Assembly (NCBI RefSeq): GCF_023555375.1 | Contig: NZ_JAJSEE010000001.1 | Coordinates: 186,001-250,000, forward strand | Length of the DNA: 64,000 nucleotides | Direction of reading: 5' to 3' | DNA from: Guyparkeria hydrothermalis | GTDB taxonomy: Bacteria > Pseudomonadota > Gammaproteobacteria > Halothiobacillales > Halothiobacillaceae | Shown here: one piece after another, positions 1 to 64,000 of the stretch | Numbering within the stretch: the first letter of the stretch is position 1 | How the letters are laid out: the number at the start of each line of letters is the position of its first letter | Position numbers and translations under genes: made by a program | Notes under the pieces: generated by a model | What the model was told of the DNA's origin: nothing | What the model saw: the letters and a program-made list of their open reading frames with translations, nothing else | Database searches by the model: none

Positions 1-480
1 GGTGTCGATGAAGGTCAGGACCGGCAGGCCGAACTTCTCGGCCAGCTCCATCAGGCGCTTGGCCTTGCGGTAGCCCTCCGGACGCGGCATGCCGAAGTTG
101 CGGCGGATCTTCTCCTTGGTGTCCCGACCCTTCTGCTGGCCGATCACCATCACCGGCAGGCCGTCGAGGCGCGCCATGCCGCCGATGATCGCCGGGTCGT
201 CGCCGAAGGCACGATCGCCGTGCAGTTCGCGGAAGTCGGTGAACACCCGCTGGAGATAGTCGGTGAGGTAGGGACGCTGCGGGTGGCGCGCGAGCTGGTT
301 GACCTGCCAGGCGCCGAGATTGGCGAAGATCGAGCGCGTCAGGTCCGTCGACTTGGTGCGCAGCCGCTCGATTTCCTCGTCGATGTCCAGGCCCTGGTCG
401 TCGTCCATGAGCTGGAGCTCGCGGATCTTGGCCTCGAGTTCGGCGATCGGCTGTTCAAAGTCGAGATAGTTCGGATTCAT
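1..480 (-). CDS. accA: Acetyl-CoA carboxylase carboxyltransferase subunit alpha (5' part only)
   Basis: This is the alpha subunit of the carboxyltransferase half of acetyl-CoA carboxylase. With AccD it moves the carboxyl group from biotin to acetyl-CoA, the first committed step of fatty acid synthesis in the cytoplasm. The visible 160 residues begin [12 protein letters not shown] and contain the coiled N-terminal helix region followed by [12 protein letters not shown] and the [19 protein letters not shown] stretch, all typical of AccA. The reading frame is open to the first base of the window, so the C-terminal half (the family is about 315-320 residues) lies outside. The start is the ATG at 478-480. 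The 157 bases between it and panC hold no gene and no clear terminator. Confidence 0.95.
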
Positions 481-637
481 AGACGGCTGCGCGGTGTGGG
501 CGGGTAGTCGGTATACCGTCTCGCGGTCGGTACCGGGGCCGAAACAAACGCCCTGACGGTTCGGACCGGGCGGCGAGACAGACGCGTATTGTGCCGAAAT
601 TGCGCCCGCAGCGTAAATCCGGGGCGTTTCGGGTCGG

Positions 638-1513
638 TCAGCGGTCGCTTTCGTCGCTGGCCGGGTGCGGGGTGTGAACCGCGAGGTTGTCGATCAGGCG
701 CACCTTGCCCAGCCTCGCGGCGACCAGCAGGCGCCCGTGCGGGACCAGCCGGGCCTGTTCCTCGAGACGCTCGTCGTCACAGTAGACCAGGTAGTCGACC
801 ACGAAGCCCTGCTGGGTCAGCCAGTGCCGGGCACCGGCGAGCGTCGCGGGCACCGTGTGGCCGCCGGCCAGCGACTCGGCCGCGCGCTTGAGGGCTCGGT
901 GCACCGCCGGGGCCTGGCGACGCTGCTCGGGGTCGAGAAAGCGGTTGCGCGAGCTGATCGCCAGCCCATCGGGCTCGCGATGGGTGGGCTCGATGGCCAG
1001 CTCCACGTTCATGTCGAGGTCGGCGACCAGCCGCCGGATCACGGCGACCTGCTGGGCATCCTTCTCGCCGAACACGGCCACGTCCGGGCGCACCAGATTG
1101 AACAGCTTGGTGACCACGGTGGCCACGCCGGTGAAGTGTCCCGGCCGGGCCGCCCCCTCGAGGCGCTCGCCCAGCGGGCCGGCATCGACGCGCACGATGT
1201 CCTTTTGACCGCGCGGATAGAGCACCGCCTCGGTGGGCAGGAAGACCGCCGCGACGCCGGCCTGCTCGAGAAGTTCGAGGTCGCGCTCCTCGGTACGCGG
1301 GTAGCGGGCGAGGTCGTCCGGGTCCTCGAACTGCAGCGGATTGACGAACACGCTCACGATCACGGCTTCGGCGCGCTGCTTGGCGTGATCGATCAGCGCC
1401 AGGTGGCCGGCGTGGAGGTTGCCCATCGTGGGCACGAAGCCCACGCGACGGGCATCGAACCCCTCCGATTCGCGCCAGTCGCGCAACGTCTCGATGTCGC
1501 GGATCACCTGCAT
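638..1513 (-). CDS. panC: Pantothenate synthetase
   Basis: PanC condenses pantoate and beta-alanine with ATP to give pantothenate, the precursor of coenzyme A. The 291-residue product has the normal family length. The HIGH-type nucleotide-binding motif reads HAGH at residues 34-37 after PTMGNL; FGEKD lies mid-protein and the KMSKS-like loop is ISSRN near residue 190. The start is the ATG at 1511-1513, which shares one base with the panB stop (TGATG), so the two are translationally coupled. A longer frame upstream of this ATG exists but is only panB read out of frame. It is the last gene of pcnB-folK-panB-panC. Confidence 0.95.
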
Positions 1514-2295
1514 CAGAAGCTTTCCTCGGCGGTGGGGAAGCGACGCGCACGCACGGCCTCGACGTAGGCGGCAAACGCCCCGTGGATCGAGCCACCCTCG
1601 GCGAGGAAATCGCGGACGAAGCGCGGTGGCTTGTCGGTCAGCCCCAGCATGTCGTGCATCACCAGCACCTGGCCGTCGGTGTCGGCCCCGGCGCCGATGC
1701 CGATCACCGGCACGTCGACCGCCTCGGCCAGCGCCCGGCCGAGTTCGCTGGGCACGCATTCGACCACCAGGAGATCGATGCCGGCGGCGACCAGGGCCTG
1801 GGCATCCTCGAGGATGCGGCGCGCGTCGGCGGCCTCGCGGCCCTGCACCCGGTAGCCGCCCAGCTTGCGCACGCGCTGGGGCAGCAAGCCGACGTGGCCG
1901 CAGACCGGCACGCCGCTGTCGGTCAGGGCACGCACGATCTCGGCCTTCTCGGCGCCGCCCTCGAGCTTGACCATGTCCGCGCCGCCCTCGCCCATCAGCA
2001 CGCCGGCAGCATCCAGCGCCCGCTCGACGGTCGCGTCACTGAGAAACGGCATGTCGGCGACCACCAGGGCCTCGCCCACGCCGCGGCGGACCATGGCGGC
2101 GTGGTAGGCGACGTCCTCGACGGTGACCGCCAGGGTGTCACGCTGCCCCTGAACCACCATGCCGAGTGAATCGCCCACCAGGAAGGCATCGACCCCGGCG
2201 GCAGCGGCAACGCGCGCGAAACCCGCGTCGTAGGCGGTCAGCATGGCGATGGGCTGGCGGTCGGTCTTGGCCTGACGCAATCGGGTACGGGTCAT
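1513..2295 (-). CDS. panB: 3-methyl-2-oxobutanoate hydroxymethyltransferase (ketopantoate hydroxymethyltransferase)
   Basis: PanB transfers a hydroxymethyl group from 5,10-methylenetetrahydrofolate to alpha-ketoisovalerate, making ketopantoate for pantothenate synthesis. The 260-residue protein carries the family signatures: AYDAGFARVAAAAG near the N-terminus, the metal-binding GDSLGM loop, VEDVAYHAAMVRRG, and the C-terminal IGIGAGADTDGQVLVMHD. The catalytic glutamate lies in VVECVPSELG. It overlaps folK upstream by four bases (ATGA) and panC downstream by one base. Next to folK the pairing makes metabolic sense, since PanB consumes a folate cofactor. Confidence 0.96.
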   Translation of the reverse strand: MTRTRLRQAKTDRQPIAMLTAYDAGFARVAAAAGVDAFLVGDSLGMVVQGQRDTLAVTVEDVAYHAAMVRRGVGEALVVADMPFLSDATVERALDAAGVLMGEGGADMVKLEGGAEKAEIVRALTDSGVPVCGHVGLLPQRVRKLGGYRVQGREAADARRILEDAQALVAAGIDLLVVECVPSELGRALAEAVDVPVIGIGAGADTDGQVLVMHDMLGLTDKPPRFVRDFLAEGGSIHGAFAAYVEAVRARRFPTAEESF

Positions 2296-2888
2296 GACGA
2301 CCTCCGCGTGGGGGTGGTGCGTGGGTGGCGCGGCGCGTCCGGCCGACGACTTGCCGCACTAGTGGCGCGCGGCTCGTCCGCCCGCCGCTGCCAGCGCATG
2401 GCGCGCAGGAACCGCAGCGGGTGATCGGCAACCGCCTCGAGCCAGCCGGCCAGGGCGGTGCCGTCGGGCAGGCGGGCGTCGGGGCGAATCTCGAGCCAGG
2501 GGGCGAGCACGAAGTGCCGGCGGGCGATTTCCGGGTGCGGCACGGTCAGCTCGGCCGTGTCGATCCGGCGATCGCCGAAGGCGAGGATGTCCAGGTCGAG
2601 CATGCGCTCGCCCCAGTGGCGCGTGTAGGAACGCCCCGCCGCGCGCTCCAGGCCCTTCAGGGCCCGCAGCAGCGCCTCCGGGGCCAAGGCTGTCTCGATC
2701 TCGGCCACGGCGTTGACGTAGTCGGGCTGGTCCTGCGGGCCGATCGGCGGGTTGGCGTACAGGCCGGAGACGGCGCGCACCTGGCACAAGGGCAGGCTGT
2801 CGATCGCCTCGACGGCACGCTCGATCTGGTCGACCGGGTCACCGAGGTTGGCCCCCAGGCCGATGGTCGCGACTTCCCGAACCATCAT
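2292..2888 (-). CDS. folK: 2-amino-4-hydroxy-6-hydroxymethyldihydropteridine pyrophosphokinase
   Basis: HPPK transfers pyrophosphate from ATP to 6-hydroxymethyl-7,8-dihydropterin in folate synthesis. Family motifs are GLGANLGDP near the N-terminus, SGLYANPPIGPQDQPDYVN, the metal-binding DLDIL at about residues 98-102, and VPHPEIARRHFVLAPW. Two adjacent ATGs (2886-2888 and 2883-2885) are possible starts, ten bases after the pcnB stop; in-frame sequence further upstream lies inside pcnB. At 198 residues it is longer than the roughly 160 of E. coli FolK. The extra 40 C-terminal residues are rich in Arg, Pro and Ser and look disordered. The gene overlaps panB by four bases. Confidence 0.93.
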   Translation of the reverse strand: MMVREVATIGLGANLGDPVDQIERAVEAIDSLPLCQVRAVSGLYANPPIGPQDQPDYVNAVAEIETALAPEALLRALKGLERAAGRSYTRHWGERMLDLDILAFGDRRIDTAELTVPHPEIARRHFVLAPWLEIRPDARLPDGTALAGWLEAVADHPLRFLRAMRWQRRADEPRATSAASRRPDAPRHPRTTPTRRSS

Positions 2889-2898
2889 TCCCCCGCAA

Positions 2899-4308
2899 TC
2901 AGCTGTTGGCGGACTGCGGCTTGCCACCCGGCTTGCGCCGGCGCGGGCGACGGCGGCGACGCTTCTTGCCGAAGTCCGAGGGCTGCAGCGCCTCGATCGG
3001 CGCCTCGTCGCGGCTGCCTCGCTCCGGGGCGTGACGACGCCAGAAGGTGCAGACCGACTCGTCGACCTCGTTGGTGCGCGAGCGCAGGCAGAGGAAGTCC
3101 ACCGCCGCGCGGAACCACGGCGCCTCGGTCAGCGCGCGTTGTTCCTCGGTGAGCGTGTCCGCGTCCTTGCCCTTGCCCGGGGCGTTCGCGGCCGGGGCAT
3201 GGCGCTCGAGGTCCGGCTGCAACGCCCAGATCGCGCGGATGATCTCGGCCAGGCGGCGCGGGATCATCAGGCGCCGGGCGGCGACGGCCAGCACCTCGTC
3301 GGCGGCCAGGACGAGCGCGTCCTCCATCGGCACGCGCTGGTGCATCCACTGGACGCGGTGGCGGCCCAGCATGCGCCAGAACAGGCCGGCGAACAGGAAG
3401 GCCGGGTTGACCGGCAAGTCCTTGGCGACCCGCTCGTCGGTGGCCTCGAGCACCGGCTCGATCAGCACCCAGTCGCTGGCCGGGTCGTTGGGCTCGATCC
3501 AGGTCGAGAGGCTATCGAACAGGTACTCGAGCAGGCCGAGGCGCTTGAGCTCGAGCACGGTCTGGCGCCCGGCGCCGCCCTGAAGCAGCTTGACGGTCTC
3601 GTCGAACAGGCGGGCCGGCGAGATGTCGGCGAGCGTCTCGCGGCAATGCGCGATCGCCTGCTCGCTGTCGGGGGTGAGGTGGAAGCCGAGCTTGGCGGCA
3701 AAGCGTGCCGCGCGCAGCATCCGCACCGGGTCCTCGCGGTAGCGCGCTTCCGGCTCGCCGATCACGCGCAGGCGACCGCTGTGGATGTCGGTCAGGCCCT
3801 CGACGTAGTCGACCAGCTCGCCGGAGGCGAAGTCGAGATAGAGGGCGTTGCAGGCGAAATCGCGCCGCCAGACGTCCTCGTCGATGCTGCCGAAGACGTT
3901 GTCGCGCGTGATCATGCCGCCGTCGGCGCGCTTGACCTCGTCGGCGTCGCCGCCCCGGAAGGTGGTCACCTCGATCAGCTCGTCGCGGAAGACCACGTGG
4001 ACGATCTTGAAGCGCCGGCCGATGATGCGCGCGCGCTTGAACAGGCGCTTGACCTCTTCGGGGCGCGCGTCGGTGACCACGTCGAAGTCCTTGGGGCTGC
4101 GCCCGCGCAAGAGATCGCGCACGCACCCGCCGACGGCGTAGGCCTCGAAGCCGGCCTCGTGCAGTCGCTCAAGGACGAACCGGGCGTTGTCGCTCAGGTC
4201 GTTGATCGAGATGCCGTGGGTCTCGGCGGGTATTCGGGTCTGGGTTGCTGTCACGTTGTCCGTCAAAACGGTCTGCCATTGCTCGCCGTGGCCGGCGTCG
4301 CCCCACAT
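2899..4308 (-). CDS. pcnB: Poly(A) polymerase I / tRNA nucleotidyltransferase-family polymerase
   Basis: PcnB adds 3' poly(A) tails to RNA and thereby speeds decay. The 469-residue protein has the class II nucleotidyltransferase head: AVGGCVRD at about residues 58-65 followed by DFDVVTD, with the catalytic Asp pair at about residues 74 and 76, then RRFKIVHV and RDFACNALYLD. The helical neck and body follow, and the C-terminus ends in a strongly basic tail (GKKRRRRRPRRRK), typical of bacterial poly(A) polymerases rather than CCA-adding enzymes. The ATG at 4306-4308 has no good ribosome binding site; an internal GTG about 18 codons in is an alternative. The neighbouring folK order is the same as in E. 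coli. Confidence 0.93.
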   Translation of the reverse strand: MWGDAGHGEQWQTVLTDNVTATQTRIPAETHGISINDLSDNARFVLERLHEAGFEAYAVGGCVRDLLRGRSPKDFDVVTDARPEEVKRLFKRARIIGRRFKIVHVVFRDELIEVTTFRGGDADEVKRADGGMITRDNVFGSIDEDVWRRDFACNALYLDFASGELVDYVEGLTDIHSGRLRVIGEPEARYREDPVRMLRAARFAAKLGFHLTPDSEQAIAHCRETLADISPARLFDETVKLLQGGAGRQTVLELKRLGLLEYLFDSLSTWIEPNDPASDWVLIEPVLEATDERVAKDLPVNPAFLFAGLFWRMLGRHRVQWMHQRVPMEDALVLAADEVLAVAARRLMIPRRLAEIIRAIWALQPDLERHAPAANAPGKGKDADTLTEEQRALTEAPWFRAAVDFLCLRSRTNEVDESVCTFWRRHAPERGSRDEAPIEALQPSDFGKKRRRRRPRRRKPGGKPQSANS

Positions 4309-4368
4309 TCGGGCGGCCAGCGGGCCGGTCGCGTCACATCAACGCACCGACAGGCCACGGGTGGATTA

Positions 4369-4440
4369 TGGAACCTCTGTACGGATTGCAGCGCCACGCC
4401 GGGGGTACCGGGGGAAGTGCCATTCGTGCAGAGGCTCCTT
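4369..4440. repeat. Short degenerate inverted-repeat element, about 72 bp
   Basis: The left end reads GGAACCTCTGTACGGATTGC and the right end, read on the other strand, AAGGAGCCTCTGCACGAATG. The two match at about 17 of 21 aligned positions. The core TCTGCACGA is shared with the elements at 4514-4611, 22144-22484 and 39393-39662, so this is read as a decayed, internally deleted member of the same family. It lies between the divergent starts of pcnB and mrpA. It encodes nothing. Confidence 0.6.
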
Positions 4441-4513
4441 GAGAAAACCGGAGTCTATCACTATGGCCCTGATCTCGTGATCCACCGCCCCGGCCGGCCG
4501 CGATCGCCTTCGT

Positions 4514-4611
4514 TAAGGAAACTCTGCACGAATGCCATGCCACCCTGGCTTGGCGAGTCGTTCGTGATCAAGGCGCGCAGGGCGGTATGGCAGTCATGCA
4601 GAGTTTCCTTA
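4514..4611. repeat. 98-bp inverted-repeat (MITE-like) element
   Basis: Terminal inverted repeats of about 34 bp begin TAAGGAAACTCTGCACGAAT on the left; the right end read on the opposite strand begins TAAGGAAACTCTGCATGACT, with about 30 of 34 positions matching. The whole unit can snap into one long hairpin around a core of about 30 bases. Both ends are bounded by TA, which would fit a two-base TA target duplication, although the other copies do not show this. The rest of the 483-base gap between pcnB and mrpA holds the 72-bp element at 4369-4440 and, near 4717-4724, a TGCTAGGAT string that could be an extended -10 for mrp. I see nothing else there. Confidence 0.75.
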
Positions 4612-4791
4612 TAGCACCTCGCGCGCGCCCGCAGGATAAACACGTGCGACCCACCGCAAATCGCGTGCTGTCGCGGCTTTCGCGGCATCGATCGGCCGTT
4701 GATCGGAAACTTCTATGCTAGGATTTTCGGCTGATTGCGTCCGTTGCTTGACGGCCGCAGGCCCCCATTCACCCGCATAAGGACGGTGTTC

Positions 4792-7671
4792 GTGAACCCG
4801 ATCGAACTCTTGGCCGCAGTCGTCTTGCTGCCGTTCCTGGCCGCCCCGGTGGCGGCCTGGAGCGCCCGCATCAATCGCTACGCGGCCGCCTGGGTGGCCG
4901 GTGGCGCGACGCTGCTCGCGCTGGCGCTGTTCGCCTGGCTGGTCGCCGGGCACATCGGCCAGATGCCGGTGGCCACCTCGCACGCCTGGATCGAGGCCGC
5001 GGGCCTGACGTTCGGTTTCCGCCTCGACGGCCTGTCGCTGTTGTTCACCGGCCTGATCTTGGTGATCGGCCTGCTGATCGTCATCTACGCCCGCTACTAC
5101 CTCTCGCCCAACGACTCGATGGGGCGCTTCTTCGCCTACATGATGATGTTCATGGGCGCGATGCTGGGCGTGGTGCTCTCCGAGAACATGATCAACCTGG
5201 TCATCTTCTGGGAGCTGACCTCGCTGGCCTCCTTCCTGCTGATCAGCTACTGGCAGCATCGCAAGGAGGCCCGCTACGGCGCGCGTCTCGCGCTGGCGAT
5301 CACCGGGGCCGGCGGGCTGGCCCTGCTCGGCGGGGTGCTGATCCTCGGCCACATCGTCGGCTCCTACGAGCTGACCGACGTGCTGGCCAACGGCGAGCTG
5401 ATCAAGAACCATGAGCTCTACGCCCCGGCACTGATCCTGATCCTGCTGGGCGTGTTCACGAAATCCGCGCAGTTCCCGTTCCACTTCTGGCTGCCCAACG
5501 CCATGGCCGCGCCGACGCCGGTCTCGGCCTACCTGCACTCGGCGACGATGGTGAAGGCCGGCATCTTCCTGCTGGCGCGCTTCTTCCCGGCGCTGGCCGG
5601 CACGGAGCTGTGGGTGATCATCGTCTCCACCGCGGGCCTGATCACGTTCCTGCTGGGCGCCTACACGGCCCTGTTCCGCCATGACCTCAAGGGACTGCTG
5701 GCCTACTCGACCATCAGTCATCTGGGCCTGATCACGCTGCTGTTCGGCTTCGGCACGCCGCTGGCCGCCGTGGCGGGCATCTTCCACATCATCAACCACG
5801 CCACCTTCAAGGCCAGCCTGTTCATGGTCGCCGGCATCGTCGACCACGAGACCGGCACCCGCGACATGCGCCGCCTGGGCGGGCTGGTCAAGTACATGCC
5901 GCACACGGCGGCACTGGGCATGATCGCGGCGATGGCGATGGCGGGCGTGCCGCTGTTCAACGGCTTTCTCTCCAAGGAGATGTTCTTCACCGAGTCGGTG
6001 CGCGTCGCTGGCGACATCGGCCCGGTCTGGCTGCTGCCGATCCTGGTCTCGCTGGGTGGCCTGTTGTCGGTGGCCTATTCCCTGCGCTTCGTGCACGACA
6101 CCTTCTTCGGCAAGCCCGACGGCGACCTGCCGAAGAAACCCCACGAGCCGCCCGGCATGATGAAGCGTCCGGTCGACCTGCTGGTGGTGCTGTGTCTCGC
6201 CGTGGGCATCCTGCCGGCGCTGGTGGTCGGCCCGCTGCTGCACATCGCCGTGACCGGGGTGCTGCAGGCCGAGCCGCCCTACTACAGCCTGTCGCTGTGG
6301 CACGGCCTCAACCTGCCGCTGCTGATGAGCGCGATCGCCCTGGTCGGTGGTCTTCTGATCTACCTCTACCGCGCGCCCATCTTCCGCTGGCATGCCCGGT
6401 CGCTGGCACACCTGGATGCGCGCGCCGTCTACAACCGCCTCATGGAACTGCTGATGCGCGCCGGCGCCGGCGTGACCGGCGGGCTCGACAACGGCCGGCT
6501 GGGTCGGATCGTGCTGCTGACCCTGCTGTTCTCGTTGCTCGCGGGCCTGGCGGGCTACCTTCAGACCGCGGGTCTGCCGGGCGTGCAGGCGGCGCTCGAT
6601 CGCGGCACGGTCGAGGACAGCGGCGACTGGGTGACCTGGCTCGGGATGCTCCTGATCATCATCGCCACCGTGGTCACGGCCGTCGGTCATCGCCAGCGCC
6701 TGTTCGCGCTGATCTCGATGAGCGTGGTCGGCCTGGGTGTGGCGATGATCTTCGCCCGCTTCTCGGCACCGGACCTGGCCATGACCCAGCTCTCGGTCGA
6801 GGTGGTCACCATGATCCTGTTGCTGCTGGCCCTGTTCTACCTGCCGCAGCAGAGCCGCAAGCTCTCCTCGCCGGCCCGGCGCTGGCGTGATGCCGGTATT
6901 GCCACGGGGATCGGCGGCGGGATCGCGGCACTGACCTACGCGATCATCAGTCGGCCGTTCGAGACCATCTCCGGCTACTTCCTGGAGCATTCCGTGCCCG
7001 GGGGTGGCGGCACCAACGTGGTCAACGTGATCCTGGTCGACTTCCGGGGCTACGACACCTTCGGCGAGATCACGGTGCTGGCGCTGGCCGCACTCGGTAT
7101 CTTCGCCATGCTGCACAACCTGTCGCTGCCCTCCTCGCGACGCGACCCGTTCGGGCGCGCCTGGAGCGACGACCCGCACCCGCTGATGCTGCGCACCTTC
7201 GCGCAGATCATCCTGCCGCTGACCCTGCTGTTCGGCGTCTACGTGTTCCTGCGCGGGCACAACGAACCGGGCGGCGGCTTCATCGCCGGGCTGATCGTGG
7301 CCAGCGCGCTGGTGGCGCAGTACATGGCCTTCGGCATCGAGAACACCGAACGCAAGCTGCATCTGCCGATCCACGGCATCATCGGCGCCGGGCTCCTGAT
7401 CTCGCTGGGGACCGGGCTGGTCGCCATGGCGGCGGGCGTGCCGTTCCTCACCTCCAACACCTGGCACTTCACGCTGCCCCTGATCGGTGAGATCCACCTC
7501 GCCTCGGCACTCGGCTTCGACCTGGGCGTGTTCCTGGTGGTGGTCGGCTCGACCATGCTGATCCTGCTGAATCTCGGCCGGCTGACCGACCACGCGATCG
7601 AGCATCCCGACTACGCATCCATCGAGGCAAGCCCCGCGGACGGCGATAGCCGTGGGGGGAGAGACGCATGA
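4792..7671 (+). CDS. mrpA: Mrp Na+/H+ antiporter, fused subunits A and B
   Basis: This is the large subunit of the Mrp (Sha/Mnh/Pha) multisubunit cation/proton antiporter of the inner membrane. The 959-residue protein has an N-terminal complex I NuoL-like part with many membrane helices, including NLVIFWELTSLASFLLI and the TKSAQFPFHFWLP helix-break motif. The MbhD/MbhE-like region follows (YDTFGEITVLALAALGIF). From about residue 790 there is a complete MrpB domain with the signature RGHNEPGGGF. A and B are therefore one polypeptide and no separate mrpB exists in the operon. The GTG at 4792 is chosen because AAGGA (4779-4783) lies eight bases upstream; an upstream TTG at 4735 lacks such a site. 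It overlaps mrpC by ATGA. Confidence 0.95.
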   Translation: MNPIELLAAVVLLPFLAAPVAAWSARINRYAAAWVAGGATLLALALFAWLVAGHIGQMPVATSHAWIEAAGLTFGFRLDGLSLLFTGLILVIGLLIVIYARYYLSPNDSMGRFFAYMMMFMGAMLGVVLSENMINLVIFWELTSLASFLLISYWQHRKEARYGARLALAITGAGGLALLGGVLILGHIVGSYELTDVLANGELIKNHELYAPALILILLGVFTKSAQFPFHFWLPNAMAAPTPVSAYLHSATMVKAGIFLLARFFPALAGTELWVIIVSTAGLITFLLGAYTALFRHDLKGLLAYSTISHLGLITLLFGFGTPLAAVAGIFHIINHATFKASLFMVAGIVDHETGTRDMRRLGGLVKYMPHTAALGMIAAMAMAGVPLFNGFLSKEMFFTESVRVAGDIGPVWLLPILVSLGGLLSVAYSLRFVHDTFFGKPDGDLPKKPHEPPGMMKRPVDLLVVLCLAVGILPALVVGPLLHIAVTGVLQAEPPYYSLSLWHGLNLPLLMSAIALVGGLLIYLYRAPIFRWHARSLAHLDARAVYNRLMELLMRAGAGVTGGLDNGRLGRIVLLTLLFSLLAGLAGYLQTAGLPGVQAALDRGTVEDSGDWVTWLGMLLIIIATVVTAVGHRQRLFALISMSVVGLGVAMIFARFSAPDLAMTQLSVEVVTMILLLLALFYLPQQSRKLSSPARRWRDAGIATGIGGGIAALTYAIISRPFETISGYFLEHSVPGGGGTNVVNVILVDFRGYDTFGEITVLALAALGIFAMLHNLSLPSSRRDPFGRAWSDDPHPLMLRTFAQIILPLTLLFGVYVFLRGHNEPGGGFIAGLIVASALVAQYMAFGIENTERKLHLPIHGIIGAGLLISLGTGLVAMAAGVPFLTSNTWHFTLPLIGEIHLASALGFDLGVFLVVVGSTMLILLNLGRLTDHAIEHPDYASIEASPADGDSRGGRDA

Positions 7672-8039
7672 CCAACCTGGCCATTTCCCTGCTCATCGGC
7701 GTGCTCACCGGCGCCGGCGTGTACCTGGTGCTGCGCGCCCAGACCTTCCCGGTGGTGCTGGGGCTGACCCTGATGTCCTACGGGGTCAATCTGTTCCTGT
7801 TCACCATGGGCCGGCTGCACACCGCCGCCCCGGCCGTGGTGGGCGCAACCGAGCAATCGGCCGATGCCCTGCCCCAGGCGCTGGTGCTGACGGCCATCGT
7901 GATCGCGTTCGCCATGACCGCCTTCGTGATCGTGCTGGCACTGAAGGCCCGGGCCGCGCTCGGCAATGACCATGTCGACGGCACGCACATCCCGCAGGCC
8001 GACCGGGTGATCGATCGCCGCAAGGAGCCGCGCGCATGA
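7668..8039 (+). CDS. mrpC: Mrp antiporter subunit C
   Basis: This small membrane subunit of the Mrp antiporter is homologous to NuoK of respiratory complex I. Its 123 residues contain three hydrophobic helices (ISLLIGVLTGAGVYLVL, VLGLTLMSYGVNLFLFTMG and LTAIVIAFAMTAFVIVLALKA), the last followed by a polar C-terminal tail. The Gly-Val-Tyr-Leu and SYGVNLFLF segments are characteristic of MrpC. The start ATG overlaps the mrpA stop as ATGA and its own stop overlaps mrpD in the same way, so the subunits are probably made in coupled amounts. Confidence 0.94.
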   Translation: MTNLAISLLIGVLTGAGVYLVLRAQTFPVVLGLTLMSYGVNLFLFTMGRLHTAAPAVVGATEQSADALPQALVLTAIVIAFAMTAFVIVLALKARAALGNDHVDGTHIPQADRVIDRRKEPRA

Positions 8040-9646
8040 CCGACAACCTGATTTCCCTGCTGGTCTTCCTGCCGGTCGCCCTGGCGGCGATCCTCGCCAT
8101 GACCGGGCAGCGCGCCCCGGCGCTCTCGCGGGCCATCAGCCTCGCCGGCGCGGCCACGTTGCTGATCGTCAGCGCCTGGCTGCTGCTGGGCGGATTCGGC
8201 AACACCGCACAGGTCATCGAGCTCGGGGGCTGGTCGGCGCCGTTCGGCATCGTGCTGGTGTTCGATCGGCTCTCGGGGCTGATGGTCGTGCTCACCTCGA
8301 TCGTCGCGGTGCTCTCGCTGCTCTATGCCGTGCGTCGCGACGAGGATTCGGCCGGGCCGCACTTCCACGCCCTGTTCCAGGCGCAGCTGTTCGGCCTGAA
8401 CGGCGCGTTCCTGACCGGCGACCTGTTCAACCTGTTCGTGTTCTTCGAGGTTCTGCTGCTGGCCTCCTACGGCCTGCTGCTGCACGGCGACGGTCGCAAG
8501 CGGACCCGGGCGGGTTTCCATTACGTGGTGGTCAACCTGATCGGGTCGACGCTGTTCCTGTTCGCCGTCGGCGCGCTCTACGGCACGGTCGGCAGCCTGA
8601 ATCTCGCCGACATCACGCTCAAGCTTCCGCAAGTCGCCCCGGACGCGGTGCCGATCGTCACCACGGCGATCTTCCTGCTGTTCGTGGTGTTCCTGATCAA
8701 GGGCGCGGCCTTCCCGCTGTATCTCTGGCTGCCGGGGGCCTACGGCTACGCCTCGATCCCGGTGGCCGCCCTGTTCGCGATCATGACCAAGGTGGGCCTG
8801 TACTCGGTGCTGCGGGTCGATTCGGTCATGCTCTCGGGCAATACCATCGGCGGGCTGGTCGAGACCACCGCGCTGATCGCCCCCTGGCTGTTGTGGCTGG
8901 GGCTGATCACCCTGCTGCTCGCCGCCCTGGGCGTGGTGGCCGGACGGTTCCTGCGCCGGCAGATTGCCTACCTGATCGTCGCCTCGGTGGGCACGATCCT
9001 GATCGCCCTGGGCCTGGTCACCGGTTCCGAGCGCGAACTGGCCATCAGCGGCGCGCTGTATTACTGGATCCACACCACGGTGCTCAGCGCCGGGTTCTTC
9101 CTGCTGGCCGGGCTGTTGATCCGCCATCGTCCCGAGGCCGGCGACGGCATCGAGGCCGCCCCGCCCATGCCGCATGCCGTGCTGGTAGGCTCGCTGTTCT
9201 TCGCCTACGCGATCGCCATGGCCGGCTTGCCGCCTCTGACCGGCTTCTTCGGCAAGGTGATGATCCTCGCCGCGGCACTCGACAGTCCGCTGATGGCCCC
9301 GATCTTCGCGGTGGTGCTGACCAGCGGGTTGATCATGGTGATCGCCCTGGCGCGCGCCGGCAGCCGGCTGTTCTACCAGTCGCAGGCCACGCCGGGCCAC
9401 CCGGCGCACGCCATGCCGCGGGGTGCGCGCACGGCCCTGCCGGGGCTGGCGCTGACCATCGCGCCGCTGGCCGTCGCCACGGTCATGGTCGTGGGTGCCC
9501 AGCCGCTGTCCGACTGGCTCGATGGGACCGCCCAGCAGATCACGACGCCGTCGGGCTACCTGGACGCGGTGATGCCGGATGGCATCCTGTCGCCGGAGAC
9601 CGCGCCCGGCAAACTGGGCCAGGAGTACGAGGGAGGTAAACACTAA
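8036..9646 (+). CDS. mrpD: Mrp antiporter subunit D
   Basis: This is the second large, NuoM/NuoN-like membrane subunit of the Mrp antiporter. The 536-residue protein is hydrophobic throughout, with roughly 14 helices. It shows the antiporter-family pattern: a conserved Glu helix (NLFVFFEVLLLASYGLLLHG, about residues 135-155) and a conserved Lys helix (FLIKGAAFPLYLWLPGAYGYA, about 220-240). It begins within the mrpC stop and its TAA shares a base with the mrpE ATG (TAATG), with GAGGT just before that start. Together with MrpA it forms the presumed proton and cation path. Confidence 0.95.
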   Translation: MTDNLISLLVFLPVALAAILAMTGQRAPALSRAISLAGAATLLIVSAWLLLGGFGNTAQVIELGGWSAPFGIVLVFDRLSGLMVVLTSIVAVLSLLYAVRRDEDSAGPHFHALFQAQLFGLNGAFLTGDLFNLFVFFEVLLLASYGLLLHGDGRKRTRAGFHYVVVNLIGSTLFLFAVGALYGTVGSLNLADITLKLPQVAPDAVPIVTTAIFLLFVVFLIKGAAFPLYLWLPGAYGYASIPVAALFAIMTKVGLYSVLRVDSVMLSGNTIGGLVETTALIAPWLLWLGLITLLLAALGVVAGRFLRRQIAYLIVASVGTILIALGLVTGSERELAISGALYYWIHTTVLSAGFFLLAGLLIRHRPEAGDGIEAAPPMPHAVLVGSLFFAYAIAMAGLPPLTGFFGKVMILAAALDSPLMAPIFAVVLTSGLIMVIALARAGSRLFYQSQATPGHPAHAMPRGARTALPGLALTIAPLAVATVMVVGAQPLSDWLDGTAQQITTPSGYLDAVMPDGILSPETAPGKLGQEYEGGKH

Positions 9647-10182
9647 TGCGCCGCATCCTGCCTCAACCCCTGCTGAGCCTCGTGCTGCTGGTCAGCTGGC
9701 TGGTGATCAACAACAGCATCCACCCCGGCTCGATCGTCATGGGCGCGATCGTCGCCCTGGTGATCCCCTGGATCACGCATCGCTTCTGGGAGATTCGCGC
9801 CGGGGTGAAAAGCCCCGTCGCCCTGCTGGGCTACCTCGGCATCGTGGTGATCGACATCATCCGCGCCAACTTCGTGGTTGCCCGCCAGGTGCTGGGCCCC
9901 AACCGCGCGTTGCGCTCGCAGCTGTTCGAGATGGAACTCGACCTCGAGGGCGCGCTGCCGGTGAGCATCCTGGCCGCGACCATCACGCTCACGCCGGGCA
10001 CGGTCTCCTGCCGCATCAGCCCCGATCAGAGTCGCCTGTGGGTGCATGCCCTGCACGCCGACGACGTCGCCGAGGAGATCGCCGAGATCAAGCAGCGCTA
10101 CGAGTCGCGCCTGATGCGGATCTTCGGCCAGACCGACCAGCGCACCGCGCGTTCCTCATCAACCCCGGGGACGGAATCATGA
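9646..10182 (+). CDS. mrpE: Mrp antiporter subunit E
   Basis: This membrane subunit is specific to Mrp systems and has no complex I counterpart. Its 178 residues begin with two or three hydrophobic segments (LLSLVLLVSWLVINNSI, IVMGAIVALVIPWI and LLGYLGIVVIDIIRANF). A cytoplasmic domain follows, with the family pattern ILAATITLTPGTVS and a predicted acidic C-terminal helix. The length is normal for the family (about 160-180). The gene is coupled to mrpD by a one-base overlap and to mrpF by ATGA. Confidence 0.93.
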   Translation: MRRILPQPLLSLVLLVSWLVINNSIHPGSIVMGAIVALVIPWITHRFWEIRAGVKSPVALLGYLGIVVIDIIRANFVVARQVLGPNRALRSQLFEMELDLEGALPVSILAATITLTPGTVSCRISPDQSRLWVHALHADDVAEEIAEIKQRYESRLMRIFGQTDQRTARSSSTPGTES

Positions 10183-10448
10183 TCCACGTCAGTCTCGGCA
10201 TTGCCCTGGTCCTGATCGTCATCGCGATGGGACTCGCCACCTACCGCCTGTTCAAGGGCCCCGACCAGACCGACCGGGTGCTGGCACTCGACACCATGTC
10301 GATCAACGCGATCGCCCTGCTGATCGCCCTGGGCATCTGGTTCGAGACCTCGATCAACTTCGAGGCCGCGCTCCTGATCGCCGTGCTGGGGTTCATCACC
10401 ACGGTGGCCTTGAGCAAGTACCTGATTCGCGGCGACATCGTCGAATAG
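10179..10448 (+). CDS. mrpF: Mrp antiporter subunit F
   Basis: This 89-residue membrane subunit of the Mrp complex has three hydrophobic helices: HVSLGIALVLIVIAMGLAT, then the conserved polar RLFKGPDQTDRVLALD loop, then AIALLIALGIWF and AALLIAVLGFITTVALSKYL. The RxxKGP...DRVxAxD stretch is the MrpF signature and includes the acidic residue known to matter for transport. The start is the ATG at 10179 overlapping the mrpE stop; a longer frame from 9579 is only mrpE read in another frame. Confidence 0.93.
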   Translation: MIHVSLGIALVLIVIAMGLATYRLFKGPDQTDRVLALDTMSINAIALLIALGIWFETSINFEAALLIAVLGFITTVALSKYLIRGDIVE

Positions 10449-10461
10449 CCCGGAGGCCATC

Positions 10462-10797
10462 ATGCTTTTCGAACTCATCGTCAGTTTCCTGATCCTGTTC
10501 GGCGCCGCGTTCGTGCTGCTGGGCTCGCTGGGCCTGGCCAAGCTGCCGAGCTTCTTCATGCGCCTGCACGGCCCGACGAAGGCCTCCACGCTGGGCGTGG
10601 GCAGCATCCTGCTCGCCTCGGCGGTGTACTTCTCCAGCCGCGGCAGCCTCTCGGTCCACGAGATCCTGATCCTGGTCTTCCTGTTCCTGACCGCGCCGAT
10701 CAGCGCCCTCTTGATGGCGCGCGCGGGCATCCACCGCGAACTGCCGGGTGACAACCCCCGCTTCGGTGACAACGATCGGGACGGTGACAAGGACTAG
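10462..10797 (+). CDS. mrpG: Mrp antiporter subunit G
   Basis: This is the last subunit of the Mrp antiporter, 111 residues, with three membrane helices (FELIVSFLILFGAAFVLLGSLG, KASTLGVGSILLASAVYF and LSVHEILILVFLFLTAPISALLMARA). The LPSFFMRLHGPTKASTLG segment between helices 1 and 2 is the family signature. A Shine-Dalgarno-like CGGAGG precedes the ATG. The C-terminal tail is charged and probably cytoplasmic. A strong terminator follows at 10822, closing the six-gene operon. Confidence 0.94.
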   Translation: MLFELIVSFLILFGAAFVLLGSLGLAKLPSFFMRLHGPTKASTLGVGSILLASAVYFSSRGSLSVHEILILVFLFLTAPISALLMARAGIHRELPGDNPRFGDNDRDGDKD

Positions 10798-10821
10798 ATT
10801 CATCTCGTAGCCGCCCGGAAC

Positions 10822-10864
10822 CGAAAACACCCCGTGTCGATCGCCTCGACGCGGGGTGTTTTCG
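10822..10864 (+). terminator. Rho-independent terminator of the mrp operon (bidirectional)
   Basis: A perfect 13-bp stem (CGAAAACACCCCG at 10822-10834 with its complement at 10852-10864) encloses a 17-base loop. The stem starts with an A-run and ends with a T-run, so it can end transcription from mrpG and also from the convergent sensor gene at 10896. Confidence 0.85.
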
Positions 10865-10895
10865 TTTGGACGGCGCTGGCTGGCGTTGACCCGAA

Positions 10896-13043
10896 TCAGT
10901 CGACCGTGCAGCAAACCCGATGCAACCGCTCGATGGCCTCGAGCAGACCGGGGGTCATCTCCCAGCGATCCTGGCTGATGTAGAGGCGTACCGCGACGAT
11001 GCCGGGCTCGCCGATCGGCTCGGGCAGCATTACGACGCTGTGGCCGACGGCGTTGATCACCGCGGGGTGGCCATCGCCGGCCTCCGCCGGCTCGGCGGCA
11101 TCGCTGTGCACCCAGCGCCCCTCGCCGCTCACCAGCACCCGTCCGAGCTCGTCGGCCAGCGGCCGGAGCAGTGCCTGGTGATGGCGCAGACTCTCGGGGA
11201 GATGCGCCTCGAGATACGCGATCAACGCGGCGCGATCGTGGATCTCGGCGGCGGCGAGCGAGATCGTGCGCACGTCGAAGAACGGACTGGCCGGCTGCTC
11301 GGCCAACGTGGCGCCGAGTGATTGGCGTTCGGCCGGTGACACCGAGGCGCAGCGCGAGGTCAGATGGTCGATCTGCGCCCGCAAGGCGATGTCGTCCGTG
11401 GCGCGCGCCGGACGCAGCATGCCGATCATCCGCTCCGGCCGCCCCTCGCCGTCACGCAGGACGCGCAGCTCGAGCCACATCGGGCCGACGGCCTCCGCGC
11501 CGGGCAGGCGCCCCTCCAGCGCCAGCCGGTCGACCGCCCCGCGGGCGAAATACGCCGGCAACGCCGTTTCCGGATCACCGGCGAGCGGCGAGGCGGGGTC
11601 CGTGGGTTCGAACAGGTCAAAGAGCGCGCTGCCGACCAGGTCCTCGCGCGCCCGGCCGAACCATTCGGCCGCCTGGCGGTTGGCAACGATCACCTGCAAC
11701 CGCCTCGGGTCGATCTCGATCAGGCCCAATGACGGCATCTCGAGCCAGGCGTGGTGCCAGAACTCGCGCTCGCGCAGGATGTCCGCGCTGCGGGCACGGT
11801 AGCGCCCGCGCAGAAAGCGCCAGAGGAACAGCAGGGCCGCGAACAGGCCCAGCGTCGAGAGCAGCGCCGTCAGGCTGAGCCACTTTTCCAGCTGGTCGAC
11901 CGGCGCGAGCACGTCGCGGCGATCCTGGAGCACCAGCAGGCGGGCCGACAGGCGGGGCAACTCGACCGTCGCGTAGACCCGATCGGCGCCCTCGATGCGG
12001 GTCACGCCCTCTTCGGCGTCCGGGTCGCCCTCGATCTCCGACAGCCCGACGCGGATCCGATCGACGATGCCCGACGGGGTCTCGGCAACCGTCGAGGATT
12101 CCTGTCTCGGATCGAGGACCAGCATGGGCCAGAAGCTCGAGCCACTGCCGGGATCGGCCGGGGCGTTGATCAGCAGGGTGCGCAGCCCCTCGGCGGCACG
12201 CACGCGCCGCCCGTCGCTCTCGGCATCGGCCAACAGGCTCTCGGTATTCAACCGCGTCCAGAGCAACAGGTACCACGGACCGCGGGAGACCGCGGTGCGC
12301 TCGTCGTAGATGGGCAGGATCCAGAACAGGTCGACGCCACCGCGGCCGCGGGTGAAGCGGGTCACGGTGTGCACGTCGCCGGTGACCGCCGCCTGGTCGA
12401 ACTGCAGCATGTCCGGTGGCACGACGTTGGTCGCCCCCGTCTGCAGCTGCGGGTTGCGGTCGGGGTCGAGCAAGGTGATTGAGCGGAACCGGCTGAGCAG
12501 GCTGCCGCGACGCAGGTCATCGGGGAACCCGTCGACCTCGCCCTCGTCCAGTCTCGTCACCCAGGCCTGGAGCCACTCGCTGCGCTGGGCCAGCGCGTCG
12601 ACCTGCTGGTCACGCTCCTCGACCCAGTTCTCCAGCTCGATGGCGCGGATGGCGGCGAGGTTGGCGACCTCGCGCTGCGCCTTGTCGAGCAGCAGCGGGG
12701 CGTACTGGCGAGCGGCGACCGCGGCGATGAAGATCTGCATCACGGCGATCAGCACCAGGGCGACCAGCATGGCGGTCAGCCAGCCCTGGCGGGGGCGGGC
12801 ACGCTCGTGACCGAAATCGACCACCCCCTGGCGTGCGGCGGTCAGACGGTCGACCAGCACGTAGAGCATCGCGCCGGTGACCAGCACGAAGATCTCGCCG
12901 AACACCAGGCCGGCGGTGGAGATTTCCCAGTGGGCACCACCCAGTCGGCCGAGCAGCCACTGGGTCACCCAGATCCACAACGAGGCCAGCAACAGGTAGG
13001 CGACCGTGATCGGCAATGCCGGTCGCATGGCCCCGATCTTCAT
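10896..13043 (-). CDS. Membrane sensor protein with extracytoplasmic domain and PAS domain, no recognisable output domain
   Basis: The 715-residue protein has three N-terminal membrane helices (about residues 8-28, 42-64 and 88-112), then a periplasmic region of about 280 residues of the type found in two-helix sensors (VANLAAIRAIELENWVEERDQQVDALA opens it), a fourth helix near 395-418 (LSLTALLSTLGLFAALLFLW), and a PAS-like domain near 430-550 (MPSLGLIEIDPRRLQVIVANRQAAEWFG). The last 160 residues look globular, possibly GAF-like. They show no histidine-kinase, GGDEF, EAL, methyl-accepting or HTH motif. The gene starts one base after the gltX stop, so it is probably co-transcribed. The function is unknown; a ligand-sensing role is inferred from architecture only. 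Confidence 0.8.
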   Translation of the reverse strand: MKIGAMRPALPITVAYLLLASLWIWVTQWLLGRLGGAHWEISTAGLVFGEIFVLVTGAMLYVLVDRLTAARQGVVDFGHERARPRQGWLTAMLVALVLIAVMQIFIAAVAARQYAPLLLDKAQREVANLAAIRAIELENWVEERDQQVDALAQRSEWLQAWVTRLDEGEVDGFPDDLRRGSLLSRFRSITLLDPDRNPQLQTGATNVVPPDMLQFDQAAVTGDVHTVTRFTRGRGGVDLFWILPIYDERTAVSRGPWYLLLWTRLNTESLLADAESDGRRVRAAEGLRTLLINAPADPGSGSSFWPMLVLDPRQESSTVAETPSGIVDRIRVGLSEIEGDPDAEEGVTRIEGADRVYATVELPRLSARLLVLQDRRDVLAPVDQLEKWLSLTALLSTLGLFAALLFLWRFLRGRYRARSADILREREFWHHAWLEMPSLGLIEIDPRRLQVIVANRQAAEWFGRAREDLVGSALFDLFEPTDPASPLAGDPETALPAYFARGAVDRLALEGRLPGAEAVGPMWLELRVLRDGEGRPERMIGMLRPARATDDIALRAQIDHLTSRCASVSPAERQSLGATLAEQPASPFFDVRTISLAAAEIHDRAALIAYLEAHLPESLRHHQALLRPLADELGRVLVSGEGRWVHSDAAEPAEAGDGHPAVINAVGHSVVMLPEPIGEPGIVAVRLYISQDRWEMTPGLLEAIERLHRVCCTVD

Positions 13044-13044
13044 A

Positions 13045-14448
13045 TCAGGCGCCGATCCGGTCCCGGAAGGCGTTGAGGCGCTGGATGCTGCGCACGCGCC
13101 CCATCAACTCGAGGATAACGCCGAAGCTGGGCGAGGAGGTGTGCCCCAGCAAGGCGAGGCGCAACACCGGCCCGACCTTGCCGAGCTTGAGATCGAGCGT
13201 CTTGGCGACGCCCTTGACCGCCGCCTCGAGGGTGTCGGCGCTCTCCCAGACCGCGTCATCCTCGAGGGCGACGATCAGCGCGTCGACCACCATCGCGGCC
13301 GAGGCGTCCAGCTTCGCCATCGCGGCGGGATCGGGCTCGACGGCGTCCTGGTAGAAGGGTTTGGCCTGCTCGGCCATCTCGACCAGGGTGTGTACCCGGT
13401 CGACGTAGGCCGGGACGATCGACGCGGGCTTGGGGCCGAGCTCGTCCGGGTCGATGCCCAACTGGCCAAGGTGCCAGCGTAGCTCGGCGGCGACGTCGGC
13501 GACCGGCAGCTCGCGCATGTAGTGCTGGTTGAGCCAGCGCAGCTTCTCGGGGTTGATACTCGAGGCCGAGTGGTTGACGTCCTTGAGGTCGAACAGCTGG
13601 ACCAGCTCGGCACGCGAGAAGATCTCCTCGTCGCCGTGCGACCAACCCAGGCGCACCAGGTAGTTGAGCAACGCCTCGGGCAGGAACCCGTCGTGGCGAT
13701 ACTGGACCACGCTGACCGCGCCGTGGCGCTTGGAGAGCTTCGCCCCGTCCGGGCCGTGGATCATCGGCAGGTGCGCGAACGCCGGCGGCTCGACGCCCAG
13801 CGCCCGGTACAGGTTGATCTGGCGCGGGGTGTTGTTGAGGTGGTCGTCACCGCGCACGACGTGCGTGATCCGCATGTCCATGTCGTCGACCACTACGGTG
13901 AGGTTGTAGGTCGGGGTGCCGTCGCCGCGGGCGATGATCAGGTCGTCGAGCTCGTCGTTGCGGAAGGTCACCCGGCCGCGGATGGCGTCCTCGACCACCA
14001 CCAGGCCGTCCAGCGGGTTCTTGAAGCGCACCACCGGCTTGATGCCCGCCGGCGGGGTGCCGGTGAAATCGCGGTAACGACGGTCGTAGCGAGGTTTCTC
14101 GCCGCGCTTCATCTGCGCCTCGCGCAGCTCGTCGAGCTCCTCGCGGGTGGCATAGCAGTAATACGCCTTGTCCTCGGCGAGCAACTGGTCGATCACCTCG
14201 CGGTACCGTTCCATGCGCTCGGTCTGGTAGAACGGCCCCTCGTCGTAGTCGAGCCCCAGCCAGGTCATGCCCTCGAGGATCGCGTTGACGGACTCGGCGG
14301 TGGACCGCTCGCGGTCGGTGTCCTCCACGCGCAGCACGAACTCGCCACCGTGACGGCGTGCGAACAGGTAACTGAACAGGGCCGTGCGGGCGCCGCCAAT
14401 GTGCAGGTAGCCGGTGGGCGACGGGGCGAAGCGGGTGCGAACGGTCAT
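13045..14448 (-). CDS. gltX: Glutamyl-tRNA synthetase
   Basis: This enzyme attaches glutamate to tRNA-Glu. The 467-residue protein shows the class I signatures FAPSPTGYLHIGGARTAL (HIGH motif, near residues 6-23) and KLSKRHGA (KMSKS motif, mid-protein), plus the RGDDHLNNTPRQI active-site region, all in normal order and spacing. The length matches the bacterial family. The start is the ATG at 14446-14448. A candidate sigma-70 promoter lies at 14527-14556. Two tRNA-Glu genes occur at 38190-38436 in the same window. Confidence 0.97.
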   Translation of the reverse strand: MTVRTRFAPSPTGYLHIGGARTALFSYLFARRHGGEFVLRVEDTDRERSTAESVNAILEGMTWLGLDYDEGPFYQTERMERYREVIDQLLAEDKAYYCYATREELDELREAQMKRGEKPRYDRRYRDFTGTPPAGIKPVVRFKNPLDGLVVVEDAIRGRVTFRNDELDDLIIARGDGTPTYNLTVVVDDMDMRITHVVRGDDHLNNTPRQINLYRALGVEPPAFAHLPMIHGPDGAKLSKRHGAVSVVQYRHDGFLPEALLNYLVRLGWSHGDEEIFSRAELVQLFDLKDVNHSASSINPEKLRWLNQHYMRELPVADVAAELRWHLGQLGIDPDELGPKPASIVPAYVDRVHTLVEMAEQAKPFYQDAVEPDPAAMAKLDASAAMVVDALIVALEDDAVWESADTLEAAVKGVAKTLDLKLGKVGPVLRLALLGHTSSPSFGVILELMGRVRSIQRLNAFRDRIGA

Positions 14449-14526
14449 CGATACCTCGTTGCGAGCGAAATGCGGCCTCCCTGCGCAGACGATCGGCAGG
14501 GACGGGTGCGGAAAACGTGGGTGAGG

Positions 14527-14556
14527 AGTATAGCGTTTTGCCGGCGGATGACTGAA
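14527..14556 (-). promoter_or_regulatory. Candidate sigma-70 promoter for gltX
   Basis: On the minus strand a TATACT -10 (14527-14532) is preceded, after 18 bases, by TTCAGT (14551-14556) as a weak -35. It lies about 80 bases upstream of the gltX start. The -10 is good, the -35 poor. The rest of the gap from 14449 to 14784 holds no recognisable gene or element. Confidence 0.45.
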
Positions 14557-14784
14557 CCGCTGGCCCGACTACGCATCGCGTTGGCGAGGCAAGCCCCATG
14601 GCATGGCAATTGCTTCATGCAGCCCAACGACACCGATTCAATCCGGGGCAGCGAGGCGACCGCGCGCCCGGCGAACATCACCCTTGCCGACAGGCCAGCC
14701 ACCATGCACCGATCCATTACCGATACCCGGGCCCGTAGCCAGACCGATCGCTGGGCAGAAAGCCTGGCAGACAGCCGGACCACG

Positions 14785-15738
14785 ATGCCGGCACCCACCC
14801 GCCGACCACGCCGAGCCCTTGCCGTGCTGCCGGGCCTGATCGCGGCGGCCGCGATCATGGCCAGCGCACCCGCCCAGGCACAGCAGCCCAACGAGGCGTG
14901 CCCGGCATCGCATCGGATCGTGATCAGCGAGGCCCATGTCGGCCACGAACCGGGCGACGTCATCGGCCTGCCCGGGGCAATCGCGGAACGCCTGGCCGCT
15001 CGCCTCGAACAGGATGGCCAACAGGTGGTGGACGTCGTGCGACCGACCCGCAGCGGTGGCCTCGAGCCGGCCATGGACGCCTTCTCCCGTCACGGCGCCC
15101 CCTACTTCCTGCGGCTGGTCGCGCGCGACCTGGGTACCGAAGGACGCCCGTCGGGGATCGTGCTGTTGCCCGATCGCTTCGCCCCGCGGGCCGGTGAGCT
15201 GAGCGCCACGCTGGACGACGGGGCGCGCGGGGCGCGGCTGGACAGTTGGCAGATCGACCTATCTGCCGCCGACGGCAAGCCCTTCTCGCCCGAGGTGGCG
15301 GCCGACTCGGCGCGGTTCTGGGAAAGCGACTGGGGCCAGTCGATGGACGCGGCGATCGACACCCTGGCGGGCAACGTGCTCGACACCGTCGGCTGTCGCC
15401 CGCTGGTGGGCCGCGTTCTTTCGACCGAGGGCCGGGGTGGCAGCACGGACCTGCGGATCGACCTGGGCCGACGCGACGGCCTGTCGGCCGGCGACCGATT
15501 GCAGGTCATCGACCCGGGTATGCCGGCCGACTGGCTGGGCGTCAATCTCTTGACTCGCCCAGACCTGGAAACGACGGCCGGGCCGATCCGCGAGCCGCGT
15601 GCGTTGGGTGACGCGCGGGTTTCCTACCTGGGAGAGCGTGACAGCACCCTGCGCTACCAGGGCGGTCACAGCGTGGAGAGTGGCGACCTGGTGCAGGTCA
15701 CGCCGGGTCGCGACCGCCTCGAGCGCGTGCCGGACTAA
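14785..15738 (+). CDS. Exported protein with FlgT-like domains, function uncertain
   Basis: From the ATG at 14785 the product is 317 residues and begins with a clear signal peptide (basic start, then LAVLPGLIAAAAIMASAPAQA with cleavage near residue 34), so it is probably periplasmic. The middle resembles the FlgT_M type (PNEACPASHRIVISEAHVG, then a Rossmann-like half ending SGIVLLPDRFAPRAGE). The C-terminal 100 residues resemble FlgT_C (VGRVLSTEGRGGSTDLRIDL, then RRDGLSAGDRLQVID). FlgT is a flagellar outer-ring protein, but no flagellar gene is nearby, so the flagellar assignment is not proven. In-frame ATGs at 14704 and 14617 exist; none has a strong ribosome binding site, and 14785 is chosen for the signal peptide. 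Confidence 0.65.
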   Translation: MPAPTRRPRRALAVLPGLIAAAAIMASAPAQAQQPNEACPASHRIVISEAHVGHEPGDVIGLPGAIAERLAARLEQDGQQVVDVVRPTRSGGLEPAMDAFSRHGAPYFLRLVARDLGTEGRPSGIVLLPDRFAPRAGELSATLDDGARGARLDSWQIDLSAADGKPFSPEVAADSARFWESDWGQSMDAAIDTLAGNVLDTVGCRPLVGRVLSTEGRGGSTDLRIDLGRRDGLSAGDRLQVIDPGMPADWLGVNLLTRPDLETTAGPIREPRALGDARVSYLGERDSTLRYQGGHSVESGDLVQVTPGRDRLERVPD

Positions 15739-15767
15739 GCCGCGAGGGCGGCACGCTCACGCGCCCC

Positions 15768-16973
15768 TCAGTCGAGCTGTTCGCCCAAGCCCCGCGCCAG
15801 GTCGGCGATGATGTCCTGAGGGTCCTCGAGACCGACCGACAGCCGAATCAGGCCCTCGTCGATGCCCGCCTCGGCACGCGCCTCGGGACTCAGCCGGCCG
15901 TGGGTGGTGCTCGCCGGGTGCGTGATGGTGGTCTTGGTGTCACCGAGGTTCGCGGTGATCGAGAGCATCCGGGTGCGGTTGATCACCTCCCAGGCCTTTT
16001 CGCGCCCGCCCTCGACCACGAACGAGACGATCGCCCCGGGGCCGGTCTGCTGCGCGGCGATGATCTCGGCCTGCGGGTGGTCGGCCAGCCCCGGAAAATG
16101 CACCCGGGCGACCCCTTCGTGGGCGACCAGCCAGTCGGCCACCTCGCGGGCATGGCGGCTGTGGGCCTCCATGCGCAGGTTCAGGGTCTCCAGGCCCTTG
16201 GCGAAGATCCAGGCATTGAACGGCGCCATGGTCGGTCCGCAGGTCCGCAGGAAACCGCGCACTTCCTTGCCGACGCGCTCGGCATCCCCCACGACCGCCC
16301 CACCGATGGCGCGCCCCTGCCCGTCGAGGAACTTGGTCGCCGAGTGGATGACGATGTCCGCGCCGAGGCTCAGCGGGCGTTGCAGGGCCGGGGTGCAGAA
16401 GCAGTTGTCCACCACCAGTGCGGCATCGAACCGGTGGGCCAGGTCCGCCAGCCACCGGATGTCGGCGACCTCGGTGAGCGGGTTCGACGGCGTCTCGATG
16501 AACAGCAGGCGGGTGCGCTCGTTGACGGCGGCCTCCCACTGCGACCCGTCGGTCAGGTTCACCCAATGCACCACCAGGCCGAACTTGGCCAGGTACTTGT
16601 CAAACAGCACCTTGGTGGTGCCGAAGACCTGGCGGGCGATCACCACTTCGTCACCGGCCTCGCACAGGGCCATGAAGGTGGTCAGGATCGCGGCCATGCC
16701 CGAGGCGGTGGCGACGCAGTCCTCGCCGCCTTCCATCGCCGCCAGGCGCTCCTCGAAGATGCGCGTGGTGGGATTGGTGAAGCGGGCGTAGATATTGCCC
16801 GGCTCGTCGCCGGCGAAGCGCGCCGCGGCCTGCTCGGCCGACTCGAAGGTGAAGCTCGAGGTGGTGAAGATCGGCTCGCCGTGCTCGCGCTCGGGCGTCG
16901 GGTGATGGCCGACGCGGATGGCCTGGGTCGCGAGCGACCAGTCGGGATCGGGGCGGCGGTGCGAATCGGTCAT
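15768..16973 (-). CDS. metZ: O-succinylhomoserine sulfhydrylase
   Basis: MetZ makes homocysteine from O-succinylhomoserine and sulfide, the direct sulfhydrylation route to methionine. The 401-residue PLP enzyme belongs to the Cys/Met metabolism family. Its markers are NIYARFTNPTTRIFEERLA, MEGGEDCVATASGMAAI, VVDNCFCTPALQRPLSLGAD and the PLP lysine in HSATKFLDGQGR. The pattern DGQGRAIGG and the C-terminal LGDTKTTITHPASTTH are typical of MetZ rather than MetB or MetC. The ATG is at 16971-16973. The gene stands convergent to the FlgT-like gene and just downstream of the yqcC-like gene. Confidence 0.93.
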   Translation of the reverse strand: MTDSHRRPDPDWSLATQAIRVGHHPTPEREHGEPIFTTSSFTFESAEQAAARFAGDEPGNIYARFTNPTTRIFEERLAAMEGGEDCVATASGMAAILTTFMALCEAGDEVVIARQVFGTTKVLFDKYLAKFGLVVHWVNLTDGSQWEAAVNERTRLLFIETPSNPLTEVADIRWLADLAHRFDAALVVDNCFCTPALQRPLSLGADIVIHSATKFLDGQGRAIGGAVVGDAERVGKEVRGFLRTCGPTMAPFNAWIFAKGLETLNLRMEAHSRHAREVADWLVAHEGVARVHFPGLADHPQAEIIAAQQTGPGAIVSFVVEGGREKAWEVINRTRMLSITANLGDTKTTITHPASTTHGRLSPEARAEAGIDEGLIRLSVGLEDPQDIIADLARGLGEQLD

Positions 16974-17004
16974 GGGCTATCCGTTGGGTGTCGTGAGGCC
17001 GCGC

Positions 17005-17352
17005 TCAGCGGGCGTTGAAGAAATGCCAGGCGAGGTTGTCGAACTCGGCGATCGCCGCGAGCAGGCGATCGGTCTCTTCCTCGAGCTCGGCGAACTGGTG
17101 CTCGGCCAACGGCGCCATCGAGCAGTTCTCCGGCGGCGTGCCGAACCGGTCGAGCAACTCGCGCATCTGCGGCAGGAATTTCCACTGCAGCCATTCCTCG
17201 AACGCCAGCGTGTCGAAGCAGAACGGGTTGGGGCTGGCCAGCGCCTGCTCGCTGGGGCGCTGATCCGACCAGAGCCCGGCCCGCTGCATCTCGTGGGCGA
17301 TCTGGTCGAGCTGGCGCAGCATCATGTCGGTGCTGGGGCGAACGGTCTCCAT
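17005..17352 (-). CDS. YqcC-family protein of unknown function
   Basis: The 115-residue protein matches the YqcC/DUF446 family: an N-terminal helix with LRQLDQIAHEMQRAGLW, the conserved FCFDTLAFEEWLQWKFLPQM core, and a C-terminal helix ending AWHFFNAR. In known structures the family is a small all-helical bundle with no assigned activity. It has no signal peptide and is probably cytoplasmic. It sits between thiD and metZ on the same strand, with short gaps (23 and 31 bases). Confidence 0.85.
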   Translation of the reverse strand: METVRPSTDMMLRQLDQIAHEMQRAGLWSDQRPSEQALASPNPFCFDTLAFEEWLQWKFLPQMRELLDRFGTPPENCSMAPLAEHQFAELEEETDRLLAAIAEFDNLAWHFFNAR

Positions 17353-17375
17353 CGGTCACGTCTCGTCAGGTCTGT

Positions 17376-18236
17376 TCAATGGACTCGCGATGAACCGGGC
17401 GGTTCGTCGTTCATGTCCGCACCGCCCTCGTCATCGGCCCAGAACAGGCGGTGCGGGATCAACTGGCCACGGCCGATCGCCGCGGCGTGCATCAGGGTCT
17501 GGTGGGTGTATTCGAGCCCTTCGTGGACGGCATTGACCGGGTCGCTGCCCTGCGCGATCAATCCGGCGATCGCCGAGGAGAGCGTGCAGCCCGAGCCGTG
17601 GAACTGGCCGGCCAAACGCTCGTAGACGAAGCGCCGCGGCGGCTCGACGCCGAACAGCCAATTCTCGACCTTCTCGCCCGGCTCGTCGCCGCCCTTGAGC
17701 AGCACGTACTCCGCCCCCAGCGCCGAGAGCATCTGGCCACGCTGGTCGCGGTTGGCGGCATCCGGCGCCAGCACCCGGGCCTCGTGGGCGTTGGGGGTGA
17801 CGACGGTCGCTCGCGGGAAGAGATGCTCGGCGATCGCCGCGGCCACGGCGTTGTCGGCCAGCGACCCGCCGCCGCCGGCCACCAGCACCGGATCGAGCAC
17901 CACCGGGATATCCGGGAAGCGTGCCAGCACGGAGGCGACCGCCTCGACCAGCTCGACGGTGCCAAGCATGCCGATCTTGATCGCGCCGACCGGCATGTCG
18001 TTTAGCACCGCCAACGACTGGTCGATCACGAGCTTCGGGTCGCTGGCCACGAAGCCATGCACGTTGACCGTGTCCTGCACGGTCAACGCCGTGATCGCCG
18101 TGGCCGGGTGCACGCCCTGGCTGATGATCGCCTCGATGTCCGCGTGGATGCCGGCCCCGCCACTGGGATCGTGTCCGGCAATGGCCAGGACGACGGGAAC
18201 CTCGGGGGCGTCGGTGAGCGTCGGTGTGGTTTCCAT
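17376..18236 (-). CDS. thiD: Hydroxymethylpyrimidine / phosphomethylpyrimidine kinase
   Basis: ThiD phosphorylates HMP and HMP-P to HMP-PP for thiamine synthesis. The 286-residue protein shows the ribokinase-fold family motifs: AIAGHDPSGGAGIHADIEAI near the N-terminus, AITALTVQDT, the IKIGMLGTVELVEAV segment, VVLDPVLVAGGGG, and the anion hole and catalytic base in FHGSGCTLSSAIAG. The C-terminus extends about 20 residues beyond the usual end and is acidic. No TPP riboswitch-like structure was recognised upstream; the 156-base gap to the divergent BrkB gene has no obvious element. Confidence 0.95.
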   Translation of the reverse strand: METTPTLTDAPEVPVVLAIAGHDPSGGAGIHADIEAIISQGVHPATAITALTVQDTVNVHGFVASDPKLVIDQSLAVLNDMPVGAIKIGMLGTVELVEAVASVLARFPDIPVVLDPVLVAGGGGSLADNAVAAAIAEHLFPRATVVTPNAHEARVLAPDAANRDQRGQMLSALGAEYVLLKGGDEPGEKVENWLFGVEPPRRFVYERLAGQFHGSGCTLSSAIAGLIAQGSDPVNAVHEGLEYTHQTLMHAAAIGRGQLIPHRLFWADDEGGADMNDEPPGSSRVH

Positions 18237-18392
18237 CTGGTGCTAAGCTCCCTCGCAGATAAGGCCGTGGCGGCAGCGGCGTCGTGATGGCGCCGGGCCG
18301 AGCATGATAACGCAGCCAGTGCCACACGCATTGATCCGGCGCGCCGCCGCGACCCCACCCGTCACCCGCCACGACAAGGACCCGGCCGTTCG

Positions 18393-19778
18393 ATGATCCC
18401 CTTCACGCCCCGCCAATGGCTCAAACCGGTCACGCGCTGGATCTGGCACGACCGGCCCGCCAGTCGCCTCGGGCGCACGGCACAACGCCTGGTACGCGCC
18501 ATGCTGAGCGTGATGTCGTCCGCCTCGCGCGGCGACCTGCAGCTCAACGCGATGAGCCTGTCCTACACCACCCTGCTGTCGATGGTGCCGCTGCTGGCCG
18601 TGACGTTCTCGGTCCTCAAGGCGTTCGGCTCGGCATCGGTGATCGAGCCGTTCCTGCTCTCGGTGATGGCGCCGCTGGGCGATGCCGCCGACGAGCTCAC
18701 CCTGCGCATCCTGGATTTCGTCGACAACATCCGCGTCGGCGTGCTCGGGGCCGTGGGCGTCGCCCTGCTCTTCTATACCGTCATCGCCCTGATGCAGAAG
18801 ATCGAGCGGGTGTTCAACCGCATCTGGAACGTCCACCAGATGCGCTCGATGTCGGCGCGATTCGCCAACTACCTGTCGGTGCTGATGGTGGGGCCGGTGT
18901 TGGTGATCGCCGCGGGCAGTCTCACCGCCACCCTGTTGGCCGCGCCCTGGATCAGCGACGTGGCGGAACTCTCGGTGCTGGCCACCGTGCTCAAGTGGCT
19001 GGGCTACCTGGTGCCGCTCGCGATCTGGACCGGCGCCTTCGCGTTTCTCTACCTGTTCATCCCCAACACGCGCGTCCGGCCCGGCTCGGCCCTGGTCGGC
19101 GGGCTGGTCGCGGCGGTGCTCTGGAACCTGCTGGGCCTGCTGTTCGGCGGGCTGATCGCCGGTTCGACCAGCTACACGGCCGTCTACTCGGCCTTCGCCT
19201 CGCTGGTGCTGTTCCTGGTCTGGCTGCAGATTGCCTGGATGATCGTGCTGGTTGGTGCGGGCATCAGCTACGCCTGGCAGCACAGCGACCGCCTGACCCT
19301 GGGCAAGCCCGCCCCGGTGCATCCGGCGACCCGGCTGGCTACCGCCATCGTGCTGCTCGACGAGATCGAGCGTCGCTTCGAGGCCGGCCAGACCCCGCCC
19401 GACCGGGACCGGCTGGCCGAGCGGGTCGACCCCTATCCCGAGCTCGCACCAGTCTGGATCGACCCCTTGCTGGAAAAACTGGTGGAGGCCGAACTGCTGC
19501 GCATTACCGAACCGAGCGACGCCACCTGTTTCCTGCCGGCACGGCCGGGCGAGCGCATCAGCCTCGCCGAGGTGGAACGGGCCATCGAGGGCGAGCCGGC
19601 GCGGCTGCCCCGCCCGCTGGTGGATGCCATCCCGGCCCTGGACCGATTCGCCCGGCGCCACCGGCAGTGGGAGGAGGATATCGGCGCGACCACGCTGGCC
19701 GCCGGTAGCGACTCGAGGGCGCCGGCCGAAGGCGCCGGCAACGGGGCGAATCAACCGGGCGCGGAGCCGCGCCAGTAG
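18393..19778 (+). CDS. YihY/BrkB-family inner membrane protein
   Basis: The 461-residue protein has about six membrane helices in the first 300 residues with YihY/UPF0761 features: LQLNAMSLSYTTLLSMVPLLAVTFSVLKAFG, the VALLFYTVIALMQKIERVFNRIWNV segment, and AYLFIPNTRVR-like FLYLFIPNTRVRPGSALVGG. The C-terminal 150 residues are soluble, with a winged-helix-like region (RLATAIVLLDEIERRFEAGQ). The family was once called ribonuclease BN in error; a transport role is suspected. Its 3' end overlaps the convergent adenosyltransferase gene by 28 bases. Confidence 0.9.
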   Translation: MIPFTPRQWLKPVTRWIWHDRPASRLGRTAQRLVRAMLSVMSSASRGDLQLNAMSLSYTTLLSMVPLLAVTFSVLKAFGSASVIEPFLLSVMAPLGDAADELTLRILDFVDNIRVGVLGAVGVALLFYTVIALMQKIERVFNRIWNVHQMRSMSARFANYLSVLMVGPVLVIAAGSLTATLLAAPWISDVAELSVLATVLKWLGYLVPLAIWTGAFAFLYLFIPNTRVRPGSALVGGLVAAVLWNLLGLLFGGLIAGSTSYTAVYSAFASLVLFLVWLQIAWMIVLVGAGISYAWQHSDRLTLGKPAPVHPATRLATAIVLLDEIERRFEAGQTPPDRDRLAERVDPYPELAPVWIDPLLEKLVEAELLRITEPSDATCFLPARPGERISLAEVERAIEGEPARLPRPLVDAIPALDRFARRHRQWEEDIGATTLAAGSDSRAPAEGAGNGANQPGAEPRQ

Positions 19779-20356
19779 ACGGTGTGCTCGCCGGCCGGAT
19801 CGAGCCGGCGGGCGAACACGAACCAGGCATCGGACAGCCGGTTGAGGTAGGTGGCCAGCGCCGCGCGTTCGCCACCGCGTTCGGCGTCATCGACCTCGTG
19901 ACACCACGCCCAGGCCAGCCGTTCGGCGCGACGGGTCCCCGTGCGCACCAGGTGCGCGCGCGCCATCGCCTCGGTGCCGCCGGGCAGGATGAATTCCTTG
20001 AGCGGCGGCAGCTCGCGATTGGCCGCCTCGATCCAGTCGTCCAGGCGATCGAGCGACGGCAACTGGCTCGCCGCGGCCATCTCGCCCATCGCGACGAAAC
20101 CGCCCAGGTCGAATACCGCCTGCTGCTGCTCGCGCACGAACGACAGGGCATCGGGCTCGTCGGTCAGCGCGACACTCAGGCTGCCCAGGCGGGCATTGAG
20201 CTCGTCGAGTTCGCCCAGCAGCTCGATGGCGAGCGCCTCCTTGGCCAGGCGCTGCCCATCGGCCAGCCCCGTCTCGCCGCGATCGCCGCTGCGGGTCACC
20301 ACCCGCGAGAGGCGATCACGACTGTCGTTCGAATCCGTCATGTCGGTCCGCCTCAT
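19751..20356 (-). CDS. Cob(I)alamin adenosyltransferase, PduO type
   Basis: The enzyme transfers the adenosyl group of ATP to cob(I)alamin, making coenzyme B12. The 201-residue protein carries the PduO/MMAB features: RVVTRSGDRGETGLADGQRL (ATP-binding loop), ELLGELDELNARLGSL, FILPGGTEAMARAHLVRTGTRRAER, and the C-terminal YLNRLSDAWFVFARR. The ATG at 20354-20356 overlaps the stop of the upstream membrane gene (ATGA); a second ATG five codons on is possible. No B12-dependent enzyme or other cobalamin gene is visible in the window. Confidence 0.9.
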   Translation of the reverse strand: MRRTDMTDSNDSRDRLSRVVTRSGDRGETGLADGQRLAKEALAIELLGELDELNARLGSLSVALTDEPDALSFVREQQQAVFDLGGFVAMGEMAAASQLPSLDRLDDWIEAANRELPPLKEFILPGGTEAMARAHLVRTGTRRAERLAWAWCHEVDDAERGGERAALATYLNRLSDAWFVFARRLDPAGEHTVYWRGSAPG

Positions 20357-20925
20357 CCCGGCTCGGGCTGCGCGCGGTACTCGTCGGCCGGCACGTCGGC
20401 GGGCCAGTCATGCGGCCGACCGGAGAGCACCTTGAGCGCAAAGGCGAGAATCGCGACCACCCCGTAGCCAAGCCCGGCGACCACGCCCAAGTCGACGATG
20501 CCGTGCCAGGGCTGGGGCAGGAAACCGACCAGGATCACCAGCAGCACCACCCCGGCAGTCACCGACAGGGAGACGATGCGACGCTTCCGGGTCGCGTGGA
20601 TGTACCCCATGCAATACAGCGGCGCGAGGGCCACGTGCCAACCCACCGGATGGCGCGAGAGGTGCGCCGCGCGGGCGACCACCCGCGGCGAGAACCCCTT
20701 CTGAAACCCCTTGTAGCCTTCGCTGTAGACCATGAACACCATCCAGCCGACGAAGAAGGCCCAGTGCCACCAGGCCCAGGACGCGCCCCAGGCCTCGATG
20801 CCGTAGAACGACAGGCGATAGATGGCCCAGAGCAGCAACGCGCACAGGCCCAGCACGCCCCACAGGGCACCGACAATCCCCAGTGGTGTGGGCTGTGGCA
20901 ACCCGGCTTGCGATGACTTCTCCAC
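20353..20925 (-). CDS. Integral membrane protein of unknown function
   Basis: The 190-residue protein has four or five hydrophobic segments: GIVGALWGVLGLCALLLWAI, WWHWAFFVGWMVFMVYSEGY, ALAPLYCMGYI, SVTAGVVLLVILVGFL and VVAGLGYGVVAILAFAL. A conserved-looking loop (EGYKGFQKGFSPRVVARAAHL) faces one side, probably the cytoplasm. It starts with GTG at 20923-20925, with GGGAG about nine bases upstream. It is coupled to the adenosyltransferase gene by an ATGA overlap. I do not recognise a named family; a link to corrinoid metabolism is only suggested by the operon. Confidence 0.75.
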   Translation of the reverse strand: MEKSSQAGLPQPTPLGIVGALWGVLGLCALLLWAIYRLSFYGIEAWGASWAWWHWAFFVGWMVFMVYSEGYKGFQKGFSPRVVARAAHLSRHPVGWHVALAPLYCMGYIHATRKRRIVSLSVTAGVVLLVILVGFLPQPWHGIVDLGVVAGLGYGVVAILAFALKVLSGRPHDWPADVPADEYRAQPEPG

Positions 20926-20970
20926 GTATCGATTCTCCCGGACGCCTGTCCGACTGGTGGTTCGTTGGTT

Positions 20971-20986
20971 GGAAAACTCTGCATGA
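20971..20986 (+). repeat. Probable solitary end of the inverted-repeat element family
   Basis: GGAAAACTCTGCATGA matches the right terminal repeat of the 98-bp element (GGAAACTCTGCATGA) apart from one extra A. A weak partner, TCATGCAG, lies at 21014-21021, so this may be a 50-base relic. It lies in the gap upstream of nth. Confidence 0.4.
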
Positions 20987-21053
20987 GCTCGATGACCGAG
21001 GGCGCGGAGTTTATCATGCAGCCCACCACCCGATTCCCGAGTGACCGGCCCCG

Positions 21054-21731
21054 ATGAATCCCCGCACCCGCCGCGAGATGTTCGCCCGTTTCCAGCGCCA
21101 GCGACCCGAGCCGACCACCGAGCTCGAGTACCGCAGCCCCTTCGAGCTGCTGGTGGCGGTCGTACTCTCCGCCCAGGCGACCGACGCCGGCGTCAACAAG
21201 GCGACCCGCCCCCTGTTCGCCCGGGCCAACACGCCGCAGGCCGTCCTCGACCTGGGACTGGATGAGCTCACCGAGGCGATCCGCACCATCGGGCTGTACA
21301 AGACCAAGGCGAAGAACGTCTACGCCCTGTGCCAGCAGCTGATCGACAAGCACGATGGCGAGGTACCCGCCGACCGCGAGGCGCTCGAGGCGCTGCCCGG
21401 CGTGGGCCGAAAGACCGCCAATGTCGTGCTCAACACCGTATTCCGCCAGCCGACCATGGCGGTCGACACGCATATCTTCCGCGTCGCCAACCGCACCGGG
21501 CTGGCCAAGGGCAAGACGGTGCGCGCGGTCGAGGACCGACTCCTCAAGGTGATCCCCAGGGAATACCAGCTCGATGCCCACCACTGGCTGATCCTGCACG
21601 GGCGCTACGTGTGCAAGGCGCGGAAACCCGACTGCGGGGCCTGTATCGTCTGCGACCTGTGCGATTTCCGCGACAAGACCGAGGACTGCAGCCCCGAGCT
21701 GATCGCCCGCTACGCTACCGAAGAGATTTGA
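21054..21731 (+). CDS. nth: Endonuclease III
   Basis: Nth removes oxidised pyrimidines and cuts the abasic strand in base excision repair. The 225-residue protein has the helix-hairpin-helix LPGVGRKTANVVL with catalytic Lys120 and the catalytic Asp138 in AVDTHIFRV, the same numbering as E. coli Nth. The C-terminal [4Fe-4S] loop has cysteines in the C-X6-C-X2-C-X5-C arrangement, plus one extra cysteine inside the last interval (CIVCDLC). The ATG at 21054 lacks a strong ribosome binding site. The DUF1841 gene follows after two bases. Confidence 0.96.
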   Translation: MNPRTRREMFARFQRQRPEPTTELEYRSPFELLVAVVLSAQATDAGVNKATRPLFARANTPQAVLDLGLDELTEAIRTIGLYKTKAKNVYALCQQLIDKHDGEVPADREALEALPGVGRKTANVVLNTVFRQPTMAVDTHIFRVANRTGLAKGKTVRAVEDRLLKVIPREYQLDAHHWLILHGRYVCKARKPDCGACIVCDLCDFRDKTEDCSPELIARYATEEI

Positions 21732-21733
21732 GC

Positions 21734-22168
21734 ATGTACTCCAGTGACCGCCGCCGTATGCGCCAGCCGTTTCTCGATGCCTGGACCAAGGGAAAGCAGA
21801 AAAAGCCCCTGGCGCCGATCGAGCAGATGATCTTCGAGGTGATCCGCGATCATCCCGAATACCATTCGCTGCTCGACCAGCCCGAGTTCGCCCTGGAGGC
21901 CGACTGGCCGCCGGAGATGGGCGTGACCAACCCCTTCCTGCACATGAGCATGCACCTTTCCCTGCGCGAGATGGTGCAGACCGACCGCCCGGCCGGCATC
22001 CGCTCGGTGCACTCGGAACTGTCCCTGAAGAAGGCCGATCCGCTCGAGGCCGAACACGAGATGATCGATTGTCTCGGCGAGGCCCTCTGGCAGGCCCAGC
22101 AGAACGGCGGCCCGCCGGACGAGGTCAAGCTCATGGAATGCCTAAGGGAACTCTGCACGAGGCGATGA
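21734..22168 (+). CDS. DUF1841-family protein; 3' end formed by a repeat element
   Basis: The 144-residue protein matches the DUF1841 family of proteobacteria: RRRMRQPFLDAWTKGKQKKPLAPIEQMI, then VIRDHPEYHSLLD, TNPFLHMSMHLSLREM, and EHEMIDCLGEALWQAQ. Its role is unknown; it is soluble and probably cytoplasmic, and it is often found beside nth. The last seven codons (RELCTRR) and the stop lie inside the terminal repeat of the element that starts at 22144. The result still resembles the family ending (ECLR-hydrophobic), so the gene is probably functional. Confidence 0.85.
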   Translation: MYSSDRRRMRQPFLDAWTKGKQKKPLAPIEQMIFEVIRDHPEYHSLLDQPEFALEADWPPEMGVTNPFLHMSMHLSLREMVQTDRPAGIRSVHSELSLKKADPLEAEHEMIDCLGEALWQAQQNGGPPDEVKLMECLRELCTRR

Positions 22169-22484
22169 CGTCTCTGCGGGACCTCCAAGGGTCCGGATGC
22201 AAGGCGCCGTCCGCCGTGAAGGGCCGTGGCCCTTTACAAGGGCTGGACCGGATCGGCACGACGCCGATCCGGCCGGCGCGAGCCGGCCCGAAGGGCGGGG
22301 TTCACGGACGAACCCCGCGACGCCGCAGATGGGCCCTTGGAGGCCCGCCCGGATGGGGCTCGCGGGTTTTCCCGCACTCGGCGTTGCCGTCCCTCGACGG
22401 GCAACGAGCCCGTCTTCGCTCCGGCGCCTTGATTGCGAACAAACCCGCGAGCCAGAGATGCCATCGACTCGTGCAGACTTCCCT
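22144..22484 (+). mobile_element. 341-bp MITE-like element with long terminal inverted repeats (copy 1)
   Basis: The left end AAGGGAACTCTGCACGAGGC (22144 on) and the right end, read on the other strand, AGGGAAGTCTGCACGAGTCG (from 22484), form 32-bp terminal repeats with about 28 matches. Inside are two arms: GGGACCTCCAAGGG (22178-22191) pairs with CCCTTGGAGGCCC (22334-22346), and CTCGCGGGTTT (22359-22369) pairs with its complement at 22441-22451. A 75-bp block (22245-22319) is absent from the second copy at 39393-39662; outside it the two copies are about 90 percent identical by eye. There is no transposase or long credible ORF. The element follows the 3' end of a same-strand gene. Bases 22485-22607 up to the ATPase gene hold nothing I recognise beyond a GAGGT ribosome binding site. 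Confidence 0.8.
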
Positions 22485-22607
22485 GGGGGACAAGCTCAAG
22501 CGCTGACCCCGTGCACGCGGGTGACTGCGTCTGCCCGTGCATGAAATAGATTGAGGGTCTAGGCTCGAACGAGACAGCCGTCTCCCATCCATTCGAGGTA
22601 GGCCCCG

Positions 22608-24941
22608 ATGAGCGAGTCGACAAACCAACGCCACGAGCCCGTCACCGACCCGGTCTGTGGCATGCAGGTCGATCCGGCGACGAGCGAGCATCGCAGCGAG
22701 TATCACGGCGAGACCTTCCACTTCTGCTCGGCCCACTGCCGGGAGCGCTTCGAGGACGACCCCGAGCGCTACCTGTCCGGCGATGACCCATCGGACGATT
22801 CGGCCGCCGAGGACCCGGAGGCCATCTACACCTGCCCGATGCACCCCGAGATCCGTCAGCAGGGCCCGGGGAGCTGTCCGATCTGCGGCATGGCACTGGA
22901 ACCGGAGACCGTCAGCCGCGACGATGGCCCCAACCCGGAACTGATCGACATGACCCGGCGGTTCTGGATCGGCGCGCTGCTGACCCTGCCGCTGTTCCTC
23001 ATGGCCATGGGTGGCCACTTCCTCGGTATCGATCGCTGGATCGCCCCGCAGGTGAACCACTGGCTCCAGTTGCTGCTGGCCACCCCGGTGGTCCTGTGGG
23101 CCGGCAAACCGTTCTTCGTGCGCGGCTGGCGATCGGTGGTCGACCGCCAGCTCAACATGTTCACCCTGATCGCGCTGGGCACCGGCGTGGCGTGGGCCTA
23201 TAGCCTGGTCGCCACGGCCGCGCCCGGCATCTTCCCGGATGCCTTCCGCCAGTCCGACGGCTCGGTCGCAGTCTATTTCGAGGCCGCGGCGATGATCACG
23301 GTACTGGTCCTGCTGGGCCAGGTCCTCGAACTGCGCGCCCGCGAGAAGACCTCCGGGGCCATTCGCGCCCTGCTCGACCTGGCCCCGACCACCGCCCGGC
23401 GCATCACCGACAGTGGCGAGGAGGACGTGTCGCTCGACGAGGTCGAGATCGGCGATCACCTGCGGGTGCGCCCCGGCGATCGCGTGCCGCTGGACGGCGA
23501 GATCCTCGAGGGTCGCTCCAATATCGACGAGTCGATGATCACCGGCGAGCCGATGGCGGTGACCCGCAAGGCAGGCGACACCGTCATCGGCGGCAGCATC
23601 AATGGCCAGGGCAGCTTCGTGATGCGTGCCGACAAGGTCGGGCGCGACACGATGCTCTCGCGCATCGTGCAGATGGTGGCCAAGGCCCAACGCAGTCGCG
23701 CGCCCATCCAGGGGCTGGCTGACCGCGTGGCTGCCTGGTTCGTGCCCAGCGTCATCGCCGCGGCGGTGGTTGCCTTCGTCATCTGGTCGGTGGTCGGTCC
23801 CGAGCCACCCATGGCCTACGCCCTGATCGCGGCGGTCAGCGTGCTGATCATCGCCTGCCCCTGCGCGCTGGGGCTCGCCACCCCGATGTCGATCATGGTC
23901 GGTGTCGGTCGCGGTGCGCGCGCCGGGGTGTTGATCCGTGATGCCGAATCCCTGCAACGCCTCGAACAGGTCGACACGGTGGTGATCGACAAGACCGGCA
24001 CGCTCACCGAAGGCCGCCCGCGCGTGACCCGCATTCATGCCACCGGCGCGGCAACCGGCGAGCTCGGGGAGGACGAGCTGCTGCGCCTGGTCGCCGGACT
24101 CGAACAAGGCAGCGAGCACCCGCTGGCCGAGGGGATCGTCGCCGAGGCTCGCGAACGCGGGCTCGACCTGCCCGAGGCCTCCGACTTCGATGCCGAGAAC
24201 GGCAAGGGGGTTACCGGCCGCGTGGACGGGAAAACGGTGCTGGTCGGCAACCGGACCCTCATGGAGGGCCACGACATCGACACGAAAACGCTGGAGGGGT
24301 CGGCGACGTCGTGGCGCCATGAGGGCGCGACCGTGATCAGCGTGGCCGTCGACGGTCAGCCCGCCGGGCTGCTGGCGATCGCCGACCCGATCCGCGAGTC
24401 GACCGCCGATGCCGTTCACCGTCTGCAGCGGGCCGGACTCGAGGTGGTCATGCTCACCGGCGATTCCGAGGAGACCGCCCGCGCCGTCGCCCGACAACTC
24501 GACATCGACCAGGTGCGCGCCAATGTCCTGCCGGAGGGCAAGAGCGAGGTGGTCGAACGGATGCGCTCGGAAGGGCGGGTCGTTGCGATGGCCGGCGACG
24601 GGGTGAACGATGCCCCGGCACTTGCCGCCGCCGACGTCGGCATCGCCATGGGCAGCGGCACGGACGTGGCCATCGAGAGCGCCGGGATCACGTTGCTGCG
24701 CGGCGATCTGGACGGGCTGGTGCAAGCGCATCGGCTGTCCAAGGCGACCATGCGGAACATCCGCCAGAACCTATTCTTCGCCTTCGCCTACAACACGGCC
24801 GGCATCCCGATCGCCGCCGGCCTGCTCTACCCGGTCTTCGGCGTGCTGCTCTCGCCGATCATCGCGGCGGCCGCGATGTCGTTTTCCTCGGTGAGCGTGA
24901 TCGGCAACGCCCTCCGGCTGCGCGTGGTTCAACTGGACTAG
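22608..24941 (+). CDS. copA: Copper-type P1B ATPase with YHS and heavy-metal-binding N-terminal domains
   Basis: This inner membrane pump exports Cu(I) or a similar soft metal. The 777-residue protein starts with a YHS-type domain ([21 protein letters not shown], about residues 14-45, with FCSAHC), then a Cys/Met/His domain ([20 protein letters not shown], about 74-95). It has no classical HMA CxxC domain. Eight membrane helices include [10 protein letters not shown] (residues about 416-418 for CPC). The actuator TGEP and the phosphorylation DKTGTLTEG (about 461) are intact, as are GDSEETA and [15 protein letters not shown] precedes the ATG. Its TAG overlaps the ycgN stop in a CTAG palindrome. 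Confidence 0.93.
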
Positions 24942-25399
24942 TCACTCTCTTCGAGCGGCCAGTCGACCACGTGGACCTCCCAGTCGATCGAGTCCCGGTC
25001 CGCGTTCTCGGCGATCACGGCCCGCCCGGCGACCGAGTAACCGCTTTTCATGGTGCTGGCGGGATCACCGGTGAGCAGCGGGTGCCAGGGCGGCAGGTCA
25101 CGCCCCTCCGCGATGCGCCGGTAGGCGCAGGTGGGCGGCAGCCAATCGAATTCCTCGACGTCCTCGGGGCGCAGCCAGACGCAACCGGGCACGCGGGTCT
25201 GGCGATTGAGGTAGTCCGTGCACTGGCAGGTACCGGCGTCCAGCAGGTGGCAGGCCACGTCCGTGTAGTAGACGTCGCCGCCCTCGTCTTCCACCTTCTC
25301 GAGACAACACTTGGCACAACCGTCGCAAAGGGATTCCCACTCGGACGGGGTCATCTCGGTCAGGCGCTTCTCGCGCCAGAATGGCAGCTGGTCGCTCAT
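24938..25399 (-). CDS. ycgN: YcgN-family cysteine-cluster protein (UPF0260)
   Basis: The 153-residue protein matches the YcgN/UPF0260 family. Its N-terminal half carries the cysteine cluster [14 protein letters not shown] (about residues 26-40), followed by further cysteines in [15 protein letters not shown] and VPGCVWL and a last one in PPTCAYRR. This suggests a metal or iron-sulfur site of unknown purpose. [18 protein letters not shown] opens the protein in the usual way. It is cytoplasmic, without signal or membrane segments. It is convergent with copA and overlaps it by four bases (CTAG). Confidence 0.92.
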
Positions 25400-25547
25400 C
25401 GGCTAGGGTCGGGTAACGGTGGTGAATCGTGGGGGCGGGCAATCCGGGTCGAGATCGGGGCCGGCAGCCTATCACGCCGGGCCTCGACGCCTGCGGATAT
25501 GACCGACGGTATGCGATGATTCGTCCATCACGCAACGAGGTAACGCG

Positions 25548-27335
25548 ATGACGGAAACGGCCCAGGCCATGCCGGTGATGCGCATCGGCAGCGAAACGGA
25601 CATCAACCAGGCACTGCATTCGGCACGCAATGCCCGTGTCCAGCGGCTGGGCGAGGTGCTGGTGCAGCGCGGCGCACTGAGCCGCGAGGCACTGGAAAGC
25701 GCCCTGGACTCGTTGCGCCACCACCCGGCCACGCACCTGGGCGACTGGCTGGTCGAGCGCAAGATCATTTCGGCCGAGCAGCTCGAGCAGGCCCTGTGCT
25801 CGCAGCTGGGCATCCCGCAGGTAAACCTGGGGGCGTTCGTGCCGCCGCCGGAGGTCGCCGCGCTGATCCCCTACGAGATGGCCCTGCGCCTGAACGTGCT
25901 GCCGCTGGCACGGCGGAACTCGGTGCTGGTGGTCGCCTCGGCCCGGCCGACCGACCAGGAGTTGCTCTCCATCCTGCGGTTCTACACCGGGCTGGGCATC
26001 GAACCGGTGCTGGCCTCGGCGCACCAGGTCGCCAGCGGGATCAATCGTGCCTACCGGGTGGAATCGGTCGGCGAGGACCGCGAGGCCTTCCTGCGCCACG
26101 AAGGCGAAGACGCGGCGCAGAACCGCGAGCCCGAGATCGAGAACGAGGCCACCAGTCCGCCGGTGGTCAAGATGGTCAACACGCTATTGATGCAGGCCAT
26201 CAGTCGCGGCGCCTCGGACATTCATTTCCTGCCGCGACGCGAGAATGTCCTGGTGCGCTTTCGCCTCGACGGCGCGCTGCAGACGATCCGCTCCATCGAC
26301 AAGTCCCAGCTGGCGGCCGTGGTCGCGCGCATCAAGATCCTCGGCCGGATGAACATCGCCGAGCACCGCCTGCCCCAGGACGGCCACGCCCGCGTGCACA
26401 TGGGCAAGAACGAGGTCGACCTGCGCATCTCGGTGATGCCGACGTTCAACGGCGAGAGCGTCGTCATCCGCATCCTGAACAAGAACATGGGCTTAAAACC
26501 GCTCGACGCGCTGGGCTTTTCGAAGGGCGACGAGCGCATCATCCGCAACCTGATCGCCCGTGCCCAGGGCATGATCCTGGTGACCGGGCCGACCGGTTCG
26601 GGCAAGACCACCACGCTCTACTCGCTGCTCCAGGAGGTGAAGGCCGGCGACCCGCACATCATCACGGTGGAAGATCCGGTCGAATACGACATGGACGGCA
26701 TCGACCAGGTGCAGGTGCATGCCGGCATCGGCTACACCTTCGGCCGGGCGTTGCGCAACATCCTGCGCCACGACCCGGACGTGATTATGATCGGCGAGAT
26801 GCGCGATCTCGAGACCGCCGAGAGCGGCGTGAAGGCCGCGCTGACCGGCCACCTGGTGTTCTCCACCCTGCACACCAACGACGCCCCCAGCGCGGTGACC
26901 CGCCTGGTCGACATGGGCGTGGCGCCCTACCTCGTCAGCTCGACCGTGATGGCGGTGCTGGCCCAGCGACTGGTGCGCATCCTCTGCTCTCACTGCAAGA
27001 AGAAACACCAGCCCGAGCCCCTGGTCTGCGAGACGATGGGCGTGGACAAGGACGAGACCTTCTGGCGATCCACCGGTTGCGATCACTGTGACCAGACCGG
27101 CTACGTCGGCCGCACCATGGCCTATGAGCTGATCGTGGTGGACCGCGACATGGCCAACCGCATCGCCCACGGCATCACCACCGAGGAACTCCGCCAGTTC
27201 GCCGTCGACAAGGGCATGCGCACGCTGACCCGCCACGGCCTGGAAATGGCGCGGGCGGGCATCACCTCGCTCGAAGAGGCCTACCGCGTTCGCCTCGAGG
27301 ACCTGGGTGGTCCCGAGAACGGCAACGGCCACTAG
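25548..27335 (+). CDS. MshE/PilB/GspE-type assembly ATPase
   Basis: This hexameric ATPase type powers type IV pilus or type II secretion assembly. The 595-residue protein has two N-terminal MshEN-like repeats (RLGEVLVQRGALSREALESA and HLGDWLVERKIISAEQLEQA, about residues 34-90), the kind shown in MshE to bind cyclic di-GMP. The ATPase core follows: Walker A GPTGSGKTT near 346-355, Asp box ITVEDPVEY, Walker B DVIMIGEMRD, and His box LVFSTLHTNDAPSAV. A tetracysteine zinc site (CSHC ... CDHC) lies near the C-terminus. No gspD, pilC or pilin gene is adjacent, so the partner machine is unknown. The next gene is a small membrane protein ten bases on. Confidence 0.92.
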   Translation: MTETAQAMPVMRIGSETDINQALHSARNARVQRLGEVLVQRGALSREALESALDSLRHHPATHLGDWLVERKIISAEQLEQALCSQLGIPQVNLGAFVPPPEVAALIPYEMALRLNVLPLARRNSVLVVASARPTDQELLSILRFYTGLGIEPVLASAHQVASGINRAYRVESVGEDREAFLRHEGEDAAQNREPEIENEATSPPVVKMVNTLLMQAISRGASDIHFLPRRENVLVRFRLDGALQTIRSIDKSQLAAVVARIKILGRMNIAEHRLPQDGHARVHMGKNEVDLRISVMPTFNGESVVIRILNKNMGLKPLDALGFSKGDERIIRNLIARAQGMILVTGPTGSGKTTTLYSLLQEVKAGDPHIITVEDPVEYDMDGIDQVQVHAGIGYTFGRALRNILRHDPDVIMIGEMRDLETAESGVKAALTGHLVFSTLHTNDAPSAVTRLVDMGVAPYLVSSTVMAVLAQRLVRILCSHCKKKHQPEPLVCETMGVDKDETFWRSTGCDHCDQTGYVGRTMAYELIVVDRDMANRIAHGITTEELRQFAVDKGMRTLTRHGLEMARAGITSLEEAYRVRLEDLGGPENGNGH

Positions 27336-27344
27336 AGCGGCGTC

Positions 27345-27593
27345 ATGGACCTGTTGCTGATCGTCCTGGTGGCCATCGCCATGCTCCTGCTCGCGCTGCG
27401 TGGCCGACAGAAACGCCGCCGCCCCGCCCCACGCCGCGCGCCGGGCCCCGCGTCGGCCCGCCCGGCGCGTCGGCGCTCGTTCTCGCGCTACCCGCGCGAG
27501 GACTGGCGTTACTGGCGAGATCTCGCGATCGTGATTGCCCTGGTGTTGCTGCTGCTCATTGCCACCGCGTTCATCGGCACGCGCTACGCCTGA
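27345..27593 (+). CDS. Small bitopic membrane protein, unknown
   Basis: The 82-residue product has an N-terminal hydrophobic helix (LLLIVLVAIAMLLLALRG), a strongly basic Pro/Arg/Ala-rich linker of about 35 residues, and a second helix (LAIVIALVLLLLIATAFIG). It starts nine bases after the ATPase stop on the same strand, so it is probably co-transcribed. I do not recognise a family. It may be an accessory to the ATPase, but only position suggests this. Confidence 0.6.
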   Translation: MDLLLIVLVAIAMLLLALRGRQKRRRPAPRRAPGPASARPARRRSFSRYPREDWRYWRDLAIVIALVLLLLIATAFIGTRYA

Positions 27594-27605
27594 CCCGGGT
27601 CGGGA

Positions 27606-28769
27606 TTAGACCGGACGACGATAACCGCCACGGGCCCCCGTGGGCGACAGCACGAACTGCCACAGCTGGATCTGGCGGGCGCGGAACCCGCCGGCGCAGG
27701 ACTGCAGGTAGTAGGTCCACATCCGGCCGAACGACTCCCCGTACCGCTCGCGCCACCGCGGCCAGGCGCGCTCGAAGTTCTCGTACCAGGCCATCAGCGT
27801 GCGGTCGTAGTCGGCACCGAAGTTGTGCATGTCCTCGACCACGAAACGCCCTTCGCAGGCATCGATCACCTGCTGCATGGCCGGCAACTCGCCGTTGGGA
27901 AAGATGTACTTGCTGATCCACGGATCGGGCGGCGAGCCTTCGCGGTTCGTGCCGATGGTGTGCAGCAGAAAAAGCCCGTCGGGCTTGAGGCAGCGACGGG
28001 CGACTTGCATGTATTCGTCGTAGTTGTGACGGCCGACGTGCTCGAACATGCCGACCGACACCACGTGGTCGAACGGCTCGTCGATATCGCGGTAATCCAT
28101 CAGGCGGAATTCCACCGGCAGATCGCCGGCAAGCTCGCGGCCGAGCGCCGTCTGCTCCTTCGAGACGGTCAGCCCCACGCATTCCACGCCGTAGTGTTCG
28201 GCCGCATAGATCATGAAGCTGCCCCAGCCGCAGCCGATGTCGAGCACCCGCTGGCCGGGCCGGAGGCCGAGCTTGCGGCAGATCATGTCCAGCTTGTGTT
28301 CCTGGGCCTCGGCAAGCGTCTGGGCCCCGTCGCCCCAGAACCCGCAGGTGTAGGTCATGCGCGGGTCGAGCATGTCGCGGTAGAAGTCGTTGCCGAGATC
28401 GTAGTGACGCTCGCCCACCTCCCAGCAGCGCGAACGGGTCTGGCAGTTGAGCAGGCGCGCCTTGAGCGCCGGCAGCCACAGGCGCGGCGAGCGACCGACC
28501 TCGCGCGCCAGCTCGGCGCGCAACACGCGCTCGACGAACTCGTCGACCCGGTCGATATCCACCCAGCCGGCCATGAACGCCTCGCCCAGGCCGAGATTGC
28601 CCCAGCCGAGGATACGGTCGACGGCGCGCGGGTCACGGATACGGATGTCCCAGGGTCGCTCGCCACCGACGTGGATGTCCGCCCTCGCCAGCAGTTGCGC
28701 AAAGCGGGAACCGGGATCGATCACGTGATCGTCGGCCGCTTCCGCCTCCATGGTCATTCGCCTGCTCAT
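27606..28769 (-). CDS. cfa: Cyclopropane-fatty-acyl-phospholipid synthase
   Basis: Cfa methylenates unsaturated acyl chains of membrane phospholipids using S-adenosylmethionine. The 387-residue protein has the N-terminal lipid-binding part (GWGNLGLGEAFMAGWVD), ERHYDLGNDFYRDMLDPRMTYTCGFW, the SAM-binding VLDIGCGWGSFMIYAAEHYG, and the bicarbonate-site region around VSVGMFEHVG and CAGGFRARQIQLWQFVLS. The ATG at 28767-28769 is chosen because GGAGGTGC lies at ideal distance upstream; the frame is open 14 codons further. It is convergent with the ATPase gene pair. Confidence 0.95.
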   Translation of the reverse strand: MSRRMTMEAEAADDHVIDPGSRFAQLLARADIHVGGERPWDIRIRDPRAVDRILGWGNLGLGEAFMAGWVDIDRVDEFVERVLRAELAREVGRSPRLWLPALKARLLNCQTRSRCWEVGERHYDLGNDFYRDMLDPRMTYTCGFWGDGAQTLAEAQEHKLDMICRKLGLRPGQRVLDIGCGWGSFMIYAAEHYGVECVGLTVSKEQTALGRELAGDLPVEFRLMDYRDIDEPFDHVVSVGMFEHVGRHNYDEYMQVARRCLKPDGLFLLHTIGTNREGSPPDPWISKYIFPNGELPAMQQVIDACEGRFVVEDMHNFGADYDRTLMAWYENFERAWPRWRERYGESFGRMWTYYLQSCAGGFRARQIQLWQFVLSPTGARGGYRRPV

Positions 28770-28863
28770 CGAGCACCTCCGTGCCTGGCTTGACCGGGTG
28801 CCCGCGCTCAACGCCCGCGCTTTGCACCCCGAATCAACAATCTAGCTAGCCACGGGGCGGTTT

Positions 28864-31467
28864 TCAATCCGCGCGACGCGCTGGCTGGCCCAACCCCCAG
28901 TGTCGGGCGAAGGCCTCGGCGGGCATCGGTCGGCCATGGTAATAGCCCTGTTGCAGGTCGGCCCCGAGCTCGGCCAGCAGGCGGGCCTGTTCGACGGTCT
29001 CGACCCCTTCGGCGATGACCCGCAGGCGCAGGTTGTGGGCCAGGGCAATGGTTGCCGAGACGATCGCGCGGGCATCACCGCTTGCGATCATGTCCGCGGT
29101 AAAGCCGCGATCGATCTTCAAGCAATCGAGCGGAAAACGACGCAGGTAGGCAAGCGACGAATACCCGGTACCGAAATCATCGATCGAGAAACGGAATCCC
29201 GCCTCGCGCAATTCGCTCATCGTGGCCACGTGCGCATCCACGTCCTGCATCAGCGCCGTTTCGGTGATCTCGAGGGTCAGTGCGGTACCGGGCACGCCCA
29301 GCGTCGTGCAGGTGTCGATCAGCGACCGGGCCAGATCGGGTTCGGCGAACTGCCGGGCCGAGAGATTGACCGATATCTTGACGCGTCCGCCCCAGCGCGC
29401 CGACTGGCTCACCGCCTCGTGCACCACCTGCTCGCCGATCGGCAGGATCAGCCCCGTTTCCTCGGCGAGCGGGATGAACTCGCCCGGCCCGACCGCCCCC
29501 CACTCGGGATGATCCCAGCGCAACAGCGCCTCCGCGCCGACGAGTTCGCCCGCGCCGTCGACCACCGGTTGGTAATGCAGGCGGAACTGCTGGTGCTCGA
29601 TCGCCTGGCGCAGACCGGTCTCGAGATCGAGGCGCCGGCGGGCCGCCTCGTTCATCGCCGGGGTGAACAGGCTGTAGGTATTGCGCCCACTCTGTTTCGC
29701 CCGGTACATCGCGATGTCGGCGTGCTTGAGCAGGGTCTCGCTGTCGATGCCGTCGTCGGGGTAGAAGGCCACGCCGACGGAACAACCGATCACCAGCTCG
29801 CGGCCCTCGAGGACCACGGGACGACTCAGTGATTCGATGATGCGCTGCGCGATATCCGCCACCGGCTCGAAGTCCTCGATCTCCGGCAACAGCGCGAGGA
29901 ACTCGTCACCGCCGGTGCGGGCGACCGAGTCGTCCTCGCGCAGGCACGCGGTCAGCTTGCCGGCCACCACCTCCAGCAGCTCGTCGCCCACGGCATGACC
30001 CAGGGTGTCGTTGATCTTCTTGAAGTGATCGAGATCGATGAACAGCACTGCCAGCCGCCCGCCACTGCGATGGGCATGCGCGATCGCCAGATCGAGCCGG
30101 TCGTGGAACAGCCGGCGGTTGGGCAGACCGGTCAGGGGGTCGTAGTAGGCCAGGTGCCGGATCTGGCGCTCGTTCTCCTTGAGCTCGGTGATGTCCGAGA
30201 ACAAGGCCGCGTAGTGACTGATCGCGCCGTCCTCGTCGGTGATCGCCTTGATCGTCAGGAGCTCGGGGTAGATTTCGCCGTTCTTGCGTCGGTTCCAGAT
30301 CTCCCCGCGCCATTGCCCGTCCCGGTTGAGCGTGGCCCACATGCGGTCGTAGAACGCCTTATCGTGACGGCCGGACTGCAGCACGGCCGGCGAGTGCCCG
30401 ATCACCTCCTCGGGCCGATAGCCGGTCAGGTCGGTGAACGCCGGGTTGACCCGCATGATGCGGCCCTTGGCATCGGTGATCATGATCCCTTCGAGCGAGG
30501 TCTGGATCACCTTTTCCGCCAGCTGCAGGTTGCGCTCGGAGCTGGCCAGCGCCGAGTCGCGCGCCTGCAGCGCCGAGCGCAGCTCGTCCACGTAGGCCAG
30601 CTCGATGCCGGAAAGCAGGTCCGCGAAGCTGACCAGGCCCTCCACGTCGCCGTCGCGCTCGACCCCGATGTGGCGGACACCGCGCTCGTTCATCATGCGG
30701 CGCACGTGAAACAGGCTGGCGTCCGCCGGGACGGTGAACAGTTCTCGGGTGCACACCCCGCCCACGGCAACGTCCTCGTGCCGGTTCGCGATCAGGCCGA
30801 CCAGGTCCCGCTCGGTGAGGATGCCGTGCCCGCCCTCGTCGAGGGCGACCAGCACGGCATCCACGCGCGCCTCGCGCATGCGCCGCGAGGCCTGCGAGAG
30901 CGTGTCCGTCTCCCGTATCACGACGGATTCGTGTCCGACCAGCGTGCCTACCGTGCGGAAATGCAGGTAATGCTCGATGCCCTGGTTGAGCACCACGTCG
31001 GTCAACGAGATGATCCCGCGCAAGGCGGCCTGCCCATCCCCGCCATCGCCGACCAGCAGGTGACGGATATGGCGTTCGCGAAACAAGTGTGCCGCATCGG
31101 TCAGGGTGGCGGTCGAAGGAATCGATCGCACCGGCGAGCTCATCACGGTCCTCACCGGTCGATCGAACACGCTCGACGACGACAGATCCAACGCCAGGGC
31201 GTCGTGCTCGGTCCAGATGCCGACCGGCCCGTCCTCGTCGGCGACCACGATCGAACTCACGCCGGCCGACCGCATGAGGCCGGCGGCCTCGAAGACGGGC
31301 GTGTCCGGCGGGCAGGTCAGCACCTCGCGGCCGGGCGGCAGGATGTCGACGATTTTCGGATCGAAGTCGAGTTGGCTGGCGTTCACGGGCGGCCTGTCAT
31401 GTGTCGTGGAAAGCACCCCGACATGGCGGGGCTGGAACAGAGAAACAGCAACGCCGGGTCGCTCCAT
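28864..31467 (-). CDS. Cyclic di-GMP signalling protein: four CBS, PAS, GGDEF and EAL domains
   Basis: The 867-residue cytoplasmic protein has four CBS motifs (two Bateman modules, about residues 30-275), a PAS domain (about 295-415, with ITDAKGRIMRVNPAFTDLTGYRPEEVIG), a GGDEF domain and an EAL domain. The GGDEF motif (about residue 518) is intact and is preceded by an inhibitory RxxD site (REDD, five residues before). In the EAL part, AEALLRW, DDFGTGYSS and EGVE are intact, so both synthesis and breakdown of c-di-GMP are possible. No membrane helix is seen. The ATG at 31465-31467 is chosen for the GAGGTGA ribosome binding site; the frame extends 13 codons further. CBS domains usually sense adenyl nucleotides, so control by energy state is a fair inference. 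Confidence 0.92.
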   Translation of the reverse strand: MERPGVAVSLFQPRHVGVLSTTHDRPPVNASQLDFDPKIVDILPPGREVLTCPPDTPVFEAAGLMRSAGVSSIVVADEDGPVGIWTEHDALALDLSSSSVFDRPVRTVMSSPVRSIPSTATLTDAAHLFRERHIRHLLVGDGGDGQAALRGIISLTDVVLNQGIEHYLHFRTVGTLVGHESVVIRETDTLSQASRRMREARVDAVLVALDEGGHGILTERDLVGLIANRHEDVAVGGVCTRELFTVPADASLFHVRRMMNERGVRHIGVERDGDVEGLVSFADLLSGIELAYVDELRSALQARDSALASSERNLQLAEKVIQTSLEGIMITDAKGRIMRVNPAFTDLTGYRPEEVIGHSPAVLQSGRHDKAFYDRMWATLNRDGQWRGEIWNRRKNGEIYPELLTIKAITDEDGAISHYAALFSDITELKENERQIRHLAYYDPLTGLPNRRLFHDRLDLAIAHAHRSGGRLAVLFIDLDHFKKINDTLGHAVGDELLEVVAGKLTACLREDDSVARTGGDEFLALLPEIEDFEPVADIAQRIIESLSRPVVLEGRELVIGCSVGVAFYPDDGIDSETLLKHADIAMYRAKQSGRNTYSLFTPAMNEAARRRLDLETGLRQAIEHQQFRLHYQPVVDGAGELVGAEALLRWDHPEWGAVGPGEFIPLAEETGLILPIGEQVVHEAVSQSARWGGRVKISVNLSARQFAEPDLARSLIDTCTTLGVPGTALTLEITETALMQDVDAHVATMSELREAGFRFSIDDFGTGYSSLAYLRRFPLDCLKIDRGFTADMIASGDARAIVSATIALAHNLRLRVIAEGVETVEQARLLAELGADLQQGYYHGRPMPAEAFARHWGLGQPARRAD

Positions 31468-31576
31468 GATTCTCACCTCGAGAACCAGGAAACGCCCGGC
31501 GCGCATTGTTGGGCAGGGTCACTCCCGACGCGTCGATCCAACCACGACCGACCGGAAGCGCCCCGCGCTCATGTCA

Positions 31577-34159
31577 TCAGGCGGTCACCACCGGGATGTC
31601 CTTGAGCATCTGCAGCCCCTTGGTGGCCTCTTCCTGGTACTCCTCGATCTCGTTGAAGTTGAGGTAGCGGTAGATGTCGGCGGACATCGTGGCCAGGTGG
31701 GCGACGTGCTCCTGGTACTCCTCGACCGACGGCAACTTGCCGAGGATCGCGGTCACCGCGGAGAGCTCGGCCGAGCCGAGGTAGACGCGCGCGTCCTTGC
31801 CCATGCGGTTGGGGAAGTTGCGGGTCGAGGTCGACATGACGGTGGCGCCGTCGGCCACGCGCGCCTGGTTGCCCATGCACAGCGAGCAGCCCGGCATCTC
31901 GACGCGCGCACCGGCGCGACCGAAGACGTTGTAGTAGCCCTCCTCGGTCAGCTGGTGCTGGTCCATGCGGGTCGGCGGCGCGATCCACAGGCGAGTCGGC
32001 ACCGACCCGCCGTAGGACTCGAGCACCTTGCCCGCGGCGCGGTAGTGACCGATGTTGGTCATGCAGGAACCGATGAACACTTCCTGTACCTCGTCGCCGG
32101 CGACCTCGGACAACGGCTTGATGTCATCCGGGTCGTTCGGGCAGGCCAAGAGCGGCTCTTTGATCTCGTTGAGATCGATCTCGATGATCTCGGCGTACTC
32201 GGCGTCCGCGTCCGGCTCGAGCAGCTCGGGGTTGTCGAGCCATTCCTGCATCGCCTCGATGCGGCGACCCAGGGTGCGCTTGTCCTCGTAGCCCTGGCTG
32301 ATCATCCACTCAAGCAGGGTGATGTTGCTCTTGAGGAACTCCTTGATCGGCTCGGGGCCGAGGCGGACGGTGCAGCCGTTGGCCGAGCGCTCGGCCGAGG
32401 CGTCGGCGAATTCGAACGCCTGCTCGACCTTGAGGTCCGGCAGGCCCTCGATCTCGAGCACGCGGCCGTTGAAGACGTTCTGCTTGCCCTTCTTCTCGAC
32501 GGTCAGCTGGCCGTTCTGGATCGCCTTGTAGGGGATGGCATTGACGAGATCACGCAGGGTGATGCCCGGCTGCATCTCGCCCTTGAAGCGCACCAGCACG
32601 GATTCCGGCATGTCCAGCGGCATCACGCCCAGCGCGGCGGCGAAGGCGACCAGGCCGGAACCGGCCGGAAAGGAGATCCCCAGTGGGAAGCGGGTGTGCG
32701 AGTCACCGCCGGTGCCGACGGTATCCGGCAGGATCATGCGGTTGAGCCAGGAGTGGATCACGCCGTCACCGGCACGCAGCGAGACGCCGCCGCGGGTGGA
32801 GATGAACTCCGGCAGCTCGTGCTGCAGGGCGATGTCCACCGGGCGCGGGTAGGCGGCAGTGTGGCAGAACGACTGCATGACGAGATCCGCGGAGAAGCCC
32901 AGGCAGGCCAGTTCCTTCAACTCGTCGCGGGTCATCGCGCCGGTGGTGTCCTGGCTGCCCACCGTGGTCATCCGCGGCTCACAGTAGGTGCCCGGGCGCA
33001 CGCCCTCGACGCCGCAGGCCCGGCCGACCATCTTCTGCGCGAGCGTGAAGCCCTTGCCGGTGTCTTCCGGCTGCTCGGCGCGCAGGAACTCGTCGGACGG
33101 CTCCATCTTGAGCGCCTCGCGGGCCTTGGCCGTCAGGCCACGGCCGACGATCAGCGGGATGCGGCCGCCAGCACGCACCTCGTCGGGCAGTGTGCTCGGG
33201 CGCATGTTGAAGGTGGTGATCACCTCGCCGTTCTTGAGGATCTCGCCCTTGAACGGGCGGATGGTGAGCACGTCACCCGTCTCCATCGAGTCGACGTCGC
33301 ACTCGATCGGAAACGCGCCCGAGTCCTCGGCGGTGTTGAAGAAGATCGGGGCGATCTTGCCGCCCAGGACCACGCCGCCGGTGCGCTTGTTGGGCACGTT
33401 CGGGATGTCACGGCCGATGTGCCACTGCACGGAGTTGATCGCCGACTTGCGCGAGGAGCCGGTACCGACCACGTCGCCGACGTAGGCGATCTTGTGGCCG
33501 CTCTCCTTGAGCTTCTTGATGGTGTCGAGTGCCTCCGGCATCTTGGATTGGAGCATCGAGCAGGCGTGCAACGGGATGTCCGGGCGGCTCCAGGCCTCCT
33601 GGGCCGGGGAGAGGTCGTCGGTGTTGGTCTCGCCCGGCACCTTGAGGACGATCACCTCGATCTCCTCCTCGAGCTTGGGCTTGGCCTTGAACCAGTCGGC
33701 GTTGGCCCAGGACTCGAGCACGCGACCGGCATTCTTGCTGCCCTCGCGGTACTTGTCCTCGACGTCGCGGAAGGCGTCGTAGACCATCACCAGCCGCGAG
33801 AGCGCCTTGACCGCATCCTCACCGACGGTCTCGTCATCGAGCACCTCGATCAGCGGGTCGACGTTGTAGCCACCCATCATGGTGCCCAGCAGCTCGACGG
33901 CCTGATGCCGATCGATCAGCGGCGACTCGGCCTCGCCCTTGGCCAGGGCCGCGAGAAAGGCGGCCTTGACGTAGGCGGCCTTGTCCACGCCCGGCGGCAC
34001 GCGCTGGGAGAGCAGGTACTTGAGCTCTTCGCCGTCGACGTCGGCCGGCGGGTTCTTGATCAGCTCGATCAGCTCGGCTGTCTGCTCGGCGTTCAGCGCC
34101 AGCGGCGGAATGTCCTGCTCGGCACGTTCGGCCTTGTGTTCGCGATAGGCTTCAAGCAT
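31577..34159 (-). CDS. acnB: Aconitate hydratase B / 2-methylisocitrate dehydratase
   Basis: AcnB interconverts citrate and isocitrate in the TCA cycle; many AcnB proteins also hydrate 2-methyl-cis-aconitate. The 860-residue protein has the B-type order with the HEAT-like domain first ([21 protein letters not shown]) and the swivel domain second ([20 protein letters not shown]). The iron-sulfur ligands lie in SFCHTAAYP and [15 protein letters not shown], and [20 protein letters not shown] is intact. The length matches E. coli AcnB (865). The ATG is at 34157-34159. The 198-base gap to nudF contains an 8-bp hairpin at 34315-34336 without a T-run. Confidence 0.97.
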
Positions 34160-34357
34160 GGGGGATCCTCAACGGCTTGTGATCATGGATTCGGAGCGCC
34201 TCGACAACCGGCTGCCGCGTGGACGGCGGAGCCGGGACGGTGTTTCGAGACGCCCTGGTTGTTCGGTTTTTCGAGCCGGTGTGACCGACCGACCCGGTTG
34301 GCTGTTTCGAAGAGGCCGGATTCTATCAAATCCGGCGCCCCAATCCGCCGAACGCCC

Positions 34358-34963
34358 TCAGAGCTTTCCCGCCAGTCGCAGGCGGTCGAGCCAGAGCAAG
34401 GCGATCACCGGGGCAGCGGCCACGATCCGACCCGCCTCGACGTCGGCGAGCGCCTGGTCGATCGGCACCACCCGTACGCGGATGTCCTCGTGCTCGTGGT
34501 CGAGGCCGAAGCGCCCGTCGACCAGCCCGTCACCGTCGCGATCGATCGACCCGGTATCCACGCGGGCCAGGAACAGGTAGATGCTCTCGGTGGTGCCACC
34601 GGGGCTGACCCAGTAGCGGGTCAACGGGTAGAGCTCGTCGATGGTCAGTCCCGCCTCCTCGTCGGACTCGCGGCGGGCGACGTCCTCGGCCGACTCGCCC
34701 GGCTCGATCATGCCCGCGACGATCTCGGCCAGCCACGGGCCGGTCGGCGCATCCAGCGCCCCGGGGCGGAACTGCTCGATCAGCACCACCTCGCCGCGCC
34801 CCGGGTCGTAGGGCAGCACGGCGACGGCGTGACCGCGTTCGAAGATCTCGCGCTCGATCGGCTCCGACCAGCTGCCGTCGAAATACTCGAAACGCAATCG
34901 ATAGCGCTGCAGGGAGAAAAAACCCCGGTACAGGGTCTCATTGGCCAAGAGGTCGAAACGCAT
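34358..34963 (-). CDS. nudF: ADP-ribose pyrophosphatase (Nudix)
   Basis: This Nudix hydrolase cleaves ADP-ribose to AMP and ribose 5-phosphate. The 201-residue protein has an intact Nudix box, GMIEPGESAEDVARRESDEE followed by AGL, near residues 110-132. The N-terminal beta strands (YRGFFSLQRYRLRFEYFDG) and VLIEQFRPGALD are typical of the NudF/ADPRase subgroup. The C-terminal EDIRVRVVPIDQAL fits the family. It ends close to the acnB upstream region on the same strand. Confidence 0.92.
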   Translation of the reverse strand: MRFDLLANETLYRGFFSLQRYRLRFEYFDGSWSEPIEREIFERGHAVAVLPYDPGRGEVVLIEQFRPGALDAPTGPWLAEIVAGMIEPGESAEDVARRESDEEAGLTIDELYPLTRYWVSPGGTTESIYLFLARVDTGSIDRDGDGLVDGRFGLDHEHEDIRVRVVPIDQALADVEAGRIVAAAPVIALLWLDRLRLAGKL

Positions 34964-35129
34964 CGGTGCTGGGTCCTGCTACCATCCACGGATTAATCAG
35001 GCTGGCACAACCGATCCGAACCGCCGACAGGCGGCTTGCGCGAAAGCCGCTCGGCAGTCGGGTGGGTTATCCAGAATCTCAAGACTAGCCTACATTTCGG
35101 CGAGCACGCTCGCCCGATCGACGGATGCC

Positions 35130-35429
35130 ATGAATACGATTCTCACCCTGCTCGAGCCCCTGATCGGGCGCGAAATCCAGATCGGGGACCAGCGCGGCAC
35201 CGTGATCGAGATCCACGACGCGCCGCCGTCCCTGATCCTGCGCGCCGAGGGCAGTCCCGATGCCTTCCAGGTCGACTATCTCGGCCGGCCGCGCTCGATG
35301 GCCCAGCCGACCTGGACACAGCCGATCACGGGCGAATCGGGCCGCGGACTGCATCCCGACCTGCAACGGCAGTTGCCGCGGGAAACCGCCCTCGCCCTCG
35401 ACGATTTCATCAAGTCGCAGCAGCCATAG
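35130..35429 (+). CDS. Small protein of unknown function
   Basis: The product is 99 residues from the ATG at 35130. It begins MNTILTLLEPLIGREIQIGD and continues with a strand-rich pattern (GTVIEIHDAPPSLILRAEG, DAFQVDYLGRP), suggesting a small beta-barrel-like fold, then a short helical C-terminus (ETALALDDFIKSQQ). No signal peptide or membrane helix is present. The codon pattern is like its neighbours. An in-frame extension upstream to 34941 would overlap nudF and is unlikely. I do not recognise the family. Confidence 0.65.
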   Translation: MNTILTLLEPLIGREIQIGDQRGTVIEIHDAPPSLILRAEGSPDAFQVDYLGRPRSMAQPTWTQPITGESGRGLHPDLQRQLPRETALALDDFIKSQQP

Positions 35430-35489
35430 CATCGCGACGCCCCCCGACCGTCCATCCATCACTCACCCCTCGACAAGGAGTCACGTCTC

Positions 35490-36158
35490 ATGGGAACCCC
35501 TTTCTCCTCCTCCGGCCTGCGTGCCATTGGCCTGGGTCTCGCGCTGGGACTGGTCACCGCGCCGGCCAACGCGGCCCCCACCCCGCCGACCGACACGCAC
35601 TGGCGGCTGGCCAACGCGGTCGGCATCCAGAGCATCGACCCCACCATCACCGATCTCGTGGTGGACAGCGAGGGCAATCTCAGCGGGGTGGCCGGCTGCA
35701 ACCAGTACCGGCGCGAACTTGGCGACGAGGGCTACGGCGAGACGATCGTGACGCGCAAGAGCTGCTCCGAGGCGCAGATGAAACAGGAAGCCGCCTTCCT
35801 GCAGGCACTCGAGCAAACCCGTCACTGGGACCATGACGGCGAGCGCCTGCTGTTGCGTGATGCCGAAGGCCGCACGCTCGCGATGATGCTCGAGCCGATC
35901 ACCCGCACCTACCACTTCGACTGCCAGGGCAAGGCGGTGGTCTTCGACGTGATCCGCCGTGGGCAGATCCGCCTGACCGTGGACGACCAGACCGTTCTGA
36001 TGCAGCGCGAGGAGAGTGCCTCGGGCTCGCGCTATCGCGACGAGGACGGGGCGATGACGTTCTGGGGCAAGGGCACCGAGGGACGATTGACCCAGGGCGA
36101 TGAAACCCGCGAGTGCCAGCAGGTCCCGCCGCCGGATGCCTACCCGATCAACGACTGA
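35490..36158 (+). CDS. Exported META-MliC two-domain protein (HslJ-like plus C-type lysozyme inhibitor-like)
   Basis: The 222-residue protein starts with a signal peptide (LRAIGLGLALGLVTAPANA, cleavage near residue 29). Residues about 33-135 form a META/HslJ-like domain (THWRLANAVGIQS, VAGCNQYRRELG, RKSCSEAQMKQEAAFLQAL). Residues about 140-215 form a MliC-like domain with paired cysteines (YHFDCQGKAVVFDVI and the final TRECQQV) and MTFWGKGTEGRLTQGD, the conserved loop that blocks lysozyme in the MliC family. A periplasmic role in envelope stress or lysozyme defence is inferred. There is no lipobox cysteine, so it is soluble. AAGGAG lies nine bases before the ATG. Confidence 0.85.
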   Translation: MGTPFSSSGLRAIGLGLALGLVTAPANAAPTPPTDTHWRLANAVGIQSIDPTITDLVVDSEGNLSGVAGCNQYRRELGDEGYGETIVTRKSCSEAQMKQEAAFLQALEQTRHWDHDGERLLLRDAEGRTLAMMLEPITRTYHFDCQGKAVVFDVIRRGQIRLTVDDQTVLMQREESASGSRYRDEDGAMTFWGKGTEGRLTQGDETRECQQVPPPDAYPIND

Positions 36159-36179
36159 CCGCCACCGGCGGCTCGGGAT

Positions 36180-37070
36180 TCAATCCAGCGCCTCGAAGGC
36201 CTGCCGTGCGGCGGCCAGGTCACCGGCGTGGTCGAACATCCGCGCCCAGGGGTCGCCCTTCTGGCCCAGGCGGCGGAACACGTTCTCGAGCGTGTAGCTG
36301 TCCGAACGCAGCCCGCCCTTGTCCAGCTCGACCCAGTCGAGCGGGGTGGCCACGGGCGCCCCGGGTCGGGCGCGCAGGGAGTACGGCGCCACGGCCGTCT
36401 GGCCGAAGGCATTGCGCATCACGTCAAGGTACAACCGCCCCTCGCGAGCCTCGATGCGCTGCTCGGTAGTCAGCTCGTCGGGAAACTCCGTCGCGAGTCG
36501 TCCGGCCATCCGGCCCGCCAGGGTCCGAACCGCGTCGAAATCGGCTTGCGGACGCAATGGCGCGACCACGTGCAGTCCGGTCGACCCCGTGGTCATCACG
36601 AAAGGCGAGAGCTGGCAGTCGCGCATCAGCGCGGCTACCCGTCTGGCCGCGCGCTTGAGCTCCCCCATGTCGCCATCGGGTGGGTCGAGATCGAAGATCA
36701 TCAGGTCGGGTCGGTCGAGCGCGCGCGAGCGTGCAGCCCAGCGATGAAAGGTCAGCGTTCCCTGATCGGCGAGAAACGCCAGGCAATCGGCATCATCGCA
36801 GCGCATGTGCTCGACCCACCCCGTGGGCTTTTCGTGACGGATCGCCAATCGCTCGACCCGCTCACCGAAGTGCTCGGCCCAGGCCTGCTGGAAGAACCCC
36901 TCGCCGTCGAGACCGTCGGGGAAGCGGTGCAGGGTCAGGGGCCGGCCGGCCAGATGCGGCAACATGTACTCGGCCACGCGCCGGTAGTAGCCGACCACGT
37001 CGGCCTTGGTCCAGCCGGCCTCCGGGTAGAGCGCCTTGTCCGGGCGGCTGACGTCATCCGGCGCGGTCAT
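36180..37070 (-). CDS. Stand-alone LigD-type polymerase/primase domain
   Basis: In bacterial non-homologous end joining the LigD polymerase domain adds nucleotides at broken ends. Here it is a separate 296-residue protein. Family features are RPDKALYPEAGWTKADVVGYY, the catalytic Asp pair in MIFDLDPPDGD (about residues 130-138), the TTGSTGLHVVAPLRP loop and LYLDVMRNAFGQTAVAPYSLRARPGAPVATPL. All look intact. It overlaps the upstream phosphoesterase gene by ATGA. No ATP-dependent ligase domain is attached or encoded nearby. Confidence 0.92.
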   Translation of the reverse strand: MTAPDDVSRPDKALYPEAGWTKADVVGYYRRVAEYMLPHLAGRPLTLHRFPDGLDGEGFFQQAWAEHFGERVERLAIRHEKPTGWVEHMRCDDADCLAFLADQGTLTFHRWAARSRALDRPDLMIFDLDPPDGDMGELKRAARRVAALMRDCQLSPFVMTTGSTGLHVVAPLRPQADFDAVRTLAGRMAGRLATEFPDELTTEQRIEAREGRLYLDVMRNAFGQTAVAPYSLRARPGAPVATPLDWVELDKGGLRSDSYTLENVFRRLGQKGDPWARMFDHAGDLAAARQAFEALD

Positions 37071-37615
37071 GTCGAAGCCTCGGCATCACGGATCTGGGCC
37101 AGCGTTCGCCCCGTCTTGACCGAGCGATCCTGCGTGGAGACCGGGTTGCGTCGCGCGTCGGCCCCCTCATCGCGCATCTTGATCATCAACCACTGCGGCT
37201 TGTCGCCGCCCTCGATACGTTTGAAGGCGTAGCCGCCACGGATCTTTTCGCCGTCGAGCCATACCTCGATCAGCCCGCGCTTGAGCCCCTCGGCCACCGA
37301 GTGCGACGAGTCGAGATTGCGGTACCCGCCCCGATCCCAGACCATCACCGTGCCGGCGCCGTATTGGCCCTCCGGGATCACGCCCTCGAAATCAGCGTAG
37401 TCCAGCTTGTGGTCCTCGACCTCGATCGCCAGTCGCTTCTCGGACGGATCGGTGGATGGCCCCTTGGGCACGGCCCAGGACTTCAGGACCCCACCCACCT
37501 CGAGGCGAACGTCGAAATGGCGCTGGCTGGCGTCATGCCACTGAATGACGAAACTCGGCGACTGGCCCCGAGCTGCGTTGCCCCTGGTTGCGTTGCCCCC
37601 AGCTGTTTTGCCCAT
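37067..37615 (-). CDS. Stand-alone LigD-type 3'-phosphoesterase domain
   Basis: This 182-residue protein is the 3'-phosphoesterase part of LigD, which trims 3'-phosphate and 3'-ribonucleotide ends. The manganese-site residues known in the family are present: WHDASQRHFDVRLE (His, His, Asp, Arg) and EDHKLDYADFEGVIP (His, Tyr), along with SWAVPKGPSTDP and GQYGAGTVMVWDRG. The first 18 residues and the last 25 are charged tails. It is the first gene of a two-gene operon with the polymerase domain. Confidence 0.92.
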   Translation of the reverse strand: MGKTAGGNATRGNAARGQSPSFVIQWHDASQRHFDVRLEVGGVLKSWAVPKGPSTDPSEKRLAIEVEDHKLDYADFEGVIPEGQYGAGTVMVWDRGGYRNLDSSHSVAEGLKRGLIEVWLDGEKIRGGYAFKRIEGGDKPQWLMIKMRDEGADARRNPVSTQDRSVKTGRTLAQIRDAEAST

Positions 37616-37833
37616 GACACCGCTCCCCCGTGTTGGACGTTGCTCGGTACATGTTTCTGGCGCTAGCCCGGAGTAAAGCAGTCCACCGTTCCGGCTGCCG
37701 AACCGATTTCAGCACGCCGATAAGGTACGATTATGGAACCATTCATACATCTATGGGTCGGACTAACCAGTCTGTCTGGCCAGAGCACCTGGTCGCAGAC
37801 GGCAAACGAGATCAAGCACAACGAGGTTTCCTT

Positions 37834-38115
37834 ATGCGATCCACCCTTCTTTACACCCTGCTCGGCACCTTCCTGGCCGCCGGCGCCGCCCACGCCGGGC
37901 ACGCCAATCCCTGGGCCACCCCGAAAGACGACCTGCTGATGCAATACCACGACGAGAACCTGGAACAGAGCGTGGACACCCCGGGCGAGGACGAAATGCT
38001 CGGCGTGATGGAGCAAGGCGCCTACGGCAAGCTGGGCGGCTCCCCGACGACCGGCGGCCCGGGCGCCGGCGCCGGCGTGGGTGGCGGCAACCCCGGGGTC
38101 GGCGGCGGCCGCTGA
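37834..38115 (+). CDS. Small exported Gly-rich protein, unknown
   Basis: The 93-residue product has a signal peptide (MRSTLLYTLLGTFLAAGAAHA, cleavage near residue 21). A short acidic middle follows (DDLLMQYHDENLEQ, then DTPGEDEMLGVMEQGAYG), and the last 25 residues are almost only Gly, Pro and Ala (GGPGAGAGVGGGNPGVGGGR). GAGG precedes the ATG by about eight bases. A strong terminator follows 28 bases after the stop. No family is recognised; the mature 72 residues are probably periplasmic or secreted. Confidence 0.65.
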   Translation: MRSTLLYTLLGTFLAAGAAHAGHANPWATPKDDLLMQYHDENLEQSVDTPGEDEMLGVMEQGAYGKLGGSPTTGGPGAGAGVGGGNPGVGGGR

Positions 38116-38143
38116 TCCCGGCCCGGAACGGAATTCCCGGAAA

Positions 38144-38184
38144 CGAAAAAAGCCCGCGCGGCAGACCCGCGCGGGCTTTTTTCG
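38144..38184. terminator. Bidirectional Rho-independent terminator
   Basis: A perfect 17-bp stem (CGAAAAAAGCCCGCGCG at 38144-38160 with its complement at 38168-38184) has a seven-base loop and an A-run and T-run at its two feet. It can end the small exported gene on the plus strand and the tRNA operon on the minus strand. Confidence 0.9.
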
Positions 38185-38189
38185 TTGTG

Positions 38190-38265
38190 TGGCGTCCCCA
38201 AGGGGATTCGAACCCCTGTTACCGCCGTGAAAGGGCGGTGTCCTAGGCCTCTAGACGATGGGGAC
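38190..38265 (-). tRNA. tRNA-Glu (anticodon TTC)
   Basis: The minus-strand sequence folds as a cloverleaf: acceptor GTCCCCA/TGGGGAC, anticodon stem CCGCC with loop CTTTCAC (anticodon TTC), and T-arm GGTTCGAATCC. The CCA end is encoded. It is the last tRNA of the operon and identical to the copy at 38361-38436. Confidence 0.96.
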
Positions 38266-38360
38266 CTAGTTGAAAGGTCGGAGCCTACCCGACCAATTGA
38301 TCACGTTTCAAGGTGACCAACAAGTAGGGCAGCACGCGTGACACGCACTGCCCGACCATA

Positions 38361-38436
38361 TGGCGTCCCCAAGGGGATTCGAACCCCTGTTACCGCCGTG
38401 AAAGGGCGGTGTCCTAGGCCTCTAGACGATGGGGAC
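38361..38436 (-). tRNA. tRNA-Glu (anticodon TTC), second identical copy
   Basis: This is the same 76-base sequence as the gene at 38190-38265, with encoded CCA and anticodon TTC. The 95 bases between the two copies contain no gene. Confidence 0.96.
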
Positions 38437-38441
38437 CTGAT

Positions 38442-38518
<77 letters not shown>

Positions 38519-38520
38519 TT

Positions 38521-38596
<76 letters not shown>

Positions 38597-38620
38597 ATAC
38601 GTCTCGCGACGTGGGGCGGC

Positions 38621-38649
38621 ATATTAATGATCCACCCCGGGTGCGTCAA
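38621..38649 (-). promoter_or_regulatory. Sigma-70 promoter of the tRNA operon
   Basis: On the minus strand TTGACG (38644-38649) is followed after exactly 17 bases by TAATAT (38621-38626), then by a GC-rich discriminator (GCCGCCCC). This arrangement is typical of strong stable-RNA promoters under stringent control. The tRNA-Asn gene starts about 25 bases downstream. Confidence 0.85.
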
Positions 38650-38773
38650 CACCCACGACCAGAAAAATGCGCCCATGAGCGCCCTGCCGGGCTAAGCCCT
38701 TGAAACGCGGTTGCGCGAGGCGGCGGCACTCCCCGTGGCAATCCTCGACGTCGCGACCTGGCCCGCCCCCCAG

Positions 38774-38802
38774 AACGAAAACGACCCGGCCGGGCCGGGT
38801 CG
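38774..38802 (-). terminator. Rho-independent terminator after the HbpS-like gene
   Basis: On the minus strand a 9-bp GC-rich stem (38782-38790 with 38794-38802, three-base loop) is followed by TTTTCGTT. It lies 46 bases beyond the stop of the gene at 38848. Confidence 0.75.
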
Positions 38803-38847
38803 CAACACCTCACGCCCCGTTCCGGGGCAGGGTTCATCGGTGGGCGA

Positions 38848-39357
38848 TCAGAGGAACTCGAGGTCCATGGCCACGGCCTCGGCGCCCTTGCGCGCGCACA
38901 TTTCGTCGGTCTCGCCGGACGGGGCGCCCGAGACACCGATCGCCCCGTAGGTCTTGCCACCGGCCTCGATGGTGACACCACCGGCGCCGAACATCAGCCC
39001 CGGCACGTGGCCCAGGGCCCCGGCACCGCGATCCTCGATCGCCGAGGTGGCCGAGTTGAACGACATGGCGGTGTAGGCCTTGAGCTTGGAGATGCGCAGG
39101 GTCAGGTCCGGTGCCAGCACGTCACGCAGCACCACCTGCTCGTTGCCGCCGCGGTCGACGACCGTCACGCCCACCTGGATACCCTCCTCGCGGCAGGCCT
39201 CCATCGTCGCCTGGGCGGCCTTCAAGGCCATTTCCATGGACAGGCGGTCGACGCTGACGGTCATCGGCTGGTCGGACTGCGCCATCGCGGCATTGCCGGC
39301 CAGGGCCAGGCCGGTGGCGACGACGGCACCGCGAATCGCGTTCTTGGTGAATTGCAT
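38848..39357 (-). CDS. Exported HbpS/GlcG-family (DUF336) protein
   Basis: The 169-residue protein belongs to the GlcG/HbpS family (old name DUF336), some members of which bind haem or corrinoids. A signal peptide (IRGAVVATGLALAGNAAMA) is cleaved near residue 26. The body shows the family pattern: ALKAAQATMEACREEGIQVG, VTVVDRGGNEQVVLRDVLAP, KLKAYTAMSFNSATSAI and YGAIGVSGAPSGETDEMCARKG. The start ATG (39355-39357) follows AGGAAGAACCC. A long repeat element ends 36 bases upstream of the start. The ligand is not known. Confidence 0.88.
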   Translation of the reverse strand: MQFTKNAIRGAVVATGLALAGNAAMAQSDQPMTVSVDRLSMEMALKAAQATMEACREEGIQVGVTVVDRGGNEQVVLRDVLAPDLTLRISKLKAYTAMSFNSATSAIEDRGAGALGHVPGLMFGAGGVTIEAGGKTYGAIGVSGAPSGETDEMCARKGAEAVAMDLEFL

Positions 39358-39392
39358 GGGTTCTTCCTCTTCGTTTGGCTTGCTGGTGGTCT

Positions 39393-39662
39393 TGGGAAAT
39401 TCTGCACGATTCGATGGCATCTCTGGCTCGCGGGTTTGTTCGCAAGCAAGGCACCGGCCCGAAGGCGGGCTCATTGCCCGTCGAGGGGCGGCAACGCCGA
39501 GTGCGGTCAAACCCGCGACCCCCGTCCGGGCGGGCCTCCAAGGACCCATCTGCGGCGTTGCAGCCCTTGCAAAGGGCAACGGCCCTTCGCGGCGGACTGC
39601 GCCTTGCATCTGGGCCCTTGGAGGTCCCGCAGAGACGCCATCGAATCGTGCAGAGTTCCCTT
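39393..39662 (-). mobile_element. 270-bp MITE-like element with long terminal inverted repeats (copy 2)
   Basis: Read on the minus strand it begins AAGGGAACTCTGCACGATTC at 39662 and ends with the inverted copy at 39393; the 32-bp ends differ at only one or two positions plus one indel. It aligns end to end with the element at 22144-22484 at about 90 percent identity by eye, apart from a 75-bp block present only there. The two internal arms are conserved (GGGACCTCCAAGGG with CCTTGGAGG; TCGCGGGTTT with AAACCCGCGA). It fills the gap between the old yellow enzyme gene and the HbpS-like gene, both on the minus strand, lying 36 bases from each. No ORF in it is credible. Confidence 0.8.
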
Positions 39663-39697
39663 GGGCTCTGTCGGCCCATTTTTTATCTTGGACCGGC

Positions 39698-40795
39698 TTA
39701 CGCCTGGTCCAGGGTGGGGTAATCGATATACCCCTTCTCCCCTCCACCGTAGAAGGTCGAGGTGTCGGGTTCATTCAGCGGTGCATCGAGGCGGAAGCGC
39801 TCGACCAGGTCCGGGTTGGCGATAAACGGCACGCCGAAGGCCACGGCCGCGGCACGGCCTGCCTCGATATCCCTTTCGGCCCGGGCCTGGTCGTACTGGT
39901 AGTTGCGGATCACCGGACCCTCGAACAACGGCACCAGCTCGGCCAGGTCGAAGGCCGGGCCGGCATCGCCGGGCGCGTCCTCGCCCATCCCCGCGATGTG
40001 CAGGTAGGCCAGGCCGAAGGGGTTTAGCTCGCGCACCACGTAGGAGAAGGTGCCCCAGGGGTCGCTGTCGTGCATGCCGTTGAACGGTTGCAGCGGCGAG
40101 ATGCGTACCCCGGTGCGCTCGGCACCGGCCACGCGGATCACGGCCGCCAGCACCTCGCGCAGCAGCCGCATGCGGTTTTCCAGCGTTCCGCCGTAACGGT
40201 CCGTGCGCTTGTTGGTGCCGTCACGCAGGAACTCGTCGATGAGATAGCCGTTGGCCGCGTGCACCTCGACCCCGTCGAAACCGGCCGCCAGGGCGCGCTC
40301 GGTGGCGCGGGCGTAGGCCTCGACCAGCTCGGGGATCTCCTCGGTTTCCAGCGCGCGCGGGGTTTCGAAGGGCTTCTTCTCGCCGGAGGGGACGTAGCCT
40401 TCCCCGTCGATGGCGATCGCCGACGGCGCCACCGGCAGCTTGCCACCGGGCTGGAAGTCGGAGTGCGAGACGCGGCCGACGTGCCAGAGCTGGAGCACGA
40501 TGCGGCCGCCCTCGTCATGCACGGCCCGAGTGATCATCTCCCAACCGGCCTGCTGCTCGTCGCTGTGGATACCGGGCGTGGCCGGATACCCCTGCCCTTC
40601 GGGCACGACCTGGGTCGCCTCGCTGATGATCAGGCCGGCCCCGGCGCGCTGCCGGTAATAGGCGCGCATCATCTCGTTGGGGACGTTGCCCGGCACGGTC
40701 GCCCGGCAGCGGGTCAGCGGCGCCATGATGGCGCGGTTGGGCAGGGAAAGGGCCCCGAGGTTGACCGGGGTAAGCAATGCGGAATCCTGACTCAT
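39698..40795 (-). CDS. nemA: Old yellow enzyme-family alkene reductase (NemA-like)
   Basis: This FMN enzyme reduces activated double bonds and N-ethylmaleimide-type electrophiles with NAD(P)H. The 365-residue TIM barrel shows PLTRCRA near the N-terminus, GLIISEATQV, LQLWHVGRVSHSDFQPGG, and the catalytic-site segment FDGVEVHAANGYLIDEFLRD followed by RTDRYGGTLENRMRLL. The flavin phosphate region is FIANPDLVERFR. GAGGT lies five bases before the ATG at 40793-40795. A 14-bp palindrome at 40866-40879 may be an operator. Confidence 0.92.
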   Translation of the reverse strand: MSQDSALLTPVNLGALSLPNRAIMAPLTRCRATVPGNVPNEMMRAYYRQRAGAGLIISEATQVVPEGQGYPATPGIHSDEQQAGWEMITRAVHDEGGRIVLQLWHVGRVSHSDFQPGGKLPVAPSAIAIDGEGYVPSGEKKPFETPRALETEEIPELVEAYARATERALAAGFDGVEVHAANGYLIDEFLRDGTNKRTDRYGGTLENRMRLLREVLAAVIRVAGAERTGVRISPLQPFNGMHDSDPWGTFSYVVRELNPFGLAYLHIAGMGEDAPGDAGPAFDLAELVPLFEGPVIRNYQYDQARAERDIEAGRAAAVAFGVPFIANPDLVERFRLDAPLNEPDTSTFYGGGEKGYIDYPTLDQA

Positions 40796-40865
40796 GGAAC
40801 CTCGAACACGGTTGTTGTCGGGTGCCGAGCGTTCGATCCGGCCCGGCATCCGCTACGACAAGTTG

Positions 40866-40879
40866 GTTAGCCGGCTAAC
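40866..40879. promoter_or_regulatory. Perfect 14-bp palindrome upstream of nemA, candidate operator
   Basis: GTTAGCCGGCTAAC is a perfect palindrome, flanked by ACAAGTTG on one side and TTGT on the other. It lies 71 bases upstream of the nemA start. Related electrophile-inducible nemA genes are controlled by TetR-type repressors that bind such dyads. No regulator gene is adjacent here, so the assignment is inference. Confidence 0.4.
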
Positions 40880-40921
40880 TTGTAGTCCACATGGCCGTCG
40901 AATGCCACCCGGATGGGCACC

Positions 40922-41278
40922 TCAGTGCCGGGCGGGTGCCCCCGCCGACTCCTGGACCAGGATCCACGGCGGCGTGACCACCGCCCACAGGGTCGGCTCG
41001 CCACTGGCCCAGCGACGGGCGGTACCGGTGTCGAGCGCGTCGATCTCGCCGGCATCCCGCCAGGCGCCCACCGCTTCGGCGCGGTCACGCACCATCGCCA
41101 TGGCGACGTCGACCAGGTCCAGGCTCGGGGCGATCTTCAGGATCTGGCCCTTGGCGAAGAAGCGCTCGAGTTCCGGCCACTCGATCCGGGCGGTCTGCCC
41201 GACCAGCTCGGCGTAGAGCGTTTCGTCGTCAAGCGCCGCGGCGCCGGTCTCGGGGAGATTGGAGGAGATTTCTGTCAT
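40922..41278 (-). CDS. DUF2288-family protein
   Basis: The 118-residue cytoplasmic protein matches DUF2288: LVGQTARIEWPELERFFAKG, ILKIAPSLDLVDVAMAM, a helical VGAWRDAGEIDAL, and the closing LWAVVTPPWILVQE. Its function is unknown. AAGGGCAG precedes the ATG at 41276-41278. The gene is divergent from the cupin gene, with 42 bases between the two starts. Confidence 0.82.
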   Translation of the reverse strand: MTEISSNLPETGAAALDDETLYAELVGQTARIEWPELERFFAKGQILKIAPSLDLVDVAMAMVRDRAEAVGAWRDAGEIDALDTGTARRWASGEPTLWAVVTPPWILVQESAGAPARH

Positions 41279-41320
41279 GATCTGCCCTTGTTCACTGTAT
41301 TCGGAGAGGAGAGCCTGCCG

Positions 41321-41779
41321 ATGGCCAAGCGCCGCCGCCCGGGACCGGACCGCTCGAGCTACCTGAATCACCGCAGCCGCGTCGAGCCGATCCGCGCCCC
41401 CGACGGCTCGTCCGTGCGCGAGCTGCTGCATCCGTCCCGTCACGCCATCGAGCGCCTGAGCGTGGCGGAGGCCAGCATCGATCCCGGCGAATCGACGCGT
41501 CTGCATCGCCACCCCGTGGCCGAGGAGGTCTACCAGATCCTCGACGGCGCCGGCCTGATGGAACTCGGCGACGAACGGCTCGCGGTGGTGCCGGGTGATA
41601 TCATCCGCATCGCCCCCGGCCAGCCGCACCGGATCGAAGCGAGGAGCGAGGTCCCGTTGCGGCTGTTGTGCATCTGCCAGCCGGCCTACCGCGACGAGGA
41701 TACCGAATTCCTCGACACCCCCGACCCCAGCGACACCGGAACGACATGGTCATCCAGCGCAGCACACTCGAATTCCTGA
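41321..41779 (+). CDS. Cupin-domain protein
   Basis: The 152-residue protein has one cupin barrel. Motif 1 is LHRHPVAEEVYQILDGAGLM (about residues 58-77), with two His and a Glu for a metal, and motif 2 is VVPGDIIRIAPGQPHRI, with a third His. The N-terminal 20 residues are basic (AKRRRPGPDR). The substrate is unknown; the family includes isomerases, epimerases and binding proteins. A GA-rich ribosome binding site (GGAGAGGAGAG) lies before the ATG. Its 3' end overlaps the next small gene by 34 bases. Confidence 0.82.
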   Translation: MAKRRRPGPDRSSYLNHRSRVEPIRAPDGSSVRELLHPSRHAIERLSVAEASIDPGESTRLHRHPVAEEVYQILDGAGLMELGDERLAVVPGDIIRIAPGQPHRIEARSEVPLRLLCICQPAYRDEDTEFLDTPDPSDTGTTWSSSAAHSNS

Positions 41780-41934
41780 TTATCGCCCTGGTCCTGGGCA
41801 CCATCCTCGCCGCGACGCTCTGGCTCGGCCACGGCGCCGGCGTGCTGGTACTGATCGCCTGGGGCGTCGCCGGCTTCATCTACCTCAAGCGCAAGTCGCC
41901 CCGCACCAAGGGACACGACGACTCGACGGACTGA
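41746..41934 (+). CDS. Small two-helix membrane protein, unknown
   Basis: The 62-residue product begins MVIQRSTLEFLIIALVLGTI, passes through two hydrophobic stretches (LEFLIIALVLGTILAATLWL and GAGVLVLIAWGVAGFIYL) and ends in a polar KRKSPRTKGHDDSTD tail. It overlaps the 3' end of the cupin gene in another frame and stops one base before the convergent kdsB stop. No family is recognised; the clean helix-loop-helix pattern supports a real gene. Confidence 0.6.
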   Translation: MVIQRSTLEFLIIALVLGTILAATLWLGHGAGVLVLIAWGVAGFIYLKRKSPRTKGHDDSTD

Positions 41935-41935
41935 C

Positions 41936-42706
41936 TCAGTCCGCCATCTCCTCGGCCATCAGCCGCCGCACCCGCTCGAGATCCGCCTCGGTATCCACCC
42001 CGGGCGGCGGCGTGACCTCGGCGATCTCGATCGCGATGGTCTCGCCCATCGACAGGGCACGCAGCTGTTCCAGCTTCTCCAGGCGTTCGATCTCCGGGCT
42101 GCCCGTGGCCACGAACCGGCGCAGGAAACCCGCCCGGTAGGCGTACAGGCCCAGGTGGCGAAAACCGAAGATGCCCGCCTCGCCGGCCTCGGGCAGGCCG
42201 TCGCGATGGAACGGGATCGGGGCGCGGGAGAAGTACATCGCCTCGGCGCGCTCGTTGGCGACCACCTTGACCGCGTCGGGCGAGAGAAACTCCTCGCGAT
42301 CGGCGATCGGCACCATCAGGGTGGCCATCGCCGCCTCGGGCTTGGCGCGCAGCAGCTTGGCCACCTGGGCAAGCAGCACGGGCGGCATCATCGGCTCGTC
42401 GCCCTGCAGATTGACCACCACCGTCTCGTCGGGGAGCTCGAGGAAGTCGATCACCTCGGCCAGCCGATCGGTGCCCGAGGCATGACCCTCGCTGGTCAGC
42501 ACCGCGCGTGCGCCGATCTCGGCCGCGGCCTCCTGGATGCGCTCGTCATCGGTGGCGACGACCACGTGCTCGCTGCCGGCCGCCACGCCACGCTCGTAGA
42601 CCCAGTGGATCATGGGGCGCCCGGCAATCTCGGCCAACGGCTTGCCCGGCAGACGACTGGAGTCGTGCCGTGCCGGGATGATGATCCAGTCGCTCTCGTC
42701 CATCAT
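41936..42706 (-). CDS. kdsB: 3-deoxy-manno-octulosonate cytidylyltransferase
   Basis: KdsB activates Kdo with CTP to CMP-Kdo for the inner core of LPS. The 256-residue protein has the family N-terminus [49 protein letters not shown], and [13 protein letters not shown]. The ATG at 42704-42706 overlaps the stop of the Trm112-like gene (ATGA); a second ATG follows at once. It is the last gene of the envelope operon exbB-exbD-msbA-lpxK-ycaR-kdsB. Confidence 0.96.
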
Positions 42707-42936
42707 GCCCCGGCATCCCCCCTGGTGTCGGTCGTTGCCGGGTGCTTCTTGCGCCAGGCCTGGTATTCCTCGTCCTCCAGCCGGCGAGCCTCGTCCTCGA
42801 GCATCACCGGAATGCCGTCCCGAACGGGATAGGCCAGGTGGGCCGAGAGCGAAATCAGCTCGTCGTTCGACTTGTCGTAGATCAGCGGTCCCTTGGTCAC
42901 GGGGCACACGAGAATATCCAGCAGCTTCTTGTCCAT
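42703..42936 (-). CDS. ycaR: Trm112/YcaR-family protein (UPF0434)
   Basis: The 77-residue protein has the YcaR/UPF0434 core [20 protein letters not shown], then [20 protein letters not shown]. Only one of the zinc-type cysteines (CPV) is kept, as in most proteobacterial members. The family resembles eukaryotic Trm112, a partner of methyltransferases. The C-terminus carries about 25 extra charged residues. It is placed between lpxK and kdsB as in E. coli. Confidence 0.9.
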
Positions 42937-42998
42937 CGGGGGTTACACCTCGTCGGGCAGCGCGGTCCAGCGACCTCGGGTCGATCACCGCGCGTGCA

Positions 42999-43990
42999 TC
43001 AGGTTTCCAGTCGTTTCAGCGTGGCCTCGATCAGCGCGGGCGGCAGATCGATACCACCGCGCACCACCAGGAGCTGCCCGGGACGAACCGGGGGCTCGGG
43101 CCATTTGACCGCATCCTTCTCGGTCATGACAACCGGACGACCGTCATCGAGCCAGGCGCGGGCCTGGGTCCGGGTGGGCGCGGCGTGATCGTCCAGGGGG
43201 TGCGCCTCGACCTCGACCCCCTCGGCCTCGAGCATGGCGAAGAATCGTTCGGGGTTGCCAATACCCGCCAGCGCGATCACCTCCCGGCCGGCGAGATCCG
43301 TGATCGGCCGCTCGGTCTGATCGAAGCGGTCGAGCAGCCCCTGGGGGCGAAAGTCGATCCGCCAGGCGGGCACACCATGCGCCCCCGCCCCATGGCGGGC
43401 CGGCTCGGCGCCGTTGACCAGCACCGCGTCCACTTCGTCCATCACCGCCGGCGACTCGCGCAGGGGCCCGGCCGGCAGGCACCAGCCGTTGCCCAGCCCT
43501 CGATGACCGTCGACCACCACCCATTCGATCGTCCGCGCGAGCCGGTGATGCTGCAGGCCATCGTCGCTGACGATCACGTCGACCTCGGGGTAACGGGCCT
43601 TGAGCTGCCTGGCCGCCTCGCGCCGGTAGGGGTGGACGACCACCGGGGCACCGGTGCGCTGATGGATCAGCCAGGGCTCGTCGCCGCAGCTGGACGGGTC
43701 GACTGCCTCGGCGAGGTCGACCGGCTCGATACCGACCTTCACGCCAAAGCCGCGGCTGATCACGCCCGGGGTGTGACCGGCCCGGCGCAGGGCCTCGACC
43801 AGCGCGATCACCACCGGCGTCTTGCCCGTGCCACCGACGGTGAGATTGCCCACCACGATCACGGGGCATTCGGGCTGACGGCCGGCCGCTTTCCGTCGGC
43901 GACGGGCCGCCTCGGCACAGACCAGCCAACCCAGCGGCCAGAACAGGCGGGCAAGCAGACCACGGCGCTGCCAGAAGGCGGGATAACGCA

Positions 43991-43991
<1 letters not shown>
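42999..43991 (-). CDS. lpxK: Tetraacyldisaccharide 4'-kinase
   Basis: LpxK phosphorylates the 4' position of lipid A disaccharide at the inner membrane. The 330-residue protein has an N-terminal membrane-associating segment (LLARLFWPLGWLVCAEAARRRR), the P-loop GNLTVGGTGKTPVVIALVEA (about residues 48-68), VISRGFG, the VIVSDDGLQHHRLARTIE catalytic region and VVMTEKDAVKWPE. The gene shares one base with the msbA stop, so transporter and kinase are coupled, as in E. coli. Confidence 0.95.
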
Positions 43992-45783
<1,792 letters not shown>

Positions 45784-45787
<4 letters not shown>

Positions 45788-46185
45788 CGTGGTGGCGTCG
45801 TCCCCATGCCGATCTTGTCGATGCCGGCGCGGCGGGCCTGATCCAGCACCGTGACCACCCGCTGGTTGACCACCTGGGCATCCGCCCAGAGCACCACCGG
45901 TCGGCCGTCGTCGGCAATCTCGGCCAAGACGCCGCCAAGCTCCTGCTCGGAAACACGGCGGCCGTCGACGGCGATCTCGCCGCGGGCGTCGAGTTCGATC
46001 ACGTGATTCTCCAGTTCGGCCCGCTCGCTGCTGCCCGACTCGGACACCGGCAGGTCCACCTTGAGGGCGCGGTCATGCACGAAGGTGGTGGTCAGCATGA
46101 AGAAGATCAACAGCATGAAGACCACGTCGATCAACGGGATCAGGTTGAGCTCGAGCGGTTCGCGAGCACGCTGCCGAAAGTTCAT
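45784..46185 (-). CDS. exbD: Biopolymer transport protein ExbD/TolR family
   Basis: This 133-residue protein is the small subunit of a proton-driven motor. It has one membrane helix (LIPLIDVVFMLLIFFMLTTTFV) whose Asp is the proton-carrying residue of the family, and then a periplasmic domain ending near the C-terminus. With ExbB and no TonB gene nearby it may serve a TonB, Tol or Pal-like partner elsewhere. In many gammaproteobacteria an exbB-exbD pair heads the msbA-lpxK operon, as here. It overlaps its neighbours by four bases on both sides. Confidence 0.92.
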
Positions 46186-46814
46186 GCCGCCTGCCTCCGT
46201 CCCAGGCCGGCCGGGTGGATCAGGTCGACCAGACGGATGGCCTCGGCCTCCATGTCGATGACCAGTTCGTCGATCAGCCCGCGGAAGTAGCGATGGAAGA
46301 TGAACGCCGGCACGGCGACCATGATGCCTGCGGCGGTGGTGATCAGCGCCTTGGCGATCCCGCCGGCGAGGAGCTCGGGCGCCACCGCGCCGGCGCCGCT
46401 GTGCGCGGTGATCGCCTGGAACACGTCGATGATGCCGATCACCGTGCCCAGCAGGCCGAGCAGCGGCGAGATCAGCGCGATCGTACCCAGCGTGTTCAGG
46501 TATCGCTCCATCTGGTGGGCGACGTGACGGCCGGCATCCTCGATGCGCACGCGCATGCTGTCGGCCGAATGACTGCCCGCCAGCCCGGCGGCGAGGATGC
46601 GCCCGAGCGGCGAGACCCGGGAGAGCTCGTCCAGTCGCGCCGCGGTGATCCCGCCGTGGCCCTGCCAGGAACGGACCATCTCGACCGGGTCGCCCGCCAT
46701 GATGCGCCCGCGACGCAGGGTGTAGAGACGCTCGAAGATGATTGCCATGGCAATCACCGAGGCAATGATGATGGGCAGCATCATGCCACCACCGGCCAGA
46801 ACGAGATCAAGCAT
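46182..46814 (-). CDS. exbB: ExbB/TolQ/MotA-family proton channel protein
   Basis: The 210-residue protein has three membrane helices: GGGMMLPIIIASVIAMAIIF near the N-terminus, LGTIALISPLLGLLGTVIGI, and LITTAAGIMVAVPAFIFHRYF. A cytoplasmic part lies between helices 1 and 2. The LLGLLGTVIGIIDVF and GIAKALITTAAG motifs are the family signatures. AAGGAC precedes the ATG at 46812-46814. It is the first gene of the operon running to kdsB. Confidence 0.93.
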   Translation of the reverse strand: MLDLVLAGGGMMLPIIIASVIAMAIIFERLYTLRRGRIMAGDPVEMVRSWQGHGGITAARLDELSRVSPLGRILAAGLAGSHSADSMRVRIEDAGRHVAHQMERYLNTLGTIALISPLLGLLGTVIGIIDVFQAITAHSGAGAVAPELLAGGIAKALITTAAGIMVAVPAFIFHRYFRGLIDELVIDMEAEAIRLVDLIHPAGLGRRQAA

Positions 46815-46912
46815 GTTCGTGGTAGGTCCTTGTCCGTGGAGTGATGGGTTCGGGTTGGCGCAACCGGTTCGGTCCCGCTCGAGCGACTGCCGTGGTGGTC
46901 ACGCCGGGCGTG

Positions 46913-48616
46913 TCAGAACGGCGTGATCCGCTTGCCCTCGGGCCAGCGCACGCGGTAGCCGAAGTCGATCTGCCAGGGCTCGTCGGGTGCCAGCTCACGC
47001 TGATAGGCCCACACCCCCTTCTGGTCGTCGAAGGCGCGCTCGGCGGGCGTGTCGGTATCTGCCAGTGCCTCGACGACGATGTCGGCATCGAGCGGTGTCG
47101 GCATCCGCATCAGCACGGTCACCGGCACGGCCTCGCCATGACGGCTGGTCACCGTGACCTGGCGACGGCGCTCGATCTGGTGGACTTTGCCGATCAGGCC
47201 GTGACCGGCGCGTTCGTCCGGTGGGGCCTGGTAGTCGACCACCAGCCGGGGATCGACGCCGAAACTCAACTCCACCGGCTCGTCCGGCTGAAGCGCCGGG
47301 CGCGAGGTACTGGCCTGCTGCTGACCGTCGCGATGTATCTCCCAGCGGCCGGCCGGAAGCGGGTTGACGATGCTCGGCACGAAGCGGGCGACCACCACGG
47401 CATCCCGACTTTGCTGCGGGGCAACGCGGAGTGCCATCGTGGCATCCAGGCCCTGGTCGAGCACGGCCAGGCTCACCCCGCCCTCACCGCTGGGAATGGC
47501 GGCGGGCTTGTTCACCGCGATACTCGTGGCAAAGCCGGTCTCGTCCTCGACCCGTGCCGCCTCCGCCATGCCGGCGACATCGGCACGCATCAGCGAGCTC
47601 TTGGCCAGGGGTTGCACCGGGGCGCCATCCTCCGGGTCGACAAAGCCGATCGTCAACGGCAGGAGTTCCGGTACCGGGTAGAAGCGACGCTGATCGCTGG
47701 TCACGAGCGTCATCGGCACCGCCGGCCAGTCCTCGCCGGTCTGTTGATGCACCCGGGCCGTCATCCGCCAGTCAATGCGGCGCTCGGCGGTATCCAGCCG
47801 GGCGCGGTAGATCGGCTCCCAGCCGGCATTGGCGACCCGGTAAGCCAGGTGCAGGGCCTCGTCGCCCGGCTCCAGGTCCGTTCCGTTCAGGGCAATCCCG
47901 ACCTGCCAGCCGGGGGGCTGGCCCGCCAATTCGTCGAGGGCGGCCTGCAGGGCGTCGACGTCCTCGTCGATCCGGGCCTGACGCTCGAGCAGGGCTTGCC
48001 GTTCTTCGCTCAGCCGCGACATCAACGTGTCGACCGCGCCGTTTTCCTTCCAGAGTCCGGCGATCTCGCCGTCTTCCGGCACGAGCGCCGCGAGCTGGTC
48101 ACGGGCGATCCGCCGGCGCAGGCTGTTTTCCTCGAGCTCGACGGCCACGACCCGCGCGTCGGCGCGCACCTCCTCGAGCCGTTCGGACAGTCGTTGGTAG
48201 CGCGGTGTCTCTCGCACCACCTCGCGCTCGAGGCGGATGCCCGACTCGGTATCGACCCGCGGCCCCTGCACCCGGAGGCTGTCGCCGTCGAGATCGGCCG
48301 GCAGGCCACCGATCCAGAGCCGCCCACCCTGCTCGGCCGGATCTCGACGCAACAGCGAGGCATCGGTCCGGTCGAGGTTGGCCAGCGATTCGGCGGTCAG
48401 CGACCGGCTTACCCAGGCACCCGCCGGGGCGACCGTCAGCTGGTCGATGCCCATCGCGTGGTCGTCAACCGACTCGATCAGGGCATCGACCTCCGGCGAG
48501 GCGGCCTGCAGACCGCCCGCCCAGCCGAGCCACGAGGCGCTGCAGGCCAGCAACAAGGCGCCGGCCCGCCGCCGGGCCGGGACACAAAGCCGACCAGCGA
48601 CTGCCCGATCAGCCAT
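46913..48616 (-). CDS. Exported DUF4139 (MuiA-like) protein
   Basis: From the ATG at 48614-48616 the product is 567 residues with a signal peptide (RRAGALLLACSASWLGWAGGLQA, cleavage near residue 37). The N-terminal region is beta-rich, followed by an alpha-helical coiled-coil-like stretch (about residues 140-250, QRLSERLEEVRADARVVAVE). The C-terminal half matches the DUF4139 region of mucoidy inhibitor MuiA-type proteins (WEPIYRARLDTAERRIDW, VTSDQRRFYPVPELLPL). The role is unknown; a periplasmic place is inferred. The start overlaps the 3' end of the DAHP synthase gene by eight bases. An open frame extends upstream but is antisense-like and unsupported. Confidence 0.8.
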   Translation of the reverse strand: MADRAVAGRLCVPARRRAGALLLACSASWLGWAGGLQAASPEVDALIESVDDHAMGIDQLTVAPAGAWVSRSLTAESLANLDRTDASLLRRDPAEQGGRLWIGGLPADLDGDSLRVQGPRVDTESGIRLEREVVRETPRYQRLSERLEEVRADARVVAVELEENSLRRRIARDQLAALVPEDGEIAGLWKENGAVDTLMSRLSEERQALLERQARIDEDVDALQAALDELAGQPPGWQVGIALNGTDLEPGDEALHLAYRVANAGWEPIYRARLDTAERRIDWRMTARVHQQTGEDWPAVPMTLVTSDQRRFYPVPELLPLTIGFVDPEDGAPVQPLAKSSLMRADVAGMAEAARVEDETGFATSIAVNKPAAIPSGEGGVSLAVLDQGLDATMALRVAPQQSRDAVVVARFVPSIVNPLPAGRWEIHRDGQQQASTSRPALQPDEPVELSFGVDPRLVVDYQAPPDERAGHGLIGKVHQIERRRQVTVTSRHGEAVPVTVLMRMPTPLDADIVVEALADTDTPAERAFDDQKGVWAYQRELAPDEPWQIDFGYRVRWPEGKRITPF

Positions 48617-49697
48617 GTTCCGGCAGCTCGTCGAGCACGCCGCCGCCGGCACGACGGATGCGCACCGCCTCGGCCAGACGGTGGATGACCGCGCGGCTGT
48701 CGTCCCAGCCGATACAGGCATCGGTGATGCTCTGGCCGTAGTGGAGCGGCTTGCCCGGCACCACGTCTTGGCGACCGGCGACCAGGTGGCTCTCGATCAT
48801 GGCGCCGACGATGCCGGCGTTACCACCGGCAATCTGACCGGCGACGTCCTCGGCCACCTGGATCTGGCGGGCATGCTGCTTCTGGCTGTTGGCATGCGAG
48901 AAATCGATCATCAGCCGTTCGGGCATCTCGGTCTGACGCAGTTGCTCGAGCGCCTCGCTGACGCTCGCCGCGTCGTAGTTGGTGCTGCGCCCGCCGCGCA
49001 GGATGATGTGGCAGTCCGGATTGCCGCTGGTCGCAAAGATCGCCGAACGGCCGGCCTTGGTCACCGACAGGAAGTGGTGCGGGCGCGCGGAGGCGCGAAT
49101 CGCGTCGATGGCCACCCGTAGGCCACCATCGGTGCCGTTCTTGAAGCCGACCGGGCAGGACAGCCCCGAGGCCAGCTCGCGGTGAACCTGCGACTCGGTG
49201 GTCCGCGCGCCGATCGCGCCCCAGCTGATCGAATCGGAGATGTACTGCGGGCTGATCAGGTCGAGGTATTCGGTGGCAGTGGGCACGCCCATGTCGGCCA
49301 GGTCGACCAGCAGGTGGCGCGCCACGCCCAGGCCCTTGTTGATGTTGAAGCTGCCGTCGAGGTCCGGATCGTTAATCAGGCCCTTCCAGCCGACGGTGGT
49401 GCGCGGCTTCTCGAAGTAGACCCGCATCACCAGGAAGACGTCTTCCTTGACCTCGTCGGCCAGCTCGCGCAGGCGGGCGGCGTAGTCGCGCGCGGCATCC
49501 ACGTCGTGGATCGAGCACGGCCCCATCACCACCATCAGCCGGTCGTCGCGGCGATCGAGAATGTTCTGGATGGTCCGGCGCGCGTGGGCCACCGTCTCCG
49601 CGCCCTGTTCCGAGAGCACGTACTCGGCCCGGAAGACCTCGGGCGGGGTCAGCTGGTGGATCTCCTCGATACGCAGGTCGTCGGTCTGTACGGTCAT
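48609..49697 (-). CDS. aroG: 3-deoxy-7-phosphoheptulonate (DAHP) synthase, class I
   Basis: This enzyme joins phosphoenolpyruvate and erythrose 4-phosphate, the first step of aromatic amino acid synthesis. The 362-residue protein is of the AroF/G/H type: MVVMGPCSIHDVDAARDYAA, MRVYFEKPRTTVGWKGLIND, WGAIGARTTESQVHRELASG, VGFKNGTDG, IDFSHANSQKQH, and ESHLVAGRQDV near the C-terminus. The isoform (Tyr-, Phe- or Trp-sensitive) cannot be told from this alone, so the symbol is by type. It begins with ATG at 49695-49697. Confidence 0.93.
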   Translation of the reverse strand: MTVQTDDLRIEEIHQLTPPEVFRAEYVLSEQGAETVAHARRTIQNILDRRDDRLMVVMGPCSIHDVDAARDYAARLRELADEVKEDVFLVMRVYFEKPRTTVGWKGLINDPDLDGSFNINKGLGVARHLLVDLADMGVPTATEYLDLISPQYISDSISWGAIGARTTESQVHRELASGLSCPVGFKNGTDGGLRVAIDAIRASARPHHFLSVTKAGRSAIFATSGNPDCHIILRGGRSTNYDAASVSEALEQLRQTEMPERLMIDFSHANSQKQHARQIQVAEDVAGQIAGGNAGIVGAMIESHLVAGRQDVVPGKPLHYGQSITDACIGWDDSRAVIHRLAEAVRIRRAGGGVLDELPEHG

Positions 49698-49804
49698 CTT
49701 CGCTCAACTATTGGCTATGGGCGCCCGGACGGTACACCGGGCGGAGATTCAGGGTCTCCATGGTAAAGGCCAAGCGCGATTTGCGCCATGGGCGCGCGAC
49801 CAAC

Positions 49805-50653
49805 TTACTGGCCGCCGGAGAACACCGTCGGACGATGCAGCTGCCGGACGGGAAAGCGCTCGCGTAGCCCGGCAAGCCAGGGGTAGTCGAACCGGGCGAA
49901 TCGCAGGCAATCGGCCTGCTCCTCGGCATCCTCCAGTACCCGCCCCCAGGGGTCGACGATCAGGCTGTGCCCGTAGGTCTCGCGCCCGTCGGCGTGACGT
50001 CCGACCTGGGCGGCGGCCACCATCCAGGCGCTGTTCTCGATCGCCCGGGCGCGTAAAAGCACGTGCCAGTGCGCCTGGCCGGTGGCCCGGGTGAAGGCCG
50101 ACGGCAGGCAGAACCAGTCGGCGCCGGCATCGGCGAGCTGGGCAAATTGCTCGGGGAACCGCAGGTCGAAGCAGGTCGCCATCCCGAGGCGGCCGGCCGG
50201 CGTGTCCACGACCACGGGCCGGTCGCCGGCGACGAAGGTGTTCGATTCGCGGTAGCTCTCGCCGTCCGGCAGCACCACGTCGAACAGGTGGATCTTGTCA
50301 TAGTGGGTGACAATCCGGCCCGCCGCGTCGATCACGAGGCTGCGCGAGGCGACGCGATCCACCTCGGCCGGCTCGTCGGGGACGAACGGCAGGGTGCCGG
50401 CCACCAGCCAGACGCCGTGACGCGCCGCCCAGGTCGCGAGATCGTCGACCGCGCTCGGGGTGTCCGCCCGCGCCATGCGGACCAACTCGCGCGGGTCGGC
50501 CGGCATCGCCAGGAGGTTCTCCGGCAGCACCAGCACGCTTGCGCCGCCCTCGCCCGCCCGGGCAATCAATGCCTCGACCACGGGGCGATTGGCAGCCCAG
50601 TCGGCCCGGCCATTGAGCTGGGCGACCGCGACGGTCGGTGTCGTTTCGCTCAT
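49805..50653 (-). CDS. Nitrilase-family carbon-nitrogen hydrolase (Nit2-like omega-amidase)
   Basis: The 282-residue protein has the full catalytic triad of the nitrilase superfamily: Glu in VLVLPENLLA (about residue 44), Lys in THYDKIHLFDV (about 118) and Cys in MATCFDLRFPEQFA (about 155). WHVLLRARAIEN and the closing DPWGRVLEDAEEQAD fit Nit1/Nit2 members, which deamidate deaminated glutathione or omega-amides. The ATG at 50651-50653 overlaps the yhdP stop (ATGA). A much longer frame upstream is yhdP read out of phase. Confidence 0.9.
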   Translation of the reverse strand: MSETTPTVAVAQLNGRADWAANRPVVEALIARAGEGGASVLVLPENLLAMPADPRELVRMARADTPSAVDDLATWAARHGVWLVAGTLPFVPDEPAEVDRVASRSLVIDAAGRIVTHYDKIHLFDVVLPDGESYRESNTFVAGDRPVVVDTPAGRLGMATCFDLRFPEQFAQLADAGADWFCLPSAFTRATGQAHWHVLLRARAIENSAWMVAAAQVGRHADGRETYGHSLIVDPWGRVLEDAEEQADCLRFARFDYPWLAGLRERFPVRQLHRPTVFSGGQ

Positions 50654-53600
50654 TGGGCCTCTCCTCTCGTCACCACGGGCTCGTCGAACGATCCCCCGAT
50701 ATGGTAGGTGACCGATGGCTCCGGGGCCTGGTCGAGTTGCCGGAAGGTCTCCTGCAAGGCCAGTACCGCTCCGCCGACCAGCGGGCCGCCGGCGACCGTG
50801 CCGATCAGGGGCAGGAGCATGCCGAAATCGGCGTAGATGCGCGCGGTCAGATCCAGGCGCCGCTCGACCAGCTGGAGCTCGCCGTCGATCAGGGCGCTCA
50901 GCGACGGGTTGGTCAGCTCGAGCGGATCGACCATCAGTCGCCCGCGATCCAGGCGCCACTGCCCGGCGAGCGTCTCGAAATACAGCCCCTCCTTGGTCAC
51001 GTCGCGGAAATCGAGACGCAACCGGTCGGTCAGCGCCCCCAGGCTCATCAAACCCACCAGGCGGCCGGCGCCCGGGTCGATGCGCTTCAACTGCCCCTCG
51101 GACAACAGGAATCGACCGTTGCCGGCCGCCCGACCGACAAAGAAGCTCGTCGGACTGCCCGGCCAGGCGATGGTGAGCTGCCCCTCCTCGACCTCGCCGC
51201 CCTGGATGGGCGAATCGCCGTTGATCGCCTCGATCGCGCCCCCCAGGTCGGTGCCGTCGATGGCCAGCGACAGCCGCGTGCGCTGCCCCTTCGGCCCCTC
51301 GCTGACCCCGTCCTCCACGCGACCACTGCCGGAAACGCTCAGGCTCGGCGTCGGTTGCCAGTCCACGTCCTCGATCCGGTAATGCGCGTTCTCCGGCAGG
51401 GATTCGACGCGCAACCGGCCCAGCGCGAGCTCGTCGACCGTCAGGGCATCGACTACCAGGCTGGCCGCGGGCAGCGTTGCCAGGTCCCAGGCCTGCGGGG
51501 GAGCGGGGTCCCGATCGGCCGGGCTCGCCTCGCGATGCAGCCGCAGGCGGTCGAACTGCCCCTCCAGCCGGCCGGTCGACGGCCCCGCGGCGAACCGCAG
51601 CTCGCCCCGGTTCTCCTCGCCGGAAACGCCCAGCCACCAACCGTCGCCCCGGGTCGCCCAGCCGGCCGTGACCCCATCGAGCCACCAGTCACCGAGACGA
51701 AGTCGATCGATGCGGGCATCCACCCACCAGGACTCGCCCTCGCTCCCCGAGGTGGCGCCCGCGCCGTTCGAGGCAATCGACCCCCACCAGTCAAGCCAGG
51801 GATCGAGTGCCAGCTCGCCGAGGGTCACGCCGACGCGATGAGGCGCCGAGTCACCCTCGCCACCCGGAATCCCGTCCAGCGCCCGGTTGCCGATCCGGCT
51901 CTCGGCCAGCGCCCCGTTGTCGCCGAAGGCCAGTTCCGCACGCCAGGTCTGCGGGCCGTCAAGTCGGGCCGAGAGCGTCCGCAACCCGCCGTTGCGCACC
52001 GACATGTCGACGCTCAGCGGCCAGCTGATCGGGGCCGGCTTTGCCAGCGGCTCGGGCAGGCGGCTCTGCCAGCCCACCAATCCGGTCTCCACGCCGATCT
52101 CGACACCGCCCTCGCCGTGCGGCACGTCGACACGCACGCCCACGTCCGTCTCGCCCTCGAGGGAGGCAATCAGGGCCTCGGCCACCGGCGTCTGGCCCGC
52201 CTGGCCCAGCACCGAGGCAAGGCCCGTCGGCGTGAAACGGGTGGTTGCTCGGACACGGGTCGCCGCCCGGTCGGGCGCCCGATCGACCCGGGCATGGAAA
52301 GGCTTGCCGAGAAAACGTCCTTCGAGGGCATCGGCGGAGAAACGGGTATCGGCAAAGCGTAACGGCCCGCTGACGTCCTTGAACACGAAGCGCCCGTCGG
52401 CCACCGCCAATTGATGACCGGCGAACCGATAGGAACCGCTTGCCGTGGGTGGTGGAGCCCCCTTGGTCAGACCGATCAGCACGTCGAGGGTGAATTGGCC
52501 GTCACCACGCCCGGACACCCCCGCCAGGGCCCCGGCATCGATCAACGGCGTCTGGCCGAGCCCCTCGAGCAGTGCGTCGATCGCGACCGGCCGATCGACG
52601 GCGATCTGCAACTTGGGCGCATCGAGGTCGAAGATGCTCACGCGCGAATCGCCGACCGGCACCGGGCCGACATGGCCCTGCTCGACGTCGACGTGATACT
52701 GCTCGTTGATGAACGCCATGCTGCCGTCGGCCCCCGTGAGCGCGGGCCAGCCCGGGCGGTACGGCAAGGTCACGTCGTGGTAGTCGAAGACGATCGAGAA
52801 GTAGCCTCCGCCGTCGGTAAACGGCGCGCGGGCGGGATCGCCATGAAAGATGAAACGCCCCGCATCGACCCGGCCCTGCGCCCCCTCGCCTTCCAGCGCG
52901 GCATCCAGCCAGTCGAGCGTCCCCGGACCGATCACGTGTCGCGGCAGGTACCCCGGCGCCTGGCGCGTGTCATCAACGGAAAAGCCGCTGTCGATGCCGA
53001 GATACCCCGGCCGGTCACCCGCCGCCTGGCGGTAGAAGAATCGCCCGGCCACGTCCAGTCCCGGCGATTCGAGCACCAGGTTCGGACTGTAGAGCGCCAA
53101 GCCGGGGGCGGTCTGGTCCACGCCGCCAGTCCCCGCGATTCGGTCGAACCAGTAGAGATCCCCCTGCAGGCGATCGATGCCCACCGGCTCGCGGAACATG
53201 CCGGGCACGGCCAGGATGAGGTCCTGCTGATCGACGCGGGCGAGCCAGCCGCCCGGCTGGCGATACAGGGTCAGGTCGGCGCCGCCGCGCCCCGCACGGG
53301 TGCCGATGACCGGGCGCAGCGGCACGCCGGTGGTGTTGCCGAAGCCGGCGAGATCGAGAAAGCCCTCGACCAGCTCGCCGTCGAGAAACCGCAGGCGCAC
53401 GTCGCGGGCCTGGCCGCGCGGCACGTTCTGGTCGAGCAGTTCGAGGAAATCGGTCGGCAATGGCGCGGCGGCCAGCCAGACGGCCAGGTGGCCAAGGTCG
53501 GCGTGGTCCGTGGCGAACAGGAGCTCGTCGCCGATCGCGCGCAGGCGCACGAACTCGGTCGGCAACGGCTCTTCGCGCGAGGGGCGCAGCTTGACGTTCT

Positions 53601-54630
53601 CGGCATCGAGGTGCCAGCCGTCGGCATCGCGCGCCCAGGCAAGCGTGGCCGAGACGCGATCTAGCGACGCCTGACGGGCATCGTCCTCGCCCAGCAGGTG
53701 CTCACGTGTCACGGCCAGATCGCGCACGTCCGCCTGCACGGTAAGTTCGGTCAGGCGCATCTCGCGCCACTCCAGCCACAACCGGCCCTCCAGGCGGCCC
53801 GAGTCGATGCGGGGCATGCCCACCTCGCAGCGGGCCGGGTTGCCATCCCCCGGACAGCCGCCCAGCGTGCGCCGCACGGTGGGGCCCCCGTATCGATCCA
53901 GCCGTCGCTGCACCGCGGGCAGCTCCCAACCGGTCACCTGCAGGAACAGCGAGACCTCGCTCTGCTCGCCGAAGCGCCCCTCGCCGGCAAAGCGCATGGG
54001 CTTGTCACCGATCCCGCCGAGCCTGGCATTGCCGGAGGCGCGCCAGTGCTCGCGGTCGAGCTCGGCGGCCAGGCTGAAGGTCAGGCGATCACCGCGGCCG
54101 GTCGGATCGCGGAATTCGACCACCGCGTCGCGCACCGACAGGTGCCCGAGTCGCGCCAGCTGGTCCTCCACCTCTGACCAGGAGACCCGCTGGGCGGTCA
54201 CGCCGGCGCGTCCCTCGAGCGAGAGGTCGGCCACCGACCAGCCCTCGCGGTCGCGAATCAGGGTGAATCGGGGGGCATCGAGGGTGATCTTGTCGGCGAC
54301 CAGGCGCCATTCGGTCAGGCTGCGCCACCAGGAAAGCCCCAGGCTCAGGGCATCGGCACGCGGCCCGGCGTCGATGCGCACGTCGCGAAAGATCACCTGC
54401 GGCTGATAGCCCTGCCAGCGCAGGTCGAGCGAACCGAAGCGCACCGGCACGTCGAGCGCTTCGCTGACCATCGCCTCGAAATCGGGCTGGTAGCGTTCCA
54501 CCCAGGGCAGCAGCGCCCGGGAAACGGCACTGATCGCCGCGACCAGCACCAGCAGCACGGCGCCCACCATCAACAGGCGACGGAACGCCAGGCGAATCCG
54601 ACGTTCCCGTTGTGCGCTGCTTGTCTCCAT
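50650..54630 (-). CDS. yhdP: YhdP-family AsmA-like envelope protein
   Basis: YhdP belongs to the bridge-like AsmA proteins thought to move phospholipid between inner and outer membranes. From the ATG at 54628-54630 the product is 1326 residues. It has one N-terminal membrane anchor (LLMVGAVLLVLVAAISAVSRALL) and then a very long beta-rich periplasmic body, ending with the AsmA-type C-terminal pattern (FRDVTKEGLYFETLAGQWRL and FGMLLPLIGTVAGGPLVGGA). An upstream ATG at 54688-54690, six bases after rng, adds 20 residues and is an alternative start; neither has a strong ribosome binding site. It is co-transcribed with rng and the nitrilase gene. Confidence 0.9.
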   Translation of the reverse strand: METSSAQRERRIRLAFRRLLMVGAVLLVLVAAISAVSRALLPWVERYQPDFEAMVSEALDVPVRFGSLDLRWQGYQPQVIFRDVRIDAGPRADALSLGLSWWRSLTEWRLVADKITLDAPRFTLIRDREGWSVADLSLEGRAGVTAQRVSWSEVEDQLARLGHLSVRDAVVEFRDPTGRGDRLTFSLAAELDREHWRASGNARLGGIGDKPMRFAGEGRFGEQSEVSLFLQVTGWELPAVQRRLDRYGGPTVRRTLGGCPGDGNPARCEVGMPRIDSGRLEGRLWLEWREMRLTELTVQADVRDLAVTREHLLGEDDARQASLDRVSATLAWARDADGWHLDAENVKLRPSREEPLPTEFVRLRAIGDELLFATDHADLGHLAVWLAAAPLPTDFLELLDQNVPRGQARDVRLRFLDGELVEGFLDLAGFGNTTGVPLRPVIGTRAGRGGADLTLYRQPGGWLARVDQQDLILAVPGMFREPVGIDRLQGDLYWFDRIAGTGGVDQTAPGLALYSPNLVLESPGLDVAGRFFYRQAAGDRPGYLGIDSGFSVDDTRQAPGYLPRHVIGPGTLDWLDAALEGEGAQGRVDAGRFIFHGDPARAPFTDGGGYFSIVFDYHDVTLPYRPGWPALTGADGSMAFINEQYHVDVEQGHVGPVPVGDSRVSIFDLDAPKLQIAVDRPVAIDALLEGLGQTPLIDAGALAGVSGRGDGQFTLDVLIGLTKGAPPPTASGSYRFAGHQLAVADGRFVFKDVSGPLRFADTRFSADALEGRFLGKPFHARVDRAPDRAATRVRATTRFTPTGLASVLGQAGQTPVAEALIASLEGETDVGVRVDVPHGEGGVEIGVETGLVGWQSRLPEPLAKPAPISWPLSVDMSVRNGGLRTLSARLDGPQTWRAELAFGDNGALAESRIGNRALDGIPGGEGDSAPHRVGVTLGELALDPWLDWWGSIASNGAGATSGSEGESWWVDARIDRLRLGDWWLDGVTAGWATRGDGWWLGVSGEENRGELRFAAGPSTGRLEGQFDRLRLHREASPADRDPAPPQAWDLATLPAASLVVDALTVDELALGRLRVESLPENAHYRIEDVDWQPTPSLSVSGSGRVEDGVSEGPKGQRTRLSLAIDGTDLGGAIEAINGDSPIQGGEVEEGQLTIAWPGSPTSFFVGRAAGNGRFLLSEGQLKRIDPGAGRLVGLMSLGALTDRLRLDFRDVTKEGLYFETLAGQWRLDRGRLMVDPLELTNPSLSALIDGELQLVERRLDLTARIYADFGMLLPLIGTVAGGPLVGGAVLALQETFRQLDQAPEPSVTYHIGGSFDEPVVTRGEAQ

Positions 54631-54696
54631 TAACTGGCCACTCCGCGTACCTCCGCCAGCCCGCCGATTGCCGACCAGCCGGTCGGCCATGTCCGA

Positions 54697-56181
54697 TCAC
54701 ATCAGGACGATATCGTACTGCTCGGGCTGGTAGTGCAGGTCAATCTGGAGTTTAAGCGGAACGCCGGTGAATTCCTGCAATTCGGCCAGGGAGGTGGAAT
54801 CCTCCTCGCGCAAGCGGTCGATCACCGAGGCACTGGCGATCACCAGCATCGACTTGGGTTGGTACTGGCGCGCATCCCGGGTGACTTCGCGGAAGATCTC
54901 GTAGCAGACCGTCTCGGCGGTCTTGACCGAACCACGCCCGGCGCACACCGGGCAGGTCTCGCAGAGCACGTGCTCGAGCGATTCGCGGGTGCGCTTGCGC
55001 GTCATCTCGACCAGGCCGAGCGTGGAGACGTCGCAGACCTTGGTGCGGGCATGGTCGCGCTCGAGCGCCCGGTTGAGCGCCTGGTGCACCTGCACGCGGT
55101 GCTCGGGCTCGGCCATGTCGATGAAGTCGATGATGATGATCCCGCCGAGGTTGCGCAGGCGCAGCTGGCGCGCGATCGCCGCGGCCGCCTCGAGGTTGGT
55201 CTTGAAGATGGTCTCCTCGAGCGTCTTGTGGCCGACGAACGCGCCGGTATTGACGTCGATGGTGGTCATCGCCTCGGTCTGGTCGATGACGATGTAGCCG
55301 CCGGACTTGAGCGCGACCCGTTTTTCCAGCGCGCGCTGGATCTCTTCCTCGATGTTGTGCAGCTCGAAGATCGGTCGCTCGCCGGGATAGTGCTCGACGA
55401 TCGGCAGGATGTCCGGGACCATCTCCTCGGCAAACGCGATCGCGCGGTGGTAGGTCTCGCGCGAGTCGATGCGGATCTTCTCGACGAACTGGCCGAGGGT
55501 GTCGCGCAGGGTCCTGAGCGCCAGTGGCAGGTCCTCGTAGACCAGCCCCGGGTCGGTCATCTGCTGGCGCCGCTCGGCGAGATTGCTCCACAACCGGCGC
55601 AGGAAGCGGTAGTCATGGCGCAGCTGCTCGCCCTCGACGCCCTCGGCCGCGGTACGCAGGATCAGGCCGCCGACCCCCTCGAGCGTTCCCTCTTCCTCGA
55701 GGATGATCTCGGTCAGGCCGGTCTTGAGGCGGTCGCGTTCGTTCTTGTCCTCGATCCGGCTGGAAACGCCGATGTTGCGCCCATTGGGCACGTAGACGAG
55801 ATAGCGCGACGGGATGGTGATCTCGGTGGTCAGGCGGGCGCCCTTGGTGCCGATCGGGTCCTTGATCACCTGCACCAGCAGGTTCTGGCCGGTGCGCAAC
55901 AGCATCTCGATCGACGGGGGCGAGGACTCGAGCTCGGTGTCCGGATCATCCATCTTCAGCTCGACATCGGAGACGTGCAGGAAGGCCGCGCGCTCCTCGC
56001 CGATGTCGATGAAGGCCGCCTCCATGCCCGGCAGCACGCGGGTCACGCGGCCACGGTAGATGTTGCCCACCATCCCACGCGAACGCGAACGCTCGATGTT
56101 GATCTCCTGGAGCACCCCGTTCTCGACCATCGCGATGCGGGTCTCCTGCGGGGTGATGTTGATCAGGACTTCTTCGCTCAT
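54697..56181 (-). CDS. rng: Ribonuclease G
   Basis: RNase G matures the 5' end of 16S rRNA and degrades some mRNAs. The 494-residue protein has the S1 domain (RSRGMVGNIYRGRVTRVLPG, about residues 33-52), the RNase E/G catalytic core with metal-binding Asp in TTIDVNTGAFVG and IIIIDFIDMAEP, and the zinc-link cysteines CETCPVC. There is no long disordered C-terminal scaffold, which separates it from RNase E. The ATG is at 56179-56181 and maf lies 16 bases upstream. Confidence 0.95.
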   Translation of the reverse strand: MSEEVLINITPQETRIAMVENGVLQEINIERSRSRGMVGNIYRGRVTRVLPGMEAAFIDIGEERAAFLHVSDVELKMDDPDTELESSPPSIEMLLRTGQNLLVQVIKDPIGTKGARLTTEITIPSRYLVYVPNGRNIGVSSRIEDKNERDRLKTGLTEIILEEEGTLEGVGGLILRTAAEGVEGEQLRHDYRFLRRLWSNLAERRQQMTDPGLVYEDLPLALRTLRDTLGQFVEKIRIDSRETYHRAIAFAEEMVPDILPIVEHYPGERPIFELHNIEEEIQRALEKRVALKSGGYIVIDQTEAMTTIDVNTGAFVGHKTLEETIFKTNLEAAAAIARQLRLRNLGGIIIIDFIDMAEPEHRVQVHQALNRALERDHARTKVCDVSTLGLVEMTRKRTRESLEHVLCETCPVCAGRGSVKTAETVCYEIFREVTRDARQYQPKSMLVIASASVIDRLREEDSTSLAELQEFTGVPLKLQIDLHYQPEQYDIVLM

Positions 56182-56197
56182 GACTCAATTCTCGTTG

Positions 56198-56842
56198 TTA
56201 TTCCGTGTCGTCCCCGTCATCCCGATCCATCCAGGCCGGCCGGATGCCGAACAGGGCGAGCAGGCGGCACGTGGCCGCCAGCGGCAGGCCGATCACGGCA
56301 CTGCAATCGCCCTCGATCGCCTCGACGAAACCGCCGGCCCGCCCCTGCAGGCCGTAGCCACCCGCCTTGTCGAGTGGCTCGCCGGTGGCCACGTAGGCGC
56401 GGATCGCCTCGGTCGACAATCGCGCAAAGCGCAACCGCGAGGCGACCACCACGTCGTGGCGCTGCCCGCCGTCGCCCACGGCAACGGCGGTGATCACCTG
56501 GTGCCACTGGCCACTCAGGCTGGCGAGCATGGCCTCGGCCTCGGCCGCGTCGACGGGCTTGCCCATCGGCCGCCCGTCCGGCCCGGCCACTAGGGTATCG
56601 GCCGCCAGCAACACGCCACCGGGCGGCCATGACGGTACCGCCAGCGCGGCATCGAGCTTCGCCCGGGCAAGGCGCAGGACAGCCGACTCGGCCGCCTCGC
56701 CCGGCAGGAGCGACTCGTCCACCTCCCGCGCTGGCCGTGCCCACCCGGCAATGACGAAACCGGCCTGTTCGAGCAATTCCCGGCGGCGAGGTGAGCCGCT
56801 GGCCAACCACAAGGCGGGACGGGGATCGAATTCGGGTCTCAT
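56198..56842 (-). CDS. Maf-family nucleoside triphosphate pyrophosphatase
   Basis: Maf proteins hydrolyse dTTP, UTP or modified nucleotides and can affect septum formation. The 214-residue protein begins in the usual way (LWLASGSPRRRELLEQAGF) and has VLLAADTLVAGPDGRPMGKP, AEAMLASLSGQWHQVITAVAV, and DKAGGYGLQGRAGGFVEAIE. These are the patterns of the YhdE (dTTP/UTP) subgroup rather than YceF. It lies between rlmH and rng on the same strand, the order found in many gammaproteobacteria. Confidence 0.92.
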   Translation of the reverse strand: MRPEFDPRPALWLASGSPRRRELLEQAGFVIAGWARPAREVDESLLPGEAAESAVLRLARAKLDAALAVPSWPPGGVLLAADTLVAGPDGRPMGKPVDAAEAEAMLASLSGQWHQVITAVAVGDGGQRHDVVVASRLRFARLSTEAIRAYVATGEPLDKAGGYGLQGRAGGFVEAIEGDCSAVIGLPLAATCRLLALFGIRPAWMDRDDGDDTE

Positions 56843-56894
56843 CGTTTCATTCTAACGATTCGACCCGAGCCGCGGGGGTCCGGTTTCCCGTCCG

Positions 56895-57365
56895 TCACTC
56901 GCGGTGATAGGGGTGATTCTGGTGCAGGGACCAGGCGCGGTAGAGCTGCTCGGCCACCAGCACGCGCACCAGGGGGTGCGGCAGGGTCAGGGCCGACAGT
57001 CGCCAGGTCTCGTCGGCGCGCTGGCGCAGGGATTTGGCCACCCCGTCGGGTCCGCCGATGACCAGCGCCACATCGCGCCCCTCGACCAGCCAGTCGCCCA
57101 GCGAGGCCGCCCACTGGCGAGTGTCCCGGTCGCGACCACGCTCGTCGAACAGGATCACGCGCGCGCCCTTCGGGATCGCCCGCTCGATGCGTTCGGCCTC
57201 CATCGTCTTGACGCGATCGATGTCGACGTTCTTGCCGCGCGGCGCGGCCGGGATCTCGGTCAGGCGCACCGGGCAGCCGGCGGGCAGGCGCTTGAGGTAT
57301 TCCTGCGTGCCCTCCTCCGCCCAGCCGGGCAGCTTGTGCCCGACGCTGATCAGTTCGATCCGCAC
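56895..57365 (-). CDS. rlmH: 23S rRNA (pseudouridine-1915-N3)-methyltransferase
   Basis: RlmH methylates pseudouridine 1915 in helix 69 of 23S rRNA. The 156-residue SPOUT protein has the family length. Motifs are LISVGHKLPGWAEEGTQEYL at the N-terminus, RVILFDERGRDRDTRQWAASL, the SAM-binding knot DVALVIGGPDGVAKSLRQRA, and the closing LVRVLVAEQLYRAWSLHQNH with the terminal HPYHRE. The start is ATG at 57363-57365, seven bases after rsfS. Confidence 0.96.
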   Translation of the reverse strand: MRIELISVGHKLPGWAEEGTQEYLKRLPAGCPVRLTEIPAAPRGKNVDIDRVKTMEAERIERAIPKGARVILFDERGRDRDTRQWAASLGDWLVEGRDVALVIGGPDGVAKSLRQRADETWRLSALTLPHPLVRVLVAEQLYRAWSLHQNHPYHRE

Positions 57366-57372
57366 CCCGAAT

Positions 57373-57786
57373 TTACGATTTCGTGGCCGACGGGTCGGCG
57401 GCCGGCGCCGACCAGAGCTTCTCGAGCTGATACAGCGCGCGCGTCTCGGGCATCATCAGGTGGACGATCACGTCGATGAAGTCGACCAGCACCCATTCGG
57501 TCTGCGGCGTGTCGTCGCCCTCGACGTTCATCGGGCGCATGCCGTGCTCCTTGAGGGTCTTGACCACCTCCTGCGCCATCGCCTTCAGGTGGCGATCGGA
57601 GGTCCCGGAGGCGAACACCATGTAGTCGGTGAAATTGCAGCGTTCGCGCACGTCGAGGGTGACCAGATCGACGGCCTTGAGTCCCTCAAGTGCCTCGATG
57701 GCGTGCTTGAGGATCTCCTCGGCCGGCATCGGCGGGGTCTGGTCGACCGGCTGGTTGCGGGTGGATGGCGGTTGATTCGCGCTCAT
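57373..57786 (-). CDS. rsfS: Ribosomal silencing factor RsfS
   Basis: RsfS binds ribosomal protein L14 and keeps subunits apart when nutrients are short. The 137-residue protein has the DUF143 core ILKHAIEALEGLKAVDLVTL, CNFTDYMVFASGTSDRHLKA, and TEWVLVDFIDVIVHLMMPET followed by RALYQLEKLW. The ATG at 57784-57786 gives a 20-residue polar lead before the core; other nearby ATGs (57813 or 57729) are possible. A 116-base gap separates it from nadD. Confidence 0.93.
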   Translation of the reverse strand: MSANQPPSTRNQPVDQTPPMPAEEILKHAIEALEGLKAVDLVTLDVRERCNFTDYMVFASGTSDRHLKAMAQEVVKTLKEHGMRPMNVEGDDTPQTEWVLVDFIDVIVHLMMPETRALYQLEKLWSAPAADPSATKS

Positions 57787-57902
57787 GTTGGGAAACCTGT
57801 TGCCTGGCGGCACCGGGCCACCAATGGAAGTTAAAAACGAAATGAAATCGGAGTGAAATCAGCGTTGAAAACGGGCAATGGTCGGCGCAACCGGGGATGC
57901 GG

Positions 57903-58508
57903 TCAACCACGGCAGAAATGACGGACCACCGGCTCGGGCACGAGGTAACGCAGCGAGCGGCCCTGTTCGATGAACCCGCGCAGGATGGTCGCCGAGATAT
58001 CCAGCCGGGTGATGGCCACCGGCACGATCCGGCCGACTGGTGACTCGGCCAGCGCGCCGGGGACGACCTGCCGTTCGGCCAGCCACCGGGCGGCCGTGCC
58101 GGTCGCCTCCGAGCCCGGCCGGGTCGCGACCGCGATGTGCGCGAGATCGAGGATGCGTTCGACCTCGTGCCAGCCCGGCAAGCCATTGAAGGCATCCATG
58201 CCCATCATCAATACCAGCGGCTCGCCCGGGTACTCGGCGGCGAACTCGGCCAGGGTGTCGGCCGTGTAGGACGGCCCGGCCCGGCGGTGCTCGCGGTCAT
58301 CGAGAACGAATCGCGGTTCGTCGGCGATCGATTGCGCCACCAGGTCGAGGCGCGTGGCCGGATCCAGGAGCGGCTCGCCCCGATGGGGCGGGATGGCCGC
58401 CGGCACCAGGTGCACCCGCGAAAGATCGAGGGTCTCGGCCACCTCGGTCGCTAGGCGCAGATGACCGATATGGACCGGGTCGAACGTCCCGCCAAAAATG
58501 CCGATCAT
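57903..58508 (-). CDS. nadD: Nicotinate-nucleotide adenylyltransferase
   Basis: NadD makes deamido-NAD from nicotinate mononucleotide and ATP. The 201-residue protein has the nucleotidyltransferase motif FGGTFDPVHIGHLRLA (residues about 5-20), VPAAIPPHRGEPL, LVLMMGMDAFNGLPGWHE, and a C-terminal ISATILRGFIEQG in place of the usual ISSTxIR. The length is normal. It lies eight bases after proA on the same strand. Confidence 0.94.
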   Translation of the reverse strand: MIGIFGGTFDPVHIGHLRLATEVAETLDLSRVHLVPAAIPPHRGEPLLDPATRLDLVAQSIADEPRFVLDDREHRRAGPSYTADTLAEFAAEYPGEPLVLMMGMDAFNGLPGWHEVERILDLAHIAVATRPGSEATGTAARWLAERQVVPGALAESPVGRIVPVAITRLDISATILRGFIEQGRSLRYLVPEPVVRHFCRG

Positions 58509-58515
58509 GACCGGC

Positions 58516-59784
58516 TCAGTGCCGCGTCTCGCCGTTGCCCAGCACGATGAACTTCTGCGAGGTCAGCCCCTCCAGGCCCACCGGGCCGCGGGCGTGTATC
58601 TTGTCGGTGGAGATGCCGATCTCGGCACCCAGGCCGTATTCCATGCCGTCGGCGAAGCGCGTCGAGGCATTGATCATCACCGACGCCGAATCCACCTCGC
58701 GCAGGAAACGCCGCGCGGTGGTGTAGTTCTCGGTGACGATCGAGTCGGTGTGATGCGACCCGTAGGTCTCGATGTGCTCGATCGCTGCATCCAGCCCGTC
58801 GACCACGGCGACGGCGAGGATCGGGCCGAGGTATTCCTCGCCCCAGTCGGCCTCGGTGGCCGCGGTCATCGACGAGACGATCGCCCGCGAGCGCTCGCAG
58901 CCGCGCAGCTCGACGTCGAGCTCGCCGAATCGCTTGGCCAGATCCGGCAATACCGTTTCCGCCACCGACTGATCGACCAGGAGCGTCTCCATGGCGTTGC
59001 AGACGCCGTAGCGATGCGTCTTGGCATTGATCGCGATCGCCTTGGCCTTGTCCAGATCGGCATCCCGATCGATGTAGACGTGACAGACGCCGTCGAGGTG
59101 CTTGATCACCGGCATGCGCGCCTCGCGCGAGACCAGCGCCACCAGCCCTTTGCCGCCGCGCGGGATGATCACGTCGAGCGCCTCGGGGCTGTGCAACATC
59201 GCCGTGACCGCCTCGCGGTCGGTGGTACCGACGATCTGCACGGTCTCGGCGGGCAGGCCAGCGGCCTCCAGGCCGTCACGGATGCAGGCGGCCAGGGCGT
59301 GGTTGCTGTGGATCGCCTCGGAGCCGCCGCGCAGGATGGTGGCGTTGCCGGATTTCAGGCACAGCGCGGCGGCATCGATGGTCACGTTGGGACGCGACTC
59401 GTAAATGATGCCGATCACGCCCAGCGGTACGCGCATGCGCCCGACCTGGATGCCCGACGGGCGGAAGACGGTGTCGCTGATCTCGCCGACCGGGTCCGGC
59501 AGTGCGGCGATCTGTCGCACGCCCTCGGCCATCTTCTCGATGCCGGCGGCATCGAAGGCAAGGCGGTCGATCATCGCCTCGTCGAGCCCGTTGGCGCGTC
59601 CGGCCTCGAGATCCTTCTTGTTGGCCTCGATCAGGGTACCGGTGTGTTGAACCAACTGGTCGGCGATGGCCAGCAAGGCGGCGTTCTTCTTCTGCGTGTC
59701 GACACGGGACAGCGCTCGTGCCGCGCGGCGAGCCGCTTGCCCCATCGCCTGAATGGTCTCGGTGACGCTCTTGTCATTGGCCAT
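58516..59784 (-). CDS. proA: Gamma-glutamyl phosphate reductase
   Basis: ProA reduces gamma-glutamyl phosphate to glutamate semialdehyde in proline synthesis. The 422-residue protein has [40 protein letters not shown], the catalytic Cys in [11 protein letters not shown] (about residue 255), and [20 protein letters not shown]. The ATG at 59782-59784 is chosen for an AGGAGAG ribosome binding site; the frame is open 29 codons further. No proB is in the window. Confidence 0.95.
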
Positions 59785-59892
59785 CGGTAGCTCTCTCCTA
59801 AGTTCGAGACGAGCCGCCGGGGCGCACTCGTCATGGATTCGGTTACGGCTCGAGCCGCTGGCCCGGGCCACCCATTAGGCCAGCCACGAGAG

Positions 59893-60918
59893 TCAACGTC
59901 CCGGGCGGGTCGCGTGCAACATCACCCGGTCGAGCAAGGCCCAGACCCGGCCGCCGCCGTCCGCGGTGTTGCAGCCCTCGCCCAGGCCCTTGATGCAGCG
60001 ATCCACCTCCGCACAACCGGCAAGCAGGCGCTGCCAGTTTCCGGGCGGCATCGCACGGGCTCGTGCCTGGTAGCGACGCGCGAGGAACGCCGGAATCCGG
60101 GTCTTCTTGAAACCCGCCTGGTCGTTGCCGGCCAGCGCCACCAGCGCGCGCAGGTCGCGCGCGATCACCCACAGGATCAAGAGCGGCTCGGTGCCCTCGG
60201 CGCGCAGGCGCGAGAGCAGGTACAGGCCGCGCTCGCGGTCGGCATCCAGCACCGCGTCGCTCAATGCGAAGGTATCGACTCGCGACTGGTTGGCCAAGCC
60301 CTGGGCAACCCGGGCGGCATCGACCGGCCCCTCGAGGTCCATCAACGCGAGCTTCTCGATTTCCTGGGCGGCGGCCAACAGGTTGCCCTCCACGCGCCCG
60401 GCGATCAGCTCGGCGGCGTCCCGCTCCAGGCGCACGCCGTGCGTGGCGGCGCGCCGGGTGATCCAGGCCGGCAACTGCCCCAGCGGCACGTCGTTGAACC
60501 GTACCGCCAGCCCCGCGCCGGCCAGCGCCTTGAACCAGGCGCTCTTCTGCAGCTGGTTGTCCAGCCGCGGCAGGCTGACGATCCAGATATCCGACTCGCC
60601 GCCCCCCTTGACCCGCTCGGCGAGCGTACTCAGGGCCTTGGAGCCGACGCGGCCAGGCTTGCCGTCCGGCATGCGCAGGTCGATGATGCGCTGGCTGGCG
60701 AACAGCGACAGGCTCGCGCCCTGGCTTTCCAGCGCGCCCCAGTCGAACTTGCCGTCCACCTCGAAGCGCAGCCGCTCCTCGCACCCCGCCTCGCGGGCCT
60801 TGGCGACGATGGCATCACGCGCCTCCTGGACCAGCAGCGGCTGATCGCCGCCGATCACGTACAGGGGTTCCAGCCCCCGGGCCAGGCCCTGCTCGAATTC
60901 CTGTGGCTTGGCGAGCAC
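59893..60918 (-). CDS. holA: DNA polymerase III subunit delta
   Basis: HolA is the clamp-loader subunit that opens the beta clamp. The 341-residue protein has the pattern PLYVIGGDQPLLVQEARDAI near the N-terminus, IVSLPRLDNQLQKSAWFKAL, LIAGRVEGNLLAAAQEIEKL, and LILWVIARDLRALVAL in the C-terminal collar region. It starts with GTG at 60916-60918, six bases after lptE. It is part of the conserved leuS-lptE-holA-nadD cluster. Confidence 0.93.
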   Translation of the reverse strand: MLAKPQEFEQGLARGLEPLYVIGGDQPLLVQEARDAIVAKAREAGCEERLRFEVDGKFDWGALESQGASLSLFASQRIIDLRMPDGKPGRVGSKALSTLAERVKGGGESDIWIVSLPRLDNQLQKSAWFKALAGAGLAVRFNDVPLGQLPAWITRRAATHGVRLERDAAELIAGRVEGNLLAAAQEIEKLALMDLEGPVDAARVAQGLANQSRVDTFALSDAVLDADRERGLYLLSRLRAEGTEPLLILWVIARDLRALVALAGNDQAGFKKTRIPAFLARRYQARARAMPPGNWQRLLAGCAEVDRCIKGLGEGCNTADGGGRVWALLDRVMLHATRPGR

Positions 60919-60924
60919 GTGGCC

Positions 60925-61511
60925 TCAGCGACCGTCGTCGGGCGCGATCAGGGTGTCGGGATCGATCGGCGCGAGCAGGCGGTAAAACAGCAACTGCCCC
61001 ACCAGCTCGCCCAGCTCGCGGCGAATCTGCCCCTCGTTGCTCGACGAGGCCAGCACGCCGGTCGGATCGTAGTTGTAGTTGCGCGCCTGACTGATCTGGC
61101 GGCTGGGCGTGCGCGAACCGTCCGGCAGTTCGATGTGGTAGCGCAGCTCGTGGAGCAACTCGTACTGACGCACGTCGGCGCTCGGGTCGACCACCGAGGC
61201 GCGCTGCTCGACCGAATTGCCCTCGACCACCAGTCGGGCCGTCGCGTCGCGGCGATCATCGACCAGCACGGCCTCCGATTTGTCGATCTCGGCGGCCAGT
61301 GTCCGGTAGACGGGATCCGAGCTCGACAGTCCCGAGACGTACACCCGCTCGAAACTCGGGTCGACTTCCGTCACGCCTCGCAGGTGGTAGCCGCAGCCCG
61401 AAGTGACCACCATGGCCGCCGCCAACGCCATGGCCACCCCCAGGGAAAGGGCACGCGACAAGCCACGCATGCCGGCCGATTGACGGGACGTCCTGACCCA
61501 AGTCGTATCCA

Positions 61512-61512
<1 letters not shown>
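60925..61512 (-). CDS. lptE: LPS-assembly lipoprotein LptE
   Basis: LptE plugs the LptD barrel that inserts LPS into the outer membrane. The 195-residue product has a lipoprotein signal (LGVAMALAAAMVVTSGC, lipobox TSGC with lipidated Cys near residue 40), then GYHLRGVTEVDPSFERVYVS, the typical LptE opening, and AEIDKSEAVLVDDRRDATAR. The ATG at 61510-61512 shares a base with the leuS stop (TAATG). The internal ATG at 61470 would give a shorter, more usual signal peptide and is an alternative start. Confidence 0.92.
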
Positions 61513-63998
<2,486 letters not shown>

Positions 63999-64000
63999 CT

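Follow-up and report, generated by a model that had tools for sequence, protein, structure and literature searches.

The window, i.e. the whole stretch of 64,000 nucleotides of the genome of the sulfur-oxidising bacterium Guyparkeria hydrothermalis that was analysed, contains two non-coding units, one overlapping the end of a DUF1841 gene and the other located between a small open reading frame, whose start faces it, and an Oxidored_FMN gene that ends on its other side (Table 1). A preliminary description had reported units of 341 and 270 bp that share both ends and almost all of their internal sequence, carry inverted ends of 32 bp and lack a transposase. All of this was found as described, with slightly refined limits and with end repeats of about 30 bp when measured from the target duplication. 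The two units represent a single element, inserted in opposite orientations, and the 71 bp by which they differ in length correspond to a single extra block in an arm tip. Copy 1 is inserted about six codons before the DUF1841 stop codon and itself supplies a new one. Both copies fold strongly, with z-scores of -9.6 (copy 2, as DNA) and -12.1 (copy 1, as RNA) and not a single equally stable shuffled sequence, and the inverted ends and the pair of arms by far exceed what chance would give. The first arm of copy 1 scores low with the covariance model because the extra block interrupts its tip. Elsewhere in the window, four consecutive tRNA genes are ordinary.

Table 1. Positions in the window of both element copies, their parts and the neighbouring genes
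Feature	Position	Strand	Remark
DUF1841 gene	21329-22168		PF08897, E=1.9e-52
Copy 1, expanded form, 336 bp	22147-22482	-	limits measured between target duplications
Flanking 4-mers of copy 1	22143-22146 (TAAG, left); 22483-22486 (CTGG, right)		inexact
Copy 1, arm with conserved tip	22176-22273	+	covariance model R1, 24 bits
Copy 1, extra block of ~71 bp with three further hairpins	~22247-22317		sits within one arm tip
Copy 1, second arm, mirror-image	22355-22455	-	covariance model R1, 46.8 bits
Four consecutive tRNA genes	38193-38596	-	Rfam
Small open reading frame next to copy 2	starts at 39358	-	
Copy 2, standard form, 265 bp	39395-39659	+	limits measured between target duplications
Target duplication of copy 2 (CTTG)	39391-39394 (left); 39660-39663 (right)		exact
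Copy 2, left arm	39423-39523	+	tip motif sense on + strand; covariance model R1, 40.8 bits
Copy 2, right arm	39530-39630	-	tip motif sense on - strand; covariance model R1, 80.6 bits
Oxidored_FMN gene	39698-40849	-	

To count the copies, the host genome (2.43 Mb in 9 contigs) was searched by BLAST with the 270-bp sequence. The 87 matches obtained merge, after joining split and reverse matches, into about 40 places instead of the two initially noticed: 21 are near full length, about 8 have the expanded form and the others are partial or cut by a contig end. The arm covariance model picks up 80 arms in this genome. Relatives with inverted ends were found as well, the element being present in 10 of the 11 Guyparkeria genomes searched and in some genomes of a sister genus; Guyparkeria sp. 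SCN-R1 (record L189) carries the same element type, with a tip identical to one in relative G001. The expanded copies (that of the window and L030-L034, L038, L040 and L041) form a subfamily of about eight with a three-hairpin block of some 70 bp in one arm tip, as if the core tolerates insertions in the tip loop. Four contigs of the host genome (C4, C5, C8 and C9) start inside an element copy, and these repeats are therefore assembly break points. At C4:244123-244431 (L020), there are two element ends in back-to-back arrangement with a few bases in between, which suggests that one copy inserted next to or into another. In addition, palindromes of the GTAGGAGC type adjoin copy L018 (flanks C3:113310-114578) and the genome has three Y1_Tnp (RAYT-like) matches; an ordinary REP/RAYT system probably lives beside the element.

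The preliminary description had taken a non-autonomous mobile element as the simplest reading, and this is borne out by the copy number together with target duplications and empty orthologous sites. Exact 4-bp duplications flank 8 of the 14 copies inspected (CTAG, TTTA, and twice each TTAG, TTAA and CTTG), and the target is of a YTAR-like type in which CTAG, TTAG, CTAA and TTAA predominate. When the joined flanks of copies were compared with related genomes, continuous matches were obtained, so that insertion, and with it the polymorphism that had been proposed as a check, is proven by clean empty sites in relatives. The cleanest is that of the copy at C3:235749, for which the host reads CTTG-element-CTTG and relative G007 just one CTTG. 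Relative G001 lacks copy 1 of the window; its flanks are 97% identical in the search, and its empty site reads CTGA on the opposite strand. Since the flanking 4-mers of copy 1 match neither each other nor this empty site exactly, an exact duplication was either lost or never present. Identity between host copies is at most 97%, indicating that the burst of insertion is not very recent. Of 29 copies, 13 are within 12 bp of a stop codon that closes an open frame of 80 codons or more (about 14% expected), and the TAG or TAA within YTAR targets may be behind this proximity. The element thus has the characteristics of a MITE: terminal inverted repeats, no transposase gene, a length below ~600 bp, a target duplication, dispersed copies and insertion polymorphism.

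The two-armed fold was evaluated in an almost gap-free alignment of 76 arms, in which columns fixed by the search pattern were not counted as evidence. In this alignment, pairing is seen in 84.3% of the cells; in controls with the partner shifted by one to three columns, the figure is 31.7-41.6%. Changes on both sides affect 916 paired cells, compared with 186-275 in these controls. Independently, RNAalifold predicts 33 pairs, 27 of them with double changes. The conserved two-arm structure proposed earlier is hence backed by compensatory changes that are very strong and extend over dozens of element families, and complementary changes are found in the end repeats as well: the end-repeat pairs of the host genome contain 36 double Watson-Crick changes (18 distinct changes) and 0 double mismatches. 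Such paired changes could come from selection on pairing or from correction of one repeat from the other. The latter can be extended to the whole structure, by supposing that the compensatory changes are a mutational by-product of quasi-palindrome correction by template switching and that the core is functionless. In favour of this explanation, even copies that are ~95% identical differ by complementary paired changes in their end repeats, a pace faster than slow selection readily gives. However, it leaves unexplained why tip motifs and internal loops are conserved and fixed across unrelated families and phyla, and why the architecture is constant, and we consider it unlikely.

Among 42 arms, thinned to less than 75% identity, G·U mispairs outnumber A·C mispairs by 123 to 53, and the rows favour G·U by 24 to 6. 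In the lower stem the ratio is 89 to 45, falling to 55 to 42 when three columns are omitted; as most of the lower-stem excess sits in these columns, the indication that RNA or single-stranded DNA folds, rather than duplex DNA, is no more than suggestive. The G·U bias hints at a folded single strand. Together with the strong stem covariation and the conservation of the tips across phyla, it would also agree with a structured RNA gene or riboswitch-like element that happens to be present in many copies, its mobility being incidental. Target duplications and empty sites refute this as a full account, though, and ~40 dispersed copies with duplicate arms in mirror image are not expected of it either; moreover, the element has no Rfam match at the gathering threshold and nothing credible up to E=1. 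We therefore regard an RNA gene of this kind as improbable and retain it only as a possible function of the core of a mobile element.

The first lead to a wider family was a BLAST match of 50-70 bp in another family, the elements of which follow the same plan with different ends and stems; it is the arms, not the ends, that are common to other bacteria. The arm tips share the motif CAAGGCGC…AATGGC…CCCTT…GCAACGC. A search pattern of CAAGGCGC, AATGGC and GCAACRC at set spacings was found in 32 of 369 gammaproteobacterial genomes, belonging to 27 genera, and its reversed form, used as control, gave 0 matches. In a draw over the whole phylum it occurred in 9 of 398 genomes, several of them from one family outside the Gammaproteobacteria, and the motif is also present in Betaproteobacteria and a few Planctomycetes. 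A scan of named genomes yielded at least 116 stretches with the pattern, among others in Wenzhouxiangella, Chromatiales, Thiodiazotropha, Stutzerimonas, Azoarcus, Sedimenticola, Nitrosomonas and Psychromonas, with names taken from record titles, many of which are metagenome bins. As it relies on an exact pattern, this survey undercounts the elements and is biased to one tip sequence. Matches in Longimicrobiales and Phycisphaerales, at only 25-29 bits with the arm model, are among those that arose by chance. The planctomycete arms (L126, L195 and L200) have slightly longer tips and a different outer sequence (CTGAAAAGCGCAG...).

The elements are built from two hairpin arms that mirror each other, have conserved tips and lie within end repeats of ~31 bp. 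Complete elements mostly measure 240-285 bp and have CTAG-like flanks, CTAG being the commonest flanking 4-mer; others are longer, or are one-armed or shortened and measure 165-240 bp. In all 53 two-arm elements counted by hand, the arms are convergent, the first sense and the second antisense, mostly with gaps of 4-7 bp. Left and right end repeats of one element are 90% identical (median), whereas those of different elements are 29% identical, which is near chance. The elements are essentially chromosomal, judging by a yield of just 2 stretches with the motif in IMG/VR. BLAST of plasmids with the elements of other lineages and of phages with the window element gave a single short match (an Azotobacter plasmid), and 16 end repeats pooled into one query had no plasmid match at E<=1, with an estimated detection floor of ~24 identical bases.

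The ends of the Guyparkeria copies resemble those of known insertion sequences. An IS5-family element in record L289, flanked by CTAG, begins with GGAAGGTCTG, the ten bases with which the B-type Guyparkeria ends also start; both share TAGGGAAGGTCTG, and overall 17-18 of 25-26 positions agree. Guyparkeria-type ends thus combine a YTAR target and a 4-bp duplication, which are normal for IS5-type cut-and-paste, with the terminus GGAA..TCTG. In the host genome, no pair of ends (within 3 mismatches) lies farther apart than the element itself, so that no autonomous copy was found there, nor any transposase with the same ends as had been suggested as a search target; the IS5 assignment rests on the partial similarity of the ends and on the YTAR target, by which the terminal repeats appear to be of IS5 type. 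The families included in the search for a partner were PF01609, PF05598 and Y1_Tnp. Both PF01609 and PF05598 have 0 matches in the host genome and one match each in single relatives. Y1_Tnp is missing from four element-bearing genomes (G005, G015, G021 and G096), and several genomes that do encode it show no detected element; its presence does not track the element, which argues against HUH enzymes as the general mover. The same distribution bears on the possibility that the element is a REP/REPIN, i.e. a palindrome pair mobilised by a RAYT, or derives from an integron attC cassette. The paired inverted hairpins are superficially REPIN-like and their size is attC-like, but none of the 76 arms has attC-like R boxes (RYYYAAC/GTTRRRY) or a 5' GTAG, and such an origin is very improbable.

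In other lineages, similar end matches point to other insertion sequence families. The 35-bp end of one element agrees at 33 of 35 positions with that of an insertion sequence of the IS1634 family which the same genome carries; of this insertion sequence one end is known, the left one not being seen in the 200 bp before the gene, where the contig starts. The end of another element matches an IS5-family end in a different genome (22/24), and the ends of a third group match an end adjoining an IS1380-family transposase remnant, which scores 111.8 bits, below the curated cut-off of 180. Because the covariance model found no arm in the insertion sequences with matching ends, the core is not a fragment of those insertion sequences. 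Its occurrence between IS1634- or IS1380-like ends in other lineages shows that the core persists and the ends change. Two further candidates were set aside: the IS4-family transposase of L285 turned out to lie next to an element copy and is not its demonstrated partner, and an Oceanospirillaceae end (L152) resembles that of E. coli IS5 only in part, with 13 of 20 positions at the end compared, and was not used.

The ends are unrelated between families and yet paired over ~31 bp, the host genome yielded no IS5-type transposase, and each strand has one sense-oriented arm. This combination could be expected if the elements moved by an unconventional route that recognises structure, via single-stranded DNA or via an RNA copy, so that end sequence drifts while pairing and length are kept. 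Against such a route stand the ends that several families share with ordinary DDE insertion sequences, the target and duplication typical of IS5-type movement and the distribution of Y1_Tnp, and we judge it quite unlikely. The best explanation in our view, with a probability of about 0.7, is a superfamily of MITEs whose folded core is conserved and which different DDE transposases mobilise in trans. The Guyparkeria element is mobile and belongs to this common superfamily, and we infer that IS5-type enzymes moved its copies in trans. According to this model, Guyparkeria-type ends would be cut by an IS5-family DDE transposase encoded elsewhere and, as no partner transposase was found in the host genome, this partner has probably been lost or visits by transfer.

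The most speculative part of the model concerns the core, which might act as a folded single-stranded nucleic acid, most simply RNA. Because the arms are mirrored, transcription from either side meets the sense-oriented arm first; by this arm, the element might shield its ends from its neighbours' read-through transcripts, or stabilise or terminate these transcripts. Tentatively, we favour such a folded RNA or single strand acting on read-through over a duplex cruciform that helps to pull the ends together, or over no function at all. In its widest form, the hypothesis, which we consider possible but doubtful, holds that the core with its two arms works as a nucleic-acid module, either folded RNA or single-stranded DNA, by means of which a gene-less element can exploit one unrelated DDE transposase after another, its end repeats changing each time. 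The lineage would then be defined by structure and extend through the Proteobacteria and perhaps the Planctomycetes.

If the core is functional, it represents a widespread non-coding module that helps parasitic DNA to survive or move. The superfamily makes testable how gene-less elements outlast their partner transposases, and its tip provides a searchable signature for annotating this repeat class. An earlier description was not found in the open-access full-text literature, and to that extent the superfamily is apparently undescribed; a Guyparkeria pangenome paper mentions neither transposons nor MITEs (PMC9032823).

Among known systems, integron attC sites share with the arms a hairpin of ~60-100 nt in which bases of the internal loops are conserved and the stem sequence is free, but the arms lack the attC boxes, and the element inserts with a duplication at CTAG-like sites instead of by cassette integration. 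REPINs and BIMEs likewise have two inverted hairpins per unit, occur in many copies that are largely extragenic and depend on an enzyme encoded elsewhere; the present element differs by its long end repeats, its 4-bp duplication, its arms of ~100 nt, the missing GTAG tag and its independence of Y1_Tnp. ERIC, YPAL/RU-2, Correia/NEMIS and RUP are genus- or family-level repeats with conserved ends, whereas here the core is conserved over many families and the ends differ. With these small mobile sequences (reviewed in PMC2229807) the element has in common that it is short, palindromic, non-autonomous and foldable as RNA. IS5-family MITEs and insertion sequences have the same YTAR target, 4-bp duplication and GGAA..TCTG termini (as in L289), and the MITEs also the same absence of coding capacity. 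Unlike in these, the core is not an internal deletion of any insertion sequence found, no resident transposase was found in the host genome, and the core is common to elements with unrelated ends. MITEs are normally defined by their ends, the interior being the disposable remainder of a deleted insertion sequence; in the superfamily described here the reverse holds, the interior being conserved and covarying and the ends interchangeable.
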